Source of the DNA: Acidobacteriota bacterium
GTDB lineage: Bacteria > Acidobacteriota > Terriglobia > Bryobacterales > Bryobacteraceae
Length of the DNA stretch: 64,000 nt
Direction: 5' to 3'
Assembly (NCBI GenBank): GCA_947470805.1
Contig: CANIVU010000035.1
Coordinates: 1 to 64,000 of the forward strand
Shown: positions 1 to 64,000 of the stretch, in pieces
Layout of the letters: each line of letters begins with the position of its first letter
Numbering within the stretch: position 1 is the stretch's first letter
Position numbers and translations under genes: made by a program
Notes under the pieces: generated by a model
Database searches by the model: none
Told to the model about the DNA's origin: nothing
What the model saw: only the letters and a program-made list of their open reading frames with translations

Positions 1-336
1 CGCGATCCAGGTCCGGAGCGTCGCCACTTCGGCCTCGGTCAGCTTGGCCTTGTGCGACCGGGCCGGCGGCATCAGTTGCATCGGATTGGTCGCGGTGACC
101 CGCTTGAGCAGCAGGCTCTCCTCCGGTTTGCCCGGCACAACCACCTTCGCCGTCGCGCCGTCGCGGGTATCCAGCCGCAGGTTCGCCATCCGCCCCGAGG
201 GATCCCCGCCGTGGCAGCTGAGGCACTTATCGGACAGCACCGGCATCACGTCCCGGCTGAACCGGACCGACTCCTGGGCCGCCAGCGGCAGAGCCGCGCA
301 TACGATCAAATTTCGCCAGAACGCCATAGTGCCCAT
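1..336 (-). CDS. Planctomycete-type cytochrome c domain protein, N-terminal part (runs off the window)
   Basis: Reading the minus strand from ATG at 336 gives 112 open codons to the window edge. The product starts with a short hydrophobic leader ending in AAQE. It then has a CLSCHG heme-binding motif followed by the usual pattern of this family: a conserved LRLDT stretch, VVPGKPEESLL and a LMPP motif. This matches the PSCyt1 (planctomycete cytochrome c) domain that normally precedes DUF1549/DUF1553 or similar domains in exported proteins, so the missing C-terminal part is probably one of those. An alternative ATG lies at 327. The gene is divergent from the AraC regulator at 399, so the 60 bp between them probably holds both promoters. 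The role in the cell is unknown; periplasmic location is inferred from the leader and heme motif. Confidence 0.75.
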   Translation of the reverse strand, partial: MGTMAFWRNLIVCAALPLAAQESVRFSRDVMPVLSDKCLSCHGGDPSGRMANLRLDTRDGATAKVVVPGKPEESLLLKRVTATNPMQLMPPARSHKAKLTEAEVATLRTWIA

Positions 337-398
337 CTTTCCCCAAATTGGCCCCCTTCGCAATGGCGGATGACGCCAATCGATTGTACTATTCGATC

Positions 399-1226
399 AT
401 GCGGACGCGGTTCCCGATCTCGCTCTACAGCACGGCCAACCCGGCCCACCAGGAGGTCTTCTACACCGTCCCGCGCGCGGGGCATATGATCGGCGGCGCC
501 GACCACCGGATTCGCCGCGAACACTTCCCCGGGCACGAGCTGATCTACTGCCTGCGCGGGGCTGGCTATGCCCGCGTCGCGGGCGCGACGCACCGCGTCG
601 GACCGGGCGACCTGGTCTGGATCAACTGCCACCGGCCCCATGAACATGGCGCCATTCGCGCGGACCCCTGGGAGGTGTACTGGGTCCGGGTGGAGGGCCC
701 GCGTTTGGACCAGATGTGTACTATGCTCTCCGCCGATACCAATCCAGTCTTCCCGGTAGCGGCGCCCGAGCCGATTTTCGAGGAACTTTTCCGCCTGCTG
801 GCGAGCGACACCCCAGAAGCCGCGCCCCGCGTCCACGCCGCCGTGGCTCAGCTGCTGGCTCAGATTTGCTGCGCCTGCCAGCGGACCGACACCGCCGCCC
901 CGGTCCCGGCACCGCTCCGGCGTGCGGTGGAGCGGATGAAGCTGTTCTACTTCGAACCCCATACGGTGCCCGAGCTCGCCGCGCTCGCCGGCATGAGCGC
1001 TTCTCATTTCTCCCGGGTCTTTAAGAACGCCTTCGGCACGAGCCCGATCGACTGGCTTCGCCGCGAGCGCATCAGCCAGGCCAAGCGCCGCCTGGGCGAC
1101 ACGGCCGACCCGGTTCAATGGATCGCCCAGGCGGTCGGCTATCACGACCGGTTCTTCTTCAGCAAGGACTTCAAGAAACTCACTGGTTTGACGCCAAGCG
1201 AATTCCGCCGCCGCGAAAAGATCTGA
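399..1226 (+). CDS. AraC-family transcriptional regulator
   Basis: Protein of 275 residues. The N-terminal half (about 10-150) has the cupin-like sensor fold of AraC regulators, with GHELIYCLRGAGYARV and the conserved GPGDLVWI and PHEH patches. The C-terminal hundred residues carry two helix-turn-helix motifs: VPELAALAGMSASHFSRVFK with the following GTSPIDWLRRERI, then IAQAVGYHDRFFFSKDFKK with GLTPSEFRRR. This is a one-component activator or repressor that binds a small ligand, probably a sugar or aromatic compound; the ligand cannot be read from sequence. I chose ATG 399 because the cupin domain begins soon after it; in-frame TTG 348 and ATG 363 are alternatives, and no strong Shine-Dalgarno decides. 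It is divergent from the cytochrome-like gene, which it may control. Confidence 0.88.
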   Translation: MRTRFPISLYSTANPAHQEVFYTVPRAGHMIGGADHRIRREHFPGHELIYCLRGAGYARVAGATHRVGPGDLVWINCHRPHEHGAIRADPWEVYWVRVEGPRLDQMCTMLSADTNPVFPVAAPEPIFEELFRLLASDTPEAAPRVHAAVAQLLAQICCACQRTDTAAPVPAPLRRAVERMKLFYFEPHTVPELAALAGMSASHFSRVFKNAFGTSPIDWLRRERISQAKRRLGDTADPVQWIAQAVGYHDRFFFSKDFKKLTGLTPSEFRRREKI

Positions 1227-1229
1227 TCC

Positions 1230-1990
1230 CGGATTTCCCCGGTTACCGGGTAACCAGGGATGTCCGAGACCGCGGAAAACACCGGCAGCGTGGAAAGCTC
1301 CTCGCGGAATTTGCGTACCCTCCTGCTCTGAGTTTGACCGCGTAGCCCTCAACACCTCTCCGGTCCAGTGCGGTCAGTATTTGAAACCGGATGCACTTAG
1401 GAACCGACGTATTCACCTTGCACACCGCAGGCGAGGGGCACGCCGGCCCGTGGATTCCATGAGTCTCGGATTTCCCCGGTTACCGGGTAACCAGGGAAGT
1501 CCTTGGCTACGGAGAACACCGGTAGCGTGGAAAGCTCCTCGCTGGAATTGAGTGGCCTCCTGCTCTGAGTTTGACCGCGTAGCCCTCAACGCCTCTCCGA
1601 TCCCGTGCGGTCAGTATTTGAAACCGAATCCTTGCACACCGAGGGCGATGGTCACACCAGCTCCGTGGATTCCATGAGTCTCGGATTTCCCCGGTAACCG
1701 GGTAACCAGGGAAGTCCTTGGTTACGGAGAACACCGGTAGCGTGGAAAGCGCCTCGCTGAAATTGAGTGGCCTCCTGCTCTGAGTTTGACCGCGCAGCAC
1801 TCAACGCCTCCCCGATCCCGTGCGGTATGTATATGCAACAAAATGCACTTATGAATCTCGTCATTCACTTTACACACCGCAGGCAAGGGGCACACCGGCC
1901 CGGCGGGTTCCATGAGTCTCTCGGATTTCCCCGCTTACCGGGTAACCAGGAAAGTCCTTGGCTACGGAAAAGACGGGGGCGAAAAATGTT
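1230..1990. repeat. Tandem array of ~215-240 bp repeats with internal GGTTACC palindromes
   Basis: Three complete units (1230-1466, 1467-1681, 1682-1921) and a partial fourth (from 1922 to about 1990) follow one another. Each begins CGGATTTCCCCG and ends with CCATGAGTCT. Each carries a palindrome 11-12 nt from its start: 1241-1255 and 1478-1492 are perfect GGTTACC-G-GGTAACC, while 1693-1707 and 1933-1947 have one changed base. The arms extend outward as TTCCC/GGGAA, giving a hairpin stem of about 13 bp. A second conserved block reads CCTCCTGCTCTGAGTTTGAC. Units 1 and 3 share a 3' segment containing ATGCACTTA that unit 2 lacks. Small open frames on the minus strand only follow the repeat and show no independent coding signal, so I take this as about 760 bp of non-coding repeat. 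Confidence 0.9.
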
Positions 1991-2035
1991 GACCCAATCG
2001 GCGAACCGGGCTTCGCGTAGTCAGCTGAGACCCCT

Positions 2036-3337
2036 ATGCGAACCTTTATCCTCGCCGCTCTACTCGCGGCTACCACCCTTCAGGGGGCGGTCAAGCTGAC
2101 CGCCCTCACGATCAATTCCACCGACACTACTGGCAAGATCCAGGGCGCCGGCGCACACCGCTTCAAGACCACCCAACACGGCGGCCAGCCAGCCATCTTC
2201 CTGGTGAAGGGCAGCACCACCGATGGCGCCATTATCAATGGGCCCGGCGTGGCGCAGAACGGCATCGACATCCCGCTCACCGCCGGCACCCACACCTACA
2301 CGATCCTGGCCGAGAAGTACAACAGCAACAGCTGGACTAACTACTCGATCCAGTTCTTCTTTGACCTGGCGAACGCCCCGCAGATCTCGGCCTTGGCACC
2401 GCTCAATACTACCTCCACTCTCTTCTTTCCGCCGTTTGAGCCGAACAAGGAGTTCACGGAGAATCTGGCCGGTTACCCGGTGAAAGGCAACGGCACGCTC
2501 GTCTACAAGTCGGGGACCGTGGAGGTGAAGCTGACCGCGTTCCAGTTCTCGCAGCCGGAACTTTACAACGTGGACCGGGTGTCGCCTTTCGAGGCCAAGA
2601 GTAACCGGACGATGGACTACGTCGGTGAGTTCACGCTCGAAGTGACCGCCCCGCCGGAGATTGCCGCCGGTGGCGTCGTCAATGGCGCCAGCTTCACTCC
2701 GAAAGTCGCGCCGGGCGCGCTGTTCAGCGTTTTCGGCTCCAGTCTGGCCGCTACAACCCAGAGCGCCGCGGCCCTGCCGTTGGCAACGAATCTGGCCGGC
2801 ACCTCCGTCACGATCGGCGGCAAACAAGCTCCCCTCGTGTTCGTGAGCCCGTCGCAGATCAACGCCCAGGTGCCGTACGAGACTCTGGAAGGCCAGACGG
2901 TGCCGGTGGTCGTCACCGTCAACGGCGTGGCCAGCGCGCCGGTGAACGTGGCGGTGATGGCCGCCTCCCCCGGCATCTTCCAGTTCGGCCAGAAGCGGGC
3001 GGTGGTGCAGAATGCCGACTACACCGTGAACAACACCGATAACCCAGCGGCGGCGAACAGCTATGTGATTGCCTACCTGACCGGGGCGGGGCGGGTGGAC
3101 AACGCAGTTGGCTCCGGGGCGGCGGCGGGGGCAGACCCGCTGAGCCGTCCGCGCGGCCCGGTGACGGCCACTATCGCCGACATGCCGGCCGATGTGGCCT
3201 TCGGCGGCTTGACGCCGGGCTTTGTGGGGCTCATGCAGGTCAACATGAAGGTCCCTAACTTGCAACCTGGCACTTATCCCCTGGTCATTACCGTGAATGG
3301 GGAGAAGAGCAACGCGGCGATGGTCACCGTACAGTAA
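2036..3337 (+). CDS. Secreted protein with Solibacter-type C-terminal domain (TIGR03437 family)
   Basis: Protein of 433 residues with a signal peptide (MRTFILAALLAATTLQGA). The N-terminal 200 residues form an unrecognised extracellular region. From about residue 214 to the end is the C-terminal domain common in Solibacter and Bryobacter secreted proteins: VVNGASF, PGALFSVFGSSLA, PLVFVSPSQINAQVPYE, the AYLTGAGRVD segment, FGGLTPGFVGLMQVN and PGTYPLVI. The domain is beta-rich, often ends large exported proteins of this clade, and has no established activity. Its abundance is one of the main taxonomic clues in the window. Here it sits between the repeat array and an ECF sigma gene 26 bp downstream in the same direction, so co-transcription with the sigma factor is possible but not shown. 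Confidence 0.85.
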   Translation: MRTFILAALLAATTLQGAVKLTALTINSTDTTGKIQGAGAHRFKTTQHGGQPAIFLVKGSTTDGAIINGPGVAQNGIDIPLTAGTHTYTILAEKYNSNSWTNYSIQFFFDLANAPQISALAPLNTTSTLFFPPFEPNKEFTENLAGYPVKGNGTLVYKSGTVEVKLTAFQFSQPELYNVDRVSPFEAKSNRTMDYVGEFTLEVTAPPEIAAGGVVNGASFTPKVAPGALFSVFGSSLAATTQSAAALPLATNLAGTSVTIGGKQAPLVFVSPSQINAQVPYETLEGQTVPVVVTVNGVASAPVNVAVMAASPGIFQFGQKRAVVQNADYTVNNTDNPAAANSYVIAYLTGAGRVDNAVGSGAAAGADPLSRPRGPVTATIADMPADVAFGGLTPGFVGLMQVNMKVPNLQPGTYPLVITVNGEKSNAAMVTVQ

Positions 3338-3363
3338 GGGTCCCGCGCGCTATCCTTATACGG

Positions 3364-3885
3364 ATGATGTCATCATCCTCTGACATCGAGCAGATTATCT
3401 CGCGATTGCCCGCGGAGTTTTCCAGCCGGATTTACTATGTCGCGCTGCGGAAACTCCGGTCGAAAACCGCCGCGGAGGACGTGCGAAATGAGACGCTCCT
3501 CCGCGTCATTCAAGCCTTGCGCGCCGGATCGCTTCGGACCCCCGATGCGCTTCCGGCGTTTGTATTGGGCATCGCGCGGAACGTGGTGCTGGAGGAGATG
3601 CGGAAGCAGAACCGAACCGATGAACTGGGCGATCGGGATTTCGCCGGGGAGATGCCGGAGGAGCCGGTGGATCCGGCAGTGAAGCGGGCGATTGCATCGA
3701 CCATGGACCGGCTGAAGCCGCGGGAGCAGGACGTGCTGCGGTTGACCTATTTCGATGAGCTCTCGAAGGAAGAAATCTCCGAACGGCTGGGCATTTTGCC
3801 GGATCGAGTTCGACTGGTTAAGTCTCGTGCTTTGAAGAGCTTCCGGGAGTTTTACTGGCGCGTGACGGAGGCGCAGCGAAAATAA
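3364..3885 (+). CDS. ECF-type RNA polymerase sigma-70 factor
   Basis: Protein of 173 residues, a normal length for an extracytoplasmic-function sigma factor. Region 2 lies at about 10-75 (YYVALRKLRSKTAAEDVRNETLLRVI), including the helix that contacts the -10 element. Region 4 lies at about 115-165 (LKPREQDVLRLTYFDELSKEEISERLGI followed by VRLVKSRALKSF), a helix-turn-helix for the -35 element. Such factors redirect RNA polymerase to a small regulon and are usually held by a partner protein. The next gene starts in the last base of its stop codon (TAATG), so the two are translationally coupled and the partner is almost certainly the zinc-motif membrane protein at 3885. Two start codons stand side by side (3364, 3367). 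Confidence 0.9.
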   Translation: MMSSSSDIEQIISRLPAEFSSRIYYVALRKLRSKTAAEDVRNETLLRVIQALRAGSLRTPDALPAFVLGIARNVVLEEMRKQNRTDELGDRDFAGEMPEEPVDPAVKRAIASTMDRLKPREQDVLRLTYFDELSKEEISERLGILPDRVRLVKSRALKSFREFYWRVTEAQRK

Positions 3886-4595
3886 TGGATACAAATTCGC
3901 CGGGGAAAACACTTAGTGATGGAGACCGATTGACGCACGAGGAAGCACTGTCCGGGGAAATGGCCGAAGCTTATGTGAATGGGCGACTGGCGGCGGCGGA
4001 GAGCGCCGCGTTCGAGGAGCATTTTTTTGTTTGTACGGAATGCTGGAACGACGTCGAGACCCAACGAAAGATGCGGACTGGGGTCAGAGAATGGACGCCG
4101 GCCGTGGCGCGATCGGGGACTCACTGGCAGTGGGCTTTCGCGGCGGCGGCGTGCGCACTGGTCGGGTTCGTTTCCTGGGCGATGCTGTTTGAGATTCCGC
4201 GATTGAAGCTGGAAGTGGCGCGGGCGCTGCAGGTAGTGCCGCCGGCGGCGGAGAAGGTGGAAGTACCGGTGGTGATGGCGCAGGCCAATTTGCCGGTACT
4301 GATGTTGGAAGCATCGCGGGCCGATACAGCGACGGCGTTCGCGCTGGCGCCGGGAGCGGCACAGTTTGCCATTTGGCTGGATGCGCCGTCGGGCACGGGG
4401 CGGCCGTTCCGGCTGGAGATTACGGGTGCGGGCGGTGCCGCGATGGCGACGTTGGCCGGGTTGACGCCGAATGCCCAGGGTGCGTTGACGGGTTCGCTGC
4501 CAGCGGCGCAGGTTCCGCCGGGGCAGTATACGGCACGGCTGTTTGGAGCGAATGGCGCGTTGGCGGGTGAGTATAAGTTTGCCGTGAAGAGGTAA
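3885..4595 (+). CDS. Zinc-binding anti-sigma-like membrane protein
   Basis: Protein of 236 residues. Near residue 46 is an H-x3-C-x2-C motif (HFFVCTEC), the signature of zf-HC2/ZAS anti-sigma domains. A single transmembrane segment follows at about residues 84-104 (AFAAAACALVGFVSWAMLF), then an extracytoplasmic region of about 130 residues ending in a beta-rich domain (GRPFRLEITGAGG to AGEYKFAVKR). The layout (cytoplasmic zinc motif, one membrane helix, outer sensor domain) is that of an anti-sigma factor that binds the sigma factor encoded immediately upstream and releases it on an envelope signal. The 1-nt overlap with the sigma gene supports the pairing. The sensed signal is unknown. The CHAT protease genes downstream may be part of its regulon or operon. 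Confidence 0.8.
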   Translation: MDTNSPGKTLSDGDRLTHEEALSGEMAEAYVNGRLAAAESAAFEEHFFVCTECWNDVETQRKMRTGVREWTPAVARSGTHWQWAFAAAACALVGFVSWAMLFEIPRLKLEVARALQVVPPAAEKVEVPVVMAQANLPVLMLEASRADTATAFALAPGAAQFAIWLDAPSGTGRPFRLEITGAGGAAMATLAGLTPNAQGALTGSLPAAQVPPGQYTARLFGANGALAGEYKFAVKR

Positions 4596-4975
4596 CCAAT
4601 GACGCCCCGGGAACTGTCTGCGGTACCCAATCTGGGGCGACGGGGGCTGGGTACGGGGTGCCGGTATCGACGCGAGGATGGGCTGAATGGGACGCGGACC
4701 GGGGCGGGCTGGCCGGTGGCTGAAGAGGCATGCGTCGCGAGGTGGACTGAGGCGGTGGGCAGTGGCCCGTGGATTAGGGGACGGGGATGATGCGGATTGG
4801 CGGCGGCGGGGCGCGATCGGTTGGGCAGCAGGCTGTCGCCGTTGGCTGGGAGGATTGCGATGATACGGACTGGCGGCGGACTGGCGAGCGATTGGGCACC
4901 GACGGTGCGGGCGGGGGTCGAAGGGTTTGTGGCGGGCTCGGCAGGGCGGGTGTACCCGAAGGCAGGGGGGCTGTG
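4596..4975. other. 380 bp leader of the CHAT operon with three copies of the gene's 5' end
   Basis: No convincing gene lies here. Three near-copies of one block stand at 4786, 4859 and 4975. Each starts GATGA(T/C) and then CGGA(T/C)TG, and continues with a GGCGGCG-type run and a GCGATCGGTTGGG-like tail. Each contains an ATG, and their translations look alike: MMRIGGGGARSVG, MIRTGGGLASDWA and MTRTVGGMVRSWG. Only the third continues into a signal peptide, so it is taken as the true start of the CHAT gene. The first is in frame with it and open throughout, which makes the open frame look 63 codons too long. The second makes a 38-codon frame (4860-4976) that ends TGATG on the real start and could couple translation. 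Confidence 0.55.
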
Positions 4976-7900
4976 ATGACGCGGACTGTTGGCGGGATGG
5001 TGCGGTCGTGGGGGTTGGCGGCGTCACGCTTGGCGCTTCTGGCGGTAGCCGTTCCCTTGCTGGCGCAGGAGCTGTTTACCGGGTCGCCGACAGACCGGAC
5101 GTTGGCTTCCGGGGAGAAACATGCCTACCGGTTTGCTGCGCAGGCGGGACAGTTTCTGGACATTCGGTGTGAGCAGTTGCAGGGGGATGTCGCTGTCACG
5201 CTTCTGGCCCCGGATGGGTCGCGGATTGTGGAACAAAACGCGTTGACATTGCTGGGGACCGAGGTGGTGTTCTGGATGGCCAAGACCGGCGGCGAGTACC
5301 GGATTGAAGTAAACACGCCACAGAAGGCGGCGGCGCGCTACCGGCTGGAGGCGGCGGCGCGGACACCTACCGAGGCCGACCAGCACCGGACTACGGCGTA
5401 CGCCCTGCATTTGATGGAAGTTCAGACGTTCATTGGCACCCGGCAGGGCGGGACGTTCCGCGAATCCGGCGAGAAGATGGTGAAGGCACTGGCGGAATGG
5501 AGGGCGGCCGGGGAGACGGCGCTGCAGGCGCAGGCGCTGAATACGGCGGGCCTGGTGGCGCTGATGCTGAGCGACAACCCGAAGGCACAGGCGCTGCTGG
5601 AAGAGGCGGTGGCCAAAGCGCGGGGGCGCGAGGAACTGGTGGCGGTGCTGGGATCGGCGTTAAACAACCTGGGACAGATTCTGCTGAACACGGGGCAACT
5701 GGTGCAGTGCCAGGCGATTTTTGAAGAGGCACTGCAACTGTACGCGCGGTACCCGGGGGCGCTGGGAGAAGCCACGGCGCGGAGCAACTACGCGGGGGCA
5801 TTGCGGAAACTGGGCGAATACGACCGGGCGTTCGAGATGCTGCGGGCGGCGGTGGAACTACACCGCAAGGCGGGCGACGCCCGGAACGAACTCATGTCGC
5901 TACAGAGCCTGGCGACGACGCATTTGGAGACGCGCAATTTTCAGGCGGCGCTGGAGATCTCGGCGCAGATCCTGCCACGGGCGCGGGAGATGAAGTTTGT
6001 GGTGGGGGAGTTCGTTTCGACACGGGGAATGGCGACGGCGTATCACGCGCTGGGCGAGTACGGACAGGCGCTGCCACATTACGAACGGGGCGCGGCGGTG
6101 GCGCGGGAGTTCAACGACAACACGACGCTGATGCCGATGCTGGCCGCGCAGAGCGTGATCCGGTTGCGGATGGGGGACGCGACGGGCGCGCGGAAGCAGA
6201 TGGACGAGGCGCTGGCGTTGAGCCGGAAGATTACCGATTTGCAGGGAGTGGCGTTTGGGCTGTTGGCGGCGTGTACGTTGTACACAGAATTGGGCGACTT
6301 CGCGGCAGCCCGGCCGATTGCGGCGGAGGCGTTGACGGTTACGAAGAAGGCGAGCCCTGGGAATGGGTATGCGCGGGCGCTGTTGTGCGCGGCGAAGCTG
6401 GACGCGGAGGCGAAGGACTACCCGGCGGCGGCGGCGAAGCTGCAGGAGGCCGCCCAGACGGCGCCACGGCGGGTGATCCGGGTGGAGCTGTTGGACGAAT
6501 TGGCGCGGCTGGAACAGAGGCAGGGGCGGACGCTGGCGGCATTGACCTATACGGAAGAGGCGGCGGTGCTGGCGGAGGCGACGCGGTCGCAGATCGCCGA
6601 CCCGACGCTGCGCGCATCCAACAACGCGCTGGGGGCGGAGCGGGTGCGGCGGCACACGGAGTTGCTGATGACGTTGCACCGGAAGGACCCGGAGGGCGGC
6701 TACGGTGAGCGGGCGTTTCAGGTGGCCGAACGGGCACGGGCGCGGACGCTGGCGGAGATGATCGACGATTCGACGGCGTACCGGAACGAAGTATTGCCGG
6801 TGGCGGAGGCGGAGCGGGAAGAGAAGCTGTTGAACACGATTGCGACGATTCAGCGGGAGCTGTTCCGGGAGGGAATGGCCCGGGCGCGGCAGGCAACGCT
6901 ACGCGCGCAGTTACGAGAGGCGGAGAGCGAGTACGACCTGTTTCAGGCGGGGCTGGGGCGGGCGAAGGCGCGGGCGCTGGCCGAGCCGATGGACGCGGCG
7001 CGTTTGCGGGCGGACTATTTGGACGCGGATGCGGCGTTGGTGGAGTATGCGCTGGGGGAGGCGGAATCCTACGCGTGGGTGGTTACGAAAGAGGGGCTGC
7101 AAAGCGTGACGCTGCCGGGGCGGGCGGCCATTGAGAAGCGGGTGGAGGGGCTGCGGGCGGTGCTGGCGCGGCCGGTGAGCGCGTTGACGGCCGGGGCGGG
7201 GATGGCGGCGGTGGAACGGGAGGCGGGCGAGTTGCGGCGGATGCTGGTGGCGCCGTTGGAGGCGCACTGGCGCGGAAAGAAGCGGCTGATCGTGGTTCCG
7301 GATGGGGCACTGGGGTATGTGCCGTTTGAGGCGTTGGGACTGTTGGACCGGGTCGCGATCCGGTATGCGCCGTCGGCGTCGGCGCTGGCGGCGCTGCGGC
7401 GGCGGGCGCGGGTGGCTCCGGAGCGGGCGTTGTTCGGGATGGCGGACCCGGTGATAGGTGCGGGCGTGGCGGCTGAGCGTGGGTTCGTTTTCGCGCAGTT
7501 GCCGAATGCGCGGAGCGAGGTGCAGGCATTGGGGGCGCTTTTCGGGAGCGCGGGGACACGGATTTTGATGGGCGCGGAGGCGAATGAGAAGAATTTGAAG
7601 ACGGAGGCGCTTTCCGGGTACCGGTATCTGCACTTTGCTACGCATGGCTACTTTGACGAGGAAAATCAGGGTCGGAGCGGGCTGGTGCTGGCCAAGGGCG
7701 GGACCGACGATGGTTTTTTGCAGGCGCGGGAGATTTTCGGTTTGAAGCTGAACGCGGATGTGGTGACGTTGTCGGCATGCCAATCGGGGCTGGGGAAACT
7801 GCTGGCGGGGGAGGGCGTGATGGGTTTGCCGCGGGCGTTTTTCTACGCGGGGGCGCAGAGCGTGGTGGTGAGTTTGTGGAACGTGAACGACGCGGCGACG

Positions 7901-8059
7901 GCGGAGTTGATGAAGACGTTTTATGCAGGGATGAAGGCGGGGTTGGGCGGGGCGGAGGCGTTGCGGCGGGCGAAGGTTTCGCTGGCTAAGGGCGCGAACC
8001 GGGCTTGGCGGCATCCGTACTTCTGGGCACCGTTTGTTTTTGTGGGAGAGGGCGAATGA
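4976..8059 (+). CDS. Secreted TPR-CHAT domain protease-like protein (copy 1)
   Basis: Protein of 1027 residues from ATG 4976. This start was chosen because it is preceded by an AGGGGG run and followed directly by a signal peptide (RLALLAVAVPLLAQ). Domains in order: a PPC-like beta domain (about 35-130), a long TPR region (about 150-600), a coiled-coil linker, then a CHAT domain (about 700-1025). CHAT proteins are caspase-HetF-like cysteine peptidases. The catalytic histidine is seen in HFATHG (His890) and the cysteine in LSACQSG (Cys935), so the enzyme should be active. The signal peptide implies a periplasmic or surface role, unlike cytoplasmic defence CHAT proteases. It overlaps its paralogue by ATGA and lies behind a sigma/anti-sigma pair, suggesting one stress-responsive unit. 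The substrate is unknown. Confidence 0.88.
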   Translation: MTRTVGGMVRSWGLAASRLALLAVAVPLLAQELFTGSPTDRTLASGEKHAYRFAAQAGQFLDIRCEQLQGDVAVTLLAPDGSRIVEQNALTLLGTEVVFWMAKTGGEYRIEVNTPQKAAARYRLEAAARTPTEADQHRTTAYALHLMEVQTFIGTRQGGTFRESGEKMVKALAEWRAAGETALQAQALNTAGLVALMLSDNPKAQALLEEAVAKARGREELVAVLGSALNNLGQILLNTGQLVQCQAIFEEALQLYARYPGALGEATARSNYAGALRKLGEYDRAFEMLRAAVELHRKAGDARNELMSLQSLATTHLETRNFQAALEISAQILPRAREMKFVVGEFVSTRGMATAYHALGEYGQALPHYERGAAVAREFNDNTTLMPMLAAQSVIRLRMGDATGARKQMDEALALSRKITDLQGVAFGLLAACTLYTELGDFAAARPIAAEALTVTKKASPGNGYARALLCAAKLDAEAKDYPAAAAKLQEAAQTAPRRVIRVELLDELARLEQRQGRTLAALTYTEEAAVLAEATRSQIADPTLRASNNALGAERVRRHTELLMTLHRKDPEGGYGERAFQVAERARARTLAEMIDDSTAYRNEVLPVAEAEREEKLLNTIATIQRELFREGMARARQATLRAQLREAESEYDLFQAGLGRAKARALAEPMDAARLRADYLDADAALVEYALGEAESYAWVVTKEGLQSVTLPGRAAIEKRVEGLRAVLARPVSALTAGAGMAAVEREAGELRRMLVAPLEAHWRGKKRLIVVPDGALGYVPFEALGLLDRVAIRYAPSASALAALRRRARVAPERALFGMADPVIGAGVAAERGFVFAQLPNARSEVQALGALFGSAGTRILMGAEANEKNLKTEALSGYRYLHFATHGYFDEENQGRSGLVLAKGGTDDGFLQAREIFGLKLNADVVTLSACQSGLGKLLAGEGVMGLPRAFFYAGAQSVVVSLWNVNDAATAELMKTFYAGMKAGLGGAEALRRAKVSLAKGANRAWRHPYFWAPFVFVGEGE

Positions 8060-11040
8060 GATTTATTTGGCTGATGGCCGTTTCGGTGATGGGGCAGGAC
8101 CTGTTTACGGGGGCTCCGGTGGAGAAGGAGTTGGCGGCGGGGGCGACGGATAGCTATCGGTATTCGGTGCAGGCGGGTTTGTTTTTGCAGGTGCGGGCAC
8201 TGCAGATGGCGGGGGATGTGACGCTGACGGTGACGGCGCCGGATGGGGCTTCGGTGGGGGAATGGAACCGGGCGACAACGACGGAGGCGGAGCGGGCGGA
8301 TTGGATTGCGCCGCTGACGGGGGAGTACCGGATTACGGTGAAGAACGGCAGCAAGCTGATGGCGCGGTACCGGCTGGAGGCGTCGACACGGACGCCGGAC
8401 GAGGCCGACCGGCACAGGCATGCGGCGTATGTGGCGATGGGTGCGGGCGAGGCGCAGTTGGGCCAGAAAAAGGTGGCCGCGATGCGGGCGGCGGCGGCTT
8501 CGTTTGATGGCGCGGCGAGGGATTGGCTAGCGGCCGGAGAACCCAACATGGCGGCCGGGGCGATGAATCTGGCCGGGGCGGCGCACTTCTTCCTGACCGA
8601 TTTACCCGCGGCGCGGCAAAAGTTCGAAGAAGGCGCGCGACTGGTGCGGGGAATGCCCGAGGCGCGGGTGACGCTGGCGGGCCTGTTGAACAATCTGGGC
8701 CAGGTGCGGTTCCGGATGGGCGACCTGACCGAGGCACGGCAGTTGACCGAAGAGACGCTGGCGCTGCGGTTGGCGGTTGGGGATATCTCCGGAGAAGGGA
8801 CGGCGCGGAACCAGCTATCGACGATCTACGTGCGGTTGGGATTGCTGGCAGAGGCGGAGAAGAATCAGCGTCAGGCGATTGCGCTGCATGAGCGAACAGG
8901 GGCGAAGGAAAACGAGATGATCGCGCGGATGGGGCTGGGGGAGATCCACTTGGCGAACCGGGATTACCAGGCGGCGCTGCAGGTTCATTCGGAGGTATTG
9001 CGGATGGCGCGGGAGACGGGGAAGGTGGAGCGGGAGTTTAGCGCGGCATCGTCATTGGGGCGGACGTATCTGGCGATTGGGGAGTTGGATTTGGCGCGGC
9101 AGTTTCTGGAGAACGCGGTGGGGATTGCGCGGAAGCTGGGGGCGAACAGGTCGGTGGCGGGAGAGTTGGCGAGCTTGGCGGCGATCCAGATGCGGAGGCT
9201 GGATTTCAAGGGCGCGGTGGCGAATTTGGAAGAGAGCCTGGCGATGGCACGGACGATGGGGAACCAGTTAACGATAGGGAATTCGCTGGTGGGTTTGTGT
9301 TACGGGCTGGTGGAGGCGAAGGATTGGGAGCGGGCGGGAACGGTGGCCGAAGAGGCGGTGGCGCTGAACCGGAAGGTGAGCCCGAGTACGGGTTTTCCGC
9401 AGTCGCTGATTTGCGCGGGGATGATGCAACTGCGGCAGGGACAGACGGCGGCGGCGCGGCCGCTGCTGGAGGAGGCGCTGGCGAAGGCGGGAACCAAGCA
9501 GGTGCGGATGGGGGCGCTGGACGCGATGGCGGAGCTGGCCGAGGCGGAGGGGCGGTTGCTGGCGGCGGTGGCCTTCGCGGAGGAGGCGGCGATGGCGAAC
9601 GAGGAGATGCGGGCGGGGATTAGTGACCAGACGCTGCGGGCGATGGCGGGTTCGACGGGGGCGGGACGGGTGCGGCGGCACACGCGGCTGCTGATGGCGC
9701 TGGGGTATGGGGAGCGGGCGTATTGGGTCAGCGAGCGGGCGCGGGCGCGGAGCCTGGCGGAGATGTTGACGGAGGCGGGAACAGGAGCGACGGCGGTGCC
9801 GGCGAATGGGAAGACGGCGGAGATGGTGGGGGCGATTGCGGGGGTGCAGAAGCAGCTGTTCCGGGAGGGAGTTTCGGCGGAGCGGCGGGGCGTGTTGCTG
9901 GGGGAATTGGCCAAGGCGGAGATGGATTGGGAACTCTACCGGACGCAGTTTTCGAAGGCCGCCGGGGCGGGGGCGGTGTTGGAACAGCCGGTATTGGCGG
10001 GGGATACGGCGTTGATTGAGTATTCGCTGGGGGAGAAAGAGTCGTATGCGTGGGTGGTGACGGCGGCGGGGGTAAAGAGTTTTGTGTTGGCGGGAAGCGG
10101 GGAGATTGTCGCGCGGGTGACGGCGCTGCGGGAGTTGCTGGGCAAGCCTGTGAATGCACTGACTGCGGGGCGGTCGATGGCAGCATTTGAGGCGGCGGCG
10201 GGCCGGGTTTTTGAGACGGTGATGGGGCCGTTGGAAGGGGCACTGCAGGGGAAAAAGCGGATTGTGATTGTGCCGGATGGGCGACTGCATTATTTGCCGT
10301 TTGAGGCGTTGCCGGGGGTGTTGGCGAAGTATCGGGTTTCGTATGCTCCGTCGGCGGCGGCGCTGGCTGGATTGGAGAAGCGCGGGCGGGCGAGGACAGC
10401 GCCGGAGCGGACGTTGCTGGCGGTGGCCGATCCGGTGTTGACGGGCGCGGTGGGGGCCGAGCGCGGGTTTGCATTTACGCAGTTGCCGAATGCGCGGGCG
10501 GAGGCGACGGCGTTGCGGGGGATGTTTGGCGGGGCGCGGGTTTTAGTGGGCGCCGAGGCGGGGGAGGGGGAGGTGAAGGGAGCCGATTTGGGGCTGTACC
10601 GGTATGTTCATTTTGCGACGCATGGGTACTTTGATGAAGCAGCGCCGGGGCGGAGCGGATTGGTGTTGGGACAGGGACTTGAGGAAGACGGTTTTTTGCA
10701 GGCGCGGGAGATTTTCGGGATGAAGCTGAATGCCGATGTGGTGACGTTGTCGGCGTGCCAGTCGGGGTTGGGAAAACTGCTGGATGGGGAAGGGGTGGTG
10801 GGGTTGTCGCGGGCGTTTTTGTACGCGGGGGCGCAGGGGATGGTGGTGAGTTTGTGGAACGTGAATGACGCGGCGACGGCGGAGTTGATGAAAACGTTCT
10901 ATGCAGGGATGAAGGCGGGGTTGGGCGGGGCGGAGGCGTTGCGGCGGGCGAAGGTTTCCATGGCGCAGGGTGGGAACCGGGCGTGGCGGCATCCGTACTT
11001 CTGGGCACCGTTTGTTTTTGTGGGGGATGCGGGTAAGTAA
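8056..11040 (+). CDS. Secreted TPR-CHAT domain protease-like protein (copy 2)
   Basis: Protein of 994 residues starting at ATG 8056 inside the stop of copy 1 (ATGA overlap, translational coupling). The layout matches copy 1: signal peptide (MRFIWLMAVSVMGQ), PPC-like domain, about ten TPR units, and a C-terminal CHAT domain with His856 in HFATHG and Cys901 in LSACQSG. The middle has diverged strongly from copy 1. The last 250 codons are nearly the same at DNA level, including synonymous sites: the segment around 10850-11030 against 7870-8050 has long identical runs. This pair is a tandem duplication in which both copies keep catalytic residues. Different TPR regions with like catalytic domains suggest two partner or substrate specificities. 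Confidence 0.88.
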   Translation: MRFIWLMAVSVMGQDLFTGAPVEKELAAGATDSYRYSVQAGLFLQVRALQMAGDVTLTVTAPDGASVGEWNRATTTEAERADWIAPLTGEYRITVKNGSKLMARYRLEASTRTPDEADRHRHAAYVAMGAGEAQLGQKKVAAMRAAAASFDGAARDWLAAGEPNMAAGAMNLAGAAHFFLTDLPAARQKFEEGARLVRGMPEARVTLAGLLNNLGQVRFRMGDLTEARQLTEETLALRLAVGDISGEGTARNQLSTIYVRLGLLAEAEKNQRQAIALHERTGAKENEMIARMGLGEIHLANRDYQAALQVHSEVLRMARETGKVEREFSAASSLGRTYLAIGELDLARQFLENAVGIARKLGANRSVAGELASLAAIQMRRLDFKGAVANLEESLAMARTMGNQLTIGNSLVGLCYGLVEAKDWERAGTVAEEAVALNRKVSPSTGFPQSLICAGMMQLRQGQTAAARPLLEEALAKAGTKQVRMGALDAMAELAEAEGRLLAAVAFAEEAAMANEEMRAGISDQTLRAMAGSTGAGRVRRHTRLLMALGYGERAYWVSERARARSLAEMLTEAGTGATAVPANGKTAEMVGAIAGVQKQLFREGVSAERRGVLLGELAKAEMDWELYRTQFSKAAGAGAVLEQPVLAGDTALIEYSLGEKESYAWVVTAAGVKSFVLAGSGEIVARVTALRELLGKPVNALTAGRSMAAFEAAAGRVFETVMGPLEGALQGKKRIVIVPDGRLHYLPFEALPGVLAKYRVSYAPSAAALAGLEKRGRARTAPERTLLAVADPVLTGAVGAERGFAFTQLPNARAEATALRGMFGGARVLVGAEAGEGEVKGADLGLYRYVHFATHGYFDEAAPGRSGLVLGQGLEEDGFLQAREIFGMKLNADVVTLSACQSGLGKLLDGEGVVGLSRAFLYAGAQGMVVSLWNVNDAATAELMKTFYAGMKAGLGGAEALRRAKVSMAQGGNRAWRHPYFWAPFVFVGDAGK

Positions 11041-11081
11041 TTTTTATTGATACAGATTGGCGGGTGGCTGCACTATTTTGC

Positions 11082-11846
11082 ATGAGTGCAGCGGCTGTTG
11101 GTATTTCTCGGGTTCGTTTGGCGCCTTTGCGGGTGCGGCGGTGCAGTGTGACGCTGCACTATCCGGAGAGCTGGGCGGCGCGGCCGAATCCGATGGCGGT
11201 GGAGTTGGGGAAGCTGGTGGAGGCGCGGATGGGGGGACGGTGCGCGCGGGAATTGGAGGTGGGGTTGGGCGCGAATTGGGCGTTTCCGTTCGCGGAGGGG
11301 GAGAGGGCCATTCTGATTACACAGCGGTTTGCGGAGTGGGCTTGCGGTTCTTGCGGGGGGGCGTTGGCAGGGGTTTCGACGACGGAGTATTTGCGGCGGC
11401 GGCGGGCGGAGATGCGGGTGGAGACGTTGGCGGCGTTGTTGGAATACGAGTTGGACTGGGCGTTGCCGGCGGAGGTGGATGTGCGGGAGTTAATGGAAGC
11501 GGCGGCGGATTGTGTAGCGATTGGGCGGGAGTTGATTGGGCATGGGGCGTTGGTGGAGTGTGTGATGCGGGAGTTTGGGGACGACGCGGGGGAGGCGTTT
11601 AAGTGGGTGGCGAATATGCACACGCGGCAGGTGCGGCGGGTGCGGGAGTTGGAGGGGGCGTTGTTGCTGCGGTATGCAGAGTTGCCGATGTTGATGGCGT
11701 GGGTGGACGCGCTGCACTGCATGATTTATGGGATGGCGCAGTGGCACAGCCGGGTGCGACGGTTCAAGGCGGCGGGGGATCCCGAGGGGTGGAAGATAGC
11801 GGTGAGCATTTCTCCGGCGTGTCCGGACCCGTTTGAGCTACCTTGA
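11082..11846 (+). CDS. Protein of unknown function with a CxxC motif
   Basis: About 254 residues from ATG 11082; GTG 11064 is an alternative, and the first 20 residues may not belong to the conserved part. Codon use (GCG, CGG, TTG, GAG) fits neighbouring genes, and the other frames do not. I do not recognise the family. Visible features are a beta-like N-terminal segment (RRCSVTLHYPESW), a CxxC pair (WACGSCGG) that could bind zinc, and a mostly helical C-terminal half rich in Arg and Glu. There is no signal peptide or clear membrane segment. It follows the CHAT pair by about 40 bp and precedes the DUF2237 gene by 6 bp, so it may be the last member of the CHAT transcript or the first of a small operon. 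Confidence 0.55.
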   Translation: MSAAAVGISRVRLAPLRVRRCSVTLHYPESWAARPNPMAVELGKLVEARMGGRCARELEVGLGANWAFPFAEGERAILITQRFAEWACGSCGGALAGVSTTEYLRRRRAEMRVETLAALLEYELDWALPAEVDVRELMEAAADCVAIGRELIGHGALVECVMREFGDDAGEAFKWVANMHTRQVRRVRELEGALLLRYAELPMLMAWVDALHCMIYGMAQWHSRVRRFKAAGDPEGWKIAVSISPACPDPFELP

Positions 11847-11852
11847 AGAGAT

Positions 11853-12215
11853 ATGGTGAAGAATGTTTTGGGTGGCGTTTTGCAGACTTGTTGCACGGAT
11901 CCGTTGACTGGTTTCTATCGGGACGGGAAGTGCAATACCGGGCCGGACGACATTGGCAAGCACCATGTGTGCGTGACGATGACGGAGGAGTTTTTGCTGC
12001 ATCAGGCGTCGATTGGGAACGATTTGATCACGCCGCGGCCGCAGTGGGGATTTCCGGGGTTGAAGCCTGGGGATTCGTGGTGTGTTTGCACGGAGATGTG
12101 GAAGAAGTCGCACGAGGCGGGGATCCGGGCGCATGTGCGGTTGGAGGCGACGCATGAGAATGCGTTGGAGGATGTGACGTTGGAGATGTTGTCGGCTAGT
12201 GCCCGGTTGAATTAG
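11853..12215 (+). CDS. DUF2237 family protein
   Basis: Protein of 120 residues, the full usual length of DUF2237. The hallmark sequence runs from start to end: NVLGGVLQTC, STDPLTGFYRDG-like (here TDPLTGFYRDGKCNTGP), the HHVCVTMTEEFL segment, GNDLITPRPQWGFPGLKPGD, WCVCTEMW and the C-terminal LEATHENALE. Several cysteines are conserved in the family. The function is not established; it is a small soluble cytoplasmic protein found widely in bacteria. The start at 11853 is the first codon before the conserved block. It lies 6 bp after the preceding unknown gene in the same direction. Confidence 0.92.
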   Translation: MVKNVLGGVLQTCCTDPLTGFYRDGKCNTGPDDIGKHHVCVTMTEEFLLHQASIGNDLITPRPQWGFPGLKPGDSWCVCTEMWKKSHEAGIRAHVRLEATHENALEDVTLEMLSASARLN

Positions 12216-12216
12216 T

Positions 12217-12569
12217 TTGGGTTTTCGGGGGTGGCTGGCCGTTGGGCAGTTTTTGTTGGCGGCGGTCAGCAGCGGGATTGGGCTTTGGCAGCGCGCGGAG
12301 ATTCTACAGCGGCGTATCATGTTTGGCCTTGGCCTTTTACATTCGCGGTTGTGGTGAACCTTCCGGCGTTGATTGGGAGTGTGCCGGTTTCTGGCGGAGT
12401 TGGGATGTTGTGGGATGGCTGGAACGAGGTGGCAGAAATGACGCAGGCACTTTTGTTCGTTCCGGTGTTTTGGTATTGGGTGGGCGGGCGGATGGAGGGG
12501 TGGAGCTGGCGGCGACGCGGGGTGTGGATGCAGCGGTCAACGGGTGGCGGTGGGCGGCTCGAAGTATAG
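12217..12569 (+). pseudogene. Small membrane protein broken by a frameshift near 12300-12312
   Basis: Two adjacent frames together make a plausible three-helix membrane protein. From TTG 12217 one frame reads a hydrophobic helix (WLAVGQFLLAAVSSGIGLWQRAE) and soon stops. The next frame, open to TAG 12569, takes up with YHVWPWPFTFAVVVNLPAL and ends with ALLFVPVFWYWVGG. Each part alone lacks the rest of a membrane protein, so a single indel around 12300-12312 is the simplest account. It could also be a sequencing error, or the second frame alone (from GTG 12231, 112 codons) could be the gene. The 3' end overlaps the HicB-like gene on the other strand by 33 bp. Confidence 0.4.
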
Positions 12570-12710
12570 TTCGAGGGCTTCCTTTAGGTTGGCGAGGGCT
12601 TCTTCTTCGGTTTCGCCTTGGCTGGCGACGTTTACTTCGAGAGACTGGGAAACGTACCAACTGCCTTCTTTCCAGACTTTGGCGGGGAGTCCTTGGCTCA
12701 TTTGGCTCAT
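12537..12710 (-). CDS. HicB-like antitoxin-family protein (orphan)
   Basis: Short protein of 57 residues. The motif GSWYVSQSLEVNVASQGETEEEALANLKEAL is the core of the HicB-like fold (partial RNase H), close to the form found in type II HicAB toxin-antitoxin systems and in free-standing members. I chose ATG 12710 because the open frame upstream shows no family similarity and includes sequence of the divergent gene. No HicA toxin (small double-stranded-RNA-binding RNase) is found beside it: its 5' neighbour is a divergent DUF433 gene 32 bp away, and its 3' side runs into the broken membrane protein. It is therefore either an orphan antitoxin or a regulator. No DNA-binding domain is present. Confidence 0.75.
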   Translation of the reverse strand: MSQMSQGLPAKVWKEGSWYVSQSLEVNVASQGETEEEALANLKEALELYFEPPTATR

Positions 12711-12742
12711 TTTTGCATGAGGGTTGGGGTAGGGTGAAAAGA

Positions 12743-12961
12743 ATGGTGGTTTTGGATTGGTCGCAGTGCGACGCGGTGGAGAGTGTTCCTGGGAAGCGGG
12801 GCGGCGCGGTTGTGTTTCGCGGGACACGGACGCTGGTTTCATTGGTGTTTGAGAACTTGCAGGATATGGGGATTGATGAGTTGATTGGCGAGTTTGGGGT
12901 GAAGCGGGCGCAGGTGGAGGCGGTGCTGCAGTTTGTGGCGCGGAGTGCGGAGGCGACTTGA
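12743..12961 (+). CDS. DUF433 family antitoxin-like protein (orphan)
   Basis: Protein of 72 residues, the normal length of DUF433 (VapB45-like) proteins. The pattern is clear: CDAVESVPGKRGGAVVFRGTRTLVSLVFENL, then IDELIGEFGVKRAQVEAVLQF, which is the winged-helix-like DNA-binding region of the family. These proteins are usually the antitoxin of a PIN-like (DUF5615) toxin encoded immediately downstream. Here the downstream 147 bp hold no gene, so the toxin is missing. It starts 32 bp from the divergent HicB-like gene and probably shares its promoter region. ATG 12743 follows a purine-rich AGGGTGAAAAG stretch. Confidence 0.85.
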   Translation: MVVLDWSQCDAVESVPGKRGGAVVFRGTRTLVSLVFENLQDMGIDELIGEFGVKRAQVEAVLQFVARSAEAT

Positions 12962-13008
12962 GCGACTCATTCCCATTCCTTGGGCTTGGGTGCGGGCGAG
13001 TGATGTGT

Positions 13009-13061
13009 CTGGGGACACACGGCCTACGGTCGCTGCGCTCCCTCCGGCACGAATGTCCCAG
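13009..13061. repeat. Palindromic intergenic element with CTGGG(G)ACA ends
   Basis: In the 147 bp between the DUF433 and FAD oxidoreductase genes, CTGGGGACA (13009-13017) pairs with TGTCCCAG (13054-13061) apart from one extra G. A smaller stem, TGTGTC-TGGG-GACACA, overlaps its left end at 13005-13020. The inner part contains CGGTCGCTGCGCTCCCTCCG. The form resembles REP or small MITE elements. It could also be a bidirectional terminator for the two convergent genes, although no T-run follows. Copy number in the genome cannot be seen from this window. Confidence 0.45.
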
Positions 13062-13108
13062 GAGGGGATGTTGCTGCGTGGGGAGTTGGACCGGAGCATC
13101 TCGGCCGG

Positions 13109-14644
13109 TTAGGTGTAGGGATCGGTGCGGATTTTGAGTTTGGCGGGGAGGGGGTCGGGATCGATGTTGGCGACGGAGGTTCGTTGTTTAGCGGCAACGG
13201 CGGCGGCTAGGCCGGCGATCTGGCCGAGGGTCATCCAGACGGGCTCCATGCGGAGGACGGACATGGCCACGTGGGTGCACGAGAGGGCTACGGGGACGAG
13301 GAGGTTGTCCAGCTTTTTGGGGAGCATGGCGCCGTAGGGGACCTGGCCGGGTTGGGCGGGGCCGAAGGCTTTCTTTGGGTACCAGAGGACGCCTTCCATG
13401 AAGCCGTCGACGGCGTAGCGGCGGTCGTGGCAGGGGTGGACGTCGAAGCTGTATTCGCCGATGGCTATTGGGTGTTTGACCTTGGGGGTTCGGTTGGTTT
13501 TGGGGTCGATGGTGAAGTTGTGCTGTGTGACCAGGGCGCGGCCTTCGATGCGGCGGCCTTGGCGGACGTAGATCTGCCAGGGCCAGTTTCCGTTGGCGGG
13601 GAATTCGTCTTTGGGGAGGCCCAATGGGGCTAGATTGGCGCGGATGGCGCTGGGCACGCGGAGATCGTTTTGGAGGAACCAGAGCAGGCCGGCGACGTGG
13701 GTGACGTGGAAGCGGGCGAGACGGGCGCGGTGGTGGCGGTTGGCTTCGGGCCAGGTCCAACTGGCGCCGGGGAGGTTGGCGCTGGTGAGGGCTTCGATGT
13801 TGCCGTTCATTTGGAACTTGCGGTGGCGGAGCTGGGTGCCTCGGCCCCATTTTGTGACGCGGCCGGATTCGAAGTCGTTTATGAGCGGGAGGTAGTCGGG
13901 GAGGTGCTGTTCGTAGGTCTGGGGTTTGGTGATGGGGACGCGATTTTGGGGATCGTCCGTAAAGATGCAGCGGGCGCAGAAGGCCTGGATGGCGGGGGAG
14001 GCTTCGCCCGAGTCGGGCGTCATGATTTGCTGGCCGGTGTGCCAGTTCATGTAGTGGATGCCGGCGAAGCGTTCGCCGTGTTCGGCGCGGGATTCGCGGG
14101 CTACTTTGTAGGGCACGTTTGCTGCCGCGGCCAGGTCGCCTTCGTAGGTGCCGTCGATGAAGGTTTTTGCGGTGTAGGTTTGGTTGTTGAGGACAACGCT
14201 CGAGATGGCTCCGTTGGCGGTTTGGGCGCTGGTGAGATGGTGGGCGGGGAGGTGCGTGAGGTTGGGTTCGGATTGCACCATTTTGTTGAAGGCCGCTTCG
14301 GCGACGGAGGGTTCGTAGTACCAGCCGTCTTTGGTGAGGGCGTATTCGGCGGGGCTGTTGGCGAGGGTTCGCTGGTAGTGGGCGCGGACGAGCGAGATAA
14401 ACTCGGCGACCTGGCCGCCGAAGAGTTCGGTGCGGACGGCGTCGGTGGTTGAGAGGCCGCTGGCCGCCATGCCTCCGAGGTTCGACTGGGGGCAGGCGAG
14501 GATGACCTTGAGACCCTGGCGGGCGGCTTCGACGGCGGCGGTGATGCCGCCGGGAGTGGAACCGTAGACGAGGACGTCGGTGGCGGTTGGAGGCGCGGGG
14601 GCGAGGGCGAGGGTGGTCGTTAAGAATTGGCGTCTGTTCGTCAT
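13109..14644 (-). CDS. FAD-dependent oxidoreductase, exported (Tat-like leader)
   Basis: Protein of 511 residues from ATG 14644. A twin-arginine-like leader (MTNRRQFLTTTLALAPAPP) is followed at once by a Rossmann nucleotide-binding motif (VYGSTPGGITAAVEAARQG) and a conserved NLGGMAASGLS flavin-contacting segment. The whole fits the FAD_oxidored family (PF12831), often annotated near xanthan lyase or sugar-degradation genes. Later signatures are FIDGTYEGDLAAAA and, near the C-terminus, MLPKKLDNLLVPVALSCTHVA and GQIAGLAAAVA. The protein would be folded with FAD in the cytoplasm and exported by Tat. The substrate is unknown. The gene is downstream of and co-directional with the PQQ dehydrogenase, which may supply or take electrons in the same periplasmic oxidation route. 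A longer upstream frame has no similarity and was not used. Confidence 0.85.
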   Translation of the reverse strand: MTNRRQFLTTTLALAPAPPTATDVLVYGSTPGGITAAVEAARQGLKVILACPQSNLGGMAASGLSTTDAVRTELFGGQVAEFISLVRAHYQRTLANSPAEYALTKDGWYYEPSVAEAAFNKMVQSEPNLTHLPAHHLTSAQTANGAISSVVLNNQTYTAKTFIDGTYEGDLAAAANVPYKVARESRAEHGERFAGIHYMNWHTGQQIMTPDSGEASPAIQAFCARCIFTDDPQNRVPITKPQTYEQHLPDYLPLINDFESGRVTKWGRGTQLRHRKFQMNGNIEALTSANLPGASWTWPEANRHHRARLARFHVTHVAGLLWFLQNDLRVPSAIRANLAPLGLPKDEFPANGNWPWQIYVRQGRRIEGRALVTQHNFTIDPKTNRTPKVKHPIAIGEYSFDVHPCHDRRYAVDGFMEGVLWYPKKAFGPAQPGQVPYGAMLPKKLDNLLVPVALSCTHVAMSVLRMEPVWMTLGQIAGLAAAVAAKQRTSVANIDPDPLPAKLKIRTDPYT

Positions 14645-14650
14645 AGGCCA

Positions 14651-14685
14651 GACAATTCCTGGGTGACAGTCACCCAGGAATTGTC
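14651..14685. repeat. Perfect 16-bp inverted repeat between the FAD and PQQ genes
   Basis: GACAATTCCTGGGTGA (14651-14666) and TCACCCAGGAATTGTC (14670-14685) are exact complements separated by CAG. The hairpin begins at the base beside the stop codon of the PQQ gene and ends 6 nt before the start codon of the FAD gene, so it fills the gap between them. There is no T-run, so it is not a standard terminator. It could lower read-through, protect the upstream mRNA end, hide the ribosome site of the FAD gene, or be a REP-type repeat. Confidence 0.7.
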
Positions 14686-16920
14686 TTAGGGTAGCGCGAG
14701 GGCGATGAGTTCGGCGGGGACGCCGGGGGCTCCGACGGCAACGACGATGTACTGGCGGCCGGCGACCATGTAGCTCATGGGGTTGCCGGTGGCCTGGCCC
14801 GGGAGTTCCATTTCGTGGATGATTTGGCCGGTTCGTTTGTCCATGGCGCGGAAGGTGTTGCCTCCGCCGCCGGCGAGGGGGTTGAAGAGATTGGCGCCGT
14901 CGGCTCCGAAGAGGAGGGTTTTGGTGACGAGCAGGGGCGAACGGCTGGGGCGGCCGGTGTCGCCGATGTCGATGCCCTTCAGGGCGGGGTGGTTCTTGAT
15001 GTATTCGGGCGGGGCGCCGTTGGGACGCATCCAGAGATGGTCGCCGGTGTTGAGATTGATGGCGGTGATGCGGCCCCACGGGGGCTTCACTATGGGCAGG
15101 CCTTGGGGGCCCATATGGCCATCCGGGACGACCCAGACGGATTGTTTGGCGGCGTCGCGGGGAGCGTCGGCACTGCCTTTGAAACCGCCCAACGACTGGG
15201 CGATGCCGGAACCGACGTAGGCCATGTCGGTTTGTTTTGGGTCAGCTGGGGCGACGGCGTAGGTGGCGGGATTGGTGACGCTGGAGACGTAGAGGGTGGC
15301 GGTTTCGGGATCGACGGCGCCGCCTTGCCAGTTGGCGCCGCCCAGGTGGGAGGGGAGGGTGAGGGTGGATTTTTTGCCGTTGGCTCCGGCTAGGATGGGG
15401 GGCGTGAAGAGCGGGCTGAGTTCGTATTCGCTGGCGATTCTGCGGGCTTCGGCTTTGAGGGCGGGGGTGAAGTCAATGAGGTCATCGTCGGTGAAGCCTT
15501 GGCGGTCGAAGGGCTTCGGGAGAGTGGGGAAGGGTTGGGTGGGGGATGATTTCTCGCCGGGCACTTTCGATTGCGTGACGGGGGTTTCGATGATGGGCCA
15601 GACGGGTTGGCCGGTGACACGGTCGAAGACGTAGGTGAAGGCTTGTTTGGTGACGACGGCTACCGCTTTTATTTTTTTGTTGTTGACGGTGATGTCGGCG
15701 AGGATGGGAGCGGCGGCGACGTCCATGTCCCAGAGGTCGTGATGGACGATCTGGTAGTGCCAGACTCGCTTGCCGGTGCGGGCTTCGAGGCAGACGAGGG
15801 AGCTGGAGAAGAGGTTGTTGCCGGGGCGGTGGCCGCCGTAGAAATCGCCGGTGGCGGCTTCGACGGGGATGTAGACGTAGCCCAATTGTTCATCGCCGGT
15901 GAGAGGGGCCCAGGCGCCGGCGTTGCCGGTGTACTCCCAGCTTCCCTGCTCCCAGGTTTCGTTGCCGGGTTCGCCGGGGTGGGGGATGGTGCGGAAGGTC
16001 CAGAGTTTGCGGCCGGTGCGAACGTCGAAGCCACGGATGTAGCCGGGGACGTTGGTTTTGGAGATGGGCGCGGTGCCGGCTTGGAGGGCGGCGCCGACGA
16101 CGATAGTGTCTTTGATGACAATAGCCGGGGAACTGGAGCCGATCTGGCCGGGCTTGACGATGACGCGGTCGAGGCCTTGGGTGAGATCGATGATGCCTTT
16201 ATTGCCGAAGGATTCGATGGGACGGCCGGTTTTGGGGTCGAGGGCGATCAGTTGGAAACCGGGGGAGATGAGGAGGATGCGGGACTGTTTGCCGTCGGAC
16301 CAGTAGGCGAGGCCGCGGTTTTGCTGGCGGGCGACGTTCGAACCGCGGTCGCCTTCGTCGATGCGGTACATCCAGAGGGTTTCGCCGGTTTGGGCATCGA
16401 TGGCGACGGCGTCGCGACGGGTGCCGGCGGTGACGTAGAGAACACCGTTGACTATGAGGGGCGTGGCTTGCCAGTTGATGTCGGGTTGTTTGCCGAAGTT
16501 TTGGGCATTCCAGCGCCAGGCGATTTGGAGTTTGGATACGTTGGTTTTGTTGATCTGGTCGAGGGGGGTGTACTTTTGGGTGGCGGCGTTGCCGCCGTAG
16601 AAGGGCCAGTCGGCTTGTTGGCTCGATTGATTTTGGGTGGTGGTTTTGAGGCCTAATATATAGGCGGCGATGGCGGCCGATTGCTGCGCGGAGAGACGGC
16701 CGGGGGCTTCGGGCGGCATCGTCTTTTGGGTGCGCGCGGTTAGGGTTTCGAGGGTGTATTTCTTTGTGAAGGCCGGGCCGCGGAGGGCGGGCGCGCCTTC
16801 GCCGCCGGCGAGGTTTTCGCCATGGCAACGGGCGCATTCCTCTTTGTAGGGACGGTCGCCGGGGTGGGGCTGGGCGATCAAAGAGCAGGCTAGCGCCAGG
16901 AACGGGAGACGCTTTGTCAT
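14686..16920 (-). CDS. PQQ-dependent dehydrogenase with N-terminal cytochrome c domain
   Basis: Protein of 744 residues. After a signal peptide (MTKRLPFLALACSLIAQP) comes a class I cytochrome c domain (about 20-95) with CARCHG and a distal MPPEAPG heme-ligand region. Then, from about 105 to the end, comes a PQQ-binding beta-propeller with tryptophan-docking-type repeats (VAIDAQTGETLWMYR, FDVRTGRKLWTFR, LEARTGKRVWHY, INLNTGDHLWMR, MDKRTGQIIHEM). The order cytochrome-then-propeller is the reverse of most quinohemoprotein alcohol dehydrogenases, where the cytochrome is C-terminal. It should oxidise an alcohol or sugar in the periplasm and pass electrons to its own heme. The substrate is unknown. 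No PQQ synthesis genes are in the window. Confidence 0.88.
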   Translation of the reverse strand: MTKRLPFLALACSLIAQPHPGDRPYKEECARCHGENLAGGEGAPALRGPAFTKKYTLETLTARTQKTMPPEAPGRLSAQQSAAIAAYILGLKTTTQNQSSQQADWPFYGGNAATQKYTPLDQINKTNVSKLQIAWRWNAQNFGKQPDINWQATPLIVNGVLYVTAGTRRDAVAIDAQTGETLWMYRIDEGDRGSNVARQQNRGLAYWSDGKQSRILLISPGFQLIALDPKTGRPIESFGNKGIIDLTQGLDRVIVKPGQIGSSSPAIVIKDTIVVGAALQAGTAPISKTNVPGYIRGFDVRTGRKLWTFRTIPHPGEPGNETWEQGSWEYTGNAGAWAPLTGDEQLGYVYIPVEAATGDFYGGHRPGNNLFSSSLVCLEARTGKRVWHYQIVHHDLWDMDVAAAPILADITVNNKKIKAVAVVTKQAFTYVFDRVTGQPVWPIIETPVTQSKVPGEKSSPTQPFPTLPKPFDRQGFTDDDLIDFTPALKAEARRIASEYELSPLFTPPILAGANGKKSTLTLPSHLGGANWQGGAVDPETATLYVSSVTNPATYAVAPADPKQTDMAYVGSGIAQSLGGFKGSADAPRDAAKQSVWVVPDGHMGPQGLPIVKPPWGRITAINLNTGDHLWMRPNGAPPEYIKNHPALKGIDIGDTGRPSRSPLLVTKTLLFGADGANLFNPLAGGGGNTFRAMDKRTGQIIHEMELPGQATGNPMSYMVAGRQYIVVAVGAPGVPAELIALALP

Positions 16921-16941
16921 TCGGCACTACTGTATCAAGTG

Positions 16942-18156
16942 CTACTCGAAACGGAGGGCTTCGATGGGGTCGAGCGCGGCGGCTTTTTGGGCGGGGTAGT
17001 AGCCGAAGAAGATGCCGATCAGCATGGAGAAAATGGCCGAGCCGAACATGGCGGTGGGGGAGAGGGATTGGGCCCAGCCGAAGGCGTAGCTGAGGCCGTA
17101 GGCGGTGGCGATACCGACCACGATACCGGTGAGGCCGCCGAGGAGGCCGAGGACGAGGGACTCAATCAGGAACTGAGCTTGGACCTGTTTGGCGCGGGCA
17201 CCGACGGCCATGCGGATGCCGATTTCGCGGGTTCGTTCGGTGACGGAGACGAGCATGATGTTCATGATGCCGATACCGCCGACGAGGAGACTGACGGCGG
17301 CGATGCCGCTTAAGAGCATGGTCATGACTTTGGAAGTTTCGGCGGCGGTTTCGGCGACGTCGGAGAGGTTGCGGACGGCGAAATCGTCCTCCTGGCCGGC
17401 GCGGAGGTTGTGGCGGGCGCGGAGGAGGGCGGTGACGTCGCGGACGGCGTCGGCCGTGAGTTCCTGGCTGACGGCGGAGAGCTGGATGGAGGAGATGTAG
17501 TTTGTGGCGAGGAGCTTTTTCATGACCGTTGTGTAGGGCATGAGGAGGGTGTCGTCCTGGTCCTGGCCCATCTGGCTTTGACCTTTGGATTGGAGGACGC
17601 CGATGACGCGGAAGGTGAGATTTCGCACGCGCATGGTTTGGCCGATGGGGTCCTGGCCGGGGAAGAGCGCGTTCGACACGGTGGTGCCGATGACGGCGAC
17701 ACGGGCGGCGGAGCGGACGTCGGCATCGGTGAAGAATTGGCCTTGGGAGATGGCGCGGACGCGGATGGAGGGGTAGCCGACGTCGACGCCTTCGGCGCGT
17801 GTGGTCCAGTTCTGGTTGGCGGCGACGAGGGGGACGCCGGCCGAGATGGAGGGTGTGCCGGCGGCGATAGAGGGAACGTCGCGGAGGATGGCGGTGAGGT
17901 CATCGACGCTGAGGGTGGTGGAGGTGCCCGCGCCGCCGCGCATGCCGCCGCTGCGCTGGCTGCCGGCCTGGACGATCAGAAGGTTGGTACCCATGCTGGA
18001 GATCTGGTCCTGCACGAGTTTCTGGGCACCCTGGCCGAGGCTGACCATGGCGATGACGGAGGCGACGCCGATGATGATGCCGAGCATGGTGAGTGCCGAG
18101 CGGGCCTTGTTGCGGGCGAGGGCGCGGATGGCCATTTTGAAAATTGCGGCGATCAT
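16942..18156 (-). CDS. ABC transporter permease, MacB/FtsX type
   Basis: Protein of 404 residues. It has one transmembrane helix near the N-terminus (ARSALTMLGIIIGVASVIAM), a MacB-like periplasmic domain (about 45-240), and three helices in the C-terminal FtsX domain, beginning about residue 275 (AAVSLLVGGIGIMNIMLVSVTERTREIGIRMAVGA). The last is the signature of the MacB permease family. The start overlaps the stop of the ATPase gene by 4 nt (ATGA), so both are made together. In Gram-negative cells these proteins work with a periplasmic adaptor and an outer-membrane channel to export macrolides, peptides or siderophores, powering a tripartite pump from the periplasm. No TolC-like gene is in the window. 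Confidence 0.92.
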   Translation of the reverse strand: MIAAIFKMAIRALARNKARSALTMLGIIIGVASVIAMVSLGQGAQKLVQDQISSMGTNLLIVQAGSQRSGGMRGGAGTSTTLSVDDLTAILRDVPSIAAGTPSISAGVPLVAANQNWTTRAEGVDVGYPSIRVRAISQGQFFTDADVRSAARVAVIGTTVSNALFPGQDPIGQTMRVRNLTFRVIGVLQSKGQSQMGQDQDDTLLMPYTTVMKKLLATNYISSIQLSAVSQELTADAVRDVTALLRARHNLRAGQEDDFAVRNLSDVAETAAETSKVMTMLLSGIAAVSLLVGGIGIMNIMLVSVTERTREIGIRMAVGARAKQVQAQFLIESLVLGLLGGLTGIVVGIATAYGLSYAFGWAQSLSPTAMFGSAIFSMLIGIFFGYYPAQKAAALDPIEALRFE

Positions 18157-18908
18157 TGGAAGGCCTCTTCGAGTTGCGTGGTTTGCGGAGCGGCGGCGAG
18201 TTCGACGGCTGCGTTGCGGCGTTTGCGGACGGGCTGATCGAGGATGATCTGGCCGTCGCGCATGACGACGATGCGTTTGGCGTATTGGGCGATGTCGGGT
18301 TCGTGGGTGACGACGACGATGGTCATGCCGTTGTCGTTGAGGCGCTGGAAGATGGACATGATGTCGATGGACGTGCGGCTGTCGAGGTTGCCGGTGGGTT
18401 CGTCGGCGAGGAGCAAGGCCGGCTCGTTGACTAAGGCGCGGGCGATGGCGACGCGTTGTTGCTGGCCGCCGGAGAGCTGGTTGGGCTGGCTTTCGGATTT
18501 GTCGGCGAGGCCGACGATGCGCAGAGCTTCCAGGCTGCGGCGGAGACGATCAGGGGCCGGGACGTTGGAGTAGATGAGCGGGAGTTCGACGTTCTCGGTG
18601 GCACTGGTGCGGCGGAGGAGATTGTAGCCTTGGAAAACGAACCCGATTTTGTGGTTCCGGATGTTGGCGCGTTCGTCTTTGGAGAAGTTGGAGACGTCGA
18701 CGCCGTCGAGAAGGTATTGGCCTTTGGTGGGGCGATCGAGGCAGCCGAGGATGTTCATGAGCGTGGATTTGCCGGAGCCGGAGGTGCCCATGATGGCGAC
18801 AAAATCGCCGGAGGCCACGGTGAGCGAAACGCCGCGGAGAGCGTGGACGCGGACGTCCGTCGAATCATAGACCTTGTGAATGTTGTCGACCTGGATGACG
18901 GTGGGCAT
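18153..18908 (-). CDS. ABC transporter ATP-binding protein, MacB/LolD type
   Basis: Protein of 251 residues with every catalytic motif: Walker [10 protein letters not shown] (41-49), the Q-loop region, signature LSGGQQQR, Walker [13 protein letters not shown] and the switch histidine in VVVTHEP. It belongs to the LolD/MacB ATPase group, which energises FtsX-type permeases. In canonical MacB the ATPase and permease are one chain; here they are two adjacent genes, which is common outside Enterobacteria. A C-terminal extension ([16 protein letters not shown]) is unremarkable. It lies 2 bp after the adaptor gene and overlaps the permease gene by ATGA, so adaptor, ATPase and permease form one operon. 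Confidence 0.95.
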
Positions 18909-18910
18909 GG

Positions 18911-20290
18911 CTAGAATCTCCTGCCTCTGGGCGCGGCTGGCGCGGCGCCGGGGAAGGTACCGGTGGCCTGTTTCTTCTGGTCGCCGGAGGTGCCTTGGGC
19001 CGTGGTGCTGGTGGCGATGCGATCGCCTTCCTTGAAGGGCGATTCGAGGAGTTCGGTGGAGACGCCGTCGCTCAAGCCTACCTTCACTTTGATGGGCTGG
19101 AGCTGGCCATCGGGGGCGATTTGCCAGAGGGTGGAGCCGCGGCTGGGGGCCTTGGCGCGGAAGGCGGCGTTGGGAACGAGGAGGACGTTCTTGCGTTCGT
19201 TGACGGTGGCGGTGATGGTGGCGGTCATGCCGGGTTTGAGTTGGAGTTTGGGGTTGGCCACTTCGACGACGGCGGTGTAGGTGACGACGTTTTGGACGAC
19301 CGTCGGGGCGAGGCGAATTTGCGAGATGTGGCCGGGGAAGGTCTCGCGAGGGAAGGCGTCGACGGTGAATGTGACGGCGCTTTCGGGGCTGAGTTGGCCG
19401 ACGTCGGCTTCGTCGATATCGGCGAGGACTTGCATCTTGGTGAGGTCGTTGGCGATTAAGAACAGCGTCGGGGCTTGCAGGCTGGCGGCGACGGTTTGGC
19501 CGACGTCGACGTTGCGGGAGATGACGACGCCATCGATGGGGGCGCGGATGATGGTGCGGTCGAGATTGACGGCTGCTACCTCCACGGCGGCGCGGGCTTG
19601 GGTGGCTTGGGCTTTGGCTTGTTCCAGTTGCGACTTGGCGCTTTCGGCTTGGGCGACGGCCTGGGCGTATTGGGCGGCGGCTTGCGCCTTTTGTGCGAGG
19701 GACTGGAGGCGGATGGCTTCGTCAGTTTGCGCCTGGCGGGCGGGGGTGACGCCTTCCTTCACGAGGCGGAGGGTGTTCTGGTAGGCGCGTTCGGCTTCGA
19801 GGACGACGGCGTCGACACGGTCGAGATTGGCCTTGGCGGAGAGGACGCCGGCCTGCTGGCTGTTGGCCATGTTCTGGGAAGAAGCGACGTTGGCTTCGGC
19901 GGCGGCGAGACTGGCTTTGGATTGTTTGAGCTGGGCGTCGATTTGAGAGGGGTCGAGGCGGGCGATGATCTGGCCGGCTTTGACGCGGCTGTTGAAATCG
20001 GCGTGGAGTTCGGAAACAGTGCCGGAGACTTGGGTGCCGACCTGGACGGTGGTTACGGCTTGGACTTTGCCGGTGGCGGAGATGGTTTGGCGGACGTCGC
20101 CGCGGCGGATTTCGACGGTGGGGGTGACGGGAGCGGCGGGGGTGCCGAAGTATTCCCAGGCGGCGTAGGCGGCGGCGAGGGTGATGACAGCGGCGAGGGC
20201 GGCGAGCCACCAGCGGCGGGGGGGTTTGGGGACGGCGGGCGGATCGATGGCGGGCTTGATGGCAACCGCTTCCATTGTTGGGGTACTCAT
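18911..20290 (-). CDS. MacA-like periplasmic adaptor (HlyD family) of the efflux pump
   Basis: Protein of 459 residues from ATG 20290, supported by AAGGAG ten bases upstream. It has one N-terminal membrane anchor (WWLAALAAVITLAAAYAAW, about 26-44). A lipoyl/barrel-sandwich half-motif (VQVGTQVSGTVSELHADFNSRVKAGQIIARLD) is followed by a long Ala/Gln-rich coiled-coil hairpin (about 110-240). The second half of the lipoyl domain is IIRAPIDGVVISRNVDVGQTV, then a beta-barrel domain. This is the tripartite-pump adaptor layout. It is first gene of the adaptor-ATPase-permease operon and is divergent from a two-component system at 20410 across 119 bp, so that regulator probably controls the pump. Confidence 0.92.
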   Translation of the reverse strand: MSTPTMEAVAIKPAIDPPAVPKPPRRWWLAALAAVITLAAAYAAWEYFGTPAAPVTPTVEIRRGDVRQTISATGKVQAVTTVQVGTQVSGTVSELHADFNSRVKAGQIIARLDPSQIDAQLKQSKASLAAAEANVASSQNMANSQQAGVLSAKANLDRVDAVVLEAERAYQNTLRLVKEGVTPARQAQTDEAIRLQSLAQKAQAAAQYAQAVAQAESAKSQLEQAKAQATQARAAVEVAAVNLDRTIIRAPIDGVVISRNVDVGQTVAASLQAPTLFLIANDLTKMQVLADIDEADVGQLSPESAVTFTVDAFPRETFPGHISQIRLAPTVVQNVVTYTAVVEVANPKLQLKPGMTATITATVNERKNVLLVPNAAFRAKAPSRGSTLWQIAPDGQLQPIKVKVGLSDGVSTELLESPFKEGDRIATSTTAQGTSGDQKKQATGTFPGAAPAAPRGRRF

Positions 20291-20409
20291 TCGGTGTCGA
20301 CTCCTTGGCTGATTTGAGTGTGCCGTTTGGGTGTTAAGGGGTTGTGTGGAATGGAGGGCGGGATTGTAAAAGTTGAGTAAAGATGGATTTTCGCGATTAG
20401 GATGGAGGT

Positions 20410-21108
20410 GTGAGCGCACGCCTGCTGCTGGTGGACGACGATGAGAAACTCGCGCGCCTGTTGCGCGATTATTTGCAGCAGTTCGGGTATGAGGTGGACA
20501 CGGCGCATGACGGGCGGAGGGGCCTGGCGATGGCGCTGGAGGGGGCGTACGCGGCGGTGATCCTGGACGTGATGCTGCCGGGGTTGAACGGGTTTGATGT
20601 ACTGCGGGAGTTGCGGCGGGAGTCGCAAGTTCCGGTGCTGATGCTGACGGCGCTGGGGGATGAGCCGGACCGGATTGCGGGGTTGGAGATTGGCGCGGAT
20701 GATTATTTGCCGAAGACGTTTTCGACGCGGGAATTATTGGCGCGGCTGCGGGCGGTGATTCGGCGATCGATGGTGACGACGGGACGGGGGGCGGTGGAGG
20801 GGGAGGCGGCGGTGGTGGTGGGCGGGTTGTACATCGACCCGGCGACGCATACGGCGACGATCGACGGGGAGCCGATGACGTTGACGCCGATTGAGTTTGA
20901 GATGCTGCTGTCGTTGGGGCGATCGGCAGGGCGGGTGAAGACCAGGGAACAGCTGCTGCTGGAGGTGGCGGAGCGGGATTTTGAATCGTTTGACCGATCC
21001 ATCGATGTGCACATTTCGGCGCTGCGAAAGAAGCTGGGGGATGATTCGAAGTCGCCGCGGTTTATTGAGACGATTCGCGGGACCGGGTACCGGATGCGAC
21101 TGCCATGA
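20410..21108 (+). CDS. OmpR/CpxR-type response regulator
   Basis: Protein of 232 residues from GTG 20410. The receiver domain (about 4-118) has the acidic pair DD at 9-10, the phosphorylation site Asp53 in VILDVMLPG, and a lysine in YLPKTF. The C-terminal winged helix (about 135-230) has the OmpR signature LTPIEFEMLLSL and the RSIDVHISALRKKLGD recognition region. A GGAGGT stretch lies directly against the GTG, so the start is slightly uncertain. It overlaps the kinase gene by ATGA and is divergent from the efflux operon. By position it probably activates both that operon and itself on envelope or drug stress. Confidence 0.93.
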   Translation: MSARLLLVDDDEKLARLLRDYLQQFGYEVDTAHDGRRGLAMALEGAYAAVILDVMLPGLNGFDVLRELRRESQVPVLMLTALGDEPDRIAGLEIGADDYLPKTFSTRELLARLRAVIRRSMVTTGRGAVEGEAAVVVGGLYIDPATHTATIDGEPMTLTPIEFEMLLSLGRSAGRVKTREQLLLEVAERDFESFDRSIDVHISALRKKLGDDSKSPRFIETIRGTGYRMRLP

Positions 21109-22472
21109 GACCGCTGTCGCTGCGGGCCAAGTTTGCGCTGCTGGCGTTGCTGAATGTGAGTTTGTTGGGCGTGGTGTTTTTGTTGTTCGCGCGGCACCAG
21201 CTGGGGCAGGAGTTTCAATCCTTTTTGATGTCGACGGCGCGGGAGAAGATTGTGGCGGTGTCGCGGCAGTTGTCGCTGGATTTGGCGGGGGTGGAGGAGG
21301 GGCAGAGGGACTTTGTGCTGGGCCGGTATGCGGCGGCGTATGGGGTGGAGTTCCGGCTGTACGATAGCGAGGGGGCGCGGTTGGCGGGACCGGATTCGAC
21401 GCTGCCGCCGGAGGTGGCGGGGCGATTGGTGCGGCCAGTGGCGCTGCCACCGCGGGTGTTGACGGGATTGGGGCCGCCGCCGTTTTTGATTGAAGCCGGA
21501 GGGATGTATTGGACCGGGGTGCGAATGGCGTTGCCGGGGGCGGATTTGCGGTCGACGACGCGGGTGACGTTGTTGCTGGTTTCGCCGACTTTGTTCAGCA
21601 ATCCGTTCTTTTTTGAGTGGGAGCCGTGGCTGGCGATTCTGTTAACGGCGGTGGTGGTGACGGGGCTTTGCTGGTTCCCGCTGGTGCGGGGATTGACGCG
21701 GGACATCCGGAAGATGACGGTGGCGACGGCGGCAGTGGCGGATGGCCATTTCGACGTGCAGTTGGACACGAAGCGGAGCGATGAGTTGGGGAGATTGGGC
21801 GGGTCGATCAACCAGATGACGGGGCGGCTGCGGGATTACGTGAACGGGCAGAAGCGGTTTCTGGGGGATGTGGCGCATGAGTTGCGATCGCCGTTGGGGC
21901 GGATGCAGGTGGCGTTGGGAATTCTGGAGAAGAAGGGGGCAGAGCCGGAATATGTGCGGGATTTGCAGGAGGATGTGGAGTTGTTGTCGGGGTTGACGAC
22001 GGAGCTGTTGACGTTTGCGCGGTCGGAGTTGAAGCGGGAGCCGGTGACGCTGGGGCCGGTGGATTTGCGGAAGGTGGTGGAGCATGCGGCGCAGGTGGAG
22101 GGGGCTTCTGCAGCGATTGATATTGCCGAGGGGCTGACGGCGATGGGCGAGGAGCATTTGTTGTTTCGGGCGGTCTCGAACTTACTGCGGAACGCGGTGC
22201 GGTATGGGGGCGGGGAGATTTTGGTGACGGGGCGGCGGGAGGGAGATGGGGTGATTCTTGTGGTGGCGGATCGGGGACCGGGGGTGCCGGAAGAGGCGCT
22301 GGAGAAGATCTTTTCGCCGTTTTTCCGGCTGGATTCGGCGCGGGATAGGAAGAAGGGCGGGACGGGGTTGGGGTTGGCGATTGTGCGGAATTATGTGGAG
22401 ATGTGCGGGGGGCGAGTGGTGGCGCGGAACCGGGCGGGGGGCGGGTTGGAGCTGACGGTGACGCTGCGATGA
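21105..22472 (+). CDS. Sensor histidine kinase, CpxA-like
   Basis: Protein of 455 residues. A membrane helix near 11-28 and another near 178-198 (WLAILLTAVVVTGLCWFPLV) enclose a periplasmic sensor of about 150 residues. HAMP and dimerisation regions follow, with the phosphorylated His258 in DVAHELRSP. The ATPase domain has the N-box SNLLRNAVRYGGG, G1 DRGPGVP and G2 KKGGTGLGLAIV. It is the partner of the regulator at 20410 (ATGA overlap). The DMT-type transporter gene starts in its stop codon by another ATGA, so three genes are translated as a chain. The ligand is unknown. Confidence 0.94.
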   Translation: MRPLSLRAKFALLALLNVSLLGVVFLLFARHQLGQEFQSFLMSTAREKIVAVSRQLSLDLAGVEEGQRDFVLGRYAAAYGVEFRLYDSEGARLAGPDSTLPPEVAGRLVRPVALPPRVLTGLGPPPFLIEAGGMYWTGVRMALPGADLRSTTRVTLLLVSPTLFSNPFFFEWEPWLAILLTAVVVTGLCWFPLVRGLTRDIRKMTVATAAVADGHFDVQLDTKRSDELGRLGGSINQMTGRLRDYVNGQKRFLGDVAHELRSPLGRMQVALGILEKKGAEPEYVRDLQEDVELLSGLTTELLTFARSELKREPVTLGPVDLRKVVEHAAQVEGASAAIDIAEGLTAMGEEHLLFRAVSNLLRNAVRYGGGEILVTGRREGDGVILVVADRGPGVPEEALEKIFSPFFRLDSARDRKKGGTGLGLAIVRNYVEMCGGRVVARNRAGGGLELTVTLR

Positions 22473-22891
22473 ATTGGGTAGGGTGGGCTTTATTGTCGGC
22501 GGTGTTTGCGGGGGCGACGGCGGTGCTGGCGAAGCAGGGCGTGGCTGGGGTGAATTCGAACCTGGCGACGGCGGTGCGGACGACGGTGATCCTGGTGTTG
22601 GTCTGGGGGATTGCGCTGGCTACCGTGCCGTTGCGGGAGATGGCGCAGATGGGGCGGCGGACGGTTTTGTTTTTGGTGTTGTCGGGGTTGGCGACGGGGT
22701 TGTCGTGGCTTTGCTATTTCCGGGCGCTGCAGTTGGGAGAGGCGTCGCGGGTGGCGCCGCTGGACAAACTGAGCGTGGTGTTTGTGGTGTTGCTCTCCGC
22801 TTTATTTCTGGGCGAGCGGGTGACAATGGGCACCGCCGCGGGCGTGGCGCTGATCGTGGCAGGGGCGCTGGTATTGGCTCAGACGCGGTAG
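22469..22891 (+). CDS. EamA-family (DMT) small membrane transporter
   Basis: Protein of 140 residues with about four to five hydrophobic helices: WALLSAVFAGATAVLAKQGV, ATAVRTTVILVLVWGIAL, FLVLSGLATGLSWLCYFRAL and AAGVALIVAGALVLAQ. It is a single EamA unit; most DMT transporters have two such halves in one chain, so this one probably works as a homodimer. The conserved ASRVAPLDKLSVVFVVLLSALFLGER is typical. It starts within the stop of the histidine kinase (ATGA), which suggests co-translation with the two-component system. Its 3' end overlaps the opposed DapA-like gene by 13 bp. The substrate is unknown. Confidence 0.9.
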   Translation: MNWVGWALLSAVFAGATAVLAKQGVAGVNSNLATAVRTTVILVLVWGIALATVPLREMAQMGRRTVLFLVLSGLATGLSWLCYFRALQLGEASRVAPLDKLSVVFVVLLSALFLGERVTMGTAAGVALIVAGALVLAQTR

Positions 22892-23814
22892 TGGGGCTTC
22901 AGGGTTTCGAGGATGAGATCGAGCTCCTTGAGGTCTCCGGCATCCATGAAATTGCGGCTGGTGTTGCGCATTTTGGTGGTGGTGAAGACGCCGCGGCGGC
23001 GGAGAATTTCCTTCATGAGGATGTAGCTGGTGCGGCGTTCGAGGACGGCGGAGGGGAGGAATTTCAGGAAGAGATCACGGGATTCCTTCTTCTGGCCGGC
23101 TTGGAAAAGGTCCCATATTTCGGCTTGGATGTCGGCCAGGCCGGCACCGGCCATGGTGCCGCCGGAGCCACGTTCCATCTCGTTGTAGAGGTACATGGCG
23201 CCGCCGCCGGTGGAGGCGATGACGGGGCGTTTGCGTTCGCGGACGACGCGGGTGACGTCGTGGGGGACGTCGGAGTTTTCGAGTTTCAGGATGCGAAGGG
23301 TGGGAATTTTGTCGGCGAGCTTGAGGAGGAGATCGGTCGTCATGCCGCCGTTGGTGACCTGGACGCACATGGGGAGTTTGGAGACGCTAGCGATGGAGGT
23401 GAAGTAGTCGGTGAGAATTTCGCCGTCGGTGACGCCGCTGGTCGGCCCGAGGGCGTGGAGGCCATCGGCGCCGATCTTTTCGGCGTATTTGGCGTAGTCC
23501 ATGGCTTCGTATTTGTTGGCGCCATGGACACCGATTAAGACGGGCAGACGGCCGTTGACTTCCTTGACCACCGTTTGGGAATGCTGGCGGCGTTCGGCGG
23601 GGGAGAGGGAGACGGATTCACCGGCGCCGGCGGGCCAGACCATGCCGTGGACGCGGCCGCGGACGAGGAAATCGCATTCGCGGCGGAGGGAGGCTTCGTC
23701 GAGTTCGAAGTTATCGAGGAAGGGCGTCTGCATGATGACGAAGATGCCCTCCCAGGATTTTTCTTTCGCGTTGACGGCGGCGGCGAGGGAGGCGAGAAAG
23801 GCGCGGCGATTCAT
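22879..23814 (-). CDS. Dihydrodipicolinate synthase-family (DapA-like) aldolase, active site altered
   Basis: Protein of 311 residues with the TIM-barrel pattern of the DapA/NanA family (FVIMQTPF, VIGVHG-like VLIGVHGAN, GADGLHALGP, LKLENSD). The Schiff-base lysine is present (Lys177 in ILKLEN). Two other hallmarks differ: GTTGE, which binds the oxo-acid, reads GAGES (63-67), and the YY of the PYYN loop that supplies the catalytic tyrosine is missing (ALGPTSG, 121-127). It is thus unlikely to make dihydrodipicolinate and may cleave or form another 2-oxo acid. The N-terminus (MNRRAFLASLAAAVNA) resembles a Tat or signal leader, odd for this family. It lies alone, convergent with the EamA gene. 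Confidence 0.85.
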   Translation of the reverse strand: MNRRAFLASLAAAVNAKEKSWEGIFVIMQTPFLDNFELDEASLRRECDFLVRGRVHGMVWPAGAGESVSLSPAERRQHSQTVVKEVNGRLPVLIGVHGANKYEAMDYAKYAEKIGADGLHALGPTSGVTDGEILTDYFTSIASVSKLPMCVQVTNGGMTTDLLLKLADKIPTLRILKLENSDVPHDVTRVVRERKRPVIASTGGGAMYLYNEMERGSGGTMAGAGLADIQAEIWDLFQAGQKKESRDLFLKFLPSAVLERRTSYILMKEILRRRGVFTTTKMRNTSRNFMDAGDLKELDLILETLKPHYRV

Positions 23815-23917
23815 GGCTAGGGGAAGTATATCGCTCGGGGCGCTGGAGAGATATGACCCCGGAATGGTGGGGGCCGCGCACTGGTGGGTGAGCATATTTG
23901 CTCGGAGGAAATAGACG

Positions 23918-24577
23918 ATGCGAATACTTGCATGTGTGGCCGTTGCGATTAGCATGACGGCGGCCGGGGCTACGTTGAACTTGAATACCGGACAAGCGCC
24001 GGGGACGATGGGATCGTTTTCCGATCCGGTGTGGAGCATTGCCGCGGGGCCGACTGGCACGGGCATGAATACATCGGGGGCGGCTTATATTGTGGAGAAC
24101 AGTTACCCGCGCGGGGACGGGCTGAATCAACTGTGGCAGACGGTGGGGCTGCCGCCGACGTCGATGGCGAATTTCATTTCGTCGGGCGATTGCGGGTGGG
24201 ATGGGTACACGGCGGATTGCCCGGGAGGGGATTACAGCTTTACGACGACGTTTGCAGTGACGGATTTGGCGACAGCGCGGCTGGAGTTTTCGGTGGCCGG
24301 GGATAACCGGGTGGAGGTGTATTTGAACGGTGGGCCGTTGCTGTATGGGCAGGGGGCTATGTCCGGGAGCAGTGGCTGGGCTTCGATGAGCCCGTTGCAG
24401 GTGGTGACGTCGGGTTTTAATCTCGGTCCGAATACGCTGGAGTTGCGGGTGATCAACGACGGCGGTTTCACGGGCGGGATCCTGGCGGGCACGTTTACAG
24501 AGGCGCCGGAGCCGGGGACGATGGCGGTGACGGGGGCGGGGCTGGCGCTGTTGGCACTGCTGCGTCGGAAGCGGTAG
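23918..24577 (+). CDS. PEP-CTERM sorting-signal protein
   Basis: Protein of 219 residues. It has a signal peptide (MRILACVAVAISMTAAGA) and a beta-rich body with FSVAGDNRVEVYLNG, typical of cell-surface beta-sandwich domains. The C-terminus is the exact PEP-CTERM pattern: PEPGTM, a hydrophobic helix (AVTGAGLALLALL) and the basic tail RRKR. Such tails are cut by an exosortase (EpsH/XrtA) as the protein crosses the inner membrane and serve for export to the surface or extracellular matrix. No exosortase gene is within the window. A strong ribosome site, GGAGGAAA, stands before ATG 23918. Confidence 0.92.
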   Translation: MRILACVAVAISMTAAGATLNLNTGQAPGTMGSFSDPVWSIAAGPTGTGMNTSGAAYIVENSYPRGDGLNQLWQTVGLPPTSMANFISSGDCGWDGYTADCPGGDYSFTTTFAVTDLATARLEFSVAGDNRVEVYLNGGPLLYGQGAMSGSSGWASMSPLQVVTSGFNLGPNTLELRVINDGGFTGGILAGTFTEAPEPGTMAVTGAGLALLALLRRKR

Positions 24578-24620
24578 GGTAAGCGGGTCGCCGGTTGGTT
24601 CGTGATACACCTGATAGGTC

Positions 24621-25904
24621 ATGAATCATCCCTTGAACCGGCCGGCGACCTCTCGCGTTCGATTCCGCGTGCTTGGCTTTTGCGTGGCACTGGCGGCCAT
24701 TACCTACATGGACCGCATTGCGATTGCGAATATGGCGAAATTCATCAAGGCCGATTTGGGGCTGAGCGATACGCAGATGAGCTTTGTGTTTAGTGCGTTC
24801 ACGCTGGCGTATGGGTTGTTTGAGATTCCGACGGGATGGTGGGGCGACCGGGTGGGAACGCGGCGGGTGTTGATGCGGATTGTGAGTTGGTGGAGCACGT
24901 TCACGATTGCGACGGCGTTTGTGTTCAGTTATCCATCGCTGCTGATTACGCGGTTCCTGTTTGGGTTGGGCGAGGCGGGGGCGTGGCCGAATGCGGCGAA
25001 GACGTTTTCGAAATGGATCCCGCTGCGGGAGCGGGGAACGGCGCAGGGGATCTTCTTCATGGGCGCGCATTTTGGGGCGGCGTATTCGCCGTTGTTGATT
25101 CAGTATTTGCTGACCTTTTTAGGCTGGCGGGGCGTGTTTATTGCGTTTGGCTGTGTGGGATTTGTGTGGTCGGCGTTGTGGTTCTGGTGGTTCCGGGATG
25201 ATCCGGCAGAGCATCCGGGGGTTTCCAAAGCGGAGCATGCCTATATCATCGAGGGCCGCGGGCATGAGGCTTCGCACGCGTTGTCGAACGTGCCGTGGGG
25301 GCTGATTTTGCGGTCGCGGAATATTTGGCTGTTGTGTCTGATGTATTTCGTACAGACGTATGGTTTTTACTTTTACCTGACGTGGATGCCGACGTATTTG
25401 GAGCGGGTGCGCGGGTTTAGTTCGACGACGTTGAGCCTGTTTGCGGGGGCGCCGATGGTGGCTTGCATGATTGCCGATGTGACGGGCGGCGTGGCGACGG
25501 ATGTGTTGACACGACGGCTGGGGCTGCGGTTGGGCCGGGCGATTACGGGTGGGTCGTCATTCCTGTTTGCGGCTATTTTCACGGTGGTGGGGACGATGGC
25601 GGAGGACGCGACGACGGCGGCGTTGCTGCTGGCGGTGGCGGCGGGTTGGAGCGTGTTTTGTTTGGGGGCGGCGTGGGGATCGTGCCTGGACATTGCCGGG
25701 CCTCACGCTGGGGTTGTTGGCGCTTGTATGAACACGGCGGGGCAGGTGGGTGGGTTCCTTTCGCCGATTATTTTGACGGTGTTGGTGAACCAGTTCGGGG
25801 ATTGGAATTTTGCGATTCGGATTAGCGGCGTGCTGTTTTTAGTGGGGGCGGTTTGCTGGCTGTTTATTGATCCACGGAAGCAGATTGCGGAGAATCACGG
25901 GTAG
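24621..25904 (+). CDS. MFS transporter, anion:cation symporter (sugar-acid) type
   Basis: Protein of 427 residues with twelve predicted membrane helices. The first helix carries ITYMDRIAIANM, and the loop between helices 2 and 3 has GWWGDRVGTRRVL, which is the MFS signature motif. Together with the length this fits the ACS family (glucarate, galactonate, hexuronate and related organic-anion importers). Specificity is inferred at family level only. The next gene, an S10 peptidase, begins 4 bp after its stop and so is probably co-transcribed. The DapA-like aldolase upstream on the opposite strand would fit sugar-acid degradation, but direct linkage is not shown. Confidence 0.92.
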   Translation: MNHPLNRPATSRVRFRVLGFCVALAAITYMDRIAIANMAKFIKADLGLSDTQMSFVFSAFTLAYGLFEIPTGWWGDRVGTRRVLMRIVSWWSTFTIATAFVFSYPSLLITRFLFGLGEAGAWPNAAKTFSKWIPLRERGTAQGIFFMGAHFGAAYSPLLIQYLLTFLGWRGVFIAFGCVGFVWSALWFWWFRDDPAEHPGVSKAEHAYIIEGRGHEASHALSNVPWGLILRSRNIWLLCLMYFVQTYGFYFYLTWMPTYLERVRGFSSTTLSLFAGAPMVACMIADVTGGVATDVLTRRLGLRLGRAITGGSSFLFAAIFTVVGTMAEDATTAALLLAVAAGWSVFCLGAAWGSCLDIAGPHAGVVGACMNTAGQVGGFLSPIILTVLVNQFGDWNFAIRISGVLFLVGAVCWLFIDPRKQIAENHG

Positions 25905-25907
25905 CGT

Positions 25908-27377
25908 ATGATTCGACTTCTGTTTGTTTTGGCGGCGGCGATTGGGGTAGCACAGACTCCGGCGGCTGCGGTGAAGGCCGTTGAGCCCGCACCGGTGGTG
26001 AAGAAGCATTCGATTGTGTTGAACGGGAAGACGTTGGAGTATACGACGACGACCGGGCGGCTGCCGATTGCGAATGAGCAGGGGGAGACGGAGGCGCACA
26101 TCTTCTTTGTGGCCTACACCTTGGACAAGCCGGCGGGGGACAAGGCACCGGCGAAGCGGCCTCTCATGTTTTCATTTAACGGCGGGCCGGGGTCGGCTTC
26201 GGTATGGCTGCATATGGGGGTGCTGGGGCCGAAGATTGTGAAGATGCAGGAGGATGGGTCGTACCCTGCGCCGCCGTTTGAGCTGGTGGATAATCCGCAG
26301 TCGTTTTTGGGCTTTACGGATATGGTGTTTATTGACCCGGTGGGGACGGGATATAGCCGGGCGGTGAAGGCGGAGTTGGGGAAGAAGTTTTTCGGCGTGC
26401 AGGGCGATATTGCGAGTGTGGGGGAGTTTATTCGGCTATGGCTAGGGCGGTATGGGCGGTGGAATTCGCCGTTGTACATGATTGGGGAAAGCTACGGGAC
26501 GTTCCGCGCGGCGGGAGTGGCGGGATACCTGGTGGACAAGGGCGTGGCGTTTAACGGGATCTGTTTAATTTCGAGCATTTTGCAGTATCAAACGGTGCAG
26601 TTCGTGCCGGGGAATGATCTTCCGTACAGCCTGTACTTACCGACCTACACGGCTATTGCGTGGTACCACAAGAAGGTTGGCGGCGAGTTCCGGGAGGTGG
26701 TTCGGGAGGCCGAGGCTTACGCGAACGGCGAGTATCTGGCGGTGTTGGCAAAGGGGGACCGGCTGACGGCGGCGGAGCGGGCGGCGGCGATTGAGAAGTT
26801 GCACCGGTTGACTGGGTTGGAGAAACGATTTATTGAACGGCATGATTTGCGGATTGAGATCGGCCGGTTTACGAAAGAGTTGCTGCGGGAGCGGGGGGAG
26901 ACGGTGGGCCGACTGGACGGGCGGTTGACGGGCGTGGAGGGGTTGAACGGGGCGCCGCTGCCGGAGTTTGACCCGTCGATGACGGCGATCCGGGCGCCTT
27001 ATACGGCGCTGTTCAATGACTATGCACGGCGGGAGTTGGGATATGAGAGCGACCTGACCTATTACATTTTGGGCGGGGGGATTGGGCCGTGGGATTTCGG
27101 GGCCGGAGGGAACAACCGATTTGCGGAGACGGCGGACGCGCTGCGGCAGGCGTTTGCGAAGAACCCGTATATGCGGGTGTATGTGGGGTCGGGTTATTAC
27201 GATTTGGCGACGCCGTATTTTGCGACCGAGTATACGTTCAGCCACATGGGATTGCCGGCGAAGTATAAGGGGCAGATCACAACGAAGATGTTCCCGGCGG
27301 GGCACATGTTCTATTCGTTTCAACCGGCGCTGGTGGAGCTTTCCAAGGATATTGCAGCGTTTGTGACGAAGCGGTAG
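25908..27377 (+). CDS. Secreted S10-family serine carboxypeptidase
   Basis: Protein of 489 residues with a signal peptide (MIRLLFVLAAAIGVAQTP). The S10 catalytic triad is in place: Ser195 in GESYGT, Asp432 in GYYDLATP and His466 in PAGHMFY. The oxyanion-region motif FNGGPGSASVW and the DPVGTGYS strand are also present. Bacterial S10 enzymes are active at acid pH and remove C-terminal residues from peptides, which suits a periplasmic or extracellular scavenging role. The gene is 4 bp behind the MFS gene. Its last 58 bp overlap the end of the convergent DUF429 gene, a larger overlap than others in the window. Confidence 0.93.
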   Translation: MIRLLFVLAAAIGVAQTPAAAVKAVEPAPVVKKHSIVLNGKTLEYTTTTGRLPIANEQGETEAHIFFVAYTLDKPAGDKAPAKRPLMFSFNGGPGSASVWLHMGVLGPKIVKMQEDGSYPAPPFELVDNPQSFLGFTDMVFIDPVGTGYSRAVKAELGKKFFGVQGDIASVGEFIRLWLGRYGRWNSPLYMIGESYGTFRAAGVAGYLVDKGVAFNGICLISSILQYQTVQFVPGNDLPYSLYLPTYTAIAWYHKKVGGEFREVVREAEAYANGEYLAVLAKGDRLTAAERAAAIEKLHRLTGLEKRFIERHDLRIEIGRFTKELLRERGETVGRLDGRLTGVEGLNGAPLPEFDPSMTAIRAPYTALFNDYARRELGYESDLTYYILGGGIGPWDFGAGGNNRFAETADALRQAFAKNPYMRVYVGSGYYDLATPYFATEYTFSHMGLPAKYKGQITTKMFPAGHMFYSFQPALVELSKDIAAFVTKR

Positions 27378-28144
27378 AGCCAGTCGCGGAGGGCTGGTTT
27401 TTTGGGGAATTCGGGGACGGTTGTCCGGCCGCCGGGTTGGAGGCGGATGCCGTGGAAGAGGGCGAGGTAGTTGGCGGCGTAGCGGAGGGTGGCGAGGTGG
27501 GGGCTGGTGAGTTTGACGCGGCGGCGGGTGGTGAGCGGGGTGATGATGGGGACTTCGCCGGGAGCTCCGAAGGCGTGATAGCGCTTCTTTGCGAAGAACT
27601 GGGCGATGAGGGCGGCGGTGATGGCGTCGAGTTCGTGGTGGGTTAATTTGCCGGCGGGTAGTTGGAGGCCGAAGCTTTCCAGGCCTTGGCGGAGGGCTTG
27701 TTCGGACGTCTTTTTTCGGGGGATACCGAGAGAGTCTTGCGCGGCGCCGGGGAAGCCTTCGATGACCTGGATGCCATGGGATTCGAGCGTTTGTTTGAGG
27801 GCGATGCCGCGGTGCGTGAGGGCGCGCATGGAGGGGAGCAGGCATGGGTAGACGCCGATGCGAAGGGCCATGAGTTCGCGTTCGCTTTCGCGGATGATGC
27901 CGGAGGCGGGGAGGGAGAGGGGGGAATCGAGAGAGACGATGCGGGGGCGGAGGGCGAGGGTGGCGTCGATGATCTCGGCGTCGGTGCGAAGGGTGCGGGC
28001 TTCGGCGACCGCGCCGCGGAGGGCGGCCCAGCCGGTGGGGCGGCGTTCCGAACCCGCGAGATCTACGCCGATTACCGTAGCGGAGTACGTGCCGATGCAC
28101 TCGCGCCACAGCGGAAATTTTGCTTGTTGCTCCAAACCTCTCAT
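27320..28144 (-). CDS. DUF429 family protein (predicted RNase H-like nuclease)
   Basis: Protein of about 274 residues from ATG 28144; ATG 28156 is also possible. Signatures of DUF429 are seen: VIGVDLAGSERRPTGWA near the N-terminus, the acidic SLDSPLSLP segment, the FPGAAQDSLGIPRKK block and HELDAITAALIAQF. The DLAGS, DSPL and HELDA acidic residues sit where RNase H-fold nucleases bind metal, so a nucleic-acid-processing role is plausible, but no activity is established. The 3' end overlaps the opposed S10 peptidase gene by 58 bp. It is monocistronic and divergent from the DUF1549 gene. Confidence 0.85.
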   Translation of the reverse strand: MRGLEQQAKFPLWRECIGTYSATVIGVDLAGSERRPTGWAALRGAVAEARTLRTDAEIIDATLALRPRIVSLDSPLSLPASGIIRESERELMALRIGVYPCLLPSMRALTHRGIALKQTLESHGIQVIEGFPGAAQDSLGIPRKKTSEQALRQGLESFGLQLPAGKLTHHELDAITAALIAQFFAKKRYHAFGAPGEVPIITPLTTRRRVKLTSPHLATLRYAANYLALFHGIRLQPGGRTTVPEFPKKPALRDWLYRFVTNAAISLESSTSAG

Positions 28145-28231
28145 GGTAGTCTGCAACTACCGCGTCCACACGGCTTCCGTCGTGCGGTATTGCATTGTCT
28201 GCCGTAACCAGACAAAAAAGGACAGGGTGAT

Positions 28232-30076
28232 ATGAAGTCATTCTTTGGGTCGATGGCCTTGTTTGGCCTTGGGGTGTGGGCGCAGGGCGCGCCGGATAAT
28301 TGTTCGTTTCAGCGGGATCCGCAATCCTTTCTGGACCGGGAACAGCGGGCGTTCCGGGAGGTGCGTCAGCGGACGCTGGCGGCGGCGGGGAAAGCCGGCG
28401 GGGCGCGAATGGCGGTGGCGGCTGGGAGTTTGCCGCGGCGGAACTTCATTGACGATGAGATTCTGGGGCGGCTGGAACGGGATGGGATTCCGACGGCGGC
28501 GTTGGCGACCGATGGGGAATTCGTGCGGCGCATTTATCTGGACCTGGCGGGACGGCTGCCGACGCCGGCGGAGTACCGCGCGTTCATGGCCGATACGAGC
28601 GGGAGCCGGCGAGATGGGCTAATTGATACGTTGCTGTTCAGCCAGGATTATGTTTCGCGGTGGTCGACGTGGCTGGGCGACCTGGTGCAGAACACGCGCA
28701 CGGCGTCGAACGTGAACCAGAACGTGCCGGGACGGAACGCGATGTATGACTACCTGCGGGCGGTGGTCCATGAAGACAAGAGCTTCCGGGACTTTGCGTG
28801 GGAGTTGACGGCGGGCGCGGGGAACAATTACGACCTGGGCGCGGTGAACTGGCAGGTGCGATCGATTACGCCGGGCGGGCCGGCGCAGGATCGTTACGAT
28901 ACGGCGAACGTGCGGCTGGCGACGACGTTTCTGGGCTTGGGCCATTACGACTGTTTGAGCTGCCACGATGGGCGGCGGCACTTGGAGCAGTTGAGCGTGT
29001 GGGGGACGGGGCAGATCCGTCTGGACGCCTACCGGATGGCGGCGCATTTTTCGCGGATGAATATTACGGGGCGGAACGTGCCCGGGACCGATTATTATTC
29101 GGGCAGCTTTGATGTGGTTGACCGGACGACGGGGACGTACGACCTGAACACGACCTTCGGCAACCGGCCGAACCGGGTGCGGGTGGGGACGCTGCTGAAC
29201 CTGACGCCGGAGTACCGGGACGGGAAGGCGCCGGCTAATGGGCAGAATTGGCGGTACGCCTACGCCGATGGGCTGACGGCGGACCCGCTGTTTGCTAAGA
29301 ACGCGGTGAACCGGATTTGGAAGCAGTTGTTCCAGTTGGGGCTGGCCGAGCCGGTGGATAATTTGGACCCGGCGCGGCTGGACCCGGACAATCCGCCGCC
29401 CGCGCCGTGGACGATGCAGACGGCGCATCCGGTGTTGTTGAAGAAGTTGAGTGACGAGTTTATTCGCAATGGGTACAGCATGCGGGAGTTGATCCGGCTG
29501 CTGGTGTCTTCGACCACCTATCAGTTGAGCGCGCGGTATGACGCGGAGTGGAAGCTGGATTATGTGCCGCTGCACGCGCGGCACTATGCGCGGCGGATGG
29601 AGGCAGAGGAGGTGCATGACGCGTTGTCGCAGGCGTCGGGCAACTGGGTGAACTACACGCCGCAGGGGTTCGCCGAATCCGTGCGCAGCGCGTGGCGGAT
29701 GCCCGATCCGAGCGAGCCGGGCGGGGCGGCGGGGACGTTGATGACGACGTTTCTGCGGGGGAATCGGGACACGCAGTTGCGGCGGCAGGAGGGATCGATC
29801 TTGCAGTCGCTGACGCTGATGAACGACACCTATATCCGCGACCGGATCCGGTTGACGACATCGCCCAATTTGCGGACGGCGGCGGCGATTGCGAACAACA
29901 CGGAGATGGTGAAAGAGGTTTTCCTGCTGTATCTGGGACGGGAGCCGGAGGCGGGCGAGTTGTCGAAGGTGCTGGCGGTGTTGGCAAAGGCCAATACGGC
30001 GGCGCTGCGGAACGCGGCGATTGAGGACCTGGCGTGGGTTCTCGTGAACAAAGTGGATTTCCTGATCAACTACTAG
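28232..30076 (+). CDS. DUF1549/DUF1553 exported protein with heme-type CxxCH motif
   Basis: Protein of 614 residues with a signal peptide (MKSFFGSMALFGLGVWA). The DUF1549 part (about 70-280) begins with FIDDEILGRLERDGI and FVRRIYLDLAGRLPTPAEYRAF. It contains CLSCHDGRRH, which could bind heme c. The DUF1553 part (about 340-610) has FAKNAVNRIWKQLFQLGL, RLLVSSTTYQLS and LMNDTYI. These proteins occur in planctomycetes and acidobacteria, almost always followed by a DUF1501 protein, as here (14 bp gap). They are thought to act in periplasmic degradation of complex polysaccharides or sulfated sugars; the precise reaction is unknown. The ribosome site is GGACAGGG. Confidence 0.9.
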   Translation: MKSFFGSMALFGLGVWAQGAPDNCSFQRDPQSFLDREQRAFREVRQRTLAAAGKAGGARMAVAAGSLPRRNFIDDEILGRLERDGIPTAALATDGEFVRRIYLDLAGRLPTPAEYRAFMADTSGSRRDGLIDTLLFSQDYVSRWSTWLGDLVQNTRTASNVNQNVPGRNAMYDYLRAVVHEDKSFRDFAWELTAGAGNNYDLGAVNWQVRSITPGGPAQDRYDTANVRLATTFLGLGHYDCLSCHDGRRHLEQLSVWGTGQIRLDAYRMAAHFSRMNITGRNVPGTDYYSGSFDVVDRTTGTYDLNTTFGNRPNRVRVGTLLNLTPEYRDGKAPANGQNWRYAYADGLTADPLFAKNAVNRIWKQLFQLGLAEPVDNLDPARLDPDNPPPAPWTMQTAHPVLLKKLSDEFIRNGYSMRELIRLLVSSTTYQLSARYDAEWKLDYVPLHARHYARRMEAEEVHDALSQASGNWVNYTPQGFAESVRSAWRMPDPSEPGGAAGTLMTTFLRGNRDTQLRRQEGSILQSLTLMNDTYIRDRIRLTTSPNLRTAAAIANNTEMVKEVFLLYLGREPEAGELSKVLAVLAKANTAALRNAAIEDLAWVLVNKVDFLINY

Positions 30077-30090
30077 GACGGACCCTGGAC

Positions 30091-31476
30091 ATGGCTACCA
30101 AAGATCGTTTCGGATTCGATGAGAGCGCGGCGCCTGGCACGCGATTCTGGCGCGGGCCGCACCTGGGCCGACGGGTGTTTTTTCGGAATATGGCAACGGC
30201 GGTGGGCGGGTATTTCGTGCTGCCGGGCGGGGCGTTGGAACAGGTTGCCAGCGCGGCGCAGGCGCCGCGGGCGACGGCGGACTTTTGCATCTTCGTCATG
30301 ATGGACGGCGGGCCGAGCCACATCGACACGTTCGACTTGAAGGTGGGCGCGTGGACGCCGGCGGCGTTTAATCCGCAGACCTACAACGGCGTGGCGTGGG
30401 CGCAGGGGTTGATGCCGAAGTTGGCCGAGCAGATGGATTCGGTGGCGCTGTTGCGATCGGTGAAGCCGTGGGCGACGGCGCATGGGTTGGCGCAATCGTG
30501 GCTGCAGATTGCGCGGAATCCGGTGTCGGGCCAGAACAAGATTGCGCCGCATATTGGGTCGATCGCGTCGTTGGAACTGGGGCCGCGGACGGCGAACCGG
30601 ACGTTGCCGGGGTTCATTGCGTTGAACACGGGGACGAGCCAGGGGCAGGGGTATTTGCCGCCGGAGCATGCGCCGTTTTATGTGAGCCCGAATGGGTCGG
30701 CGCTGCGGAATACGACGCATTTCGACACGCAGGCGATTTTTGACCGGCGGCATGGGATGTTGCTGGATCTGGATCGGGATTTGCGGGAGTCGCCGGAGTT
30801 GGGGTCGGCTGCGTTGGAGATTGCGCGGTGGGACGACGGGGCGCGGCGGTTGATGTATAACGCCGAGGTGACGAAGGTGTTTACGTTCGACAATGCCGAG
30901 CGCGTGCGATATGGGAACTCGAATTTCGGCGCGGCTTGTATCACGGCACGGAATTTAGTACGGGCCAATATGGGCACGCGGTTTATTCAGATCAACGTGG
31001 GCAGTTGGGATATGCACGCCGGGATTTATACGGGCGGGCTGAACGCGGGGAATGCAAATTCGCTGGGGCGGACGTTCGATGCGGGGTTGGGGACGCTGAT
31101 TGCGGATTTGAAGAGCGAAGGGTTGTTGGACCGGACGCTGATTGTCGCCATGGGCGAATTTGGGCGGACGCTGGGCGTGGTGAATGCCGGGGCGGGCCGG
31201 GACCATTTTCAGCAGCAGGCGGTGCTGATGGCCGGGGCACGAATTCGCGGCGGGCGGGCGCTGGGCGTGACCGATGAACGGGGGGCGCGGACGGATGATC
31301 CGGGTTGGTCGCGCGATCGGGATATTCGCGCGGAGGATATCGGCGCGACGGTGTATTCGGCGTTGGGAATCGATTGGACGACAATTCGCCGGGACGATCC
31401 GAGCGGACGTGGGTTTGAGTACACGCCGTCGTCACGGGACGATGTGTATGGGCCGATTGACGAGCTTTGGAGCTAG
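30091..31476 (+). CDS. DUF1501 protein (sulfatase-fold, exported)
   Basis: Protein of 461 residues from ATG 30091. The N-terminal part includes RRVFFRNMATAVGGYFVLPG, a Tat-like leader set well inside the chain, as is common in this family. The DUF1501 core follows: FVMMDGGPSHIDTFDLK, with the metal-binding aspartates of alkaline-phosphatase-like folds, LPGFIALN, and near the C-terminus VAMGEFGRTLGVVN and GRDHFQQQAVLMAGA. It is the partner of the DUF1549/DUF1553 gene 14 bp upstream. A periplasmic hydrolase role is probable; the substrate is unknown. Its stop overlaps the stop of the opposed small membrane protein gene (CTAG). Confidence 0.9.
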   Translation: MATKDRFGFDESAAPGTRFWRGPHLGRRVFFRNMATAVGGYFVLPGGALEQVASAAQAPRATADFCIFVMMDGGPSHIDTFDLKVGAWTPAAFNPQTYNGVAWAQGLMPKLAEQMDSVALLRSVKPWATAHGLAQSWLQIARNPVSGQNKIAPHIGSIASLELGPRTANRTLPGFIALNTGTSQGQGYLPPEHAPFYVSPNGSALRNTTHFDTQAIFDRRHGMLLDLDRDLRESPELGSAALEIARWDDGARRLMYNAEVTKVFTFDNAERVRYGNSNFGAACITARNLVRANMGTRFIQINVGSWDMHAGIYTGGLNAGNANSLGRTFDAGLGTLIADLKSEGLLDRTLIVAMGEFGRTLGVVNAGAGRDHFQQQAVLMAGARIRGGRALGVTDERGARTDDPGWSRDRDIRAEDIGATVYSALGIDWTTIRRDDPSGRGFEYTPSSRDDVYGPIDELWS

Positions 31477-31865
31477 CGGCCGGCGGGCTGCTTGAACCGG
31501 CTCCAGGCACCGAGAACGGTGGCGACGACGCCGGAGAGCAGGAAGAGGGCCCATTTAAACTCGGTGTCGCCATCGAACTGGTGGGCCGAGGCGAAGACGC
31601 CGCGGGTGAGCAGGTAGACGGTGCCGAGGGTCCACATGACGAACAGGAATTTCAGTTTGCCGCGGAAGGCGAGGAAGGTGGAGAGCAGCCCGAAGGCGCC
31701 GAGGACGAGGAGCGAGTAGCGCAGTTCCTTGCCCGTCCAGGGGAGGAGATCGATTTCGAAACCGGCGTTGTCACTGAGCATGGCGACGAGGCCGAGCGCG
31801 AGACAGACCAGAGAAATCAGGGTTTGGAAGCCGTAGCTGTAGAAACGGAGAATCGCTTGCACCAT
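31473..31865 (-). CDS. Small four-helix membrane protein of unknown function
   Basis: Protein of 130 residues with four hydrophobic helices: ISLVCLALGLVAML, LRYSLLVLGAFGLLSTFLAF, LKFLFVMWTLGTVYLL and WALFLLSGVVATVLGAW. There is a non-helical loop (SDNAGFEIDLLPWTGKE) after the first. I do not recognise a named family. Codon use fits the surrounding genes. Its stop codon is shared with that of the convergent DUF1501 gene. It could be an accessory membrane protein; nothing in the sequence gives a function. Confidence 0.75.
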   Translation of the reverse strand: MVQAILRFYSYGFQTLISLVCLALGLVAMLSDNAGFEIDLLPWTGKELRYSLLVLGAFGLLSTFLAFRGKLKFLFVMWTLGTVYLLTRGVFASAHQFDGDTEFKWALFLLSGVVATVLGAWSRFKQPAGR

Positions 31866-31999
31866 ACGTTGGCCGAAAAGTCATTGTATCAGGCGGCCTC
31901 CGGATTTTCCGAGGTAAAGAATTTCGGGAATGGAGACGATCCACTCTATGACTGGTAACCTGACAGCGTGCGGGTAATCCGCCCCGGGGAGAATTTACT

Positions 32000-33727
32000 T
32001 TGATTCATCGCATGGGCCGTTGGTTGGTGGTAGGGCTGGCGCTGGCCGGCGCATCGGTGTGGGGGCAGTTGACGCCGGAGCAGAAGGCGTTGGATTTGCA
32101 GACGATTGCCAGCCTGTATGCCAAGCAGTATGCGCCGTATGAGTGGAAGCGCGATGCGTTGGGGTTCGACCTGTTCGACCTGCGGCCGTGGTTGGAGCGG
32201 GCGCGGCAGACGAAGACGGATTTGGAGTATTTGGACCTGGTGGCGGAGTACACCGGGAGCCTGCAGGACATTCACAGCTACTACATCGCGAATAGCGATT
32301 TCGTGGCGGATCTGCATGTTTATACAGATATTGTGGACGGGAAGTTGGTGTTTGAGCAGTTGGACCGGGCGTATTTGCCGGCGAGCCGTTTTGACTTCGC
32401 GGTGGGCGATGAGATTGTGCAGTTTAATGGGCGGCCGGTGATGGATGTGCTGCGGGATTTGGGAAAGATTGCGTCGTTCGGCAATCCGCGGTCGACGATG
32501 CGGTGGGCGGCGGATCAGTTGGTTTATCAGCAGCAGGCTTATATTCCGCGGGCGGCGGAGCTGGGGGATAGCGCGACGCTGCTGGTGCGGAGGGCCGATG
32601 GGAGCGAGAAGAGCTACACGATTCCGTGGGACAAGTCGGGAACGCCGTTGATGAAGCTGGGACCGTTGCCGAATTTCCGGATGAGCCGGAAGTTGGGGCG
32701 GGATGAGGTTGGCGAGGATGATGTGCCGGCGGACCCTGGCGTGGCGCCGTTCCGGCGGCCGTGGGTGGCGTTGCAGAAGCATGTAAGCGCGCGGCCGGTG
32801 CGGGCGCTGCGCGGGTTTGGCTCGCGGGATCCGATCTACCGGATGCCGACGGGGTTTGTGCAGCGGTTGGGGCGCAACCGGTCGGACTTCTTTTTCAGCG
32901 GGACGTACACGATGAACGGGAAGCGTGTGGGCTTGATTCGGATCGGCACGTTTCAGCCGGTGAGCTTTAGCCTGTTGAGCCTGGCGAGCAACCAGTTCAC
33001 AAACGAGATTACGTTCATGAAGGCGAACACGGATGTGCTGGTGGTGGATGTGACGCGGAACGAGGGCGGGTATGCCTGTTTTGCTGAGGATTTGGAACAG
33101 CGGTTAATTCCGAAACCGTTCTCGACGATTGGACTGGAGATTCGGCCGAACCTGGATCTGATCCGGGATTTCGAGTATGCCGTTCTGGATGCGCAGGACT
33201 TTGGAGAGGCGTGGGAGGTAAGGGCATATTCGGCGCTTCTGAAAGACTTGAAGACGGCGTACTCGGAGAACCGGGGGCGGACGGGACCGATTCCGTTGTG
33301 CGGAACAGGTCTGGACTTGCAGCCGGTGCGGGACCGGGCCGGCGCAGTGGTCGGGTATGAGAAGCCGATTCTGCTGCTTACCGATGAGTTTTCGACGTCG
33401 GCAGCGGATAGCTTCGCGGCGGTTTTGCAGGACGCCAAGGCGGCCAAGTTGTTCGGGTACCGCACGGCTGGGGCTGGGGGCAACACGGTGAACTTTTCGG
33501 CCGGGTTCTTTTCCGAGGGGTCGGCGAATGTGACGCAGATGCTGACGGTACGGCCGGAGATGCAGTCGGTTCCGGGGTTCGGGGCAACGCGTTACGTGGA
33601 AAACGTAGGGGTTCGGCCGGATATCGAATATGATTATCAGACCCGGGAGAATTTGCTGGGTAACGGGGCCGCGTTTGTCGACGCCTTTCTAAAAGCGGCG
33701 ATAGCGTTGGTTCCGGCAGGAAATTAA
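32000..33727 (+). CDS. S41-family peptidase (tail-specific protease-like), exported
   Basis: Protein of 575 residues. TTG 32000 is preceded at a good distance by GGGGAG; ATG 32012 is an alternative. A signal peptide (MGRWLVVGLALAGASVWG) leads to a helical region, then a PDZ-like domain (FDFAVGDEIVQFNGRPVMDVL, about 130-160). The catalytic S41 domain (about 310-560) has VLVVDVTRNEGGY and the nucleophile region LLTDEFSTSAADSF (465-470), with FGYRTAGAGG after it. S41 enzymes use a Ser/Lys dyad to cut C-terminal tails of periplasmic proteins. The exact catalytic lysine is not certain from reading alone. It stands alone, 87 bp before hrcA. Confidence 0.88.
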   Translation: MIHRMGRWLVVGLALAGASVWGQLTPEQKALDLQTIASLYAKQYAPYEWKRDALGFDLFDLRPWLERARQTKTDLEYLDLVAEYTGSLQDIHSYYIANSDFVADLHVYTDIVDGKLVFEQLDRAYLPASRFDFAVGDEIVQFNGRPVMDVLRDLGKIASFGNPRSTMRWAADQLVYQQQAYIPRAAELGDSATLLVRRADGSEKSYTIPWDKSGTPLMKLGPLPNFRMSRKLGRDEVGEDDVPADPGVAPFRRPWVALQKHVSARPVRALRGFGSRDPIYRMPTGFVQRLGRNRSDFFFSGTYTMNGKRVGLIRIGTFQPVSFSLLSLASNQFTNEITFMKANTDVLVVDVTRNEGGYACFAEDLEQRLIPKPFSTIGLEIRPNLDLIRDFEYAVLDAQDFGEAWEVRAYSALLKDLKTAYSENRGRTGPIPLCGTGLDLQPVRDRAGAVVGYEKPILLLTDEFSTSAADSFAAVLQDAKAAKLFGYRTAGAGGNTVNFSAGFFSEGSANVTQMLTVRPEMQSVPGFGATRYVENVGVRPDIEYDYQTRENLLGNGAAFVDAFLKAAIALVPAGN

Positions 33728-33814
33728 GGGAAAATAGACACAACAGCTTGCGGTCCGCGCCCGGTGGACCTAAAATTTGTCGAAAGGCCCTAGCCGCTCG
33801 TTCGTGAATCGCTT

Positions 33815-34852
33815 ATGACGGGACGCTCACAATTCGACCATCGCTCGCAGAATATTCTGCAGTCGATCGTTGAGTCGTACATTGAAACCGGGGAACCGGT
33901 GGCCTCACGGACGATTGCGCGCGCCGGTGGACGGCAGTTGAGCCCGGCGACGATTCGGAACGTAATGGCGGATTTGTGCGATGAGGGGTATTTGTCGCAG
34001 CCGCATACGTCGGCCGGACGGGTGCCGACGATCAAGGCGTTTCGGGCGTATGTGGAAGGTTTGCCGACGCGGCGACTGGGCGCGAGCGAATTGTTGCGTG
34101 TGCGTTCGGAGTTGAGCGTTACGGATTCGATGGGTGAGCGGTTGGAGAAGACCAGCCACTTGCTGACGGAGATGACGCGGAACGTTGGCATCGCGGCGGC
34201 CATCCCGACCGATACGCAGACGCTGGCGAAGGTGGAGTTTGTTCTGCTGGCCGATACGCGGGTGCTGATGGTGGTGGAGACGCGGGACCGGATTGTTCGG
34301 AATCGTGTGGTGGCACTGGACACGCGGGCGAACCAGGACGAGTTGAACACCGTTCGGAACTTCGTGAATGCGAGCTATTCCGGGTGGACTCTAGGGGCGA
34401 TTCGGCGTGACTTGCGGATGCGGCTGGCGGAAGACCGGGCAGCCTACGATACGCTGTTGTGCCAGTTGCAGGCGCTGTATCAGAACGGGTTGCTGGACCT
34501 GGGGTTGACGCCGGAAGTGCATCTGGAAGGGACTTCGAACCTTTTCGGCATGGACATGGAGTTCAACCGGGACCGGTTACGGGAGATTTTCCGGACGCTG
34601 GAAGAGAAGCAGCGGCTGTTGGAGTTGCTGGACCGGTTTCTGGAGCAGTCGCGGAAGGACGTGGCGATTCAGATTGGGCTGGGGGACTTGCACCCGAGCT
34701 TGCAGGATTTGTCGTTGATCGGGCTGACGGTATCGTTGCCGTCGGGGATATCGACGCGGGTGGCTGTATTGGGACCGCTGCGGATGAATTACAGCCAAGT
34801 GTTGTCAACGGTTTACCATGTAGGTGAGGCGATTGAATCGCTTTCGGCGTAA
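33815..34852 (+). CDS. hrcA: Heat-inducible transcription repressor HrcA
   Basis: Protein of 345 residues, the family length. The N-terminal winged helix is clear (ILQSIVESYIETGEPVASRTIAR, LSPATIRNVMADLCDEGYLSQPHTSAGRVPT), followed by the GAF-like dimerisation part (KVEFVLLADTRVLMVVET). The C-terminal segment (GLTVSLPSGISTRVAVLGPLRMNYSQVLSTVYHVGEAI) is the HrcA hallmark. HrcA represses chaperone genes by binding CIRCE operators and needs GroEL to fold. grpE begins 74 bp downstream and dnaJ overlaps grpE, so this is a partial hrcA-grpE-dnaJ cluster; dnaK is not here. No CIRCE inverted repeat is visible in front of hrcA or grpE. Confidence 0.96.
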   Translation: MTGRSQFDHRSQNILQSIVESYIETGEPVASRTIARAGGRQLSPATIRNVMADLCDEGYLSQPHTSAGRVPTIKAFRAYVEGLPTRRLGASELLRVRSELSVTDSMGERLEKTSHLLTEMTRNVGIAAAIPTDTQTLAKVEFVLLADTRVLMVVETRDRIVRNRVVALDTRANQDELNTVRNFVNASYSGWTLGAIRRDLRMRLAEDRAAYDTLLCQLQALYQNGLLDLGLTPEVHLEGTSNLFGMDMEFNRDRLREIFRTLEEKQRLLELLDRFLEQSRKDVAIQIGLGDLHPSLQDLSLIGLTVSLPSGISTRVAVLGPLRMNYSQVLSTVYHVGEAIESLSA

Positions 34853-34902
34853 GCTGGCGCAAGTTGAGTCGACCGCTATCAGATTTCCTTCGCCGCTTTG
34901 GA

Positions 34903-34908
34903 TATAAT
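34903..34908 (+). promoter_or_regulatory. Perfect -10 box (TATAAT) upstream of grpE
   Basis: TATAAT stands in the 74 bp gap between hrcA and grpE; no good -35 element is seen at the usual distance. A start site 6-7 bp downstream would fall at about 34914-34915, on an in-frame GTG only 12 nt before the chosen ATG, so the transcript would have almost no leader. The box suggests that grpE-dnaJ can be transcribed separately from hrcA. Confidence 0.45.
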
Positions 34909-34926
34909 AGGAGTGTGAGCGTACCC

Positions 34927-35472
34927 ATGGACCAACCTCAAGATGAGGTTTCGCTTTCTGGCGAGGCTGATAGCCAGCTAGCAGACGGGCAAGAGACTCC
35001 CGCGACCGAGGCAGCACCGGATCCGATTGTTGCCGAGCGCGATGCGTTGGCCCAGGAAAAAGCGGAACTGCAATCGCTGTTGCTGCGGCGACAGGCCGAT
35101 TACGAAAATTCCCGCCGCCGAGCGGAAAAAGAGCGGATTGAACATGCCGAGTATGCGGCGATGGACGCCGTGAAGGCATTTTTGCCGATTTTGGATGACT
35201 TTGAGCGCGCTTTGGGCGTGGAAACCACGGACAAAGAGTATGCGCGCGGGATCGAATTGATTTACCAGCGGACGTTGGACACGTTGAAGAAACTGGGTCT
35301 GGAAGCGATGGAGACGCAGGGAACGACGTTTGACCCGAACGTGCATCATGCCATTGAGATGGTGAACACTGAGGAGGCAGAGGACCAGAGTGTTCTCGGA
35401 GAGTTCCAACGTGGTTACCGCTTTAAGGGCAAACTGCTGCGTCCCGCATTGGTGAGGGTCGCAGTCCGGTGA
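34927..35472 (+). CDS. grpE: Nucleotide exchange factor GrpE
   Basis: Protein of 181 residues from ATG 34927 (GTG 34915 is in frame and directly behind AGGAG, and could be the real start). An acidic disordered N-terminus leads into a long dimerising helix (LLRRQADYENSRRRAEKERIEHAEYAAMDAV). It ends with the beta-domain signature GYRFKGKLLRPALVRVA, including the FDPNVHHAIEMV motif. GrpE releases ADP from DnaK and acts as a thermosensor. It overlaps dnaJ by 4 nt (GTGA), so both co-chaperones are made together. Confidence 0.96.
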   Translation: MDQPQDEVSLSGEADSQLADGQETPATEAAPDPIVAERDALAQEKAELQSLLLRRQADYENSRRRAEKERIEHAEYAAMDAVKAFLPILDDFERALGVETTDKEYARGIELIYQRTLDTLKKLGLEAMETQGTTFDPNVHHAIEMVNTEEAEDQSVLGEFQRGYRFKGKLLRPALVRVAVR

Positions 35473-36599
35473 CGAAACGCGACTACTACGAGATACTTGG
35501 CGTTGCCAAGGACGCGGGCGATGCGGCGCTGAAGGCGGCGTATCGGAAGCTGGCGATGCAGCATCACCCGGACCGAAATCCGGGGAATGCGGAAGCCGAA
35601 GAAAAGTTTAAAGAGGCCGCTGAAGCGTACGGGGTTTTGACCGATGCGCAGAAACGGGCTGCCTACGACCGGTTTGGACATCAGGGATTACAGGGTGCCG
35701 GTGGCGCGCCGCAGGGGTTTGACCCGGAGACGTTTGGCGACTTCGGCGATATTCTAGGCGATCTATTTGGCTTCGGCGATGTATTTGGTGGTGGACGGCG
35801 GGGCGGCGGGGGCCGCGGCCGGACGCGGCGCGGCGACGATGTTCGCTACGATTTGGAAATTTCGATCGAAGATACGATTCGCGGGATGAGCGCGGAGATC
35901 CAAGTGCCGCGGTTGGACCGCTGCCATTTCTGTAATGGCACTGGCGGCGAGGGCAAGGACGGGTTGACGCAGTGCGCAACGTGTCGCGGGCGTGGCGAAG
36001 TGCTGCTGCAACAGGGATTCCTGTCGATCCGGCAGACCTGCCGGACGTGCGGCGGGCGCGGCAATCTGGTCCGCAAGGCTTGCACGAAGTGCGGCGGTGA
36101 TGGCGTTCTTCGGACCGAACGGAAGTTGCGGGTGACGATTCCTCCGGGCGTCGACAACGGGACGCGGTTGCGGCTGACCGGCGAGGGGCAGAACAGCCCG
36201 AATGGCGGTCCGGCGGGTGACTTGTTCGTTGTGCTTTTGGTGAAAGAACACCCGGTGTTCGAGCGCCGGGAGAACGATCTGCACTGCACGGTTCCGGTGA
36301 ATGTCGCACAGGCGGCGTTGGGGACCGAGGTAGATGTGTTGACGTTCGACGGACTGGAGCATGTGAAGGTCCCCGAGGGGACGCAGCATGGGGACCAGGT
36401 GCGGATTCGCGGTAAGGGGATTCCGTATTTGAACTCGTCCGGGCGCGGCGATTTGATCGTCAATATCGAAGTCCGGGTGCCGTCGCGGTTAACGCGGGAG
36501 CAGAAAAAACTGTTCGAACAACTGCGGGAGACGCTGCCAACGGAGAACGAACCGCAGGAGCGGGGATTGCTGGACAAGGTCAAGGACTTTTTCGTCTAG
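35469..36599 (+). CDS. dnaJ: Chaperone protein DnaJ
   Basis: Protein of 376 residues with a GTG start inside the grpE stop. The J-domain at 3-68 contains the essential HPD (HHPDRNPG), followed by a Gly/Phe-rich region with repeated FGD. Four zinc-binding motifs of the CxxCxGxG type follow: CHFCNGTG, CATCRGRG, CRTCGGRG and CTKCGGDG, the last ending in D-G. The substrate-binding C-terminal domains end in a short EERGLLDKVKDFF-like tail. It stimulates DnaK ATPase and holds unfolded proteins. It is the last gene before the tRNA, and no terminator is apparent after it. Confidence 0.97.
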   Translation: MTKRDYYEILGVAKDAGDAALKAAYRKLAMQHHPDRNPGNAEAEEKFKEAAEAYGVLTDAQKRAAYDRFGHQGLQGAGGAPQGFDPETFGDFGDILGDLFGFGDVFGGGRRGGGGRGRTRRGDDVRYDLEISIEDTIRGMSAEIQVPRLDRCHFCNGTGGEGKDGLTQCATCRGRGEVLLQQGFLSIRQTCRTCGGRGNLVRKACTKCGGDGVLRTERKLRVTIPPGVDNGTRLRLTGEGQNSPNGGPAGDLFVVLLVKEHPVFERRENDLHCTVPVNVAQAALGTEVDVLTFDGLEHVKVPEGTQHGDQVRIRGKGIPYLNSSGRGDLIVNIEVRVPSRLTREQKKLFEQLRETLPTENEPQERGLLDKVKDFFV

Positions 36600-36647
36600 A
36601 GGCGATTGGGTCCCAGAACTGCTATAATTTAAGCTGTTTGTCCGTGC

Positions 36648-36737
<90 letters not shown>

Positions 36738-37019
36738 TTCTACTTTTCCTTCGTCAATCCCGCAGTCAGCTACGGGTTGCGCTTCGCGTCGTATAGTTGC
36801 AGCAGCCATTCCCGAGTGGGATGGACATTCGGATGCTCCTCCCGGCCAGCGTTGGAAGTTGCAAGTCGCAAGGGTCGTCTCTGCAAGACCGGGCGCCATA
36901 ACCTCCGAACATAGTCGGTAACGCACCGATTCTTCGCCTCGCTTTCTAAAGAATTGTCGTGGTTGTCTGACAAAAGTTCGGACATCAGAACGGCCGACGC
37001 ACGCTATGATCGTGCAATT
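36738..37019. other. Gap between tRNA-Ser and the hydrolase gene, no clear gene
   Basis: About 280 bp with no integrase, no copy of the tRNA 3' end and no confident gene. A 71-codon frame on the minus strand (36770-36985) does not resemble a family I can name. Base composition becomes less G-biased here than in the genes to the left, which marks the beginning of the atypical block running to about 42170. Confidence 0.5.
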
Positions 37020-38033
37020 ATGGGCACGCGCTGGAGATGGATGTGGCGGATTGCCGGCATGCTCGGCCTGTCTGTGGCGGTCTTCATCTGGGGTTACGCA
37101 CCGGCTCGGGCCGGACGAGTTGCCGCGCGCGATGGGGCCTTTCGCGCCCGGTTTCAAGCGCAGCACGATGCGATTGACGCGGCCTTCCACCACAAAGATT
37201 TAACCGTGAATGGCATCCAGTGGCACTATGTCGATGAAGGGCAGCGCGATGGCCAGGTGATCCTATTTCTGCATGGCCTGCCGGAAGGATGGTATTCGTG
37301 GCGTTACGTTCTACCGCTGGTCGATCACAAGTACCGGCTGATCGCCATAGACATGAAAGGCTACGGCCGTTCGGACAAGCTGGAAGCGGACTACAACTGG
37401 CATCACGTCGCGCAGCAAACCGCGGACCTGATGGAATCGTTGGGAATTCAGAAATACTACGTCGTCTCGCACGATTGGGGGACCATCATCGGCAGCGTTC
37501 TGGTGGGCGACCACCCCGAACACATCCTCGGCTACGTTCGGATGGAGGCCGATCTCATCCGCCGGGCGGAGGGCAACCAACTGACTGCCTACTTGCAAAA
37601 GCCGCAGTGGTTACTCTTTCAGAGCTATTGGCTGGGGTCCTTTTTCATGCAGGATCCGGCATGGTTCCTCGACCTCGTCTACTCCCCCAAACGCATGACG
37701 ACTCCGTTCAAGGCCGAGGACCGCGATTATCTGGTCTACGAATTCTCCCGCCCGGGCGTCGCCACGGCGGTCCCTCACTATTTTCTGGCGGAAAACTGGG
37801 ATCTGGACGCTGCTATTGGCAAGATCTGCACCAACACCTTTCCCTTTCCGGTGCTGCAGCTCCAGGCCGATCAGGACCCGGCGCAACCACCATCCCTGTT
37901 CGATGACGTTTCGCACCGATGCCCTCACGTGAAGCTTGAGTGGGTAAAGGGCACCAGCCATTTCAGTAATTTCGACCAACCCGCTCAAGTAGCGGATGCC
38001 ATTAACCGATTCGTTCACTCCACAACGCCATGA
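37020..38033 (+). CDS. Alpha/beta hydrolase, epoxide-hydrolase-like, membrane-anchored
   Basis: Protein of 337 residues from ATG 37020; an upstream in-frame start would add 22 residues. An N-terminal hydrophobic helix (AGMLGLSVAVFIWGYAPA) is a signal or anchor. The hydrolase core follows: the oxyanion motif FLHGLPEGWYSWRYVLP, GYGRSDK, the nucleophile elbow VSHDWGTIIG (Asp as nucleophile, as in epoxide hydrolases and haloalkane dehalogenases), and a C-terminal GTSHFSNFDQP with the catalytic histidine. Asp at the elbow rather than Ser argues for epoxide or haloalkane substrates. The next gene starts in its stop (ATGA). Codon use (CTG, CGC, ATC) differs from the G-rich genes to the left. Confidence 0.88.
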   Translation: MGTRWRWMWRIAGMLGLSVAVFIWGYAPARAGRVAARDGAFRARFQAQHDAIDAAFHHKDLTVNGIQWHYVDEGQRDGQVILFLHGLPEGWYSWRYVLPLVDHKYRLIAIDMKGYGRSDKLEADYNWHHVAQQTADLMESLGIQKYYVVSHDWGTIIGSVLVGDHPEHILGYVRMEADLIRRAEGNQLTAYLQKPQWLLFQSYWLGSFFMQDPAWFLDLVYSPKRMTTPFKAEDRDYLVYEFSRPGVATAVPHYFLAENWDLDAAIGKICTNTFPFPVLQLQADQDPAQPPSLFDDVSHRCPHVKLEWVKGTSHFSNFDQPAQVADAINRFVHSTTP

Positions 38034-38485
38034 AACACATTCTCGCTGTCCTGCTTCCTGCTTCCGCCGGCAACATTGTCCTTGGGATGAAGTTACCCGT
38101 CTACCTTTTCATGCTGCTTGCCGTCATCAGTACGGTCCGCAGTTGCATTCATCTGTTTGCCGCAGACGGCGGCGCGGGTTCCATTGCGGGCATGAACCTG
38201 GACGTCGAGGGAGCGAGCGGGATCATCTTCGCCTTTGCGCTTTGGGGGAGTTCGCAGTTGATTTACGCGTTCATCCAACTGGTGGTGGCTTTCCGTTATC
38301 AATCGCTGGTTCCGGCGATGTATCTACTTTTGATTGTGGAAACGCTGCTGCGCGAACTGGTGGGGCATTTGAAGCCAGTGACGTTTCGCCACACGCCTCC
38401 GGGCGCGATGGCGAATCATGTCCTATTGCCGCTGGCGGCGTTGATGCTTATGTTGTCGATCTGGAGTGCGCGGAAAAAGTCCTGA
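38030..38485 (+). CDS. Small membrane protein of unknown function
   Basis: Protein of 151 residues with four to five hydrophobic helices: LPVYLFMLLAVISTV, GIIFAFALWGSSQLIYAFIQLVVAF, YLLLIVETLLREL and VLLPLAALMLMLSIW. The short cytoplasmic tail is ARKKS. I do not recognise the family. It starts inside the stop of the hydrolase gene (ATGA), so the two are coupled and the membrane protein may help the hydrolase or carry its substrate. It belongs to the atypical-composition block beside the tRNA. Confidence 0.75.
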   Translation: MKHILAVLLPASAGNIVLGMKLPVYLFMLLAVISTVRSCIHLFAADGGAGSIAGMNLDVEGASGIIFAFALWGSSQLIYAFIQLVVAFRYQSLVPAMYLLLIVETLLRELVGHLKPVTFRHTPPGAMANHVLLPLAALMLMLSIWSARKKS

Positions 38486-38619
38486 CCCAGCCGGATATTC
38501 CGTTCTTCCAACACCGAACGGGAAGACTTGATACTTCCCGACACTTCACACGAAGCGCCTCGACACAATGTGATATTTCCTGAGGGATTAATGGCCAAGG
38601 TGCGGCGCACACTTCTTGC

Positions 38620-39435
38620 ATGAATTGCAAAAACGCGATCACCTCGCTTTCACTCGCTCTTTCACTCACTATTCCTGCTGCCACCGCCGTTGCTCAACCT
38701 GCGGACCCTAAGTGGTCGGGCGCCTACATCGGTATCGGCTTCGGCGGCAAATTCGCTCAGGCACAGCTCAGCGGCATCCAGTTCGCTGGACCGAACACGA
38801 CCATTCAGCCCAACCAGAATAGCCTCGACGTGAATGCCAAGGCAGCTCGCATCGATATCTTGCCGGGCCATGACTGGCAGATCGGCAACCGTTTCCTGAT
38901 CGGCATGAAAGGTGAGATCGGCTGGGGACTGAATGGCCGCACATCCAATAACCTGACGCCGACCTCGTTCACCGTGAATGGGACCACCTACACACCCACA
39001 GGGAGCCAGCTGAACAATGCAGTTTATACCTACACGAGCCGGCTCAATCTGGATAGCACGATTGGGATGCGCCTCGGTTACGTGCAGGGGAAGACGTTGC
39101 TCTACGTGCCGGTGGGTCTTGCCATCGAAAGGATGAATACCAGCCTGATTAACCCTCCGGCGGCGGGCGCCATCACGGTCGGGACCAACACCGTTGTGCT
39201 GGCCCCCGGATACAGTACTTCGAAGACAAATACGAAGACCGGCGTGGCCGTGGGCATTGGCGTTGAAAGGATGCTTGGGGCCCGCTGGAGGTTGCGCGGT
39301 GAGTGGCGCTATGTGGGCTTCCCCTCTGAGACCCAGACGCGAGTGTCGAATGTCAACGGCGCCTATAGTGCAACCAACGGCTTGTCTCTGCGCGAAAACG
39401 TCGTCAACGTAGGTATCACCTACCGGTTCCGCTAA
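38620..39435 (+). CDS. Outer-membrane beta-barrel protein (opacity / Omp25-like)
   Basis: Protein of 271 residues with a signal peptide (LALSLTIPAATAVAQPA). The repeated amphipathic strands with alternating aromatic residues and a C-terminal strand ending VNVGITYRFR (final aromatic-X pattern) are those of small outer-membrane barrels. The start of the mature part, WSGAYIGIGFGG, and the repeated long loops resemble the OMP_b-brl/Omp25 type common in alphaproteobacteria. It would be a porin-like or structural surface protein. It follows the membrane protein gene by 134 bp without other genes between, in the atypical block. Codon use supports a foreign origin but does not prove it. Confidence 0.85.
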   Translation: MNCKNAITSLSLALSLTIPAATAVAQPADPKWSGAYIGIGFGGKFAQAQLSGIQFAGPNTTIQPNQNSLDVNAKAARIDILPGHDWQIGNRFLIGMKGEIGWGLNGRTSNNLTPTSFTVNGTTYTPTGSQLNNAVYTYTSRLNLDSTIGMRLGYVQGKTLLYVPVGLAIERMNTSLINPPAAGAITVGTNTVVLAPGYSTSKTNTKTGVAVGIGVERMLGARWRLRGEWRYVGFPSETQTRVSNVNGAYSATNGLSLRENVVNVGITYRFR

Positions 39436-39602
39436 TACGCCCATGGAAGGCGCTGCGAGGGGCTTGCGACTAACAGCGCCGGCCCCGCGCAACCGCGCGA
39501 GATGCGGGCTCAGGTGACAAACGCTATCAATTCCGGAATGCGTCAGCACGAAAGATAAATCTCCATGAATGATGACGATCAAACACGCGAACTGGTTCTA
39601 CG

Positions 39603-40016
39603 ATGGGCTCTATGAAAACCTCTCTTCTACTCATCGTTGGGCTCGGCGGCGTCCTCATGGCCCAATCCGAAGGCGACCGTATCCTGGGGACCTGGAACAC
39701 GCCAAACGGCGAGTCGAAGATCGAGATCGGCAGATGCGGCGGTGCCTATTGCGGCTCGATCAAATCTATGAACAAGCCGAAGAACGACGAGCACAATCCC
39801 GATGCCGCTTTGCGGAAGCGGTCCCTGGTGGGACTCCAGATCCTCAAGGATTTCAAATACTCCGGTTCCAATACCTGGTCCGATGGCACTCTGTATGGCC
39901 CCGAGCGCGGCAAGGAAGTGACGCCGAAGATCGTGTTGAACAACGCTGATTTGCTCGACATTAAGGTGACCGTCGGAATGGCGCGTAAGACCGTCACGTG
40001 GACTCGGGCGAAGTAG
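39603..40016 (+). CDS. DUF2147 domain protein, secreted
   Basis: Protein of 137 residues (from ATG 39603; ATG 39612 gives a cleaner signal peptide MKTSLLLIVGLGGVLMAQ). The DUF2147 pattern is seen: ILGTWNTPNGESKIEIGRCGGAYCGSI, DEHNPDAALRKRSLVGLQIL, and YGPERGKEV with a C-terminal KTVTWTRA. Two cysteines flank the GGAY segment. Members are small periplasmic beta proteins, mostly from proteobacteria, with no known activity. It is the last plus-strand gene of the block and lies 88 bp from the convergent histidine kinase. Confidence 0.9.
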   Translation: MGSMKTSLLLIVGLGGVLMAQSEGDRILGTWNTPNGESKIEIGRCGGAYCGSIKSMNKPKNDEHNPDAALRKRSLVGLQILKDFKYSGSNTWSDGTLYGPERGKEVTPKIVLNNADLLDIKVTVGMARKTVTWTRAK

Positions 40017-40104
40017 CACAGGGCGTTGGTCACCCATCTGCCTGCAACATCTAACACGGACGGGGGACCAGCATCTCCGTCGAGGGACATGAAGACAGGT
40101 AGGC

Positions 40105-41481
40105 CTATCGCAGTGGCACAGCCAATTGCACTTTGAGGCCGCCGCCTTCGGCGTTGACCGCTTTTACCCAACCGGCATGAACGTGCATGGCTTGTTCCGT
40201 AATAGCAAGCCCGAGCCCGGCCCCGCCGGTTTCCCCGTTTTCGGACACGCGGTAGAAGGTCTCAAACAGATGTTCCAATTCCGACGCCGGGACGCCGGGG
40301 CCATGATCGAGGACCGTGACGATGGCCATCCTGGAGGCCGCGTCCAACTCCAGCTCAATCGAGACCTCCGTACCTGGTGCCGTATGCCGGATGGCGTTGC
40401 GCACGACGTTTTCGATCGCGCTTTTCAGTAAATCGCGTGAGCCGATGGCGGTGGCTGGCGTGGCGAGATAAGGGATGGTGGTGCGCACCGAGCGATTGTG
40501 TCCCCTGGCCTCGAAGTCGGCGTCTGCGGCGATTTCCGCCACCACTTCAAGAAGATCAACCGCCTCGCTCATGGAAACGGCTGCGCCCCCTTTGATGCGG
40601 GCGATGGTCAACAACTGTTCGATGAGTCGGTTCAATTGGCCGGTCTCACGTTCGATCCGGTCGAGCGTGGATTGGGCGTCGGCACCTGCCTTGCGCCGGG
40701 CGATGCCGAGCGCGAGGCTCAGGCGAGTCAAAGGCGAGCGCAGTTCGTGGGAGATGTTCCACAACAGGCGTTCCTGAACCTGGACCAGTGTCTCGATGCG
40801 CGCGGCCATGTCATCGAAATCGCGCGCCAGATTGGCGAATTCATCATTGCGCCGGGCGAGGTTGGTATCCAGCGCGCGGGCCGTCAGGTCACCGCCAGCC
40901 AGACGGCGGGCAGCCAGGCTCACTTGCACCGCCGGCGAAGCAAGGTCCCTGGCGATGAGGAAGCAGAGCAGCGCCAACACCAGTAGGGCCGCCAATACCG
41001 CCCAGACCGCATCCGGTCCGAGCGACGGCACAATGGCGGGCCGCTGCTGGACTTCCACCACGAACGCGTACAATTGGCCGTCGGGACCGAGGACGGCCGT
41101 GCCGATCAACGCCTGGCGGATGGACAAGCGGACTTCGGTCTGTCTCGGCTTTACAAGGCCGAAGGCGAGTGCCCGGATGCGGCTGGATACGGGCTGACGG
41201 GTGAGTTCGGCGCCTGTTGCATCCAGCAAGTACGCACGCCCGTGGGCGGTGCCGGGTAGTTCTTTATAGTAGTTCGCCAGGCCGTCAGGCCCGGCGGTGA
41301 CATATCTCTTAGCGGCTTCGTCCGCATAGGGCCAGAAGGCGTTTCCAATCAAGGGTTGCCAACTGGCGCTTGCCATTTGCGCATCGAGCAGGAAGAGCAT
41401 CGCCATCAGGGTGGCCAGCATGCCGGCCAGGGCCAACCAAAACCATCCGAAAACCCTAAGGAAAAGGCGGCTACGAGGCAT
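40105..41481 (-). CDS. Sensor histidine kinase, CpxA/EnvZ type (second system)
   Basis: Protein of 458 residues. Membrane helices at about 10-32 (FGWFWLALAGMLATLMAMLFLL) and 160-178 (AVWAVLAALLVLALLCFLIA) flank a periplasmic sensor of about 125 residues. HAMP is followed by His245 in NISHELRSP, and the ATPase domain has VVRNAIRHTAPG, DHGPGVP and TGGAGLGLAI. It overlaps the response regulator gene by 11 bp. Residue choice (Arg CGC, Leu CTG) differs from the kinase at 21105, and the sensor domains are unlike, so the two pairs are not a recent duplication. The stimulus is unknown. Confidence 0.93.
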   Translation of the reverse strand: MPRSRLFLRVFGWFWLALAGMLATLMAMLFLLDAQMASASWQPLIGNAFWPYADEAAKRYVTAGPDGLANYYKELPGTAHGRAYLLDATGAELTRQPVSSRIRALAFGLVKPRQTEVRLSIRQALIGTAVLGPDGQLYAFVVEVQQRPAIVPSLGPDAVWAVLAALLVLALLCFLIARDLASPAVQVSLAARRLAGGDLTARALDTNLARRNDEFANLARDFDDMAARIETLVQVQERLLWNISHELRSPLTRLSLALGIARRKAGADAQSTLDRIERETGQLNRLIEQLLTIARIKGGAAVSMSEAVDLLEVVAEIAADADFEARGHNRSVRTTIPYLATPATAIGSRDLLKSAIENVVRNAIRHTAPGTEVSIELELDAASRMAIVTVLDHGPGVPASELEHLFETFYRVSENGETGGAGLGLAITEQAMHVHAGWVKAVNAEGGGLKVQLAVPLR

Positions 41482-42169
41482 GGGGAGACGGTACGTAAAT
41501 ATAGCCCACGCTGCGGACTGTCTTGATACGTTCGGTTCCGTCGAGCCCGGGCCCGAGCTTGCGGCGCAGGCTGCTGACGTGATTGTCGACGCTGCGATCG
41601 AGCACAGAGAAAGGGCGGCCCAGGCCTTCGATGACCAGGCGTTCGCGGCTGACCACTTCGCCTGCGCTTTTCACGAGAACCTTCAGAATGTCAAACTCCA
41701 CAGTCGTCAGGTCGGGCTTGCGGCCATTGACCTTCACCTCGCGGATTGCCGGGTCGAGTTGCAGGTCGCCGCTGGTGATGATCGCGCTTGCCGAGCGGCT
41801 GACGTCGCCGCCCGTCCGCCGCAGAATCGCCTGAATTCGGGCGATGAGTTCGCGTTCATTAAAGGGCTTGGGGAGGTAATCGTCGGCTCCGATCTGCAGG
41901 CCCATGACCCGATCGACGGGATCCCCGCGGGCGGTGAGCATGAGCACAGGAACGCGAGACTGTTCGCGGATGGCTAACAGAACTTCGAATCCGCTCATCT
42001 TGGGAAGCATGACATCGAGCACGATGAGCGAGTAGCCGCCCTCAAGCGCCCGTCGAACGCCATCTTCGCCGCGATGCACGGAGTCAACGGAGAAGGCTTC
42101 CGCCTCCAGGATCTCCGCAAGGAGTTCGGTGAGGGCGACATCGTCATCGATGATGAGGATCCGATCCAT
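41471..42169 (-). CDS. OmpR/CpxR-type response regulator (second system)
   Basis: Protein of 232 residues starting at ATG 42169. The receiver has DD at 8-9, phospho-acceptor Asp52 in IVLDVMLPK and Lys in YLPKPF. The winged-helix effector has LTTVEFDILKVLVKSAGEVVSRE, with the recognition helix near RSVDNHVSSLRRKLG. It is first in the regulator-kinase operon and faces the long gap 42170-42834, where its promoter must lie. It may control the beta-barrel and DUF2147 genes on the other side of the kinase; this is inference from proximity. Confidence 0.94.
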   Translation of the reverse strand: MDRILIIDDDVALTELLAEILEAEAFSVDSVHRGEDGVRRALEGGYSLIVLDVMLPKMSGFEVLLAIREQSRVPVLMLTARGDPVDRVMGLQIGADDYLPKPFNERELIARIQAILRRTGGDVSRSASAIITSGDLQLDPAIREVKVNGRKPDLTTVEFDILKVLVKSAGEVVSRERLVIEGLGRPFSVLDRSVDNHVSSLRRKLGPGLDGTERIKTVRSVGYIYVPSPHAS

Positions 42170-42834
42170 TATTGAGGCTTTGTTCAGATTAACCCGTCTG
42201 CCGCGAGTCCAGTCTGGATAATTGTCAGCGAGCCTGACACTTCCTTACGATGCGACGAAATCCGATTTCAGACAGAAGGATCCGCGAGGAGTCTATGGTT
42301 TATAACGACTCGCCACCACGATCCTGGTCAACGTTTTCACTGGGACTCTTGCTGCGTGGGCGTACGGATCTCCAGGTTCCGATATTTCGACGTTCATCGG
42401 CCTAGGCGTTCCTCTGGGATCGACGTGCGACGAAGACGGCGTAACCGGCCCGTGTGGCAACCAGGAATCGGCAACTTGCTGATTCGGGCAACTTCCAACA
42501 GCCGGACGCGCAATTGGACCGGTGCTGCTCCGTGACCGTCGCGGCGGTTCCGTTTTGCGGGCGACCGGCCGGGGAGGTCCGAGCGAGGCGCCTCCCGGCA
42601 GGTGACGGCGCAAGATGACAGACCAGAAGATCTGGCCGGAGTCAGAGGCTTCCGCGCAGGACTCCGATCCCGTCCTGGTTAAGGGACCGGCTGGAAATCG
42701 GGCTGGCTATTGCCGTTCGTCACGGAGTTGCTACCACTCCGCGGGGCCGATTCGATCTGTGGTCCGCGACGATGCTTTCCTGCGCCGCCAACGCCTCTGG
42801 CGGCATACAGAGGGCGTAAAATGATCGGGATACC
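42170..42834. other. 665 bp gap, mostly without recognisable genes
   Basis: It carries the promoter region of the regulator to its left and probably that of the diheme cytochrome to its right. Frames on both strands (minus 42293-42613, plus 42615-42824) lack family similarity and show no neighbour-like codon use. The only coding-like stretch is the frameshifted small secreted peptide at 42295-42482, listed apart. The atypical block seems to end somewhere in this gap. No repeat of the tRNA 3' end was found in it. Confidence 0.5.
42295..42482 (+). pseudogene. Possible small secreted Cys-containing peptide with a 1-bp deletion
   Basis: ATG 42295 is preceded by GAGGAG but its own frame gives nothing known. 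One base out of register, from 42306 to TGA 42482, the frame reads a signal-like helix (TTILVNVFTGTLAAWAYG), then STFIGLGVPLGSTC, and ends with three cysteines. Insertion of one base after the third codon would join ATG, leader and mature peptide into about 62 residues. It may be a gene broken by a deletion, a sequencing error, or chance. Confidence 0.25.
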
Positions 42835-44217
42835 ATGACGCGCTGCTCCATCGCCATTCTCACAGCGGCCGGGGTGCTTTTTGCCCAGAGCACCCCCTAT
42901 CCACGAGTCGTCCCTGGGGACCGGAATCCGGCAGGAGGAGTGGCGCAATTCGGCGGGGCTGGACAGAGTTCGTACGCCCGGCCGGACCTCGGTGAGCCGT
43001 TCGAAACGTGGCGGGACCGCATGTCCAAGCAGCGGCCGGCGGTGGACGCGGCGGCGATGAAGATCCTCAATTCCCGGTACGACTTGACCTGCCGTCCGGA
43101 CCCGGCGGCCAAGATGTCGCGGGGAAAGGCGCTGGCCGTGGGGCCGGTGGCGCATTTGCCGCGGGGCGCGGGCAGTTGGGAGGCGTTTGCGCGTCTCGAC
43201 CCGGCCGCGATCCGCCAGGCCGGCACCTTTCCCTACACGCCGCTCGACCACCCGCTGCACTCGACGGCGCATATGCTGTTTCCGCGGTTCTGGACGGCGC
43301 TCCATCCGGAGCACGAGCGGTTTGACGTCGGCTTCGATATTCCCGACTGCTTCCTGCCGGAGAATCCGCCGGCGATGTACCTGACGACACATCCGGAGAT
43401 GGGTGATGTGAGCGGTGGCGTCGAAATCACCTATGACAATTATTTCGACAAGTTCAATGGCATCCTGACACCGGAGCAGATGGAGGGGCTGCGGCTGATG
43501 GTGACGCCATTTCCGACCACGTGGTTCAACACGACCCATCACCGGGTGACGGCGGCGCCATCGAACGGGGTCACCTGCTTCAGTTGCCACGTGAATGGCC
43601 ATACGAACGGGGCGATCGAGTTGGCGCCGGACAGCCGGCCCAATTATGGCCGGTTGCGCATGGATACGCCGACGCTGCGCGGCAATTATTCGTTCCTGCT
43701 GTTCTCTTCGAAGCGGGCGATCCGGACGCTCGAGCACTTCGCCGAAGTGGAGGAATATTTCGACGGCGACACGACGTTGCTGGCGGCCATTGGCGGGCGC
43801 AATCTACAGAAGGCACAGACGAACCGGATGGGGGATATCAACAGCATTCTCGACTTTCCGCCGGCGCCGAAGCTGGACGTAATGAACCGCCTGATTCCAG
43901 CGAAGGCGACGGCGGCAGAGTTGCGCGGGGAGAAGATATTCCTGGGCAAGGGCCAGTGCGGCGCTTGTCATCCGCCCGTGCAGCATTTCACCGACAACAC
44001 CATGCACGATCTTCGCGTCGAGCGTTTTTACGCCGGGCGTCCGGAGGGACCGGTGAAGACATTCTCGCTGCGGGGAATCAAAGACACGCCTCCCTACTAT
44101 CACGATGGGCGACTGCTTACGCTGGAGGATGCCGTGAACTTCTTCGACATCATCTTGGCCACCGGGCTGACGGCGGAGGAGAAAAAAGACCTGGTCGCCT
44201 ATCTGCGGGCCCTTTAG
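42835..44217 (+). CDS. Diheme cytochrome c protein (MauG/cytochrome peroxidase-like)
   Basis: Protein of 460 residues with a signal peptide (MTRCSIAILTAAGVLFAQ). Two heme c sites are visible: CFSCH at 248-252 and CGACH at 375-379. The C-terminal heme domain has the peroxidase/MauG-like motif FSLRGIKDTPPYYHDGRLLTLEDAVNFF. The first half has no clear domain. This suggests a periplasmic electron-transfer or peroxidase-type enzyme. The TonB-dependent receptor begins 56 bp downstream in the same direction. The start at 42835 has no strong ribosome site. Confidence 0.85.
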   Translation: MTRCSIAILTAAGVLFAQSTPYPRVVPGDRNPAGGVAQFGGAGQSSYARPDLGEPFETWRDRMSKQRPAVDAAAMKILNSRYDLTCRPDPAAKMSRGKALAVGPVAHLPRGAGSWEAFARLDPAAIRQAGTFPYTPLDHPLHSTAHMLFPRFWTALHPEHERFDVGFDIPDCFLPENPPAMYLTTHPEMGDVSGGVEITYDNYFDKFNGILTPEQMEGLRLMVTPFPTTWFNTTHHRVTAAPSNGVTCFSCHVNGHTNGAIELAPDSRPNYGRLRMDTPTLRGNYSFLLFSSKRAIRTLEHFAEVEEYFDGDTTLLAAIGGRNLQKAQTNRMGDINSILDFPPAPKLDVMNRLIPAKATAAELRGEKIFLGKGQCGACHPPVQHFTDNTMHDLRVERFYAGRPEGPVKTFSLRGIKDTPPYYHDGRLLTLEDAVNFFDIILATGLTAEEKKDLVAYLRAL

Positions 44218-44273
44218 TTTCCATCCCGGAAGCCGTCACCCGGCGTAGGTACGGCAAGTGATATTATCTTCCG

Positions 44274-47200
44274 ATGGTCTCGCGAGGTGTCTTCAAAGCC
44301 GGAGCCGCGTTTACGCTCCTTTTTCTCCTCACTCTCTTCGCCCAGACGCAGTCGCGGCTGTCCGGCCTAGTGACGGACGATAGCGGCGCGGTGGTGGTTG
44401 GCGCCAAGGTGACCGTCCGCAATGTGCAGACCGGCGTCACCAATGAAACCAGCACGACGGACGCGGGGAACTACCAGTTTCCGTCCCTGATTCCCGGCTC
44501 CTATGAGGTGACGGTGGAGTTGGCCGGCTTCAAGAAAGTAGTGCAGGGCGGAATTACGCTCGAGACCGGCATTACCCGCACAGCAGACCTGCGGCTGACG
44601 GTGGGCGCGGTGACGGACACGGTGGAAGTGAAGGCGCAGGCGGCGTTGCTGGAATCGGAAACCTCGTCGTTGGGGCAGTTGATTGAACGCAAGTCGGTGT
44701 TGAATATGCCGCTGGAGAGCCGGCGCACGGCGGGGTTGGTTCGGTTGCTGGGCGCGGTGACGTTCACGAGCGAGACCGGCGGTGAACAGGTGCCGATGTT
44801 TTCCATGGCGGGCGGGCGCAGCCAGAACCAGATGTGGCAATTGGACGGCGCGGTGGTGCAGAACATGTCGCTCGGCGTGGCGCAGTTGCAGTTGAATCCG
44901 CCGGCCGAATCGCTGCAGGAGTTCAAGGCCGAGATGAACAACTTTTCGGCGGAGTTCGGACGCGCGGGCGGCGGACTGATCCTGATGACGACGCGGTCCG
45001 GGACCAATGCCTACCACGGGTCGGCCTACGAATTTTTACGCAATCAGGCGCTGGATACGCGCACGTTTTTCGCGCCGCGCAAGGCGCCTCTGCGCTACAA
45101 CATCTTCGGCGGTTCCTTTGGCGGGCCGATTCGGAAGGACAAGACCTTCTTTTTCGCGAACTACGAAGGCGCACGGCGCCGCGATGGCGTGACGGTGTCG
45201 GGCCTGATTGTGCCCCATGCGCCGGAACGCAACGGCGACTTTTCGAACCGCCGGGACGTGGCCGTACTGGATCCGGTGAGCACGCAGCCGTTTCCGGGGA
45301 ACGTGATTCCCGCGAGCAGAATCGATCCGGTGGCGCGTCAGATCGCGGCGCTGTATCCGAACGCCAACATCGCCTCCGACATCACGCGGGCGCCGGGCGC
45401 GAACTATATTGTGAACGTCTCCGACAAGCTGACGCAGGACTCGCTGACGACTCGAGTGGATCATGCGATCAGCAGCAACGACCGCATTTTCGGCCGGTAC
45501 AACGTGATCGGCGCGCCGCAGGAGATCGCGAGCGCGTTTCCGGAGAGCATTGCGGACACGCGTGCCGGGATTCGGGAGAACAAGATCCACGCCGCGCTGG
45601 GCTCGTGGATGCATAACTTCGCGCCCACGGTGATGAACGAGGCGCGCTATGCGTATTCAATCCGCAAGCACATTAATCGTGCCGCGGGCACCGGGTCCGG
45701 GTTCAACGGCAAGATCGGCCTGAAGGGTGTGGATGCCAACGCGTTCCCGGTGATTGCGGTGACCGGGCAATCCGGATTGAGCACGACGCCGAACGAACGG
45801 ATTCAGACGCCGATTCTGACGCACCATCTGGTGGACAATCTGACGATTATCAAAGGCAAACATACGCTGAAGACCGGTTTCGAGATGCGGTACTCGCTGA
45901 ACAAGGACGAACTCTCGCAGACCGGCGGCGGCACCTTTACCTTTAACGACCGGGGCACGCGCAGCGGTATGGCGGCGCTCCTGCTGGGCTGGACGTCGAG
46001 CGCGGGTCAGAACCGGCCGGACTTGCTAGAGGCGCGGACGGATTACTACGGCGCCTACTTGCAGGACGATTGGAAGATCACCTCGACGCTCACGTTCAAT
46101 CTCGGGTTGCGCTGGGAGATCGATACGCCGCGATGGGAGCGGCTGGACAACCGGCAGAGCGGCTTCAATGGAACGGCCATCAATCCCGTGTCGGGGACGC
46201 CAGGCATCGTCACGTTCTCCGGGCGCGACGGTTTGGGCAAGTATGCGCATCCGTTCGACAAGAACAACCTGGCCCCGCGATTTGGGTTCGCCTGGAAGCC
46301 GATGGCACGCACCGTTGTGCGCGGCGGCTACGGCATCAACTATCTGGGCATCTATTTCGGCGCCGTGGTGAACACGTTATCGCAGGGCTTCGGCGCGAAT
46401 TACTCGTTCAGTTCGCCGGACGGCGGACTGACACCGGCATTCTTGTTCCGCGATGGACTGCCGACGGGAACGCGCGAACCGCTGGGCCCGGGCTGGGGCG
46501 CGGTACGGGTAGGACAGGCGCCACGGGCGGCACCGGATTTCATTTCGCGGGACCATGGGAACGGCTATTCGCAGCAGTACAACCTGACGCTGCAACGGGA
46601 TCTGGGCGGCAATCTGCTGTTTGAAGCCGCCTATCTGGGCAACCTGGGACGCAAGATGGGCGGCGCGGCGGTGAACATCAATGTCATTCCGCTGGTGAAC
46701 GGGCGCGGGCCGGCCACGCAGTCGCAGGCGGCACGCCTCTTCCCGCAATACAATAATGTGAACCGGCTGACGCCGAACTGGGGCAGTTCCACCTATCACG
46801 CGATGAACGTCAAACTGGAGCGGCGGTATTCGAACGGCTTCAACTTGCTGGCCAACTATACATGGTCCAAGTTCCTGGACAACGTCGAGGGCGGCACTGA
46901 ATTCGCGGGCGGCGAGGGCAACGGCTACACGCACCCGGAACTGCGCGCTCTGGACCGTTCGTATTCCGGCAACGATATCCGGCACCGGCTGATCGGCAGC
47001 AGCGTGTACGAATTGCCGATCGGGAAGGGCCGGCGTGTGGACATTCCGAATCCGGTGTTGAATGCGGTGGCCGGCGGCTGGTCGCTTGGCACGATCGCGG
47101 AGTTCTTCACGGGTGCGCCCTGGGGCGCGATCGAGCAGACGAACCTTACCAATACCTTCGCCGGGAGTCCGCGGCCGAACCTGAGCTGCAATCCGGAGCT

Positions 47201-47525
47201 CGATAGCAGCCGGTCGAGGAACGACTATTTGAATCAGTGGTTCAACACGTCGTGCTTCTCGGCGCCCCCTGTTGGTGTGTTCGGCAACGCCGCCCGTGCG
47301 GTTGGCTTTGGGCCGGGTCAGATCAACCTGGACGTCTCGGTAAACAAGCGGTGGGACTTTAAGGAAAAGTATGGCCTGACGTTCCGCAGCGACTTCTACA
47401 ACCTGCCGAACAAGGCTAATTTCAACGTCCCCAACGCCGTGCGCGGACGGGGCGATTTCGGACGGATTACCAGCACGCGGGGCACTGGGCGTCAGATCCA
47501 GCTCAGCATGCGGCTCGAATTCTAA
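44274..47525 (+). CDS. TonB-dependent receptor, Oar-like, with carboxypeptidase regulatory-like domain
   Basis: Protein of 1083 residues. A signal peptide (FTLLFLLTLFAQ) is followed by a CarboxypepD_reg-like beta-sandwich (LSGLVTDDSGAVVVGAKVTVRNVQTG to GSYEVTVELAGF, about 26-100). The plug region then has LNPPAESLQEFKAEMNNFSAEFGRAGGGLI, and the long beta-barrel ends LSMRLEF (terminal Phe, the outer-membrane signal). FFFANYEGARRRDGV and DDWKITSTLTFNLGLRWE are hallmarks of the acidobacterial Oar family. Such receptors import large substrates, probably glycans or peptides, with TonB energy. The FG-GAP protein gene starts 3 bp after its stop, so both probably form one surface system, like a SusC/SusD-type pair in function. 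Confidence 0.93.
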   Translation: MVSRGVFKAGAAFTLLFLLTLFAQTQSRLSGLVTDDSGAVVVGAKVTVRNVQTGVTNETSTTDAGNYQFPSLIPGSYEVTVELAGFKKVVQGGITLETGITRTADLRLTVGAVTDTVEVKAQAALLESETSSLGQLIERKSVLNMPLESRRTAGLVRLLGAVTFTSETGGEQVPMFSMAGGRSQNQMWQLDGAVVQNMSLGVAQLQLNPPAESLQEFKAEMNNFSAEFGRAGGGLILMTTRSGTNAYHGSAYEFLRNQALDTRTFFAPRKAPLRYNIFGGSFGGPIRKDKTFFFANYEGARRRDGVTVSGLIVPHAPERNGDFSNRRDVAVLDPVSTQPFPGNVIPASRIDPVARQIAALYPNANIASDITRAPGANYIVNVSDKLTQDSLTTRVDHAISSNDRIFGRYNVIGAPQEIASAFPESIADTRAGIRENKIHAALGSWMHNFAPTVMNEARYAYSIRKHINRAAGTGSGFNGKIGLKGVDANAFPVIAVTGQSGLSTTPNERIQTPILTHHLVDNLTIIKGKHTLKTGFEMRYSLNKDELSQTGGGTFTFNDRGTRSGMAALLLGWTSSAGQNRPDLLEARTDYYGAYLQDDWKITSTLTFNLGLRWEIDTPRWERLDNRQSGFNGTAINPVSGTPGIVTFSGRDGLGKYAHPFDKNNLAPRFGFAWKPMARTVVRGGYGINYLGIYFGAVVNTLSQGFGANYSFSSPDGGLTPAFLFRDGLPTGTREPLGPGWGAVRVGQAPRAAPDFISRDHGNGYSQQYNLTLQRDLGGNLLFEAAYLGNLGRKMGGAAVNINVIPLVNGRGPATQSQAARLFPQYNNVNRLTPNWGSSTYHAMNVKLERRYSNGFNLLANYTWSKFLDNVEGGTEFAGGEGNGYTHPELRALDRSYSGNDIRHRLIGSSVYELPIGKGRRVDIPNPVLNAVAGGWSLGTIAEFFTGAPWGAIEQTNLTNTFAGSPRPNLSCNPELDSSRSRNDYLNQWFNTSCFSAPPVGVFGNAARAVGFGPGQINLDVSVNKRWDFKEKYGLTFRSDFYNLPNKANFNVPNAVRGRGDFGRITSTRGTGRQIQLSMRLEF

Positions 47526-47528
47526 GCG

Positions 47529-50500
47529 GTGCGATCCCGGACCTTCCTTTTCCTCATCCCGGCTTTGGCTTGCGGCACCTTTTGGCTGCAGGCACAACAG
47601 GAGTATCGCGTCCAGACGAAGGCGCCAAGGACCGCCGAGGTGGAGCGGATCCTTGTCCGCACGGACGCGTTTCAGGATCAGTGGCTGGGTGAGCAGGACT
47701 ACGAGGCGATCAATGCAATCGTCCAGAAGGACAAGCGGGGGCTACCGTGGCCAGCGGGGGTGTTGGAACGCTTTCGCAAGCTGGATGTCCTGGAGCTCAA
47801 GATCGTCGCCAGCAACCGGGCGCGGCCGCAGGAGGATTCGACCGTATTGGGATTGCGGGTGGAACTGGGCGGCGAGGCGGCGGACGGGAGCGGACGGCTC
47901 TCGCTGACCGGCACGGCGCAAGCCACCTTCACCCGGCAGGGGGCGGGCGCGGAATGGAAGGTGCGCAAGCTGGATCTGGGCCGGTTGGCTGAGGTGCGGC
48001 AGGCAGGTGCGGCACCGCGTTTTCGCGATGTGACGGAGCGGGCGCTGGGGCACAACACGGCGTACCGGGAGCAGTTATCGAAGGGGTTGGATGAGTGGCG
48101 CACGGTGCTCGATGAGGCTACGGGGATTGATGTGTACGGGCACAACGGGATTGCGGTGGGGGACTACAACGGCGATGGCTGGGAAGACCTGTATGTGAGC
48201 CAGCCCGCGGGGCTGCCGAACCGTTTGCTGCGCAATAACGGCGATGGCACGTTTGACGACGTATCGGCGGCGGCGGGGGTGGACGTGCTGGACGCCACGT
48301 CGATGGCGATCTTCGCCGACTTCGACAACGATGGCGACCAGGACCTGCTGCTGGTGATGGGAACGCAGTTGGCGTTGCTGGTCAACGACGGCACGGGGCG
48401 CTTCGCGCGGAAGCAGGACGCGGGATTCCGGGCGGGGGCGTCGTCGTTCACTTCGGCGGCGGTGGCGGATTTCGACCGCGACGGGTTGTTGGATATCTAT
48501 GTCTGCGCCTACGATTTCTGGACTTCGGGTGCGACGTACGACGCGCCGACACCTTACTACGACGCCACCAACGGGCCGCCGAATTTCCTCTACCGGAATC
48601 GGGGCCGCGGGGTGTTTGAAGACGTTAACGCGAAAAGCGGAATGAACGCGAACAACAACCGCTTCAGCTTTGCGGCGTCGTGGGCCGATTACGATCGCGA
48701 CGGTTGGCCGGACCTGTATGTCGCCAATGACTTCGGACGGAACAACCTGTACCGGAACCGGGGGGACGGGACGTTTGAGGATGTGGCTGCGAAGGCCGGG
48801 GTAGAGGACCTGGGGGCGGGAATGTCGGTATCGTGGGGCGACTACGACGGCGACGGCTGGCTGGACCTGTATGTGAGCAACATGTGGTCGAGCGCAGGGC
48901 AGCGGTTGACGACGAATCCAGGATTTGCCGAGGTCGCCGATGGCGCGGCGCGCGCGGCTTTCCAGCGGCAGGCGAAGGGAAATTCGCTGTTCCGGAACAA
49001 GGGCGACGGCACGTTTGAGGACGTTTCCGCGAAGGCGGGCGTGGAGTTCGGGCGATGGGCGTGGGGCAGCGGGTTTGCCGATTACGATAACGACGGACGG
49101 CTGGACCTGATCGTGAAGAACGGCTACATCACGGGGCCGGATACGCACGATTTGTGAAGCTTCTTCTGGCGGCAGGTCGTGTCGCGAACTCCTCAGAAGC
49201 TGACGGGCTCCCGCGCGTACCGGGAAGCATGGCGGGCGGTGAATCTGCTCATTCGATCGGACGGGTCGTGGAGCGGGCGGGAGCGCGACGTCTGTTATCA
49301 CAACTCGGGCGACGGCACGTTTACGGATACGTCGTATGTGACGGGGCTCGATTCGGCCGGCGATGGGCGGGGCTTTGTGACGCTGGATTTGAATGGGGAT
49401 GGGGCGTTGGACATTGTGGAAGCGTCGCGGACGGCGCCGCGGGTCCGGGTGCTGGAGAACGGGGTTGCGGCCGCGGCGGCGGTGCTGGTGGAGTTGCGCG
49501 GAGCGGGGCGGTCAAATCGGGATGCCATCGGTGCGACGGCGGTGATGGAGACGTCGACGGGGCGGAAGTTGCTGCGGCTGGTGCAGGCGGGATCGGGGTA
49601 TCTGACGGAGAGTTCGCGGCGGCTGCATTTTGCGCTGCTGGCTGGGGAACGGGCGCAACGGCTGACCATCCGCTGGCCTGGGGGCGGGGAGGAGACGCTG
49701 GCCGATGTTCCGGGGACGGGCACGTACCGGGTGGTGGAAGGGGGCGGGCGGTTCGAGCCGCTGGTTGCCGGGGCGGCGTTGCTGCGGACGGCGCAGAAGG
49801 CCGAGCAGACGCCTTCGATTTGGCTGGTGGAACCGGTGCCCGCGCCGGCGATGCGTGGGGTGGCTGGGAGTCCGGGGCGGTTGACGTTGTTGAACTTCTG
49901 GGGATCGTGGTGCCCGCCGTGCCGGGAGGAGTTTAAGGAATGGACGTCGGCGGCGGGGTCGCGGCGGCTGGCGGCGGCGGGGCTGCGGGTGGTGATCGCG
50001 GTGGTGGATGAGGATGCCAACCAACGGCCTCCGGCTTCCGCGTTTGCGGTGGTGCGGCCATCGGCGAATGAGATGACGGCGTGGAACCTGTTTCACCGGC
50101 ACCTGTTTGACCGACGGCGGGATATTGGACTGCCGACGAGTTTTCTGCTGGATGAGAGCGGGCGGGTGCTGAAGGTCTATTCGGGCATGACGGCTACGGA
50201 GCAGTTGGCGGCTGACGCGGCCATCGCTCCGGCGGCTCGCCGCTCGTTTCCTTTCGCGGGGCGGTGGCTGGGAGAGCGGCCGAAGCGCAATCCCGTTGAG
50301 CTGGCGACGGCGCTGGCTGAGAGCGGGTTGCCGGCGGAGAGCGCGCGGTACTTTGAACTGGCCCTGCGGAAGGGGAATGCGTCGCGGGAGGCGATGAACA
50401 ATTACGCGGGTGTTCTGTTGGAGAGTGGGGATCTGGCGCGGGCGGAGAAGTTGCTGGTGGCGGCGCTCGGAAGCGGGGAGCACGAGGACGATGTTCTCGC

Positions 50501-51035
50501 CAATCTGGGGAGCCTCCGGTTGCGGCAGGGGCGGAATGGAGATGCGAAGGCGGCGTTCGAGAAGGTGTTGCTGAAATCGCCCGACGACGCGATGGCACTG
50601 AACGGGTTGGGGTCGGTGCTGTTTGCGGGTCAGGACGTGGCGGGGGCGCGGGACCGGTTCGCGGCGGCTGTGCGGGCGGATTCGGAGAACGCGGGTTACC
50701 GCTACAACTGGGCCTCGGCGTTGGCGGCGGGCGGGGAGTTCGGCCCGGCGTTGCGCGAGTTCGAGGCGGTGCGGGAGCGGCAGGGGGATTCCGCGAAGCT
50801 GGCCAACAATCTGGGGATTTTGTACGTCGAGACCGGGGCGACCGGGAAAGGCGAGGCGGCGTTCCGGAAGGCGATTGAACTGGCCCCCCGGGAGGTGAGC
50901 GGATATATGAATCTGGCCGCGCTCTACGTGAAGGTGAACCGGGCGGGCGAGGCCCGGGAAACGCTGCGCGCCTTGCTGCGGGTGAGTCCGGGTCAAGCGG
51001 ACGCGGTGCGGTTGTTGGGGACCTTAGGGCGCTGA
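47529..51035 (+). CDS. FG-GAP / UnbV-ASPIC / thioredoxin / TPR protein with an in-frame TGA (candidate selenoprotein)
   Basis: From GTG 47529 the frame is open to 51035 except for one TGA at 49155-49157 (codon 543); automatic calls would split it into 47529-49157 and 49179-51035. Domains in order: signal peptide, FG-GAP/VCBS repeats with calcium-type loops (DYNGDGWEDLYV, DFDNDGDQDLLLV, DYDRDGWPDLYV, DYDGDGWLDLYV, DYDNDGRLDLIV), the TGA, the conserved SFFWRQVVSRTP, a further DLNGDGALDIV repeat, the UnbV/ASPIC domain (about 640-735), a TlpA-type thioredoxin with WCPPC (Cys795, Cys798), and TPR units to the end. Domain flow crosses the TGA without loss, and no ribosome site precedes GTG 49179. 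Either the TGA is recoded (selenocysteine) or the gene is broken. It is 3 bp behind the TonB receptor and is probably surface-exposed or periplasmic. Confidence 0.8.
49158..49201 (+). promoter_or_regulatory. SECIS-like stem-loop directly after the in-frame TGA
   Basis: Outer arms AGCTTCT (49158-49164) and AGAAGCT (49195-49201) are exact complements. Inside, GCGGCA (49169-49174) pairs with TGTCGC (49180-49185), with one G-U, under a five-base loop GGTCG (49175-49179). The loop begins 17 nt after the TGA. Bacterial SECIS elements lie just behind the UGA, with a small apical loop starting GG or GGU; the well-known E. coli fdhF element has a GCA-GGUC loop context at nearly the same distance. No bulged U is seen in the upper 5' arm. 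Structure is by eye, without energy calculation. Confidence 0.5.
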
Positions 51036-51084
51036 GGATTTCCTGATCGCGATGGGAGCTGAGGTGGGGAGTTGCTGTTTTCTC

Positions 51085-51113
51085 TTGACTAAGTGTTCAC
51101 ACGACACTATTCT
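51085..51113 (+). promoter_or_regulatory. Sigma-70-type promoter of the SPFH operon
   Basis: TTGACT (51085-51090) and TATTCT (51108-51113) are 17 bp apart, the best -35/-10 pair I noticed in the window. It lies 33 bp before ATG 51146, with a ribosome site AGGAGAAAG in front of that start. The -10 element is inside a perfect dyad, so the promoter should be repressible. Confidence 0.7.
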
Positions 51114-51119
51114 AGTGTC
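51103..51119. promoter_or_regulatory. Perfect dyad over the -10 box, likely operator (NrtR candidate)
   Basis: GACACTA-TTC-TAGTGTC is an exact 7-bp inverted repeat covering the -10 element of the SPFH promoter. A further GTGT-TC-ACAC lies just upstream (51093-51102). The operon's last gene encodes a Nudix/winged-helix regulator of the NrtR type, so it is the natural candidate to bind here. Binding is inferred from symmetry and position. Confidence 0.6.
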
Positions 51120-51145
51120 AGATAGACCCTTAACAGGAGAAAGAC

Positions 51146-52114
51146 ATGCTGGGAATTACTTACAGAAAAGCCAATCCGACGGATTACGTGCTGCACTTTT
51201 CGCAGGGACGGCTGGTGCGGGAAGGGGCGGGGCTTTCGTTCTTCTACTTCGCGCCGTCGGCGACGATTGTTTCGGTACCGGTGGCTAGCTCCAATATCCC
51301 GTTTGTTTTCAACGAACCGACCGTCGACTTCCAAACGCTCACCGTGCAGGGGCAGATGACCTATCGCATCCGGGAGCCGAAGAAGGCGGCGGCGATGTTG
51401 GACTTCACGGTTGACGCGAAGGGGCGGTATTGCTCGGACGCGTACCAAAAGCTGCCGGAGCGGTTGGTGTATGCGCTGCAGACGCTGGTGCGGGGCGAGA
51501 TCCAGGGATTGCCGTTGCGGGAGGCGCTGGTGCACGGGGACGTGTTGGCAGCGCGGGTGATGGACCGGCTGAACGGGAGTTCGGAGACGGTGCAGTTGGG
51601 GGTGGAGGTTTTGAATCTGGCGATCCTTTCGCTGAAGCCGACGCCGGAGATGGGGAAGGCGTTGGAGGCCGAGGCGCGGGAGGCGTTGAACCGGAATGCC
51701 GATGAGGCGCTGTATGCGCGGCGGAATTCGGCGATTGAATTGGAACGGCGGTTGAAGGAGAACGAGTTGCAGACCGAGTTGCTGGTGCAGACCAAGCGGC
51801 GGGAGTTGCAGGAGCGGGAGTTGGAGGCGCAAATCGCGCTGGAGACGCAGCGCGCGGCGTTGACGGACCAGAAGACCGACAACGAGCGGAAGGAAGCCGA
51901 CAGCCGGGCGTACGCGCTGCAGGCGATGATGACGCCGGTGCAGGGGATGGATTGGCGGATGTTGATGATGCTGAACCCGAAGGGCGGGGATGCAAGGAAC
52001 ACGATCGCCATGGCGTTCCAGGAGTTGGCGTCGAATGCCGGGAAGATCGGGGAGTTGAACATGTCGCCGGACCTGCTGCGGAGTTTGATTGGCGGCGCGG
52101 CGCCGAAGGGGTGA
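51146..52114 (+). CDS. SPFH/band-7 domain protein
   Basis: Protein of 322 residues. The SPFH domain covers about 10-200 (VSVPVASSNIPFVFNEPTVDFQTLTVQGQMTYRIREP, LVYALQTLVRGEIQGLPLREAL, LGVEVLNLAILSLKPTPEMGKALEAEAREALNRNAD). A charged coiled coil follows at about 205-265 (RRLKENELQTELLVQTKRRELQERELEAQ), then a short C-terminal part. There is no clear N-terminal membrane helix, unlike flotillins and stomatins, so membrane attachment may be peripheral. SPFH proteins form large rings or scaffolds at membranes. It is first in an operon with an NAD-kinase-like gene 4 bp downstream and an NrtR regulator, which suggests a membrane platform whose level follows NAD status. Confidence 0.9.
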   Translation: MLGITYRKANPTDYVLHFSQGRLVREGAGLSFFYFAPSATIVSVPVASSNIPFVFNEPTVDFQTLTVQGQMTYRIREPKKAAAMLDFTVDAKGRYCSDAYQKLPERLVYALQTLVRGEIQGLPLREALVHGDVLAARVMDRLNGSSETVQLGVEVLNLAILSLKPTPEMGKALEAEAREALNRNADEALYARRNSAIELERRLKENELQTELLVQTKRRELQERELEAQIALETQRAALTDQKTDNERKEADSRAYALQAMMTPVQGMDWRMLMMLNPKGGDARNTIAMAFQELASNAGKIGELNMSPDLLRSLIGGAAPKG

Positions 52115-52118
52115 TGCG

Positions 52119-53039
52119 ATGTTTGAAAAGATCGTACTGGTTACGCGGAAGACGCGCCTGGACGGGTTGGTGGAGCGATTCAACACCCGTGCCCAGGCGC
52201 GGTTCTATATCGAACATGCGGGCGGGGATTTTGGGACTTACGTGGATGAACATGACGCCTATCAGCAGTCGCTGGAGGTGACGCGGCGGGCGGTGGAGAC
52301 GGGGTTGAAGGTGCAGGTGATGGACCGGGCGTTGGTGCCGACGTACGTGTTTGCGGCGGGGGACCTGATCGTCACGTTGGGGCAGGACGGGTTGGTGGCG
52401 AATACGGCCAAGTATGTGGGCGGGCAGCCGATTATTGCGGTGAATCCGGACCGGGAACGGTTTGATGGGGTGCTGTTGCCGTTTGCGCCGGAGGAGTTGC
52501 GGCTGCAGGTGGAGCGGGCGGCGGCGGGGACGGCGCGGATGCGGGCGGTGACGATGGCCGAGGCGCGATTGGCCGACGGGCAGCGGTTGCTGGGGTTTAA
52601 CGATCTGTATATTGGCGCCGGGACGCACGTTTCGGCACGGTATTCGATCCGGTTCGGAGAGCGGCAGGAGCAGCAGTCGTCGAGCGGGATTATCGTTTCG
52701 ACGGGGGCGGGGAGCACGGGTTGGTTGTCATCGATTTTCAACGAGACGGCGGGGATTGTGGCGTTTCTGGGCGGTGGGCCGGTGGCGCCATTGCGGTTGG
52801 GGTGGGAGGAGCAACGGTTGTTGTTTGTGGTGCGGGAGCCGTTTGTGAGCCGGCATTCGCAGGCGTCGATTGTGGCTGGGGCGGTGGGGCCGGAGGCGGG
52901 GTTGGAATTGGAATCGCTGATGCCGGCGGGTGGGGTGATTTTCTCAGATGGGATGGAGGCGGATTATTTGGAGTTCAATTCGGGGGCGGTGGCGCGGGTG
53001 GGGATTGCGCCGGAGCGGGCGAATTTGGTGGTGCCATAG
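52119..53039 (+). CDS. NAD-kinase-like protein with altered motifs
   Basis: Protein of 306 residues from ATG 52119. The fold pattern of NAD(P) kinases is present: a Rossmann-like N-terminal half and a C-terminal beta-sandwich half. The GGDGT motif reads GQDG at 88-91 (LIVTLGQDGLVANTA). The adenosine-binding NE motif is ND (FNDLYIGAGTHVSARY), and the substrate loop GSTAY is GSTGW. It ends with FSDGMEADYLEF, resembling the strand pattern of NAD kinases. The residues needed for ATP and NAD contact are partly kept, so it may be active, use another nucleotide, or be a sensor. It lies between SPFH and NrtR genes, 4 bp after the SPFH stop. Confidence 0.82.
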   Translation: MFEKIVLVTRKTRLDGLVERFNTRAQARFYIEHAGGDFGTYVDEHDAYQQSLEVTRRAVETGLKVQVMDRALVPTYVFAAGDLIVTLGQDGLVANTAKYVGGQPIIAVNPDRERFDGVLLPFAPEELRLQVERAAAGTARMRAVTMAEARLADGQRLLGFNDLYIGAGTHVSARYSIRFGERQEQQSSSGIIVSTGAGSTGWLSSIFNETAGIVAFLGGGPVAPLRLGWEEQRLLFVVREPFVSRHSQASIVAGAVGPEAGLELESLMPAGGVIFSDGMEADYLEFNSGAVARVGIAPERANLVVP

Positions 53040-53047
53040 GGGTTGGT

Positions 53048-53066
53048 AATTGTGTGTGACACAATT
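53048..53066. promoter_or_regulatory. Perfect dyad before the nrtR-like gene, likely operator
   Basis: AATTGTGT-GTG-ACACAATT is an exact 8-bp inverted repeat in the 44 bp gap between the NAD-kinase-like gene and the Nudix regulator gene, just upstream of its GGAGGGAGGGG ribosome site. It shares GTGT/ACAC with the dyad at the operon's promoter. It could serve for autoregulation of the last gene. Confidence 0.6.
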
Positions 53067-53083
53067 TTGGAGGGAGGGGCCGG

Positions 53084-53695
53084 ATGCGGGTGACGGTGGA
53101 TATCGTGTTGTTTACGATTCGGGAGCGGCGGTTGCATCTGCTGCTGATCCGACGATTAGCGGAGCCGTTTGCCGGGTGCTTCGCGCTGCCGGGTGGCTTT
53201 GTGTTGCCGGATGAATCCGTGGACGCGGCGGCGGCGCGCGAGTTGCGGGAGGAGGCGGGCGTAGAGAGCGTCTACCTGGAACAGCTCTATACGTTTGGCG
53301 AACCGGGACGGGATCCGCGGGGACGGATCATTACCGTGGCCTACTATGCGATGGTGCCGCAGACGCAGTCACTGCAGGCCGGGACGGATGCGGCGGACGC
53401 GGCGTGGTTTCCGGTGGACGCGTTGCCGCCGTTGGCGTTTGACCACTTGGCGATTGTCCAGTATGCGCATACGCGGATCCGGAACAAGCTGGGGTACACA
53501 AACGTCGGGTTTGAACTGCTGCCGGCGAAGTTCACGTTGAGTGAGTTGCAGGTCGTCCACGAGGCGATTCTGGGGGAGCCGTTGGACAAGCGCAACTTCC
53601 GGCGGCGGGTGCAGTTGCAGGGGATTGTGAAACCGACAAAGGAATTTCAGGCGACGGGGCGGAAGCCGGCGCAACTGTTCCGGTTTAAAGATTAG
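53084..53695 (+). CDS. NrtR-type transcriptional regulator (Nudix domain plus winged helix)
   Basis: Protein of 203 residues. The Nudix domain (about 1-135) has a complete Nudix box, G-x5-E-x7-REL-x-EE-x-GV, at residues 38-60, so hydrolase activity on ADP-ribose-type compounds is possible. The C-terminal winged helix (about 145-203) has NVGFELLPAKFTLSELQVVHEAILGEPLDKRNFRRRV, the NrtR pattern that binds DNA. NrtR proteins repress NAD-metabolism genes and are released from DNA by ADP-ribose. Here the two adjacent perfect dyads and the NAD-kinase-like neighbour fit that role. The stop overlaps the stop of the opposed PhzF-like gene. Confidence 0.9.
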   Translation: MRVTVDIVLFTIRERRLHLLLIRRLAEPFAGCFALPGGFVLPDESVDAAAARELREEAGVESVYLEQLYTFGEPGRDPRGRIITVAYYAMVPQTQSLQAGTDAADAAWFPVDALPPLAFDHLAIVQYAHTRIRNKLGYTNVGFELLPAKFTLSELQVVHEAILGEPLDKRNFRRRVQLQGIVKPTKEFQATGRKPAQLFRFKD

Positions 53696-54624
53696 AGCTG
53701 GCCGGTCCAGACTTTGACGGCGTAGCCGCCCACCTTCACCTTCGTGGCGATGGCGCCGGCGCGTTCGGCACTCACGTACAGCATGCTGGGCCGGTTGACT
53801 TCCCCGCCCTGGGAGATGGCGATGGTTTCGCCGGAAGCGACGATGCCGTGGGCGACGAGCCAGGCGATGGCTGAGCCGGTGGCGGAACCGGTGGCGGGGT
53901 CTTCGACACGCGGGGTGAGTTTGCGGGCTTCGAAACGGGCGCCGGTGGGAGCGTCTGGCGTAAGGAAGTAGAACGACCGCTGCTTGTCGCCGTTGGCGAA
54001 GTAACTTGCGACGGCTTTCCAATCGACCTGAAGGGAGCGGAGAGCGGCACGGTCCTTCACTACGACGATCAGGTTGGGGCGGCCGGTGGAGACGTTCTGG
54101 ATGGGATGACGCGAGTCGATATCCGACTCGCGGAGGCCGGTGAGTTTGGCGATCACGGCCGGGGAGTGCTCTTCGGCGAACTTCGGTTCGGGTTGGAGCA
54201 TTTCGCCGTAGATTCGATCGCCTTCCGGCCGGATGTCGACGGGGACGGGGCCGACGTTCATTTCCAGCAGCACTCGTTTGGCGCCGGGGCGCCAGAGGCT
54301 CATTGCGGTGCCTAGTGCGGGGTGCCCGGCGAAGTCGTATTCAGCTGTTGGTGTGAAGATGCGGGTACGGATGCCCTTCTTCTTTTCTTCGGCAGCGGGA
54401 CGGCGGAAGACGAAGGTGGTCTCGGAGAGATTCGTTTCGCGGGCGATCTCCATCATGCGTTCGCTGGTCAACCCGTCGGCGTTGGTGAAGACGGCGAGAG
54501 GGTTGCCGGTGAAGCGGCGGTCTGTAAAGACGTCCCAGTATTCGAACGCAAAACCGGCGGCGCCGCGGGCCAGAGAGGCCGCCGCGGCACCGCCGATGGC
54601 GAGTCTGCGGGTGGGTTTCCGCAT
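53692..54624 (-). CDS. PhzF-family isomerase-like protein with Tat-like leader
   Basis: Protein of 310 residues. After a leader (MRKPTRRLAIGGAAAASLARG) comes the PhzF fold: FEYWDVFTDRRFTGNPLAVF, the catalytic-glutamate segment NLSETTFV, TPTAEYDFAGHPALGTA (the DFAGHP motif) and C-terminal PRVEDPATGSATGSA. The two half-barrels of the family are complete. PhzF enzymes catalyse isomerisation or epimerisation in phenazine and related pathways, but most homologues have unknown substrates. The leader is unusual and suggests a periplasmic form. It is convergent with the NrtR gene, sharing 4 bp. Confidence 0.9.
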   Translation of the reverse strand: MRKPTRRLAIGGAAAASLARGAAGFAFEYWDVFTDRRFTGNPLAVFTNADGLTSERMMEIARETNLSETTFVFRRPAAEEKKKGIRTRIFTPTAEYDFAGHPALGTAMSLWRPGAKRVLLEMNVGPVPVDIRPEGDRIYGEMLQPEPKFAEEHSPAVIAKLTGLRESDIDSRHPIQNVSTGRPNLIVVVKDRAALRSLQVDWKAVASYFANGDKQRSFYFLTPDAPTGARFEARKLTPRVEDPATGSATGSAIAWLVAHGIVASGETIAISQGGEVNRPSMLYVSAERAGAIATKVKVGGYAVKVWTGQL

Positions 54625-54632
54625 GGCCGCTG

Positions 54633-55235
54633 TTAGCGAAGCTGGATGAAGAAGCCGAACTCCACCTTGCCGAAAGTTTCCTTGAACTGGCCGGTGGGCT
54701 TGTAGACTTTGGCTTCCGCGCGGACGCCGAAGCGCTGATTGATGTAGTAGCGGAGACCACCGCCGACGTTGACGGCTGCATTGGTAGTGGCGTCCGCGTT
54801 CAGTGAAATGGGGGGGAAGCCATCGATATTCACGTTGAATTGGCGGGCGGGAGCATGGATCATACCAACGCCGACGACGGCGTAGGGAACGATGGGGAAT
54901 TCGCGAATGGGCATGCGGATGTGGACGCCACCGTGGAAGTCGGTGAGAGGAATGTTGTAGCTGATATCGACCGGTTTGGCGATTGTCGGGAAGGTACGGC
55001 TCTGTTTGCGCCCGATGCCGGGGAAGTAGCTGAATTCGGCGTAGGGGAGGATGTACTTGTTGGCGGCGTAGGTGACGTTGGCGCCGCCCATCCAGCGGAA
55101 GTCATCGATGCCATAGCTGGCCCCGACGAAACCACCCACTTCATAGCTGCCGGAGCGAACCACCGAGGCCGTCTGCGCGGAGAGGGCGAAGGCGCCCACT
55201 GCGGCGAGAAGAAGTGCGCGAAGCGTAAATTTCAT
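54633..55235 (-). CDS. Outer-membrane beta-barrel protein of unknown function
   Basis: Protein of 200 residues from ATG 55235; AAGGA seven to eight bases upstream supports this start over ATG 55244. A signal peptide (LRALLLAAVGAFALSAQ) precedes repeated amphipathic strands (YEVGGFVGASYGID, YILPYAEFSYFPG, VPYAVVGVGMIHAP, AAVNVGGGLRYYINQRFGVRAEAKVYKP). The last strand ends FFIQLR, close to an outer-membrane signal. It is probably an eight-stranded barrel of the OmpA/OmpW size. It lies 8 bp upstream of the PhzF-like gene, which it may share a transcript with. Confidence 0.8.
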   Translation of the reverse strand: MKFTLRALLLAAVGAFALSAQTASVVRSGSYEVGGFVGASYGIDDFRWMGGANVTYAANKYILPYAEFSYFPGIGRKQSRTFPTIAKPVDISYNIPLTDFHGGVHIRMPIREFPIVPYAVVGVGMIHAPARQFNVNIDGFPPISLNADATTNAAVNVGGGLRYYINQRFGVRAEAKVYKPTGQFKETFGKVEFGFFIQLR

Positions 55236-55509
55236 TGCGTTCATCCTTAATTTTGAATGGGGAAGCCGTACTAGCCATACTACGAAACCGAGGTAAACGG
55301 TGACAAGCACCATCCCCATCTAGTAAAGCGGAAAAAGGGAGGGAAGCCGTGTCAAAATCCCCACGCGAATACGCATTGGCTGGTAGCGGTATCATAAACT
55401 GTTTCAACGTGTTGATCCCCCGCACATATTCCATGTTCGCGGAGGTGGCCGTATTTGGCCTCCCTCTTAGCCCCGGGGAGAGCTGTGCCCGGCTTGCCGG
55501 AGCGGGACG
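55236..55509. other. Gap between beta-barrel and Ser/Thr kinase genes
   Basis: 274 bp holding both divergent promoters. Nothing gene-like is convincing. The stretch 55290-55420 is less GC-rich than its surroundings (ACTACGAAACC, TATCATAAACTG), as expected for promoters. Just before the kinase start the sequence CTTGCCGGAGCGGGACG provides only a weak ribosome site. Confidence 0.5.
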
Positions 55510-58500
55510 ATGATTGAACGGATCGGGCGGTACGAAATTCAGGCCGAGATCGGCCGGGGCGGATTTGGACGCGTTTATAAAGCGTTCGACCCGATGGTGG
55601 GCCGCGTTGTCGCGGTGAAAGTACTACTCCCGGACACGACGGATCCGGAGTTCCTGACGCGCTTCAAGATGGAAGCGACGACCGCGGGCAACCTCCACCA
55701 TCCGAACCTGGTGACGATTCACGAGTTCGGGGAAGACAACGGGTCGCAGTTTCTGGTGATGGAGTATCTGGAAGGGGAGGATCTGCAGAAGATCATCCGC
55801 GACCGGAAGCCGCTGACGCTGCTGGACAAAGTGGAGATCATGCAGCAGGCAGCGGCGGGGCTGTACTGCGCGCATGAGAACAACGTAATTCATCGGGACA
55901 TCAAGCCCAGCAACATCATGGTGCTGCGCGACAACCTGGTGAAGCTGATGGACTTCGGCATCGCGCGGCTGACTCGGAACGACACGACGCGGATGACCAA
56001 AGCCGGGTTCCTGGTGGGCACGCTGAACTACATGAGCCCGGAGCAGTTCCGGGATCAGGAAGTGGACGCGCTGTGCGACATCTGGGCGTTTGGCGTCATC
56101 TACTATGAGTTCATCACGGGACGGTTCCCGTTTGAAGGAACGTCGACGCCGGCGATTCTGTACAGCATCACGTCGGTGGAGCCGCCGGCGCCATCGACGC
56201 TGGTGCCGGACTGCCCGGAAGCGCTGAGCCAGATGGTCATGAAGACGCTGGCCAAGGACCGGGACCTGCGTTATCAAAGCCTGCAGGAGTTTCAGCTGGA
56301 CGTGGGGCCACTGCTCTTGGACATGCGGCGGAACCGGGCGAATGAACTGCTGCCGGAGGCGCGGGCGCTATTTGCGCAGGAACGAGGGGAAGAGGCGCAG
56401 AAGGTGGTGCGGCGGATCCTGGACCTGGACCCGATGCACGTGGAAGCGCGCCAGTTGCGTGAGCGCATCCAGAAGATGGCGCAGCAGCAGGCGATTGGCC
56501 CGAAGGTGGAAGCGCTGAAGAAGACGGGACTGGAGCAGGTCTCGCAGAGCCGTTTCGCGGAGGCGATTCAGAGTTTTGAGAACGCGCTGCGGCTGGATTC
56601 GGCGAATACCGAGGTGCGCTCACTGCTGGAGGGTGCGCGTGGGTCGGTAGGTCAGTATAAGAGGGCGCAGGAGTTGGCCGAGGCGGCGGCGCTGCTGGCG
56701 GACCGGAAGGATTTTGAAGCAGCGCACGAGATTGTGCGCCAGGCATTTGAGGTAGACCCGACCAACCAGCGGGCGCGGGAAGTGATGGCGCGCGTGCAGC
56801 ACGCCTTCGATTCGCAGGAGCGGCGGCGCGAGGTGGAGCAGATTGTGCGCAAGGCGAAGGGCTTTGTGCAGCATGGCTCATTTGACGAAGCGGTGGCGCT
56901 GTTGACCGAAGCCGGCAAGCGACTGCACGAGCCGCCGGAAATTACCGAAGCGATTGCCGAAGCCGAGACGGCGCGGAAGGCGCGAGCGGAGCGGGAGCGG
57001 CGGGAGCGGGCGGTGCGGGAGGCGGGCGAACTGCTGCGGCAGGAGCGCGTGGAAGAAGCGGAGAACCTGTTGCGGCCACTGGCGGCGGAGGCGCCCGACG
57101 ACACGGCGGTGGCGCAGGCGCTGGCACGGTGTGCGGGCATCCGGCTGGTGATGGAGCGGCGCGAGGCGGTACGGCGGGTGACCGAACGCACGCGGACGTT
57201 GCAGCAGGACGGCGAGTTGGACCGGGCGGTGGCGCTGGTGCAGCGGGCGTTGCAGGAGTTCAGCGGCGACGCGGAATTGACGAAGCTGTTGCGCGAAAGC
57301 GAGCAACTGGTGCGGCAGCGCGAGGAGCGACGCGGCATTGAAGAGACGCTGCGGCAGGCGCGCGATTTGCGGACAGCCGGCGACATGGCGGGGGCGAGCC
57401 GTGTGCTGGCGGAGGCGGCGAAGAAGTTCGGCGACGTGCCGGCAATCGCGGCGCTGGCCAAAGAGATCGGCAGCGATCTGCAGGCCAAGGAGAACCGCGA
57501 GGCCGCGCACACGATTGCGACGACGGTGCGGGGGCTGACGGCGCGCGGCGAGTGGGCGGCGGCTAGCGCGAAGCTGAAAGAGGCGCTGCAGCGATTCCCG
57601 GCGGAACCTGAATTGATGGCGCTTTCCGAGAGCGTGGAGCGCGGGCTGGCGGAAGACGTGACGCGGAAGGAGCGCGACGCGGCGATTGCGGCGGCGCGGC
57701 AGACGCGGCAACGGGGCGAGTTGCCAAAGGCGGCGCAGGAGGTAACGGCGCTGCGGGCGAAGTATGGGAATTGGCCGGCGTTAGAGGAGTTGGACCGGGA
57801 GATTTCGAGCGAGCAGCGCGTGCGCGAGAAGCGGGACGCGGTGGACAAAGCCGCGGCCGAGGCGCGGGAACGAATTGCGGCTTCGAAGTGGGATGCGGCG
57901 CGGGACGTGCTGCAGGCGGCGTTGGCGAAGTATCCTTCGGAACCGGAGCTGACGGCGCTGCTGGACAGCATTGAGCGAGGCCTGACCGAGCAGCAATCGC
58001 GGAAGAAAAAAGAAGAGATTCAAAAGTCGGCGCGAACGTTGGAGAGCCAGGGCAAAGATGCCGAGGCGCTGGCGGCTTTGGACGAAGGGTTGAGGCTGTT
58101 CGGCGGCGATCCGGAGTTGGGCGCTGCGCGCGAAGCGTTGGCGGCGCGGGCGGCGGAGCGGCAGAGGGCGGGCGATATTTCGGCGCGGATGGCGCGCATT
58201 TCGCAAGCGATTGACGGCGGGCAGTTCGATGCGGCGCGGCGGGAGATTGAAGACGCCACACGGCAGTTTGGCGAGCAGGCGAATTTGCGGCGGCTGGCGG
58301 AGGAGTTGGACGTCAAGCGGCGGATGGCCGAGTTGGACGCGGCGGCGCGGGGGATTGAGCAGCTGCTGGCGAAGGGCGCGGTGGCCGAGGCGAAGCAGAA
58401 GCTGGCAGAGGCGATGGGGACGTTCCCGCGGGATGCGCGGCTGGTGCGGTTGCAGCAGACGGTGGAAGCCGAGACGGTTTTCGTGGAGGCTTTGCAGCGG

Positions 58501-60129
58501 GTGGAGCAGCAGCTGAACGCGCGGCGGCTGGACTTGGCGGAGACGGCGTTGCGGGCGGCGGCGGGGATGAAGCCGGGCGATGAGAAGGTTGCCAAGCTGA
58601 CGCAGCGGATTGCCAAAGAGCGGGAGAAGCTAGCGGGCGAACGGGCGAAGACGTTGAAAAAAGCCCAGGAATTGGTGGGCAAAGCGGCGTTTGACGAGGC
58701 GAGCGCGTTGCTGCGGGGATTGCTGGACGCGAACCCGGACGACCGGGAGGCAGTGCAGGCGCTGGACGAATTGAACGCGGCGCGCGGGGCGCATATCAAG
58801 CGCCAGACGTATGCCACGCGGCTGAACGATTTGGAGGCCAAGCGCAAGGCGGACAAGCCGCAACTGGTGAAGGAAGTCGCGGCGGTACTGCTGGCCGAAT
58901 TCCCCGGGGACGCGCAGGCGCGGAACCTGTTGGATTGGGCGGAACGGCGGTTGGAGGCGATTGGCGCGACGTCGATCCAGACACCGGTGCCGCCGCAGCC
59001 GGGGATGTCAACAGGCGTAAAGGCCGGGTTGGCGCTGGGGTTGCTGATTGCGATTGGCGGCGGGTCGATGCTGTTCTTGAACAAGAAAGACGGCGGGGCT
59101 TGGTCGGCATCGACGGACAAGATGGCGTTCAGCTGGAAGATCGGCGAGGGGCTGCCGGAGCCGAAGCAGATTGCGTTGTCGAGCACGGGCGGCGCGGTGC
59201 AGTTGAGCGCCGGGAGCAGCGCGGCTTGGCTGACCGTGGACCCGGGGCAGACGGCGACGCCGGGACAGTTCGCGGTGGCCATTTCGCCGACGTCGCTGAA
59301 GGCGGGCGAGTATAAAGGCACTGTGACGTTGGACGCGACCGGGGCCGAGCCGAAGCGACGGACCGTCGACGTGACGTTGAAGATTTTGCCGCGGGCCGGG
59401 CAGACGGCGTCACCGCAGGGAAATAGTTTGAACGCCGATGTGGACCTGCTGACGTTTGAGGTGCGGGCGGGAGCGACGCAATCGGACAGCAAGTTGATCC
59501 GGGTGCGGGGGACAGGTGTGAGCAAGGTCAGTGTGGCGACGCGCGGCAAGGGCAGCTGGCTGCGGGTTTCGCCCACGGAGAGTGGCGTGCCGGCGACGAT
59601 CAGCGTATCGGTATCGGCCGCCGGATTGGCCCCGGGACCATATCAAGGCGAAGTGATTATCGCGGCCGAGGGCATGGCCGATGTGGTGCATCGGGTGCCG
59701 GTTTCACTGCGCGTGCGCGAGGGGGATAAGCCAGCGGGGACGCAGAACAACCCACCTCCACCGCCGGTGAAAGAGCCCGTCAAAGAGCCGGTCAAGGAAC
59801 CTGTGAAGGAGCCGGTGAAAGAGCCTGTCGCGCCGCCGACACCTGGCGGCACGTATGCGGGGCTGCGCCGCGGCAATATTACGTGGGTGGGCGAACTGGC
59901 GCCGGGACAGAAGATCACGATCACCAAAGACGGCGTGGCGAGCGGCGGCGGCAACGCCAGCGGCCAGTTCTTCACGGGCGACGTACCGATCAATGTGGAA
60001 GTGCGGACGCAGGGCGTGCGGCTGGAATCGGCGCCTTCGGCCGCGGATCGATTCTCCCGGATGGTGCTGGTGAACCAGAGCACGACGGCGATCAGCCTGG
60101 TGCAAATTCGCTGGACCGTGCGGGACTAG
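55510..60129 (+). CDS. Giant membrane Ser/Thr protein kinase with TPR/coiled-coil and extracytoplasmic repeats
   Basis: Protein of 1539 residues. The PknB-type kinase domain (8-270) is intact: glycine loop GRGGFGRV, Lys37 in AVKVL, Asp130 in HRDIKPSN, DFG at 148-150 and GTLNYMSPEQ. A very long alpha-helical region (about 275-1150) made of repeated units of about 35 residues (DEAVALLTEAGKRL, VEEAENLLRPLAAEAPDD and similar) follows. Then come one membrane helix (about 1170-1192, AGLALGLLIAIGGGSMLFL), two BACON-like beta domains with ...AWLTVDPGQ... and ...SWLRVSPTES..., a Pro-Val-Lys-Glu repeat linker (1418-1441) and a final beta domain. It probably senses the envelope and phosphorylates cytoplasmic targets. 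The next gene is 33 bp downstream. Confidence 0.92.
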   Translation: MIERIGRYEIQAEIGRGGFGRVYKAFDPMVGRVVAVKVLLPDTTDPEFLTRFKMEATTAGNLHHPNLVTIHEFGEDNGSQFLVMEYLEGEDLQKIIRDRKPLTLLDKVEIMQQAAAGLYCAHENNVIHRDIKPSNIMVLRDNLVKLMDFGIARLTRNDTTRMTKAGFLVGTLNYMSPEQFRDQEVDALCDIWAFGVIYYEFITGRFPFEGTSTPAILYSITSVEPPAPSTLVPDCPEALSQMVMKTLAKDRDLRYQSLQEFQLDVGPLLLDMRRNRANELLPEARALFAQERGEEAQKVVRRILDLDPMHVEARQLRERIQKMAQQQAIGPKVEALKKTGLEQVSQSRFAEAIQSFENALRLDSANTEVRSLLEGARGSVGQYKRAQELAEAAALLADRKDFEAAHEIVRQAFEVDPTNQRAREVMARVQHAFDSQERRREVEQIVRKAKGFVQHGSFDEAVALLTEAGKRLHEPPEITEAIAEAETARKARAERERRERAVREAGELLRQERVEEAENLLRPLAAEAPDDTAVAQALARCAGIRLVMERREAVRRVTERTRTLQQDGELDRAVALVQRALQEFSGDAELTKLLRESEQLVRQREERRGIEETLRQARDLRTAGDMAGASRVLAEAAKKFGDVPAIAALAKEIGSDLQAKENREAAHTIATTVRGLTARGEWAAASAKLKEALQRFPAEPELMALSESVERGLAEDVTRKERDAAIAAARQTRQRGELPKAAQEVTALRAKYGNWPALEELDREISSEQRVREKRDAVDKAAAEARERIAASKWDAARDVLQAALAKYPSEPELTALLDSIERGLTEQQSRKKKEEIQKSARTLESQGKDAEALAALDEGLRLFGGDPELGAAREALAARAAERQRAGDISARMARISQAIDGGQFDAARREIEDATRQFGEQANLRRLAEELDVKRRMAELDAAARGIEQLLAKGAVAEAKQKLAEAMGTFPRDARLVRLQQTVEAETVFVEALQRVEQQLNARRLDLAETALRAAAGMKPGDEKVAKLTQRIAKEREKLAGERAKTLKKAQELVGKAAFDEASALLRGLLDANPDDREAVQALDELNAARGAHIKRQTYATRLNDLEAKRKADKPQLVKEVAAVLLAEFPGDAQARNLLDWAERRLEAIGATSIQTPVPPQPGMSTGVKAGLALGLLIAIGGGSMLFLNKKDGGAWSASTDKMAFSWKIGEGLPEPKQIALSSTGGAVQLSAGSSAAWLTVDPGQTATPGQFAVAISPTSLKAGEYKGTVTLDATGAEPKRRTVDVTLKILPRAGQTASPQGNSLNADVDLLTFEVRAGATQSDSKLIRVRGTGVSKVSVATRGKGSWLRVSPTESGVPATISVSVSAAGLAPGPYQGEVIIAAEGMADVVHRVPVSLRVREGDKPAGTQNNPPPPPVKEPVKEPVKEPVKEPVKEPVAPPTPGGTYAGLRRGNITWVGELAPGQKITITKDGVASGGGNASGQFFTGDVPINVEVRTQGVRLESAPSAADRFSRMVLVNQSTTAISLVQIRWTVRD

Positions 60130-60162
60130 TCCCCAGGCGTTGTAAAATCGAGGCAACCGCCG

Positions 60163-61713
60163 ATGCGTACCGCGCTTTCGATACTTGCCTGCATTCTGTT
60201 GCCGATCCTGCCCGCCGCCGGGCAAGGACCATCCCGGCAGGCGTTTCTGCTGATCAACACGGAGTACAAGAGCGTGGCGCCGCTTACGGCGAATACGGCG
60301 GCGCTGGACGAGTTGAAGGCCGCGCTGGCGGCGGCGAAATTTGAGGTCCGCGAGGAGGGGAACTTCACGCAGGAGCGGCTGGCGAAGGATCTCGACAAAA
60401 CGCTCCTCTCGACCGTGAAGGCCGGCGATACGCTGCTGTTTTATTACTTCGGCTACGCGATTCAGGCAAGCGGGGACAACTTCCTGGTGCCGGTGGATTT
60501 CGACCCGAAGAAGACCGATCCGGTGCCGTTCCGGGCGCGGTCGCTGACGGGCTTCATGCAGTTGCTCGACGAAAAGCAGATCGGGCTGAAGATGATTTTG
60601 ATTGATGCCACGACGCAGGCGACCGACCTGTTGCAGCGGGCGACGGGGCCGGGCCTGGCGCTGCCGGACATGACCGATATCCGCGAGATTGCGTATCTTT
60701 CGAGCGCGGCGATGAACGCGGTGCCGGTGCCATTGACGGACGCCGAGCGGGGCGCGTTTGCCAAACAGGTGGCGGCGCTGATCCGGAAGCCGGGGACGAC
60801 GCTGGTGGACCTGTTGGCCGGGACGCAGAGCCAGGTGGCGGCCGAGACGAAGAAGTTGAACCCGTTCTATTTGACGCAATCGACGCAGGCGTTCCGGTTT
60901 ACCGAACCTCCGCCGCCGCCCCCGGTAAAAGTGATTCCGGGCAAGCCGGTGGATGAGTTCATCACGAAAGATCGCGTGAATGCGCGCGACCGGCAGCCGT
61001 ACATCTACATCCCGGCGGGGAAGTTCCTGATGGGATGCGTGCCCGGCGACAGTAAGTGCGAAGAACACGAGAAGCCGCAGCATGAGGTGACGATCAGCAA
61101 AGCGTTCTGGATGGGCGAGAGCGAAGCGCAGGTGGAGGCGTACCAAAAGTTTGTGGAGACGGCCACGCCGAAGCGCAAGATGCCGAAAGCGCCGATTGAA
61201 CACAAGAACTGGAGCCAGGGAAATTTCCCGATGGCGGGCATCTCCCCGGACGACGCCGAGGCCTTCTGCAAATGGGTGGGCGGACGACTGCCGACAGAGG
61301 CCGAATGGGAGTATGCGGCGCGCGGTGGGAAAGCGAACGAGATTGTCCCGCTGAACGCGGAAAACGCGCGCGACAAAGCGAATTTCAGCGGCAAGCAGGG
61401 GAACGACCGGTTTACGGAAGTGGCGCCGGTGCGGCAGTTCGACCCCAATGGGTTCGGGCTGTTCGACATGTCCGGGAACCTGTGGGAGTTCACGGCCGAT
61501 TACTACAGCAAGACCTATTTCGCCGAGTCCGGGAAGGTGGACCCGACCGGTCCGGCCACGGGCAAAGAGCGCGTGGTGCGCGGCGGTTCGTGGTTCAGCG
61601 ACCCGACACAGCATCTGCGCATTTCCTTCCGCAACAAAGGCAACGGCGGCAATATCGTGGGCTTCCGTTGCGTGCTGCCCGACTCCGAGGAGACGCGCAA
61701 ACTACTGCGCTAA
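60163..61713 (+). CDS. Secreted pseudocaspase fused to an FGE-sulfatase (SUMF1) domain
   Basis: Protein of 516 residues with a signal peptide (MRTALSILACILLPILPAAG). Residues about 25-225 have the caspase-like (peptidase C14) strand order: AFLLINTEYKSVAPL, DTLLFYYFGYAIQ, LVPVDF, MILIDATTQ. The catalytic histidine of the usual SGHG is Tyr98 (FGYA), and the cysteine of DACR is Thr150 (DATT), so the peptidase is inactive. Residues about 265-510 form an SUMF1/FGE domain: PAGKFLMGC, HEKPQHEVTI, GRLPTEAEWEYAARGG, FDMSGNLWEFTADYY and VRGGSW. Such pairs occur in regulatory conflict systems. The upstream Ser/Thr kinase is 33 bp away. It probably acts as a scaffold or ligand-binding protein. Confidence 0.88.
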   Translation: MRTALSILACILLPILPAAGQGPSRQAFLLINTEYKSVAPLTANTAALDELKAALAAAKFEVREEGNFTQERLAKDLDKTLLSTVKAGDTLLFYYFGYAIQASGDNFLVPVDFDPKKTDPVPFRARSLTGFMQLLDEKQIGLKMILIDATTQATDLLQRATGPGLALPDMTDIREIAYLSSAAMNAVPVPLTDAERGAFAKQVAALIRKPGTTLVDLLAGTQSQVAAETKKLNPFYLTQSTQAFRFTEPPPPPPVKVIPGKPVDEFITKDRVNARDRQPYIYIPAGKFLMGCVPGDSKCEEHEKPQHEVTISKAFWMGESEAQVEAYQKFVETATPKRKMPKAPIEHKNWSQGNFPMAGISPDDAEAFCKWVGGRLPTEAEWEYAARGGKANEIVPLNAENARDKANFSGKQGNDRFTEVAPVRQFDPNGFGLFDMSGNLWEFTADYYSKTYFAESGKVDPTGPATGKERVVRGGSWFSDPTQHLRISFRNKGNGGNIVGFRCVLPDSEETRKLLR

Positions 61714-61720
61714 ACAACAT

Positions 61721-62773
61721 ATGCCTGATTTCAGAATCGCTGTCCTGCCTGGGGACGGCATCGGTCCCGACGTGACGAACGAAGGGTTGAAGACGCTGCG
61801 CGCAGTGGAGACGGTGCTGCCCGAGCTGCGATTCCATTGCGACGAGCTTTCGGTGGGCGCGGGCGAGTTCCTGCGCAGCGGCAACCCGCTACCGCCGGAG
61901 ACGATGGAGCGGATGAAGGACTACGACGCCATCCTGCTGGGCGCGATGGGCCTGCCCGGCGTGCGCTGGCCGGACGGCAAGGAGATGACGCCGCAGATCG
62001 ACATCCGCGAGGTGCTGGATCTCTATTGCGGCGTGCGGCCGATCCGCACGTATCATCCCGACGACTCGCCGTTGAAACGTGGCGCCAACATCGATTTCGT
62101 GCTGATCCGCGAGAACACCGAGGGGCTGTTCTACGGCCGCCACGGCAGCGCGGATTTGGACGCCGATGACGCCAAGGACACGATGCGCGTGACCCGTCAT
62201 GCGTCGGTTCGATTGTTCCACTCCGCGTTCAAGATGGCGCGCGACCGGCGGAAGAAAGTGACGCTTGTCGACAAAGCCAACGTGCTGCCGTCGATGGCGT
62301 ATTTCCGTACGATCTTCCAGCAGATTGCCAAAGAATATCCGGACGTGGAAACGGAGGCCTGCTACGTGGACGCAGCGGCTTTGTTCCTGGTGCGGCGTCC
62401 GCAGGACTTTGACGTGATGGTGACGGAGAACATGTTCGGCGACATTCTGTCGGACCTGGCGGCGGGCCTGGTGGGCGGTATGGGCATGGCGCCTTCGGGC
62501 GATCTGGGTGACAAATACGCCGTGTTCCAACCCAGCCACGGCACCGCGCCCGACATTGCCGGCAAGGGCATCGCGAACCCGGTGGCGATGATCCTGTCGA
62601 CGGCGATGATGCTGGACTGGCTGCCCGGCGAGGCAGCGAAGGAAGGCGGCCGCCGGCTGCATCGCGCGGTGGAAAGCGTGTTGGCCGATCCGTCGGCGCG
62701 CACGCCGGACGTGGGCGGCACGATGAAGACGCACGAGATGGGAGACCGGATCGCGGCGGCGGTCCTGGCGTGA
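61721..62773 (+). CDS. Isopropylmalate/isocitrate/tartrate dehydrogenase-family enzyme
   Basis: Protein of 350 residues from ATG 61721; longer frames upstream overlap the SUMF1 gene and lack similarity. Hallmarks of the beta-decarboxylating dehydrogenase family: GDGIGPDV near the N-terminus, LLGAMGLPGVRWPD, the substrate-binding IRENTEGLFYG, KVTLVDKANVLP, the metal-binding DAAALFLVRRPQDFDVMVTENMFGDILSDLAAGL and the nucleotide-binding HGTAPDIAGKGIANP. The residues at the side-chain specificity loop (RENTEGLFYGRHG) do not clearly match LeuB or Icd; tartrate/D-malate-type enzymes are closest by eye. It starts 7 bp after the SUMF1 gene and overlaps the amidohydrolase gene by GTGA. Confidence 0.88.
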   Translation: MPDFRIAVLPGDGIGPDVTNEGLKTLRAVETVLPELRFHCDELSVGAGEFLRSGNPLPPETMERMKDYDAILLGAMGLPGVRWPDGKEMTPQIDIREVLDLYCGVRPIRTYHPDDSPLKRGANIDFVLIRENTEGLFYGRHGSADLDADDAKDTMRVTRHASVRLFHSAFKMARDRRKKVTLVDKANVLPSMAYFRTIFQQIAKEYPDVETEACYVDAAALFLVRRPQDFDVMVTENMFGDILSDLAAGLVGGMGMAPSGDLGDKYAVFQPSHGTAPDIAGKGIANPVAMILSTAMMLDWLPGEAAKEGGRRLHRAVESVLADPSARTPDVGGTMKTHEMGDRIAAAVLA

Positions 62774-63516
62774 TCCAGGGCGAGCGGGTCTTCGACACGC
62801 ACACGCATATCGGTACGGCCCGGCATTCGGGCCGCACCTTTACGGCGGAGGAGATGCTGCGGTCGATGGACCGCCACGGGGTGGACCGGTCGTTGCTGAT
62901 TCCCTTCCCCGTGGTGGACGACTATCGCGCGCAGCACGACCTGATCGGCGCGGCGGTGCGGCAGTGGCCGGACCGTTTCGCGGGCGCGGCGTGTTTGTAT
63001 CCGTTCGTCAGTGAGCAAGCGTTTGCCGAAGAAGTACGGCGCTGCGCGGAGACGTTTGGCTTCCGGGCGTTGAAGCTGCAGCCGATGTATCAGGCGTTGA
63101 ACCCAGTGTCGAAGCGCAGCGATTTTTTCTTCGCCGCGGCGCAGGCGAACGGCATGGCGGTGGTAGCGCATACGGGCAGCGGCGTGCCGTTTTCCTTGCC
63201 TTCGCTCTACATCGCCGCGGCGCGGCGGTTCCCGGATGTGCCGATTGTGCTGGGCCACGCGGGCGGGCCGTTGCTGATGCTGGAGTGCGTGGTGGCGGCC
63301 GAGGTGTGCCAGAACATCTATATCGAAGTGAGTTCGCTGATGCCGCACCATGTGGCGGAGTTGCTCCATCAGGTGCCGGCGTCGCGGCTGATGGCGGGGA
63401 GCGATTTGCCGGAAAGCGTGGAGACCGAGATCGGCAAGATCTTTACCCTCGCGATGAGTGCCGAAGACCGGCGGGCGATTCTGTGGGAGACCGGCGCGCG
63501 GCTATTTGGCTCGTAA
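62770..63516 (+). CDS. Amidohydrolase-family metal-dependent hydrolase
   Basis: Protein of 248 residues from GTG 62770, inside the stop of the dehydrogenase gene (GTGA). The TIM-barrel pattern of the Amidohydro_2 group is seen: DTHTHIG with two metal-binding histidines, FRALKLQPMY, VVAHTGSG, VLGHAGGP and a C-terminal MAGSDLPES with the catalytic aspartate. Members include decarboxylases and lactonases of small carboxylic acids. Overlap with the dehydrogenase suggests a two-step pathway on a small hydroxy- or keto-acid, which is inference. A short gap of 78 bp with GC-poor sequence follows before the next gene. Confidence 0.88.
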   Translation: MIQGERVFDTHTHIGTARHSGRTFTAEEMLRSMDRHGVDRSLLIPFPVVDDYRAQHDLIGAAVRQWPDRFAGAACLYPFVSEQAFAEEVRRCAETFGFRALKLQPMYQALNPVSKRSDFFFAAAQANGMAVVAHTGSGVPFSLPSLYIAAARRFPDVPIVLGHAGGPLLMLECVVAAEVCQNIYIEVSSLMPHHVAELLHQVPASRLMAGSDLPESVETEIGKIFTLAMSAEDRRAILWETGARLFGS

Positions 63517-63594
63517 GTTATTCAGCGGTAAAGAAGTGTAAAGTGGGTAACATTCCCGTTACAGAAACCGTAAACTCTCTTGAGCGGAGCAAAC

Positions 63595-64000
63595 ATGCCA
63601 TTGACCGAAATGCGAGAGAGCCGGGCGTTCGTACAGGAGATGAAGTTTCTCGTCTCGCCGGAACAGGCGGATGGGATTCGGGAGTGGGCGCGCGTGAATC
63701 TTTCGCCGGATCCGCATGCGGGCGGAGCGGCGGGCGATGAGTATCGCGTCACCAGCCTGTATCTGGACACTGCGGATTTAGCGGTTTTCGAGCGGCGCGG
63801 ATCGTATGGGCGGAGTAAGTACCGCGTGCGCCGGTATGGCGAAAGCGACCGTATTTTTCTGGAGCGGAAGCTGAAAACGCGGAACCGCGTGGGCAAGATC
63901 CGTTCGATCGTGAGCGCAAATGAAGTGGCGATGTTGGAGCGCTTGGAATCGCCGAAGAAGTGGGCGGGCCACTGGTTCCATCAGCGCGTGCAGATACGGG
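63595..64000 (+). CDS. VTC-domain polyphosphate polymerase (partial, runs off the window)
   Basis: From ATG 63595 the frame is open through the last base, so only the first 135 residues are seen. They match the N-terminal part of the VTC domain: FVQEMKFLVSP, the YRVTSLYLDT strand, and GRSKYRVRRYGESDRIFLERKLKTRNRVGK with the basic residues that line the polyphosphate tunnel. VTC-domain enzymes make inorganic polyphosphate from ATP at the membrane. The region upstream has a GC-poor AAAGTGGGTAAC stretch and GAGCGGAGC before the start. The rest of the gene lies beyond the window. Confidence 0.88.
   Translation, partial: MPLTEMRESRAFVQEMKFLVSPEQADGIREWARVNLSPDPHAGGAAGDEYRVTSLYLDTADLAVFERRGSYGRSKYRVRRYGESDRIFLERKLKTRNRVGKIRSIVSANEVAMLERLESPKKWAGHWFHQRVQIR

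Follow-up and report, generated by a model that had tools for sequence, protein, structure and literature searches.

Is the single TGA inside a long bacterial gene read as selenocysteine, or does it only interrupt the frame? The question was raised by a plus-strand frame in the window, which is the whole stretch of 64,000 nucleotides analysed here. This frame has 1168 codons, a GTG start and a terminal TGA at 51033-51035, and one internal TGA is its only interruption. The features concerned, with domain limits given as residues of the product, are as follows.

47529..51035, plus strand: predicted selenoprotein gene encoding a CRTAC1-type FG-GAP propeller with UnbV_ASPIC, thioredoxin-like and TPR regions; Sec codon 543
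49155..49157, plus strand: internal TGA, predicted Sec codon, residue 543 (residue 386 of the structural model, modelled as Cys)
48000..49508, plus strand: FG-GAP beta-propeller region, from residue 158, upper edge approximate (Pfam, AlphaFold2 model)
49524..49718, plus strand: UnbV_ASPIC domain, residues 666-730 (Pfam)
49872..50195, plus strand: TlpA/ResA-like thioredoxin (redoxin) domain, residues 782-889 (Pfam, NCBIfam)
49911..49922, plus strand: CPPC motif, residues 795-798, with Cys795 and Cys798 (sequence)
50301..51026, plus strand: TPR region, residues about 925-1166 (Pfam)
49293..49295, plus strand: Cys589, possible resolving Cys (co-occurrence in the segment 576-602)

The original prediction had stated that one TGA at codon 543 splits the frame and that the FG-GAP, UnbV, thioredoxin and TPR domains continue in the same frame past it. 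Both statements were confirmed, and Pfam placed the UnbV_ASPIC domain, the redoxin-type thioredoxin and the TPRs all 3' of the TGA. A general reassignment of UGA as a sense codon was ruled out, since UGA terminates 5 of the 18 large plus-strand frames whose ends were listed by hand, including the gene itself. A nonsense mutation, a pseudogene or a sequencing error could be suspected from a single TGA in one draft assembly. However, dN was lower than dS on both sides of the TGA (after it, dN and dS were 0.25 and 1.10 against L033, 0.62 and 1.42 against L035, and 0.55 and 1.21 against L037), and the same codon was found in three phyla. Such a defect was consequently rejected, and its probability is practically negligible.

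The conservation of the TGA was followed in several sets of genomes. Among the matches with one TGA in 151 genomes, which include the source genome, 27 of 28 carry it at the residue of codon 543, a placement beyond what chance would give, and the 28th (G043/L070) shows no stop within its BLAST alignment. A pattern search of the database gave at least 115 TGA sites in at least 114 stretches; this pattern requires both the TGA and an SFFWR-like motif and, as judged by the protein search in Planctomycetota, misses divergent members. In that search, covering 244 genomes, 65 of 72 matches had one TGA, and the 43 of these 65 that were inspected for position all had it at the same residue. As a Sec protein was the query and at most five candidates were scored per genome, the search leans towards Sec members. 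The same-site TGA was therefore found in Acidobacteriota relatives, Verrucomicrobiota and Planctomycetota, as is expected of a bacterial selenoprotein, and neither TAA nor TAG was seen at the site among the homologues examined. When 240 Verrucomicrobiota genomes were searched at E 1e-80, the sole match was the genome of the query itself, so that the family is patchy in that phylum at this threshold. Some genomes (G165, G309) hold at least four TGA-bearing copies. A conserved (F/Y)W(R/K) segment starts no more than three residues from the UGA. One member, L152, has another in-frame stop 64 codons 5' of its TGA.

The machinery for selenocysteine, whose presence in the genome had been proposed as a check, was complete. 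The source genome contains a tRNA-Sec (72.1 bits, cut-off 47; ARAGORN also calls SeC), and profile searches found selB (377 bits), selA (479) and selD (365), all over their cut-offs. In addition, its selD is of the Sec type and itself has a TGA in frame (context AAG-U-ASK). In the 151 genomes selB was over the cut-off in 17 of 18 carriers of the gene, which says little because it was so common in this set (127 genomes). For this reason the association was tested in the 244 Planctomycetota genomes, in which selB was found in 38 of 40 carriers versus 127 of the 204 remaining genomes (p about 9e-6). No selB over threshold was found in G004 (83% complete), G293 or G391; in a sample of 30 of the 114 database loci, this was the result for 3 of 28 genomes.

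A candidate recoding signal follows the TGA:

49169..49185, plus strand: bacterial SECIS-type hairpin GCGGCA-GGTCG-TGTCGC, with the stem starting 11 nt past the TGA

Its loop (GGUCG, 49175-49179) lies 17 nt after the TGA. According to section 5 of PMC13188914, a bSECIS has an MFE <= -7.5 and an apical loop of 3-9 nt that lies 16-37 nt from the UGA and has a G within the first two positions. With 30 nt folded and the upper-stem length of that model left out of the scoring, hairpins within these limits were formed by 82 of 88 distinct 33-mers from Sec members, the other 6 falling outside them, versus 21 of 58 non-Sec homologues. All six stem pairs could be formed by 8 of the 58 non-Sec sequences. 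Across 105 distinct 33-mers from 180 sites, 94.6% of the pairs were standard, versus 17-66% when the pairing was slid. Pair 18-28 was present in 98 of 105, compared with a mean of 81.3 and a maximum of 90 in 2000 shuffles, and pair 20-26 in all 105 (shuffle maximum 102), including seven double changes from A-U to G-C. Compensatory changes were found at these two of the six stem pairs, and the covariation rests on them: pairs 15-31 and 19-27 did not exceed the shuffles, 16-30 (96 of 105) was within their range (maximum 97), and 17-29 never varied among the 105 33-mers. The hairpin of the window folded singly was no better than its shuffles (z 0.04). The Ser codon at +9 is TCG in 56 of 56 sequences. 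The hairpin data cover members outside the most divergent subgroup (L289-L302) and, within it, at most L293.

These data also bear on whether, without selenocysteine, translation leaks through the UGA as a stop, or terminates there and reinitiates to give two polypeptides. UGA does serve as an ordinary stop here, for instance at the end of this very gene. However, TAA and TAG were not seen at the site in the homologues examined, a SECIS-type hairpin follows the UGA in most members, the gene is associated with selB, the start of the conserved (F/Y)W(R/K) segment is at most three residues away, and the product of a downstream restart would be devoid of an export signal. Read-through without selenocysteine was rejected on these grounds, and we regard it as very improbable. 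Decoding of UGA 543 as selenocysteine, which was the central claim of the original prediction, is strongly supported at the sequence level by the machinery, by the conservation of the UGA in three phyla and by the covarying hairpin, and it is very probably correct.

The residues found in homologues without the TGA were less in line with what is usual. It had been proposed that Cys or Sec in relatives at codon 543 would favour selenocysteine; the UGA part of this held, the same-site codon being present in relatives from three phyla, but Cys turned out to be rare. Of 108 loci scanned for the site residue, 22 were left out because the motif was missing from them, these being divergent, truncated or distant homologues. 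Cys occupied 7 of 59 motif-bearing sites without the TGA, all within one clade of nine rows, and none of the 7 TGA-less Planctomycetota homologues. The other residues were Met, Glu, Asn, Gln, Ser, Ala, Gly, Thr, Arg or Asp. The rule given earlier also held that Glu, Asp or Gly at the site argues against selenocysteine, and all three occur. Since the UGA is conserved together with its own hairpin and selB, we read the rarity of Cys as a sign that selenocysteine is not a substitute for Cys in this family, and not as a refutation. Cys-containing homologues are usual for selenoproteins but not universal: GrdA is given in PMC12013277 as the one known protein without them. That screens relying on Cys have overlooked the family may be due to the scarcity of Cys homologues.

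Regarding the product, its N-terminus resembles by eye a signal peptide. The AlphaFold2 model (mean pLDDT 94.4) has murine CRTAC1 (PDB 9etn) as its best structural match, with a TM-score of 0.68/0.72, and the profile match to 9etn reached E 9e-37, in an alignment that leaves the Sec segment uncovered. The FG-GAP propeller, the UnbV_ASPIC domain (both also found in all 6 of the additional Sec proteins that were scanned) and the fold place the product among CRTAC1/ASPIC-UnbV proteins. Its redoxin-fold domain with CxxC, above the Pfam Redoxin cut-off and below the NCBIfam cut-offs, is TlpA/ResA-like. In the NCBIfam scan of the product, none of the 18 families at E up to 0.01 was over its cut-off or named a selenoprotein.

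A redox link between the selenocysteine and the thioredoxin site had been considered plausible, and it gained support from their co-occurrence and from the tree. The thioredoxin CxxC is present in 110 of 119 Sec proteins versus 0 of 38 non-Sec homologues, of which 26 have nothing aligned at these columns and 12 a degraded motif. For this count, 157 of 274 raw sites were retained, each with a length of at least 150 aa and a closed 3' end, and near-identical starts were counted once. In the segment 576-602, 81 of 117 Sec proteins have a Cys, versus 5 of 56 non-Sec homologues. As 9 of 119 Sec proteins have no CxxC and 36 of 117 no Cys in that segment, neither is obligatory. Two independent changes of Sec state were found on the tree, the non-Sec side being without CxxC in both (sign test p 0.5); the trees of site residue and Sec state carry long-branch warnings.

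The same observations allow a different role for the selenocysteine to be weighed, mainly regulatory, with selenium supply gating the UnbV/thioredoxin/TPR half, or metal-binding, in either case without redox catalysis served by the thioredoxin. Non-Sec homologues tolerate Met, Glu, Asn, Gln, Ser and others, as at a non-catalytic site, and the CxxC is missing from 9 of the 119 Sec proteins. On the other hand, no non-Sec homologue tested has kept the CxxC, Sec is retained in Planctomycetota homologues while the residues around it vary, and in the model the Sec position is the first residue of helix 386-396, which would suit a reactive selenolate. A regulatory or metal-binding role is accordingly considered unlikely.

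The surroundings of the gene would fit a role in the cell envelope. Two further features lie upstream:

44274..47525, plus strand: CarboxypepD_reg and OMP_b-brl_4 outer-membrane barrel of TonB-receptor type, 3 bases upstream of the Sec gene (Pfam)
42835..44217, plus strand: protein with two CxxCH motifs, weakly MauG/MbnH-like (NCBIfam)

The barrel gene and the Sec gene are likely to be in the same operon. Ten related stretches from 7 genomes, each some 19 kb long, were searched by tblastn, and 9 of them contain a relative of the barrel, although Acidobacteria may have many such genes. On the ORF maps a barrel was the next large gene in 7 of the 10 (L307, L308, L310, L311, L312, L314 and L315), and Pfam assigned all five such ORFs scanned (L309, L310, L312, L314 and L315) to OMP_b-brl_4. 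The two-CxxCH protein had a relative in 1 of the 10 loci, L308, where a homologue with 71% identity comes immediately after the Sec gene.

The mechanism that we favour, redox catalysis by a selenocysteine served by the thioredoxin domain, would start with SelB and tRNA-Sec decoding UGA 543 under the direction of the hairpin, the stem of which starts 11 bases downstream. The CRTAC1-type beta-propeller protein so produced would probably be exported, as its N-terminus suggests, and its selenol at the helix N-terminus may act as the redox centre. Its own TlpA/ResA-like domain could re-reduce the selenocysteine, in many members perhaps via the Cys in the segment 576-602, as co-occurrence would indicate. 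The site of action would probably be the periplasm or outer membrane, beside the TonB-type barrel here and in several related genomes, and candidate substrates are a peroxide, a disulfide, a sulfoxide or another oxidised compound. This proposal as a whole, joining selenocysteine decoding, an exported propeller redox enzyme and a thioredoxin relay, is considered probable. It is also fairly probable that the gene represents an uncatalogued family of exported propeller selenoenzymes that is large and ancient and extends over Acidobacteriota, Planctomycetota and Verrucomicrobiota. In this family Sec would be ancestral without an upgrade from Cys, the thioredoxin reductant would be supplied in cis, and Sec and CxxC would decay together upon loss of Sec; Cys-based screens would be blind to it.

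If this is true, a widespread and apparently uncatalogued selenoprotein family is added, whose genes standard annotation would probably split or truncate, and the Sec/Cys exchange underlying discovery methods would have a strong exception. The function of FG-GAP/UnbV proteins also becomes open to test, as both a reactive residue and the likely reductant of that residue can now be pointed to. Selenoproteins as such were already known in Acidobacteria and Planctomycetes, as described in PMC1794560 and PMC4807772. Table 1 of PMC13188914 (2026) comprises 119 prokaryotic selenoprotein families with no FG-GAP, UnbV or CRTAC1 entry, and its main text names none of Acidobacteria, Planctomycetes or Verrucomicrobiota. 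The TonB-dependent receptor FCYXU and the UGC-containing TlpA selenoproteins of that work appear, from their names, to be of a similar envelope type; they are different proteins, the neighbouring barrel scoring 18.2 bits with the FCYXU model (cut-off 825) and the Sec gene having no match. With the bSECIS selenoproteins of the same work the family shares a hairpin after the UGA, with a small apical loop that lies 16-37 nt from it and contains G and then G/U, as well as SelA, SelB, SelD and tRNA-Sec in the genome, but its homologues mostly have no Cys at the site. The fold and the FG-GAP and UnbV_ASPIC domains are common to CRTAC1/ASPIC-UnbV proteins, for which we found no selenocysteine reported, whereas the bacterial proteins have a thioredoxin domain in addition, and many of them TPRs as well. 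Finally, the C-terminal domain resembles TlpA/ResA/DsbE-type thioredoxins in its CPPC site and in its matches, below cut-off, to NCBIfam models, and differs from them in being fused to a propeller that would bear selenocysteine.

In the window, which comes from contig C35 in a draft assembly of 8.7 Mb, the gene bearing the in-frame TGA forms one group with two other genes:

42835-44217: gene for a two-CxxCH protein, weakly MauG/MbnH-like, preceding the barrel gene
44274-47525: outer-membrane barrel gene, ending 3 bases before the Sec gene start
47529-51035, + strand: Sec gene, with a single internal TGA at 49155-49157 (codon 543)

Both the frame check and the domain search bore out the original prediction that one TGA lies in an otherwise single frame and that the domains continue beyond it: FG-GAP repeats, the UnbV_ASPIC domain, a thioredoxin domain of redoxin type with a CPPC site, and TPRs were all matched in one frame across the TGA. 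No NCBIfam 20.0 model was above cut-off for this protein in the profile search. The gene group is also present, in another order, in the homologous stretch L308, whose 12215-13702 product is a two-CxxCH protein 71% identical to that of the window; this protein is absent from the gene group in the other 9 related stretches. In stretch L313 (genome G092) a gene (11380-14199) whose product contains a Pfam peroxidase domain lies downstream of the Sec gene.

A match was found in 71 of 151 genomes (own included), and 28 matches were marked as having one TGA. In 27 of these the TGA fell on the codon-543 residue; the remaining one (L070) had no stop within its alignment. A DNA pattern consisting of TGA plus an FFWR-like motif, and therefore presupposing the TGA, gave at least 114 stretches with at least 115 sites in the named genomes searched. 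At all 115 listed sites the frame was open on both sides, to a stop or to the stretch end, the shortest closed upstream part being 64 codons (L152). Because the pattern presupposes the TGA, a protein-query search with a Sec member was added, scoring up to 5 candidates per genome. In 244 Planctomycetota genomes it yielded 72 matches in 41 genomes, with one TGA in 65 and none in 7, and the TGA was at the same residue in all 43 inspected of those 65. Its position was kept despite changed neighbours, as in DL-U-PPFWK and DT-U-SHFWR, motifs of a divergent Planctomycetota subgroup (L289-L302) in which selenocysteine is constant and the flanks vary. Among 240 Verrucomicrobiota genomes, the query's own genome was the sole match at E 1e-80. 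The 90 labelled of the 117 Sec rows in a 173-domain tree (27 being unlabelled) belonged to Verrucomicrobiota (47), Planctomycetota (27) and Acidobacteriota (16).

Some individual loci deserve mention. The query's own genome in the Verrucomicrobiota search (G165) has four paralogues (L303-L306), each with one TGA. The contig of L154, titled Akkermansia muciniphila, bears a Sec gene, and this title may reflect a problem of binning or naming. In genome G026, a relative with 80% identity in its first piece (L047/L075 on contig C136, L252 on C48) lacks the Sec-site stretch between two pieces and contains TAG/TAA stops; this copy has apparently decayed or been misassembled.

The selenocysteine machinery looked for in the window's genome was all found above cut-offs: tRNA-Sec (72.1 bits, assigned as SeC by ARAGORN) and, by profile search, selA, selB and selD. 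The selD locus has an in-frame TGA itself, whose context AAG-U-ASK fits the UxxK motif entered for selenophosphate synthetase in Table 1 of PMC13188914. selB was above cut-off in 25 of the 28 genomes of 30 named Sec loci (out of at least 114). In Planctomycetota it occurred in 38/40 genomes with a TGA-bearing match versus 127/204 without (Fisher p 9e-6), the 244 searched genomes presumably being the first 244 of 391. With the DNA pattern alone, the 391 genomes gave 21/22 versus 212/369 (p 1.3e-4), and the reversed pattern had no matches in them.

Many members share the sequence AGY TTY TTY TGG CGR CAG GTC GTG TCG 3' of the UGA. The window segment folds as GCGGCA-GGUCG-UGUCGC, with the loop 17 nt past the UGA, in agreement with the bacterial SECIS model (section 5 of PMC13188914). 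This model accommodated 82/88 distinct Sec 33-mers versus 21/58 non-Sec ones. Wherever position +9 encodes Ser (56 cases), the codon was TCG, and CGA was never combined with CCG, while CGG was in 18 cases. In an enlarged set of 105 distinct 33-mers from 180 sites outside the L289-L302 subgroup, standard pairs reached 94.6% versus 17-66% when slid. Compared with 2000 shuffles, which ignore relatedness, pair 18-28 was formed in 98/105, against a shuffled mean of 81.3 and a shuffled maximum of 90. Pair 20-26 was formed in all 105 (shuffled maximum 102), seven of them with G-C in place of A-U. Covariation signal was absent in these 105 33-mers from pair 17-29, which is invariant, from pairs 15-31 and 19-27, which equalled the shuffles, and from pair 16-30 (96/105, inside the shuffle range). 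Read by eye, several exceptions could form the hairpin if shifted one base. Non-Sec homologues with almost the same peptide showed 63% pairing and different codons. Codon 543 of the window gene almost certainly encodes selenocysteine.

The expectation of Cys at this position in relatives was not borne out. The 59 motif-bearing TGA-less sites had Met (21), Glu (10), Asn (7), Cys (7), Ser (5), Ala (3), Gly (3), Thr (1), Arg (1) and Asp (1), and the seven TGA-less Planctomycetota matches had Glu (3), Ala (2) and Gln (2). As far as the sequences indicate, selenocysteine here is not a Cys substitute. The 173-domain tree gave one change of Sec state, and a second tree of 146 domains, with Planctomycetota non-Sec proteins added, gave two; both are midpoint-rooted with long branches flagged, and their Sec forms were partly collected by pattern. 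Since non-Sec clades are nested among Sec groups, these trees suggest that the non-Sec state arose by Sec loss.

The family is very likely uncatalogued. None of the 119 families in Table 1 of a 2026 review (PMC13188914) has FG-GAP, UnbV or CRTAC1, words that are also absent from its main text, and a word search of PMC9312934 did not find the family's words. The portions consulted of the deep-Sep paper (PMC12013277) do not mention the family and indicate that the method may miss selenoproteins without Cys homologues; those of PMC1794560 contain neither FG-GAP nor UnbV. Within literature other than subscription journals and preprints, no title or abstract described a bacterial selenoprotein with FG-GAP, nor was the family among the matches listed for the broader selenoprotein literature. 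According to PMC4807772, selenoproteins were reported in planctomycetes P1 and P2, and a member might figure in its table S9.

The proposed redox link with the thioredoxin site gained support from co-occurrence. CxxC was present in 110/119 Sec proteins with closed 3' end versus 0/38 non-Sec homologues (12 with an aligned but degraded motif, 26 with nothing aligned), and 9 of the 119 kept Sec without it. Just two independent Sec-state changes were available, too few for a tree-aware test of this link to have power. In addition, a Cys within segment 576-602 occurred in 81/117 Sec proteins versus 5/56 others. In an AlphaFold2 model of residues 158-745 with Sec modelled as Cys (pLDDT 94.4), the Sec position is the first residue of helix 386-396. 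The protein would be exported, judging from a signal read by eye at its N-terminus. Selenocysteine may thus be the redox centre of an exported propeller, and the fused thioredoxin domain would recycle it; such a relay seems fairly probable given the co-occurrence of CxxC and of Cys in 576-602, the helix-start position and the fold. In some clades, CRTAC1-family genes adjoin hydrazine-synthase-like genes, according to PMC12758564, and the nearest solved fold to the model is murine CRTAC1.
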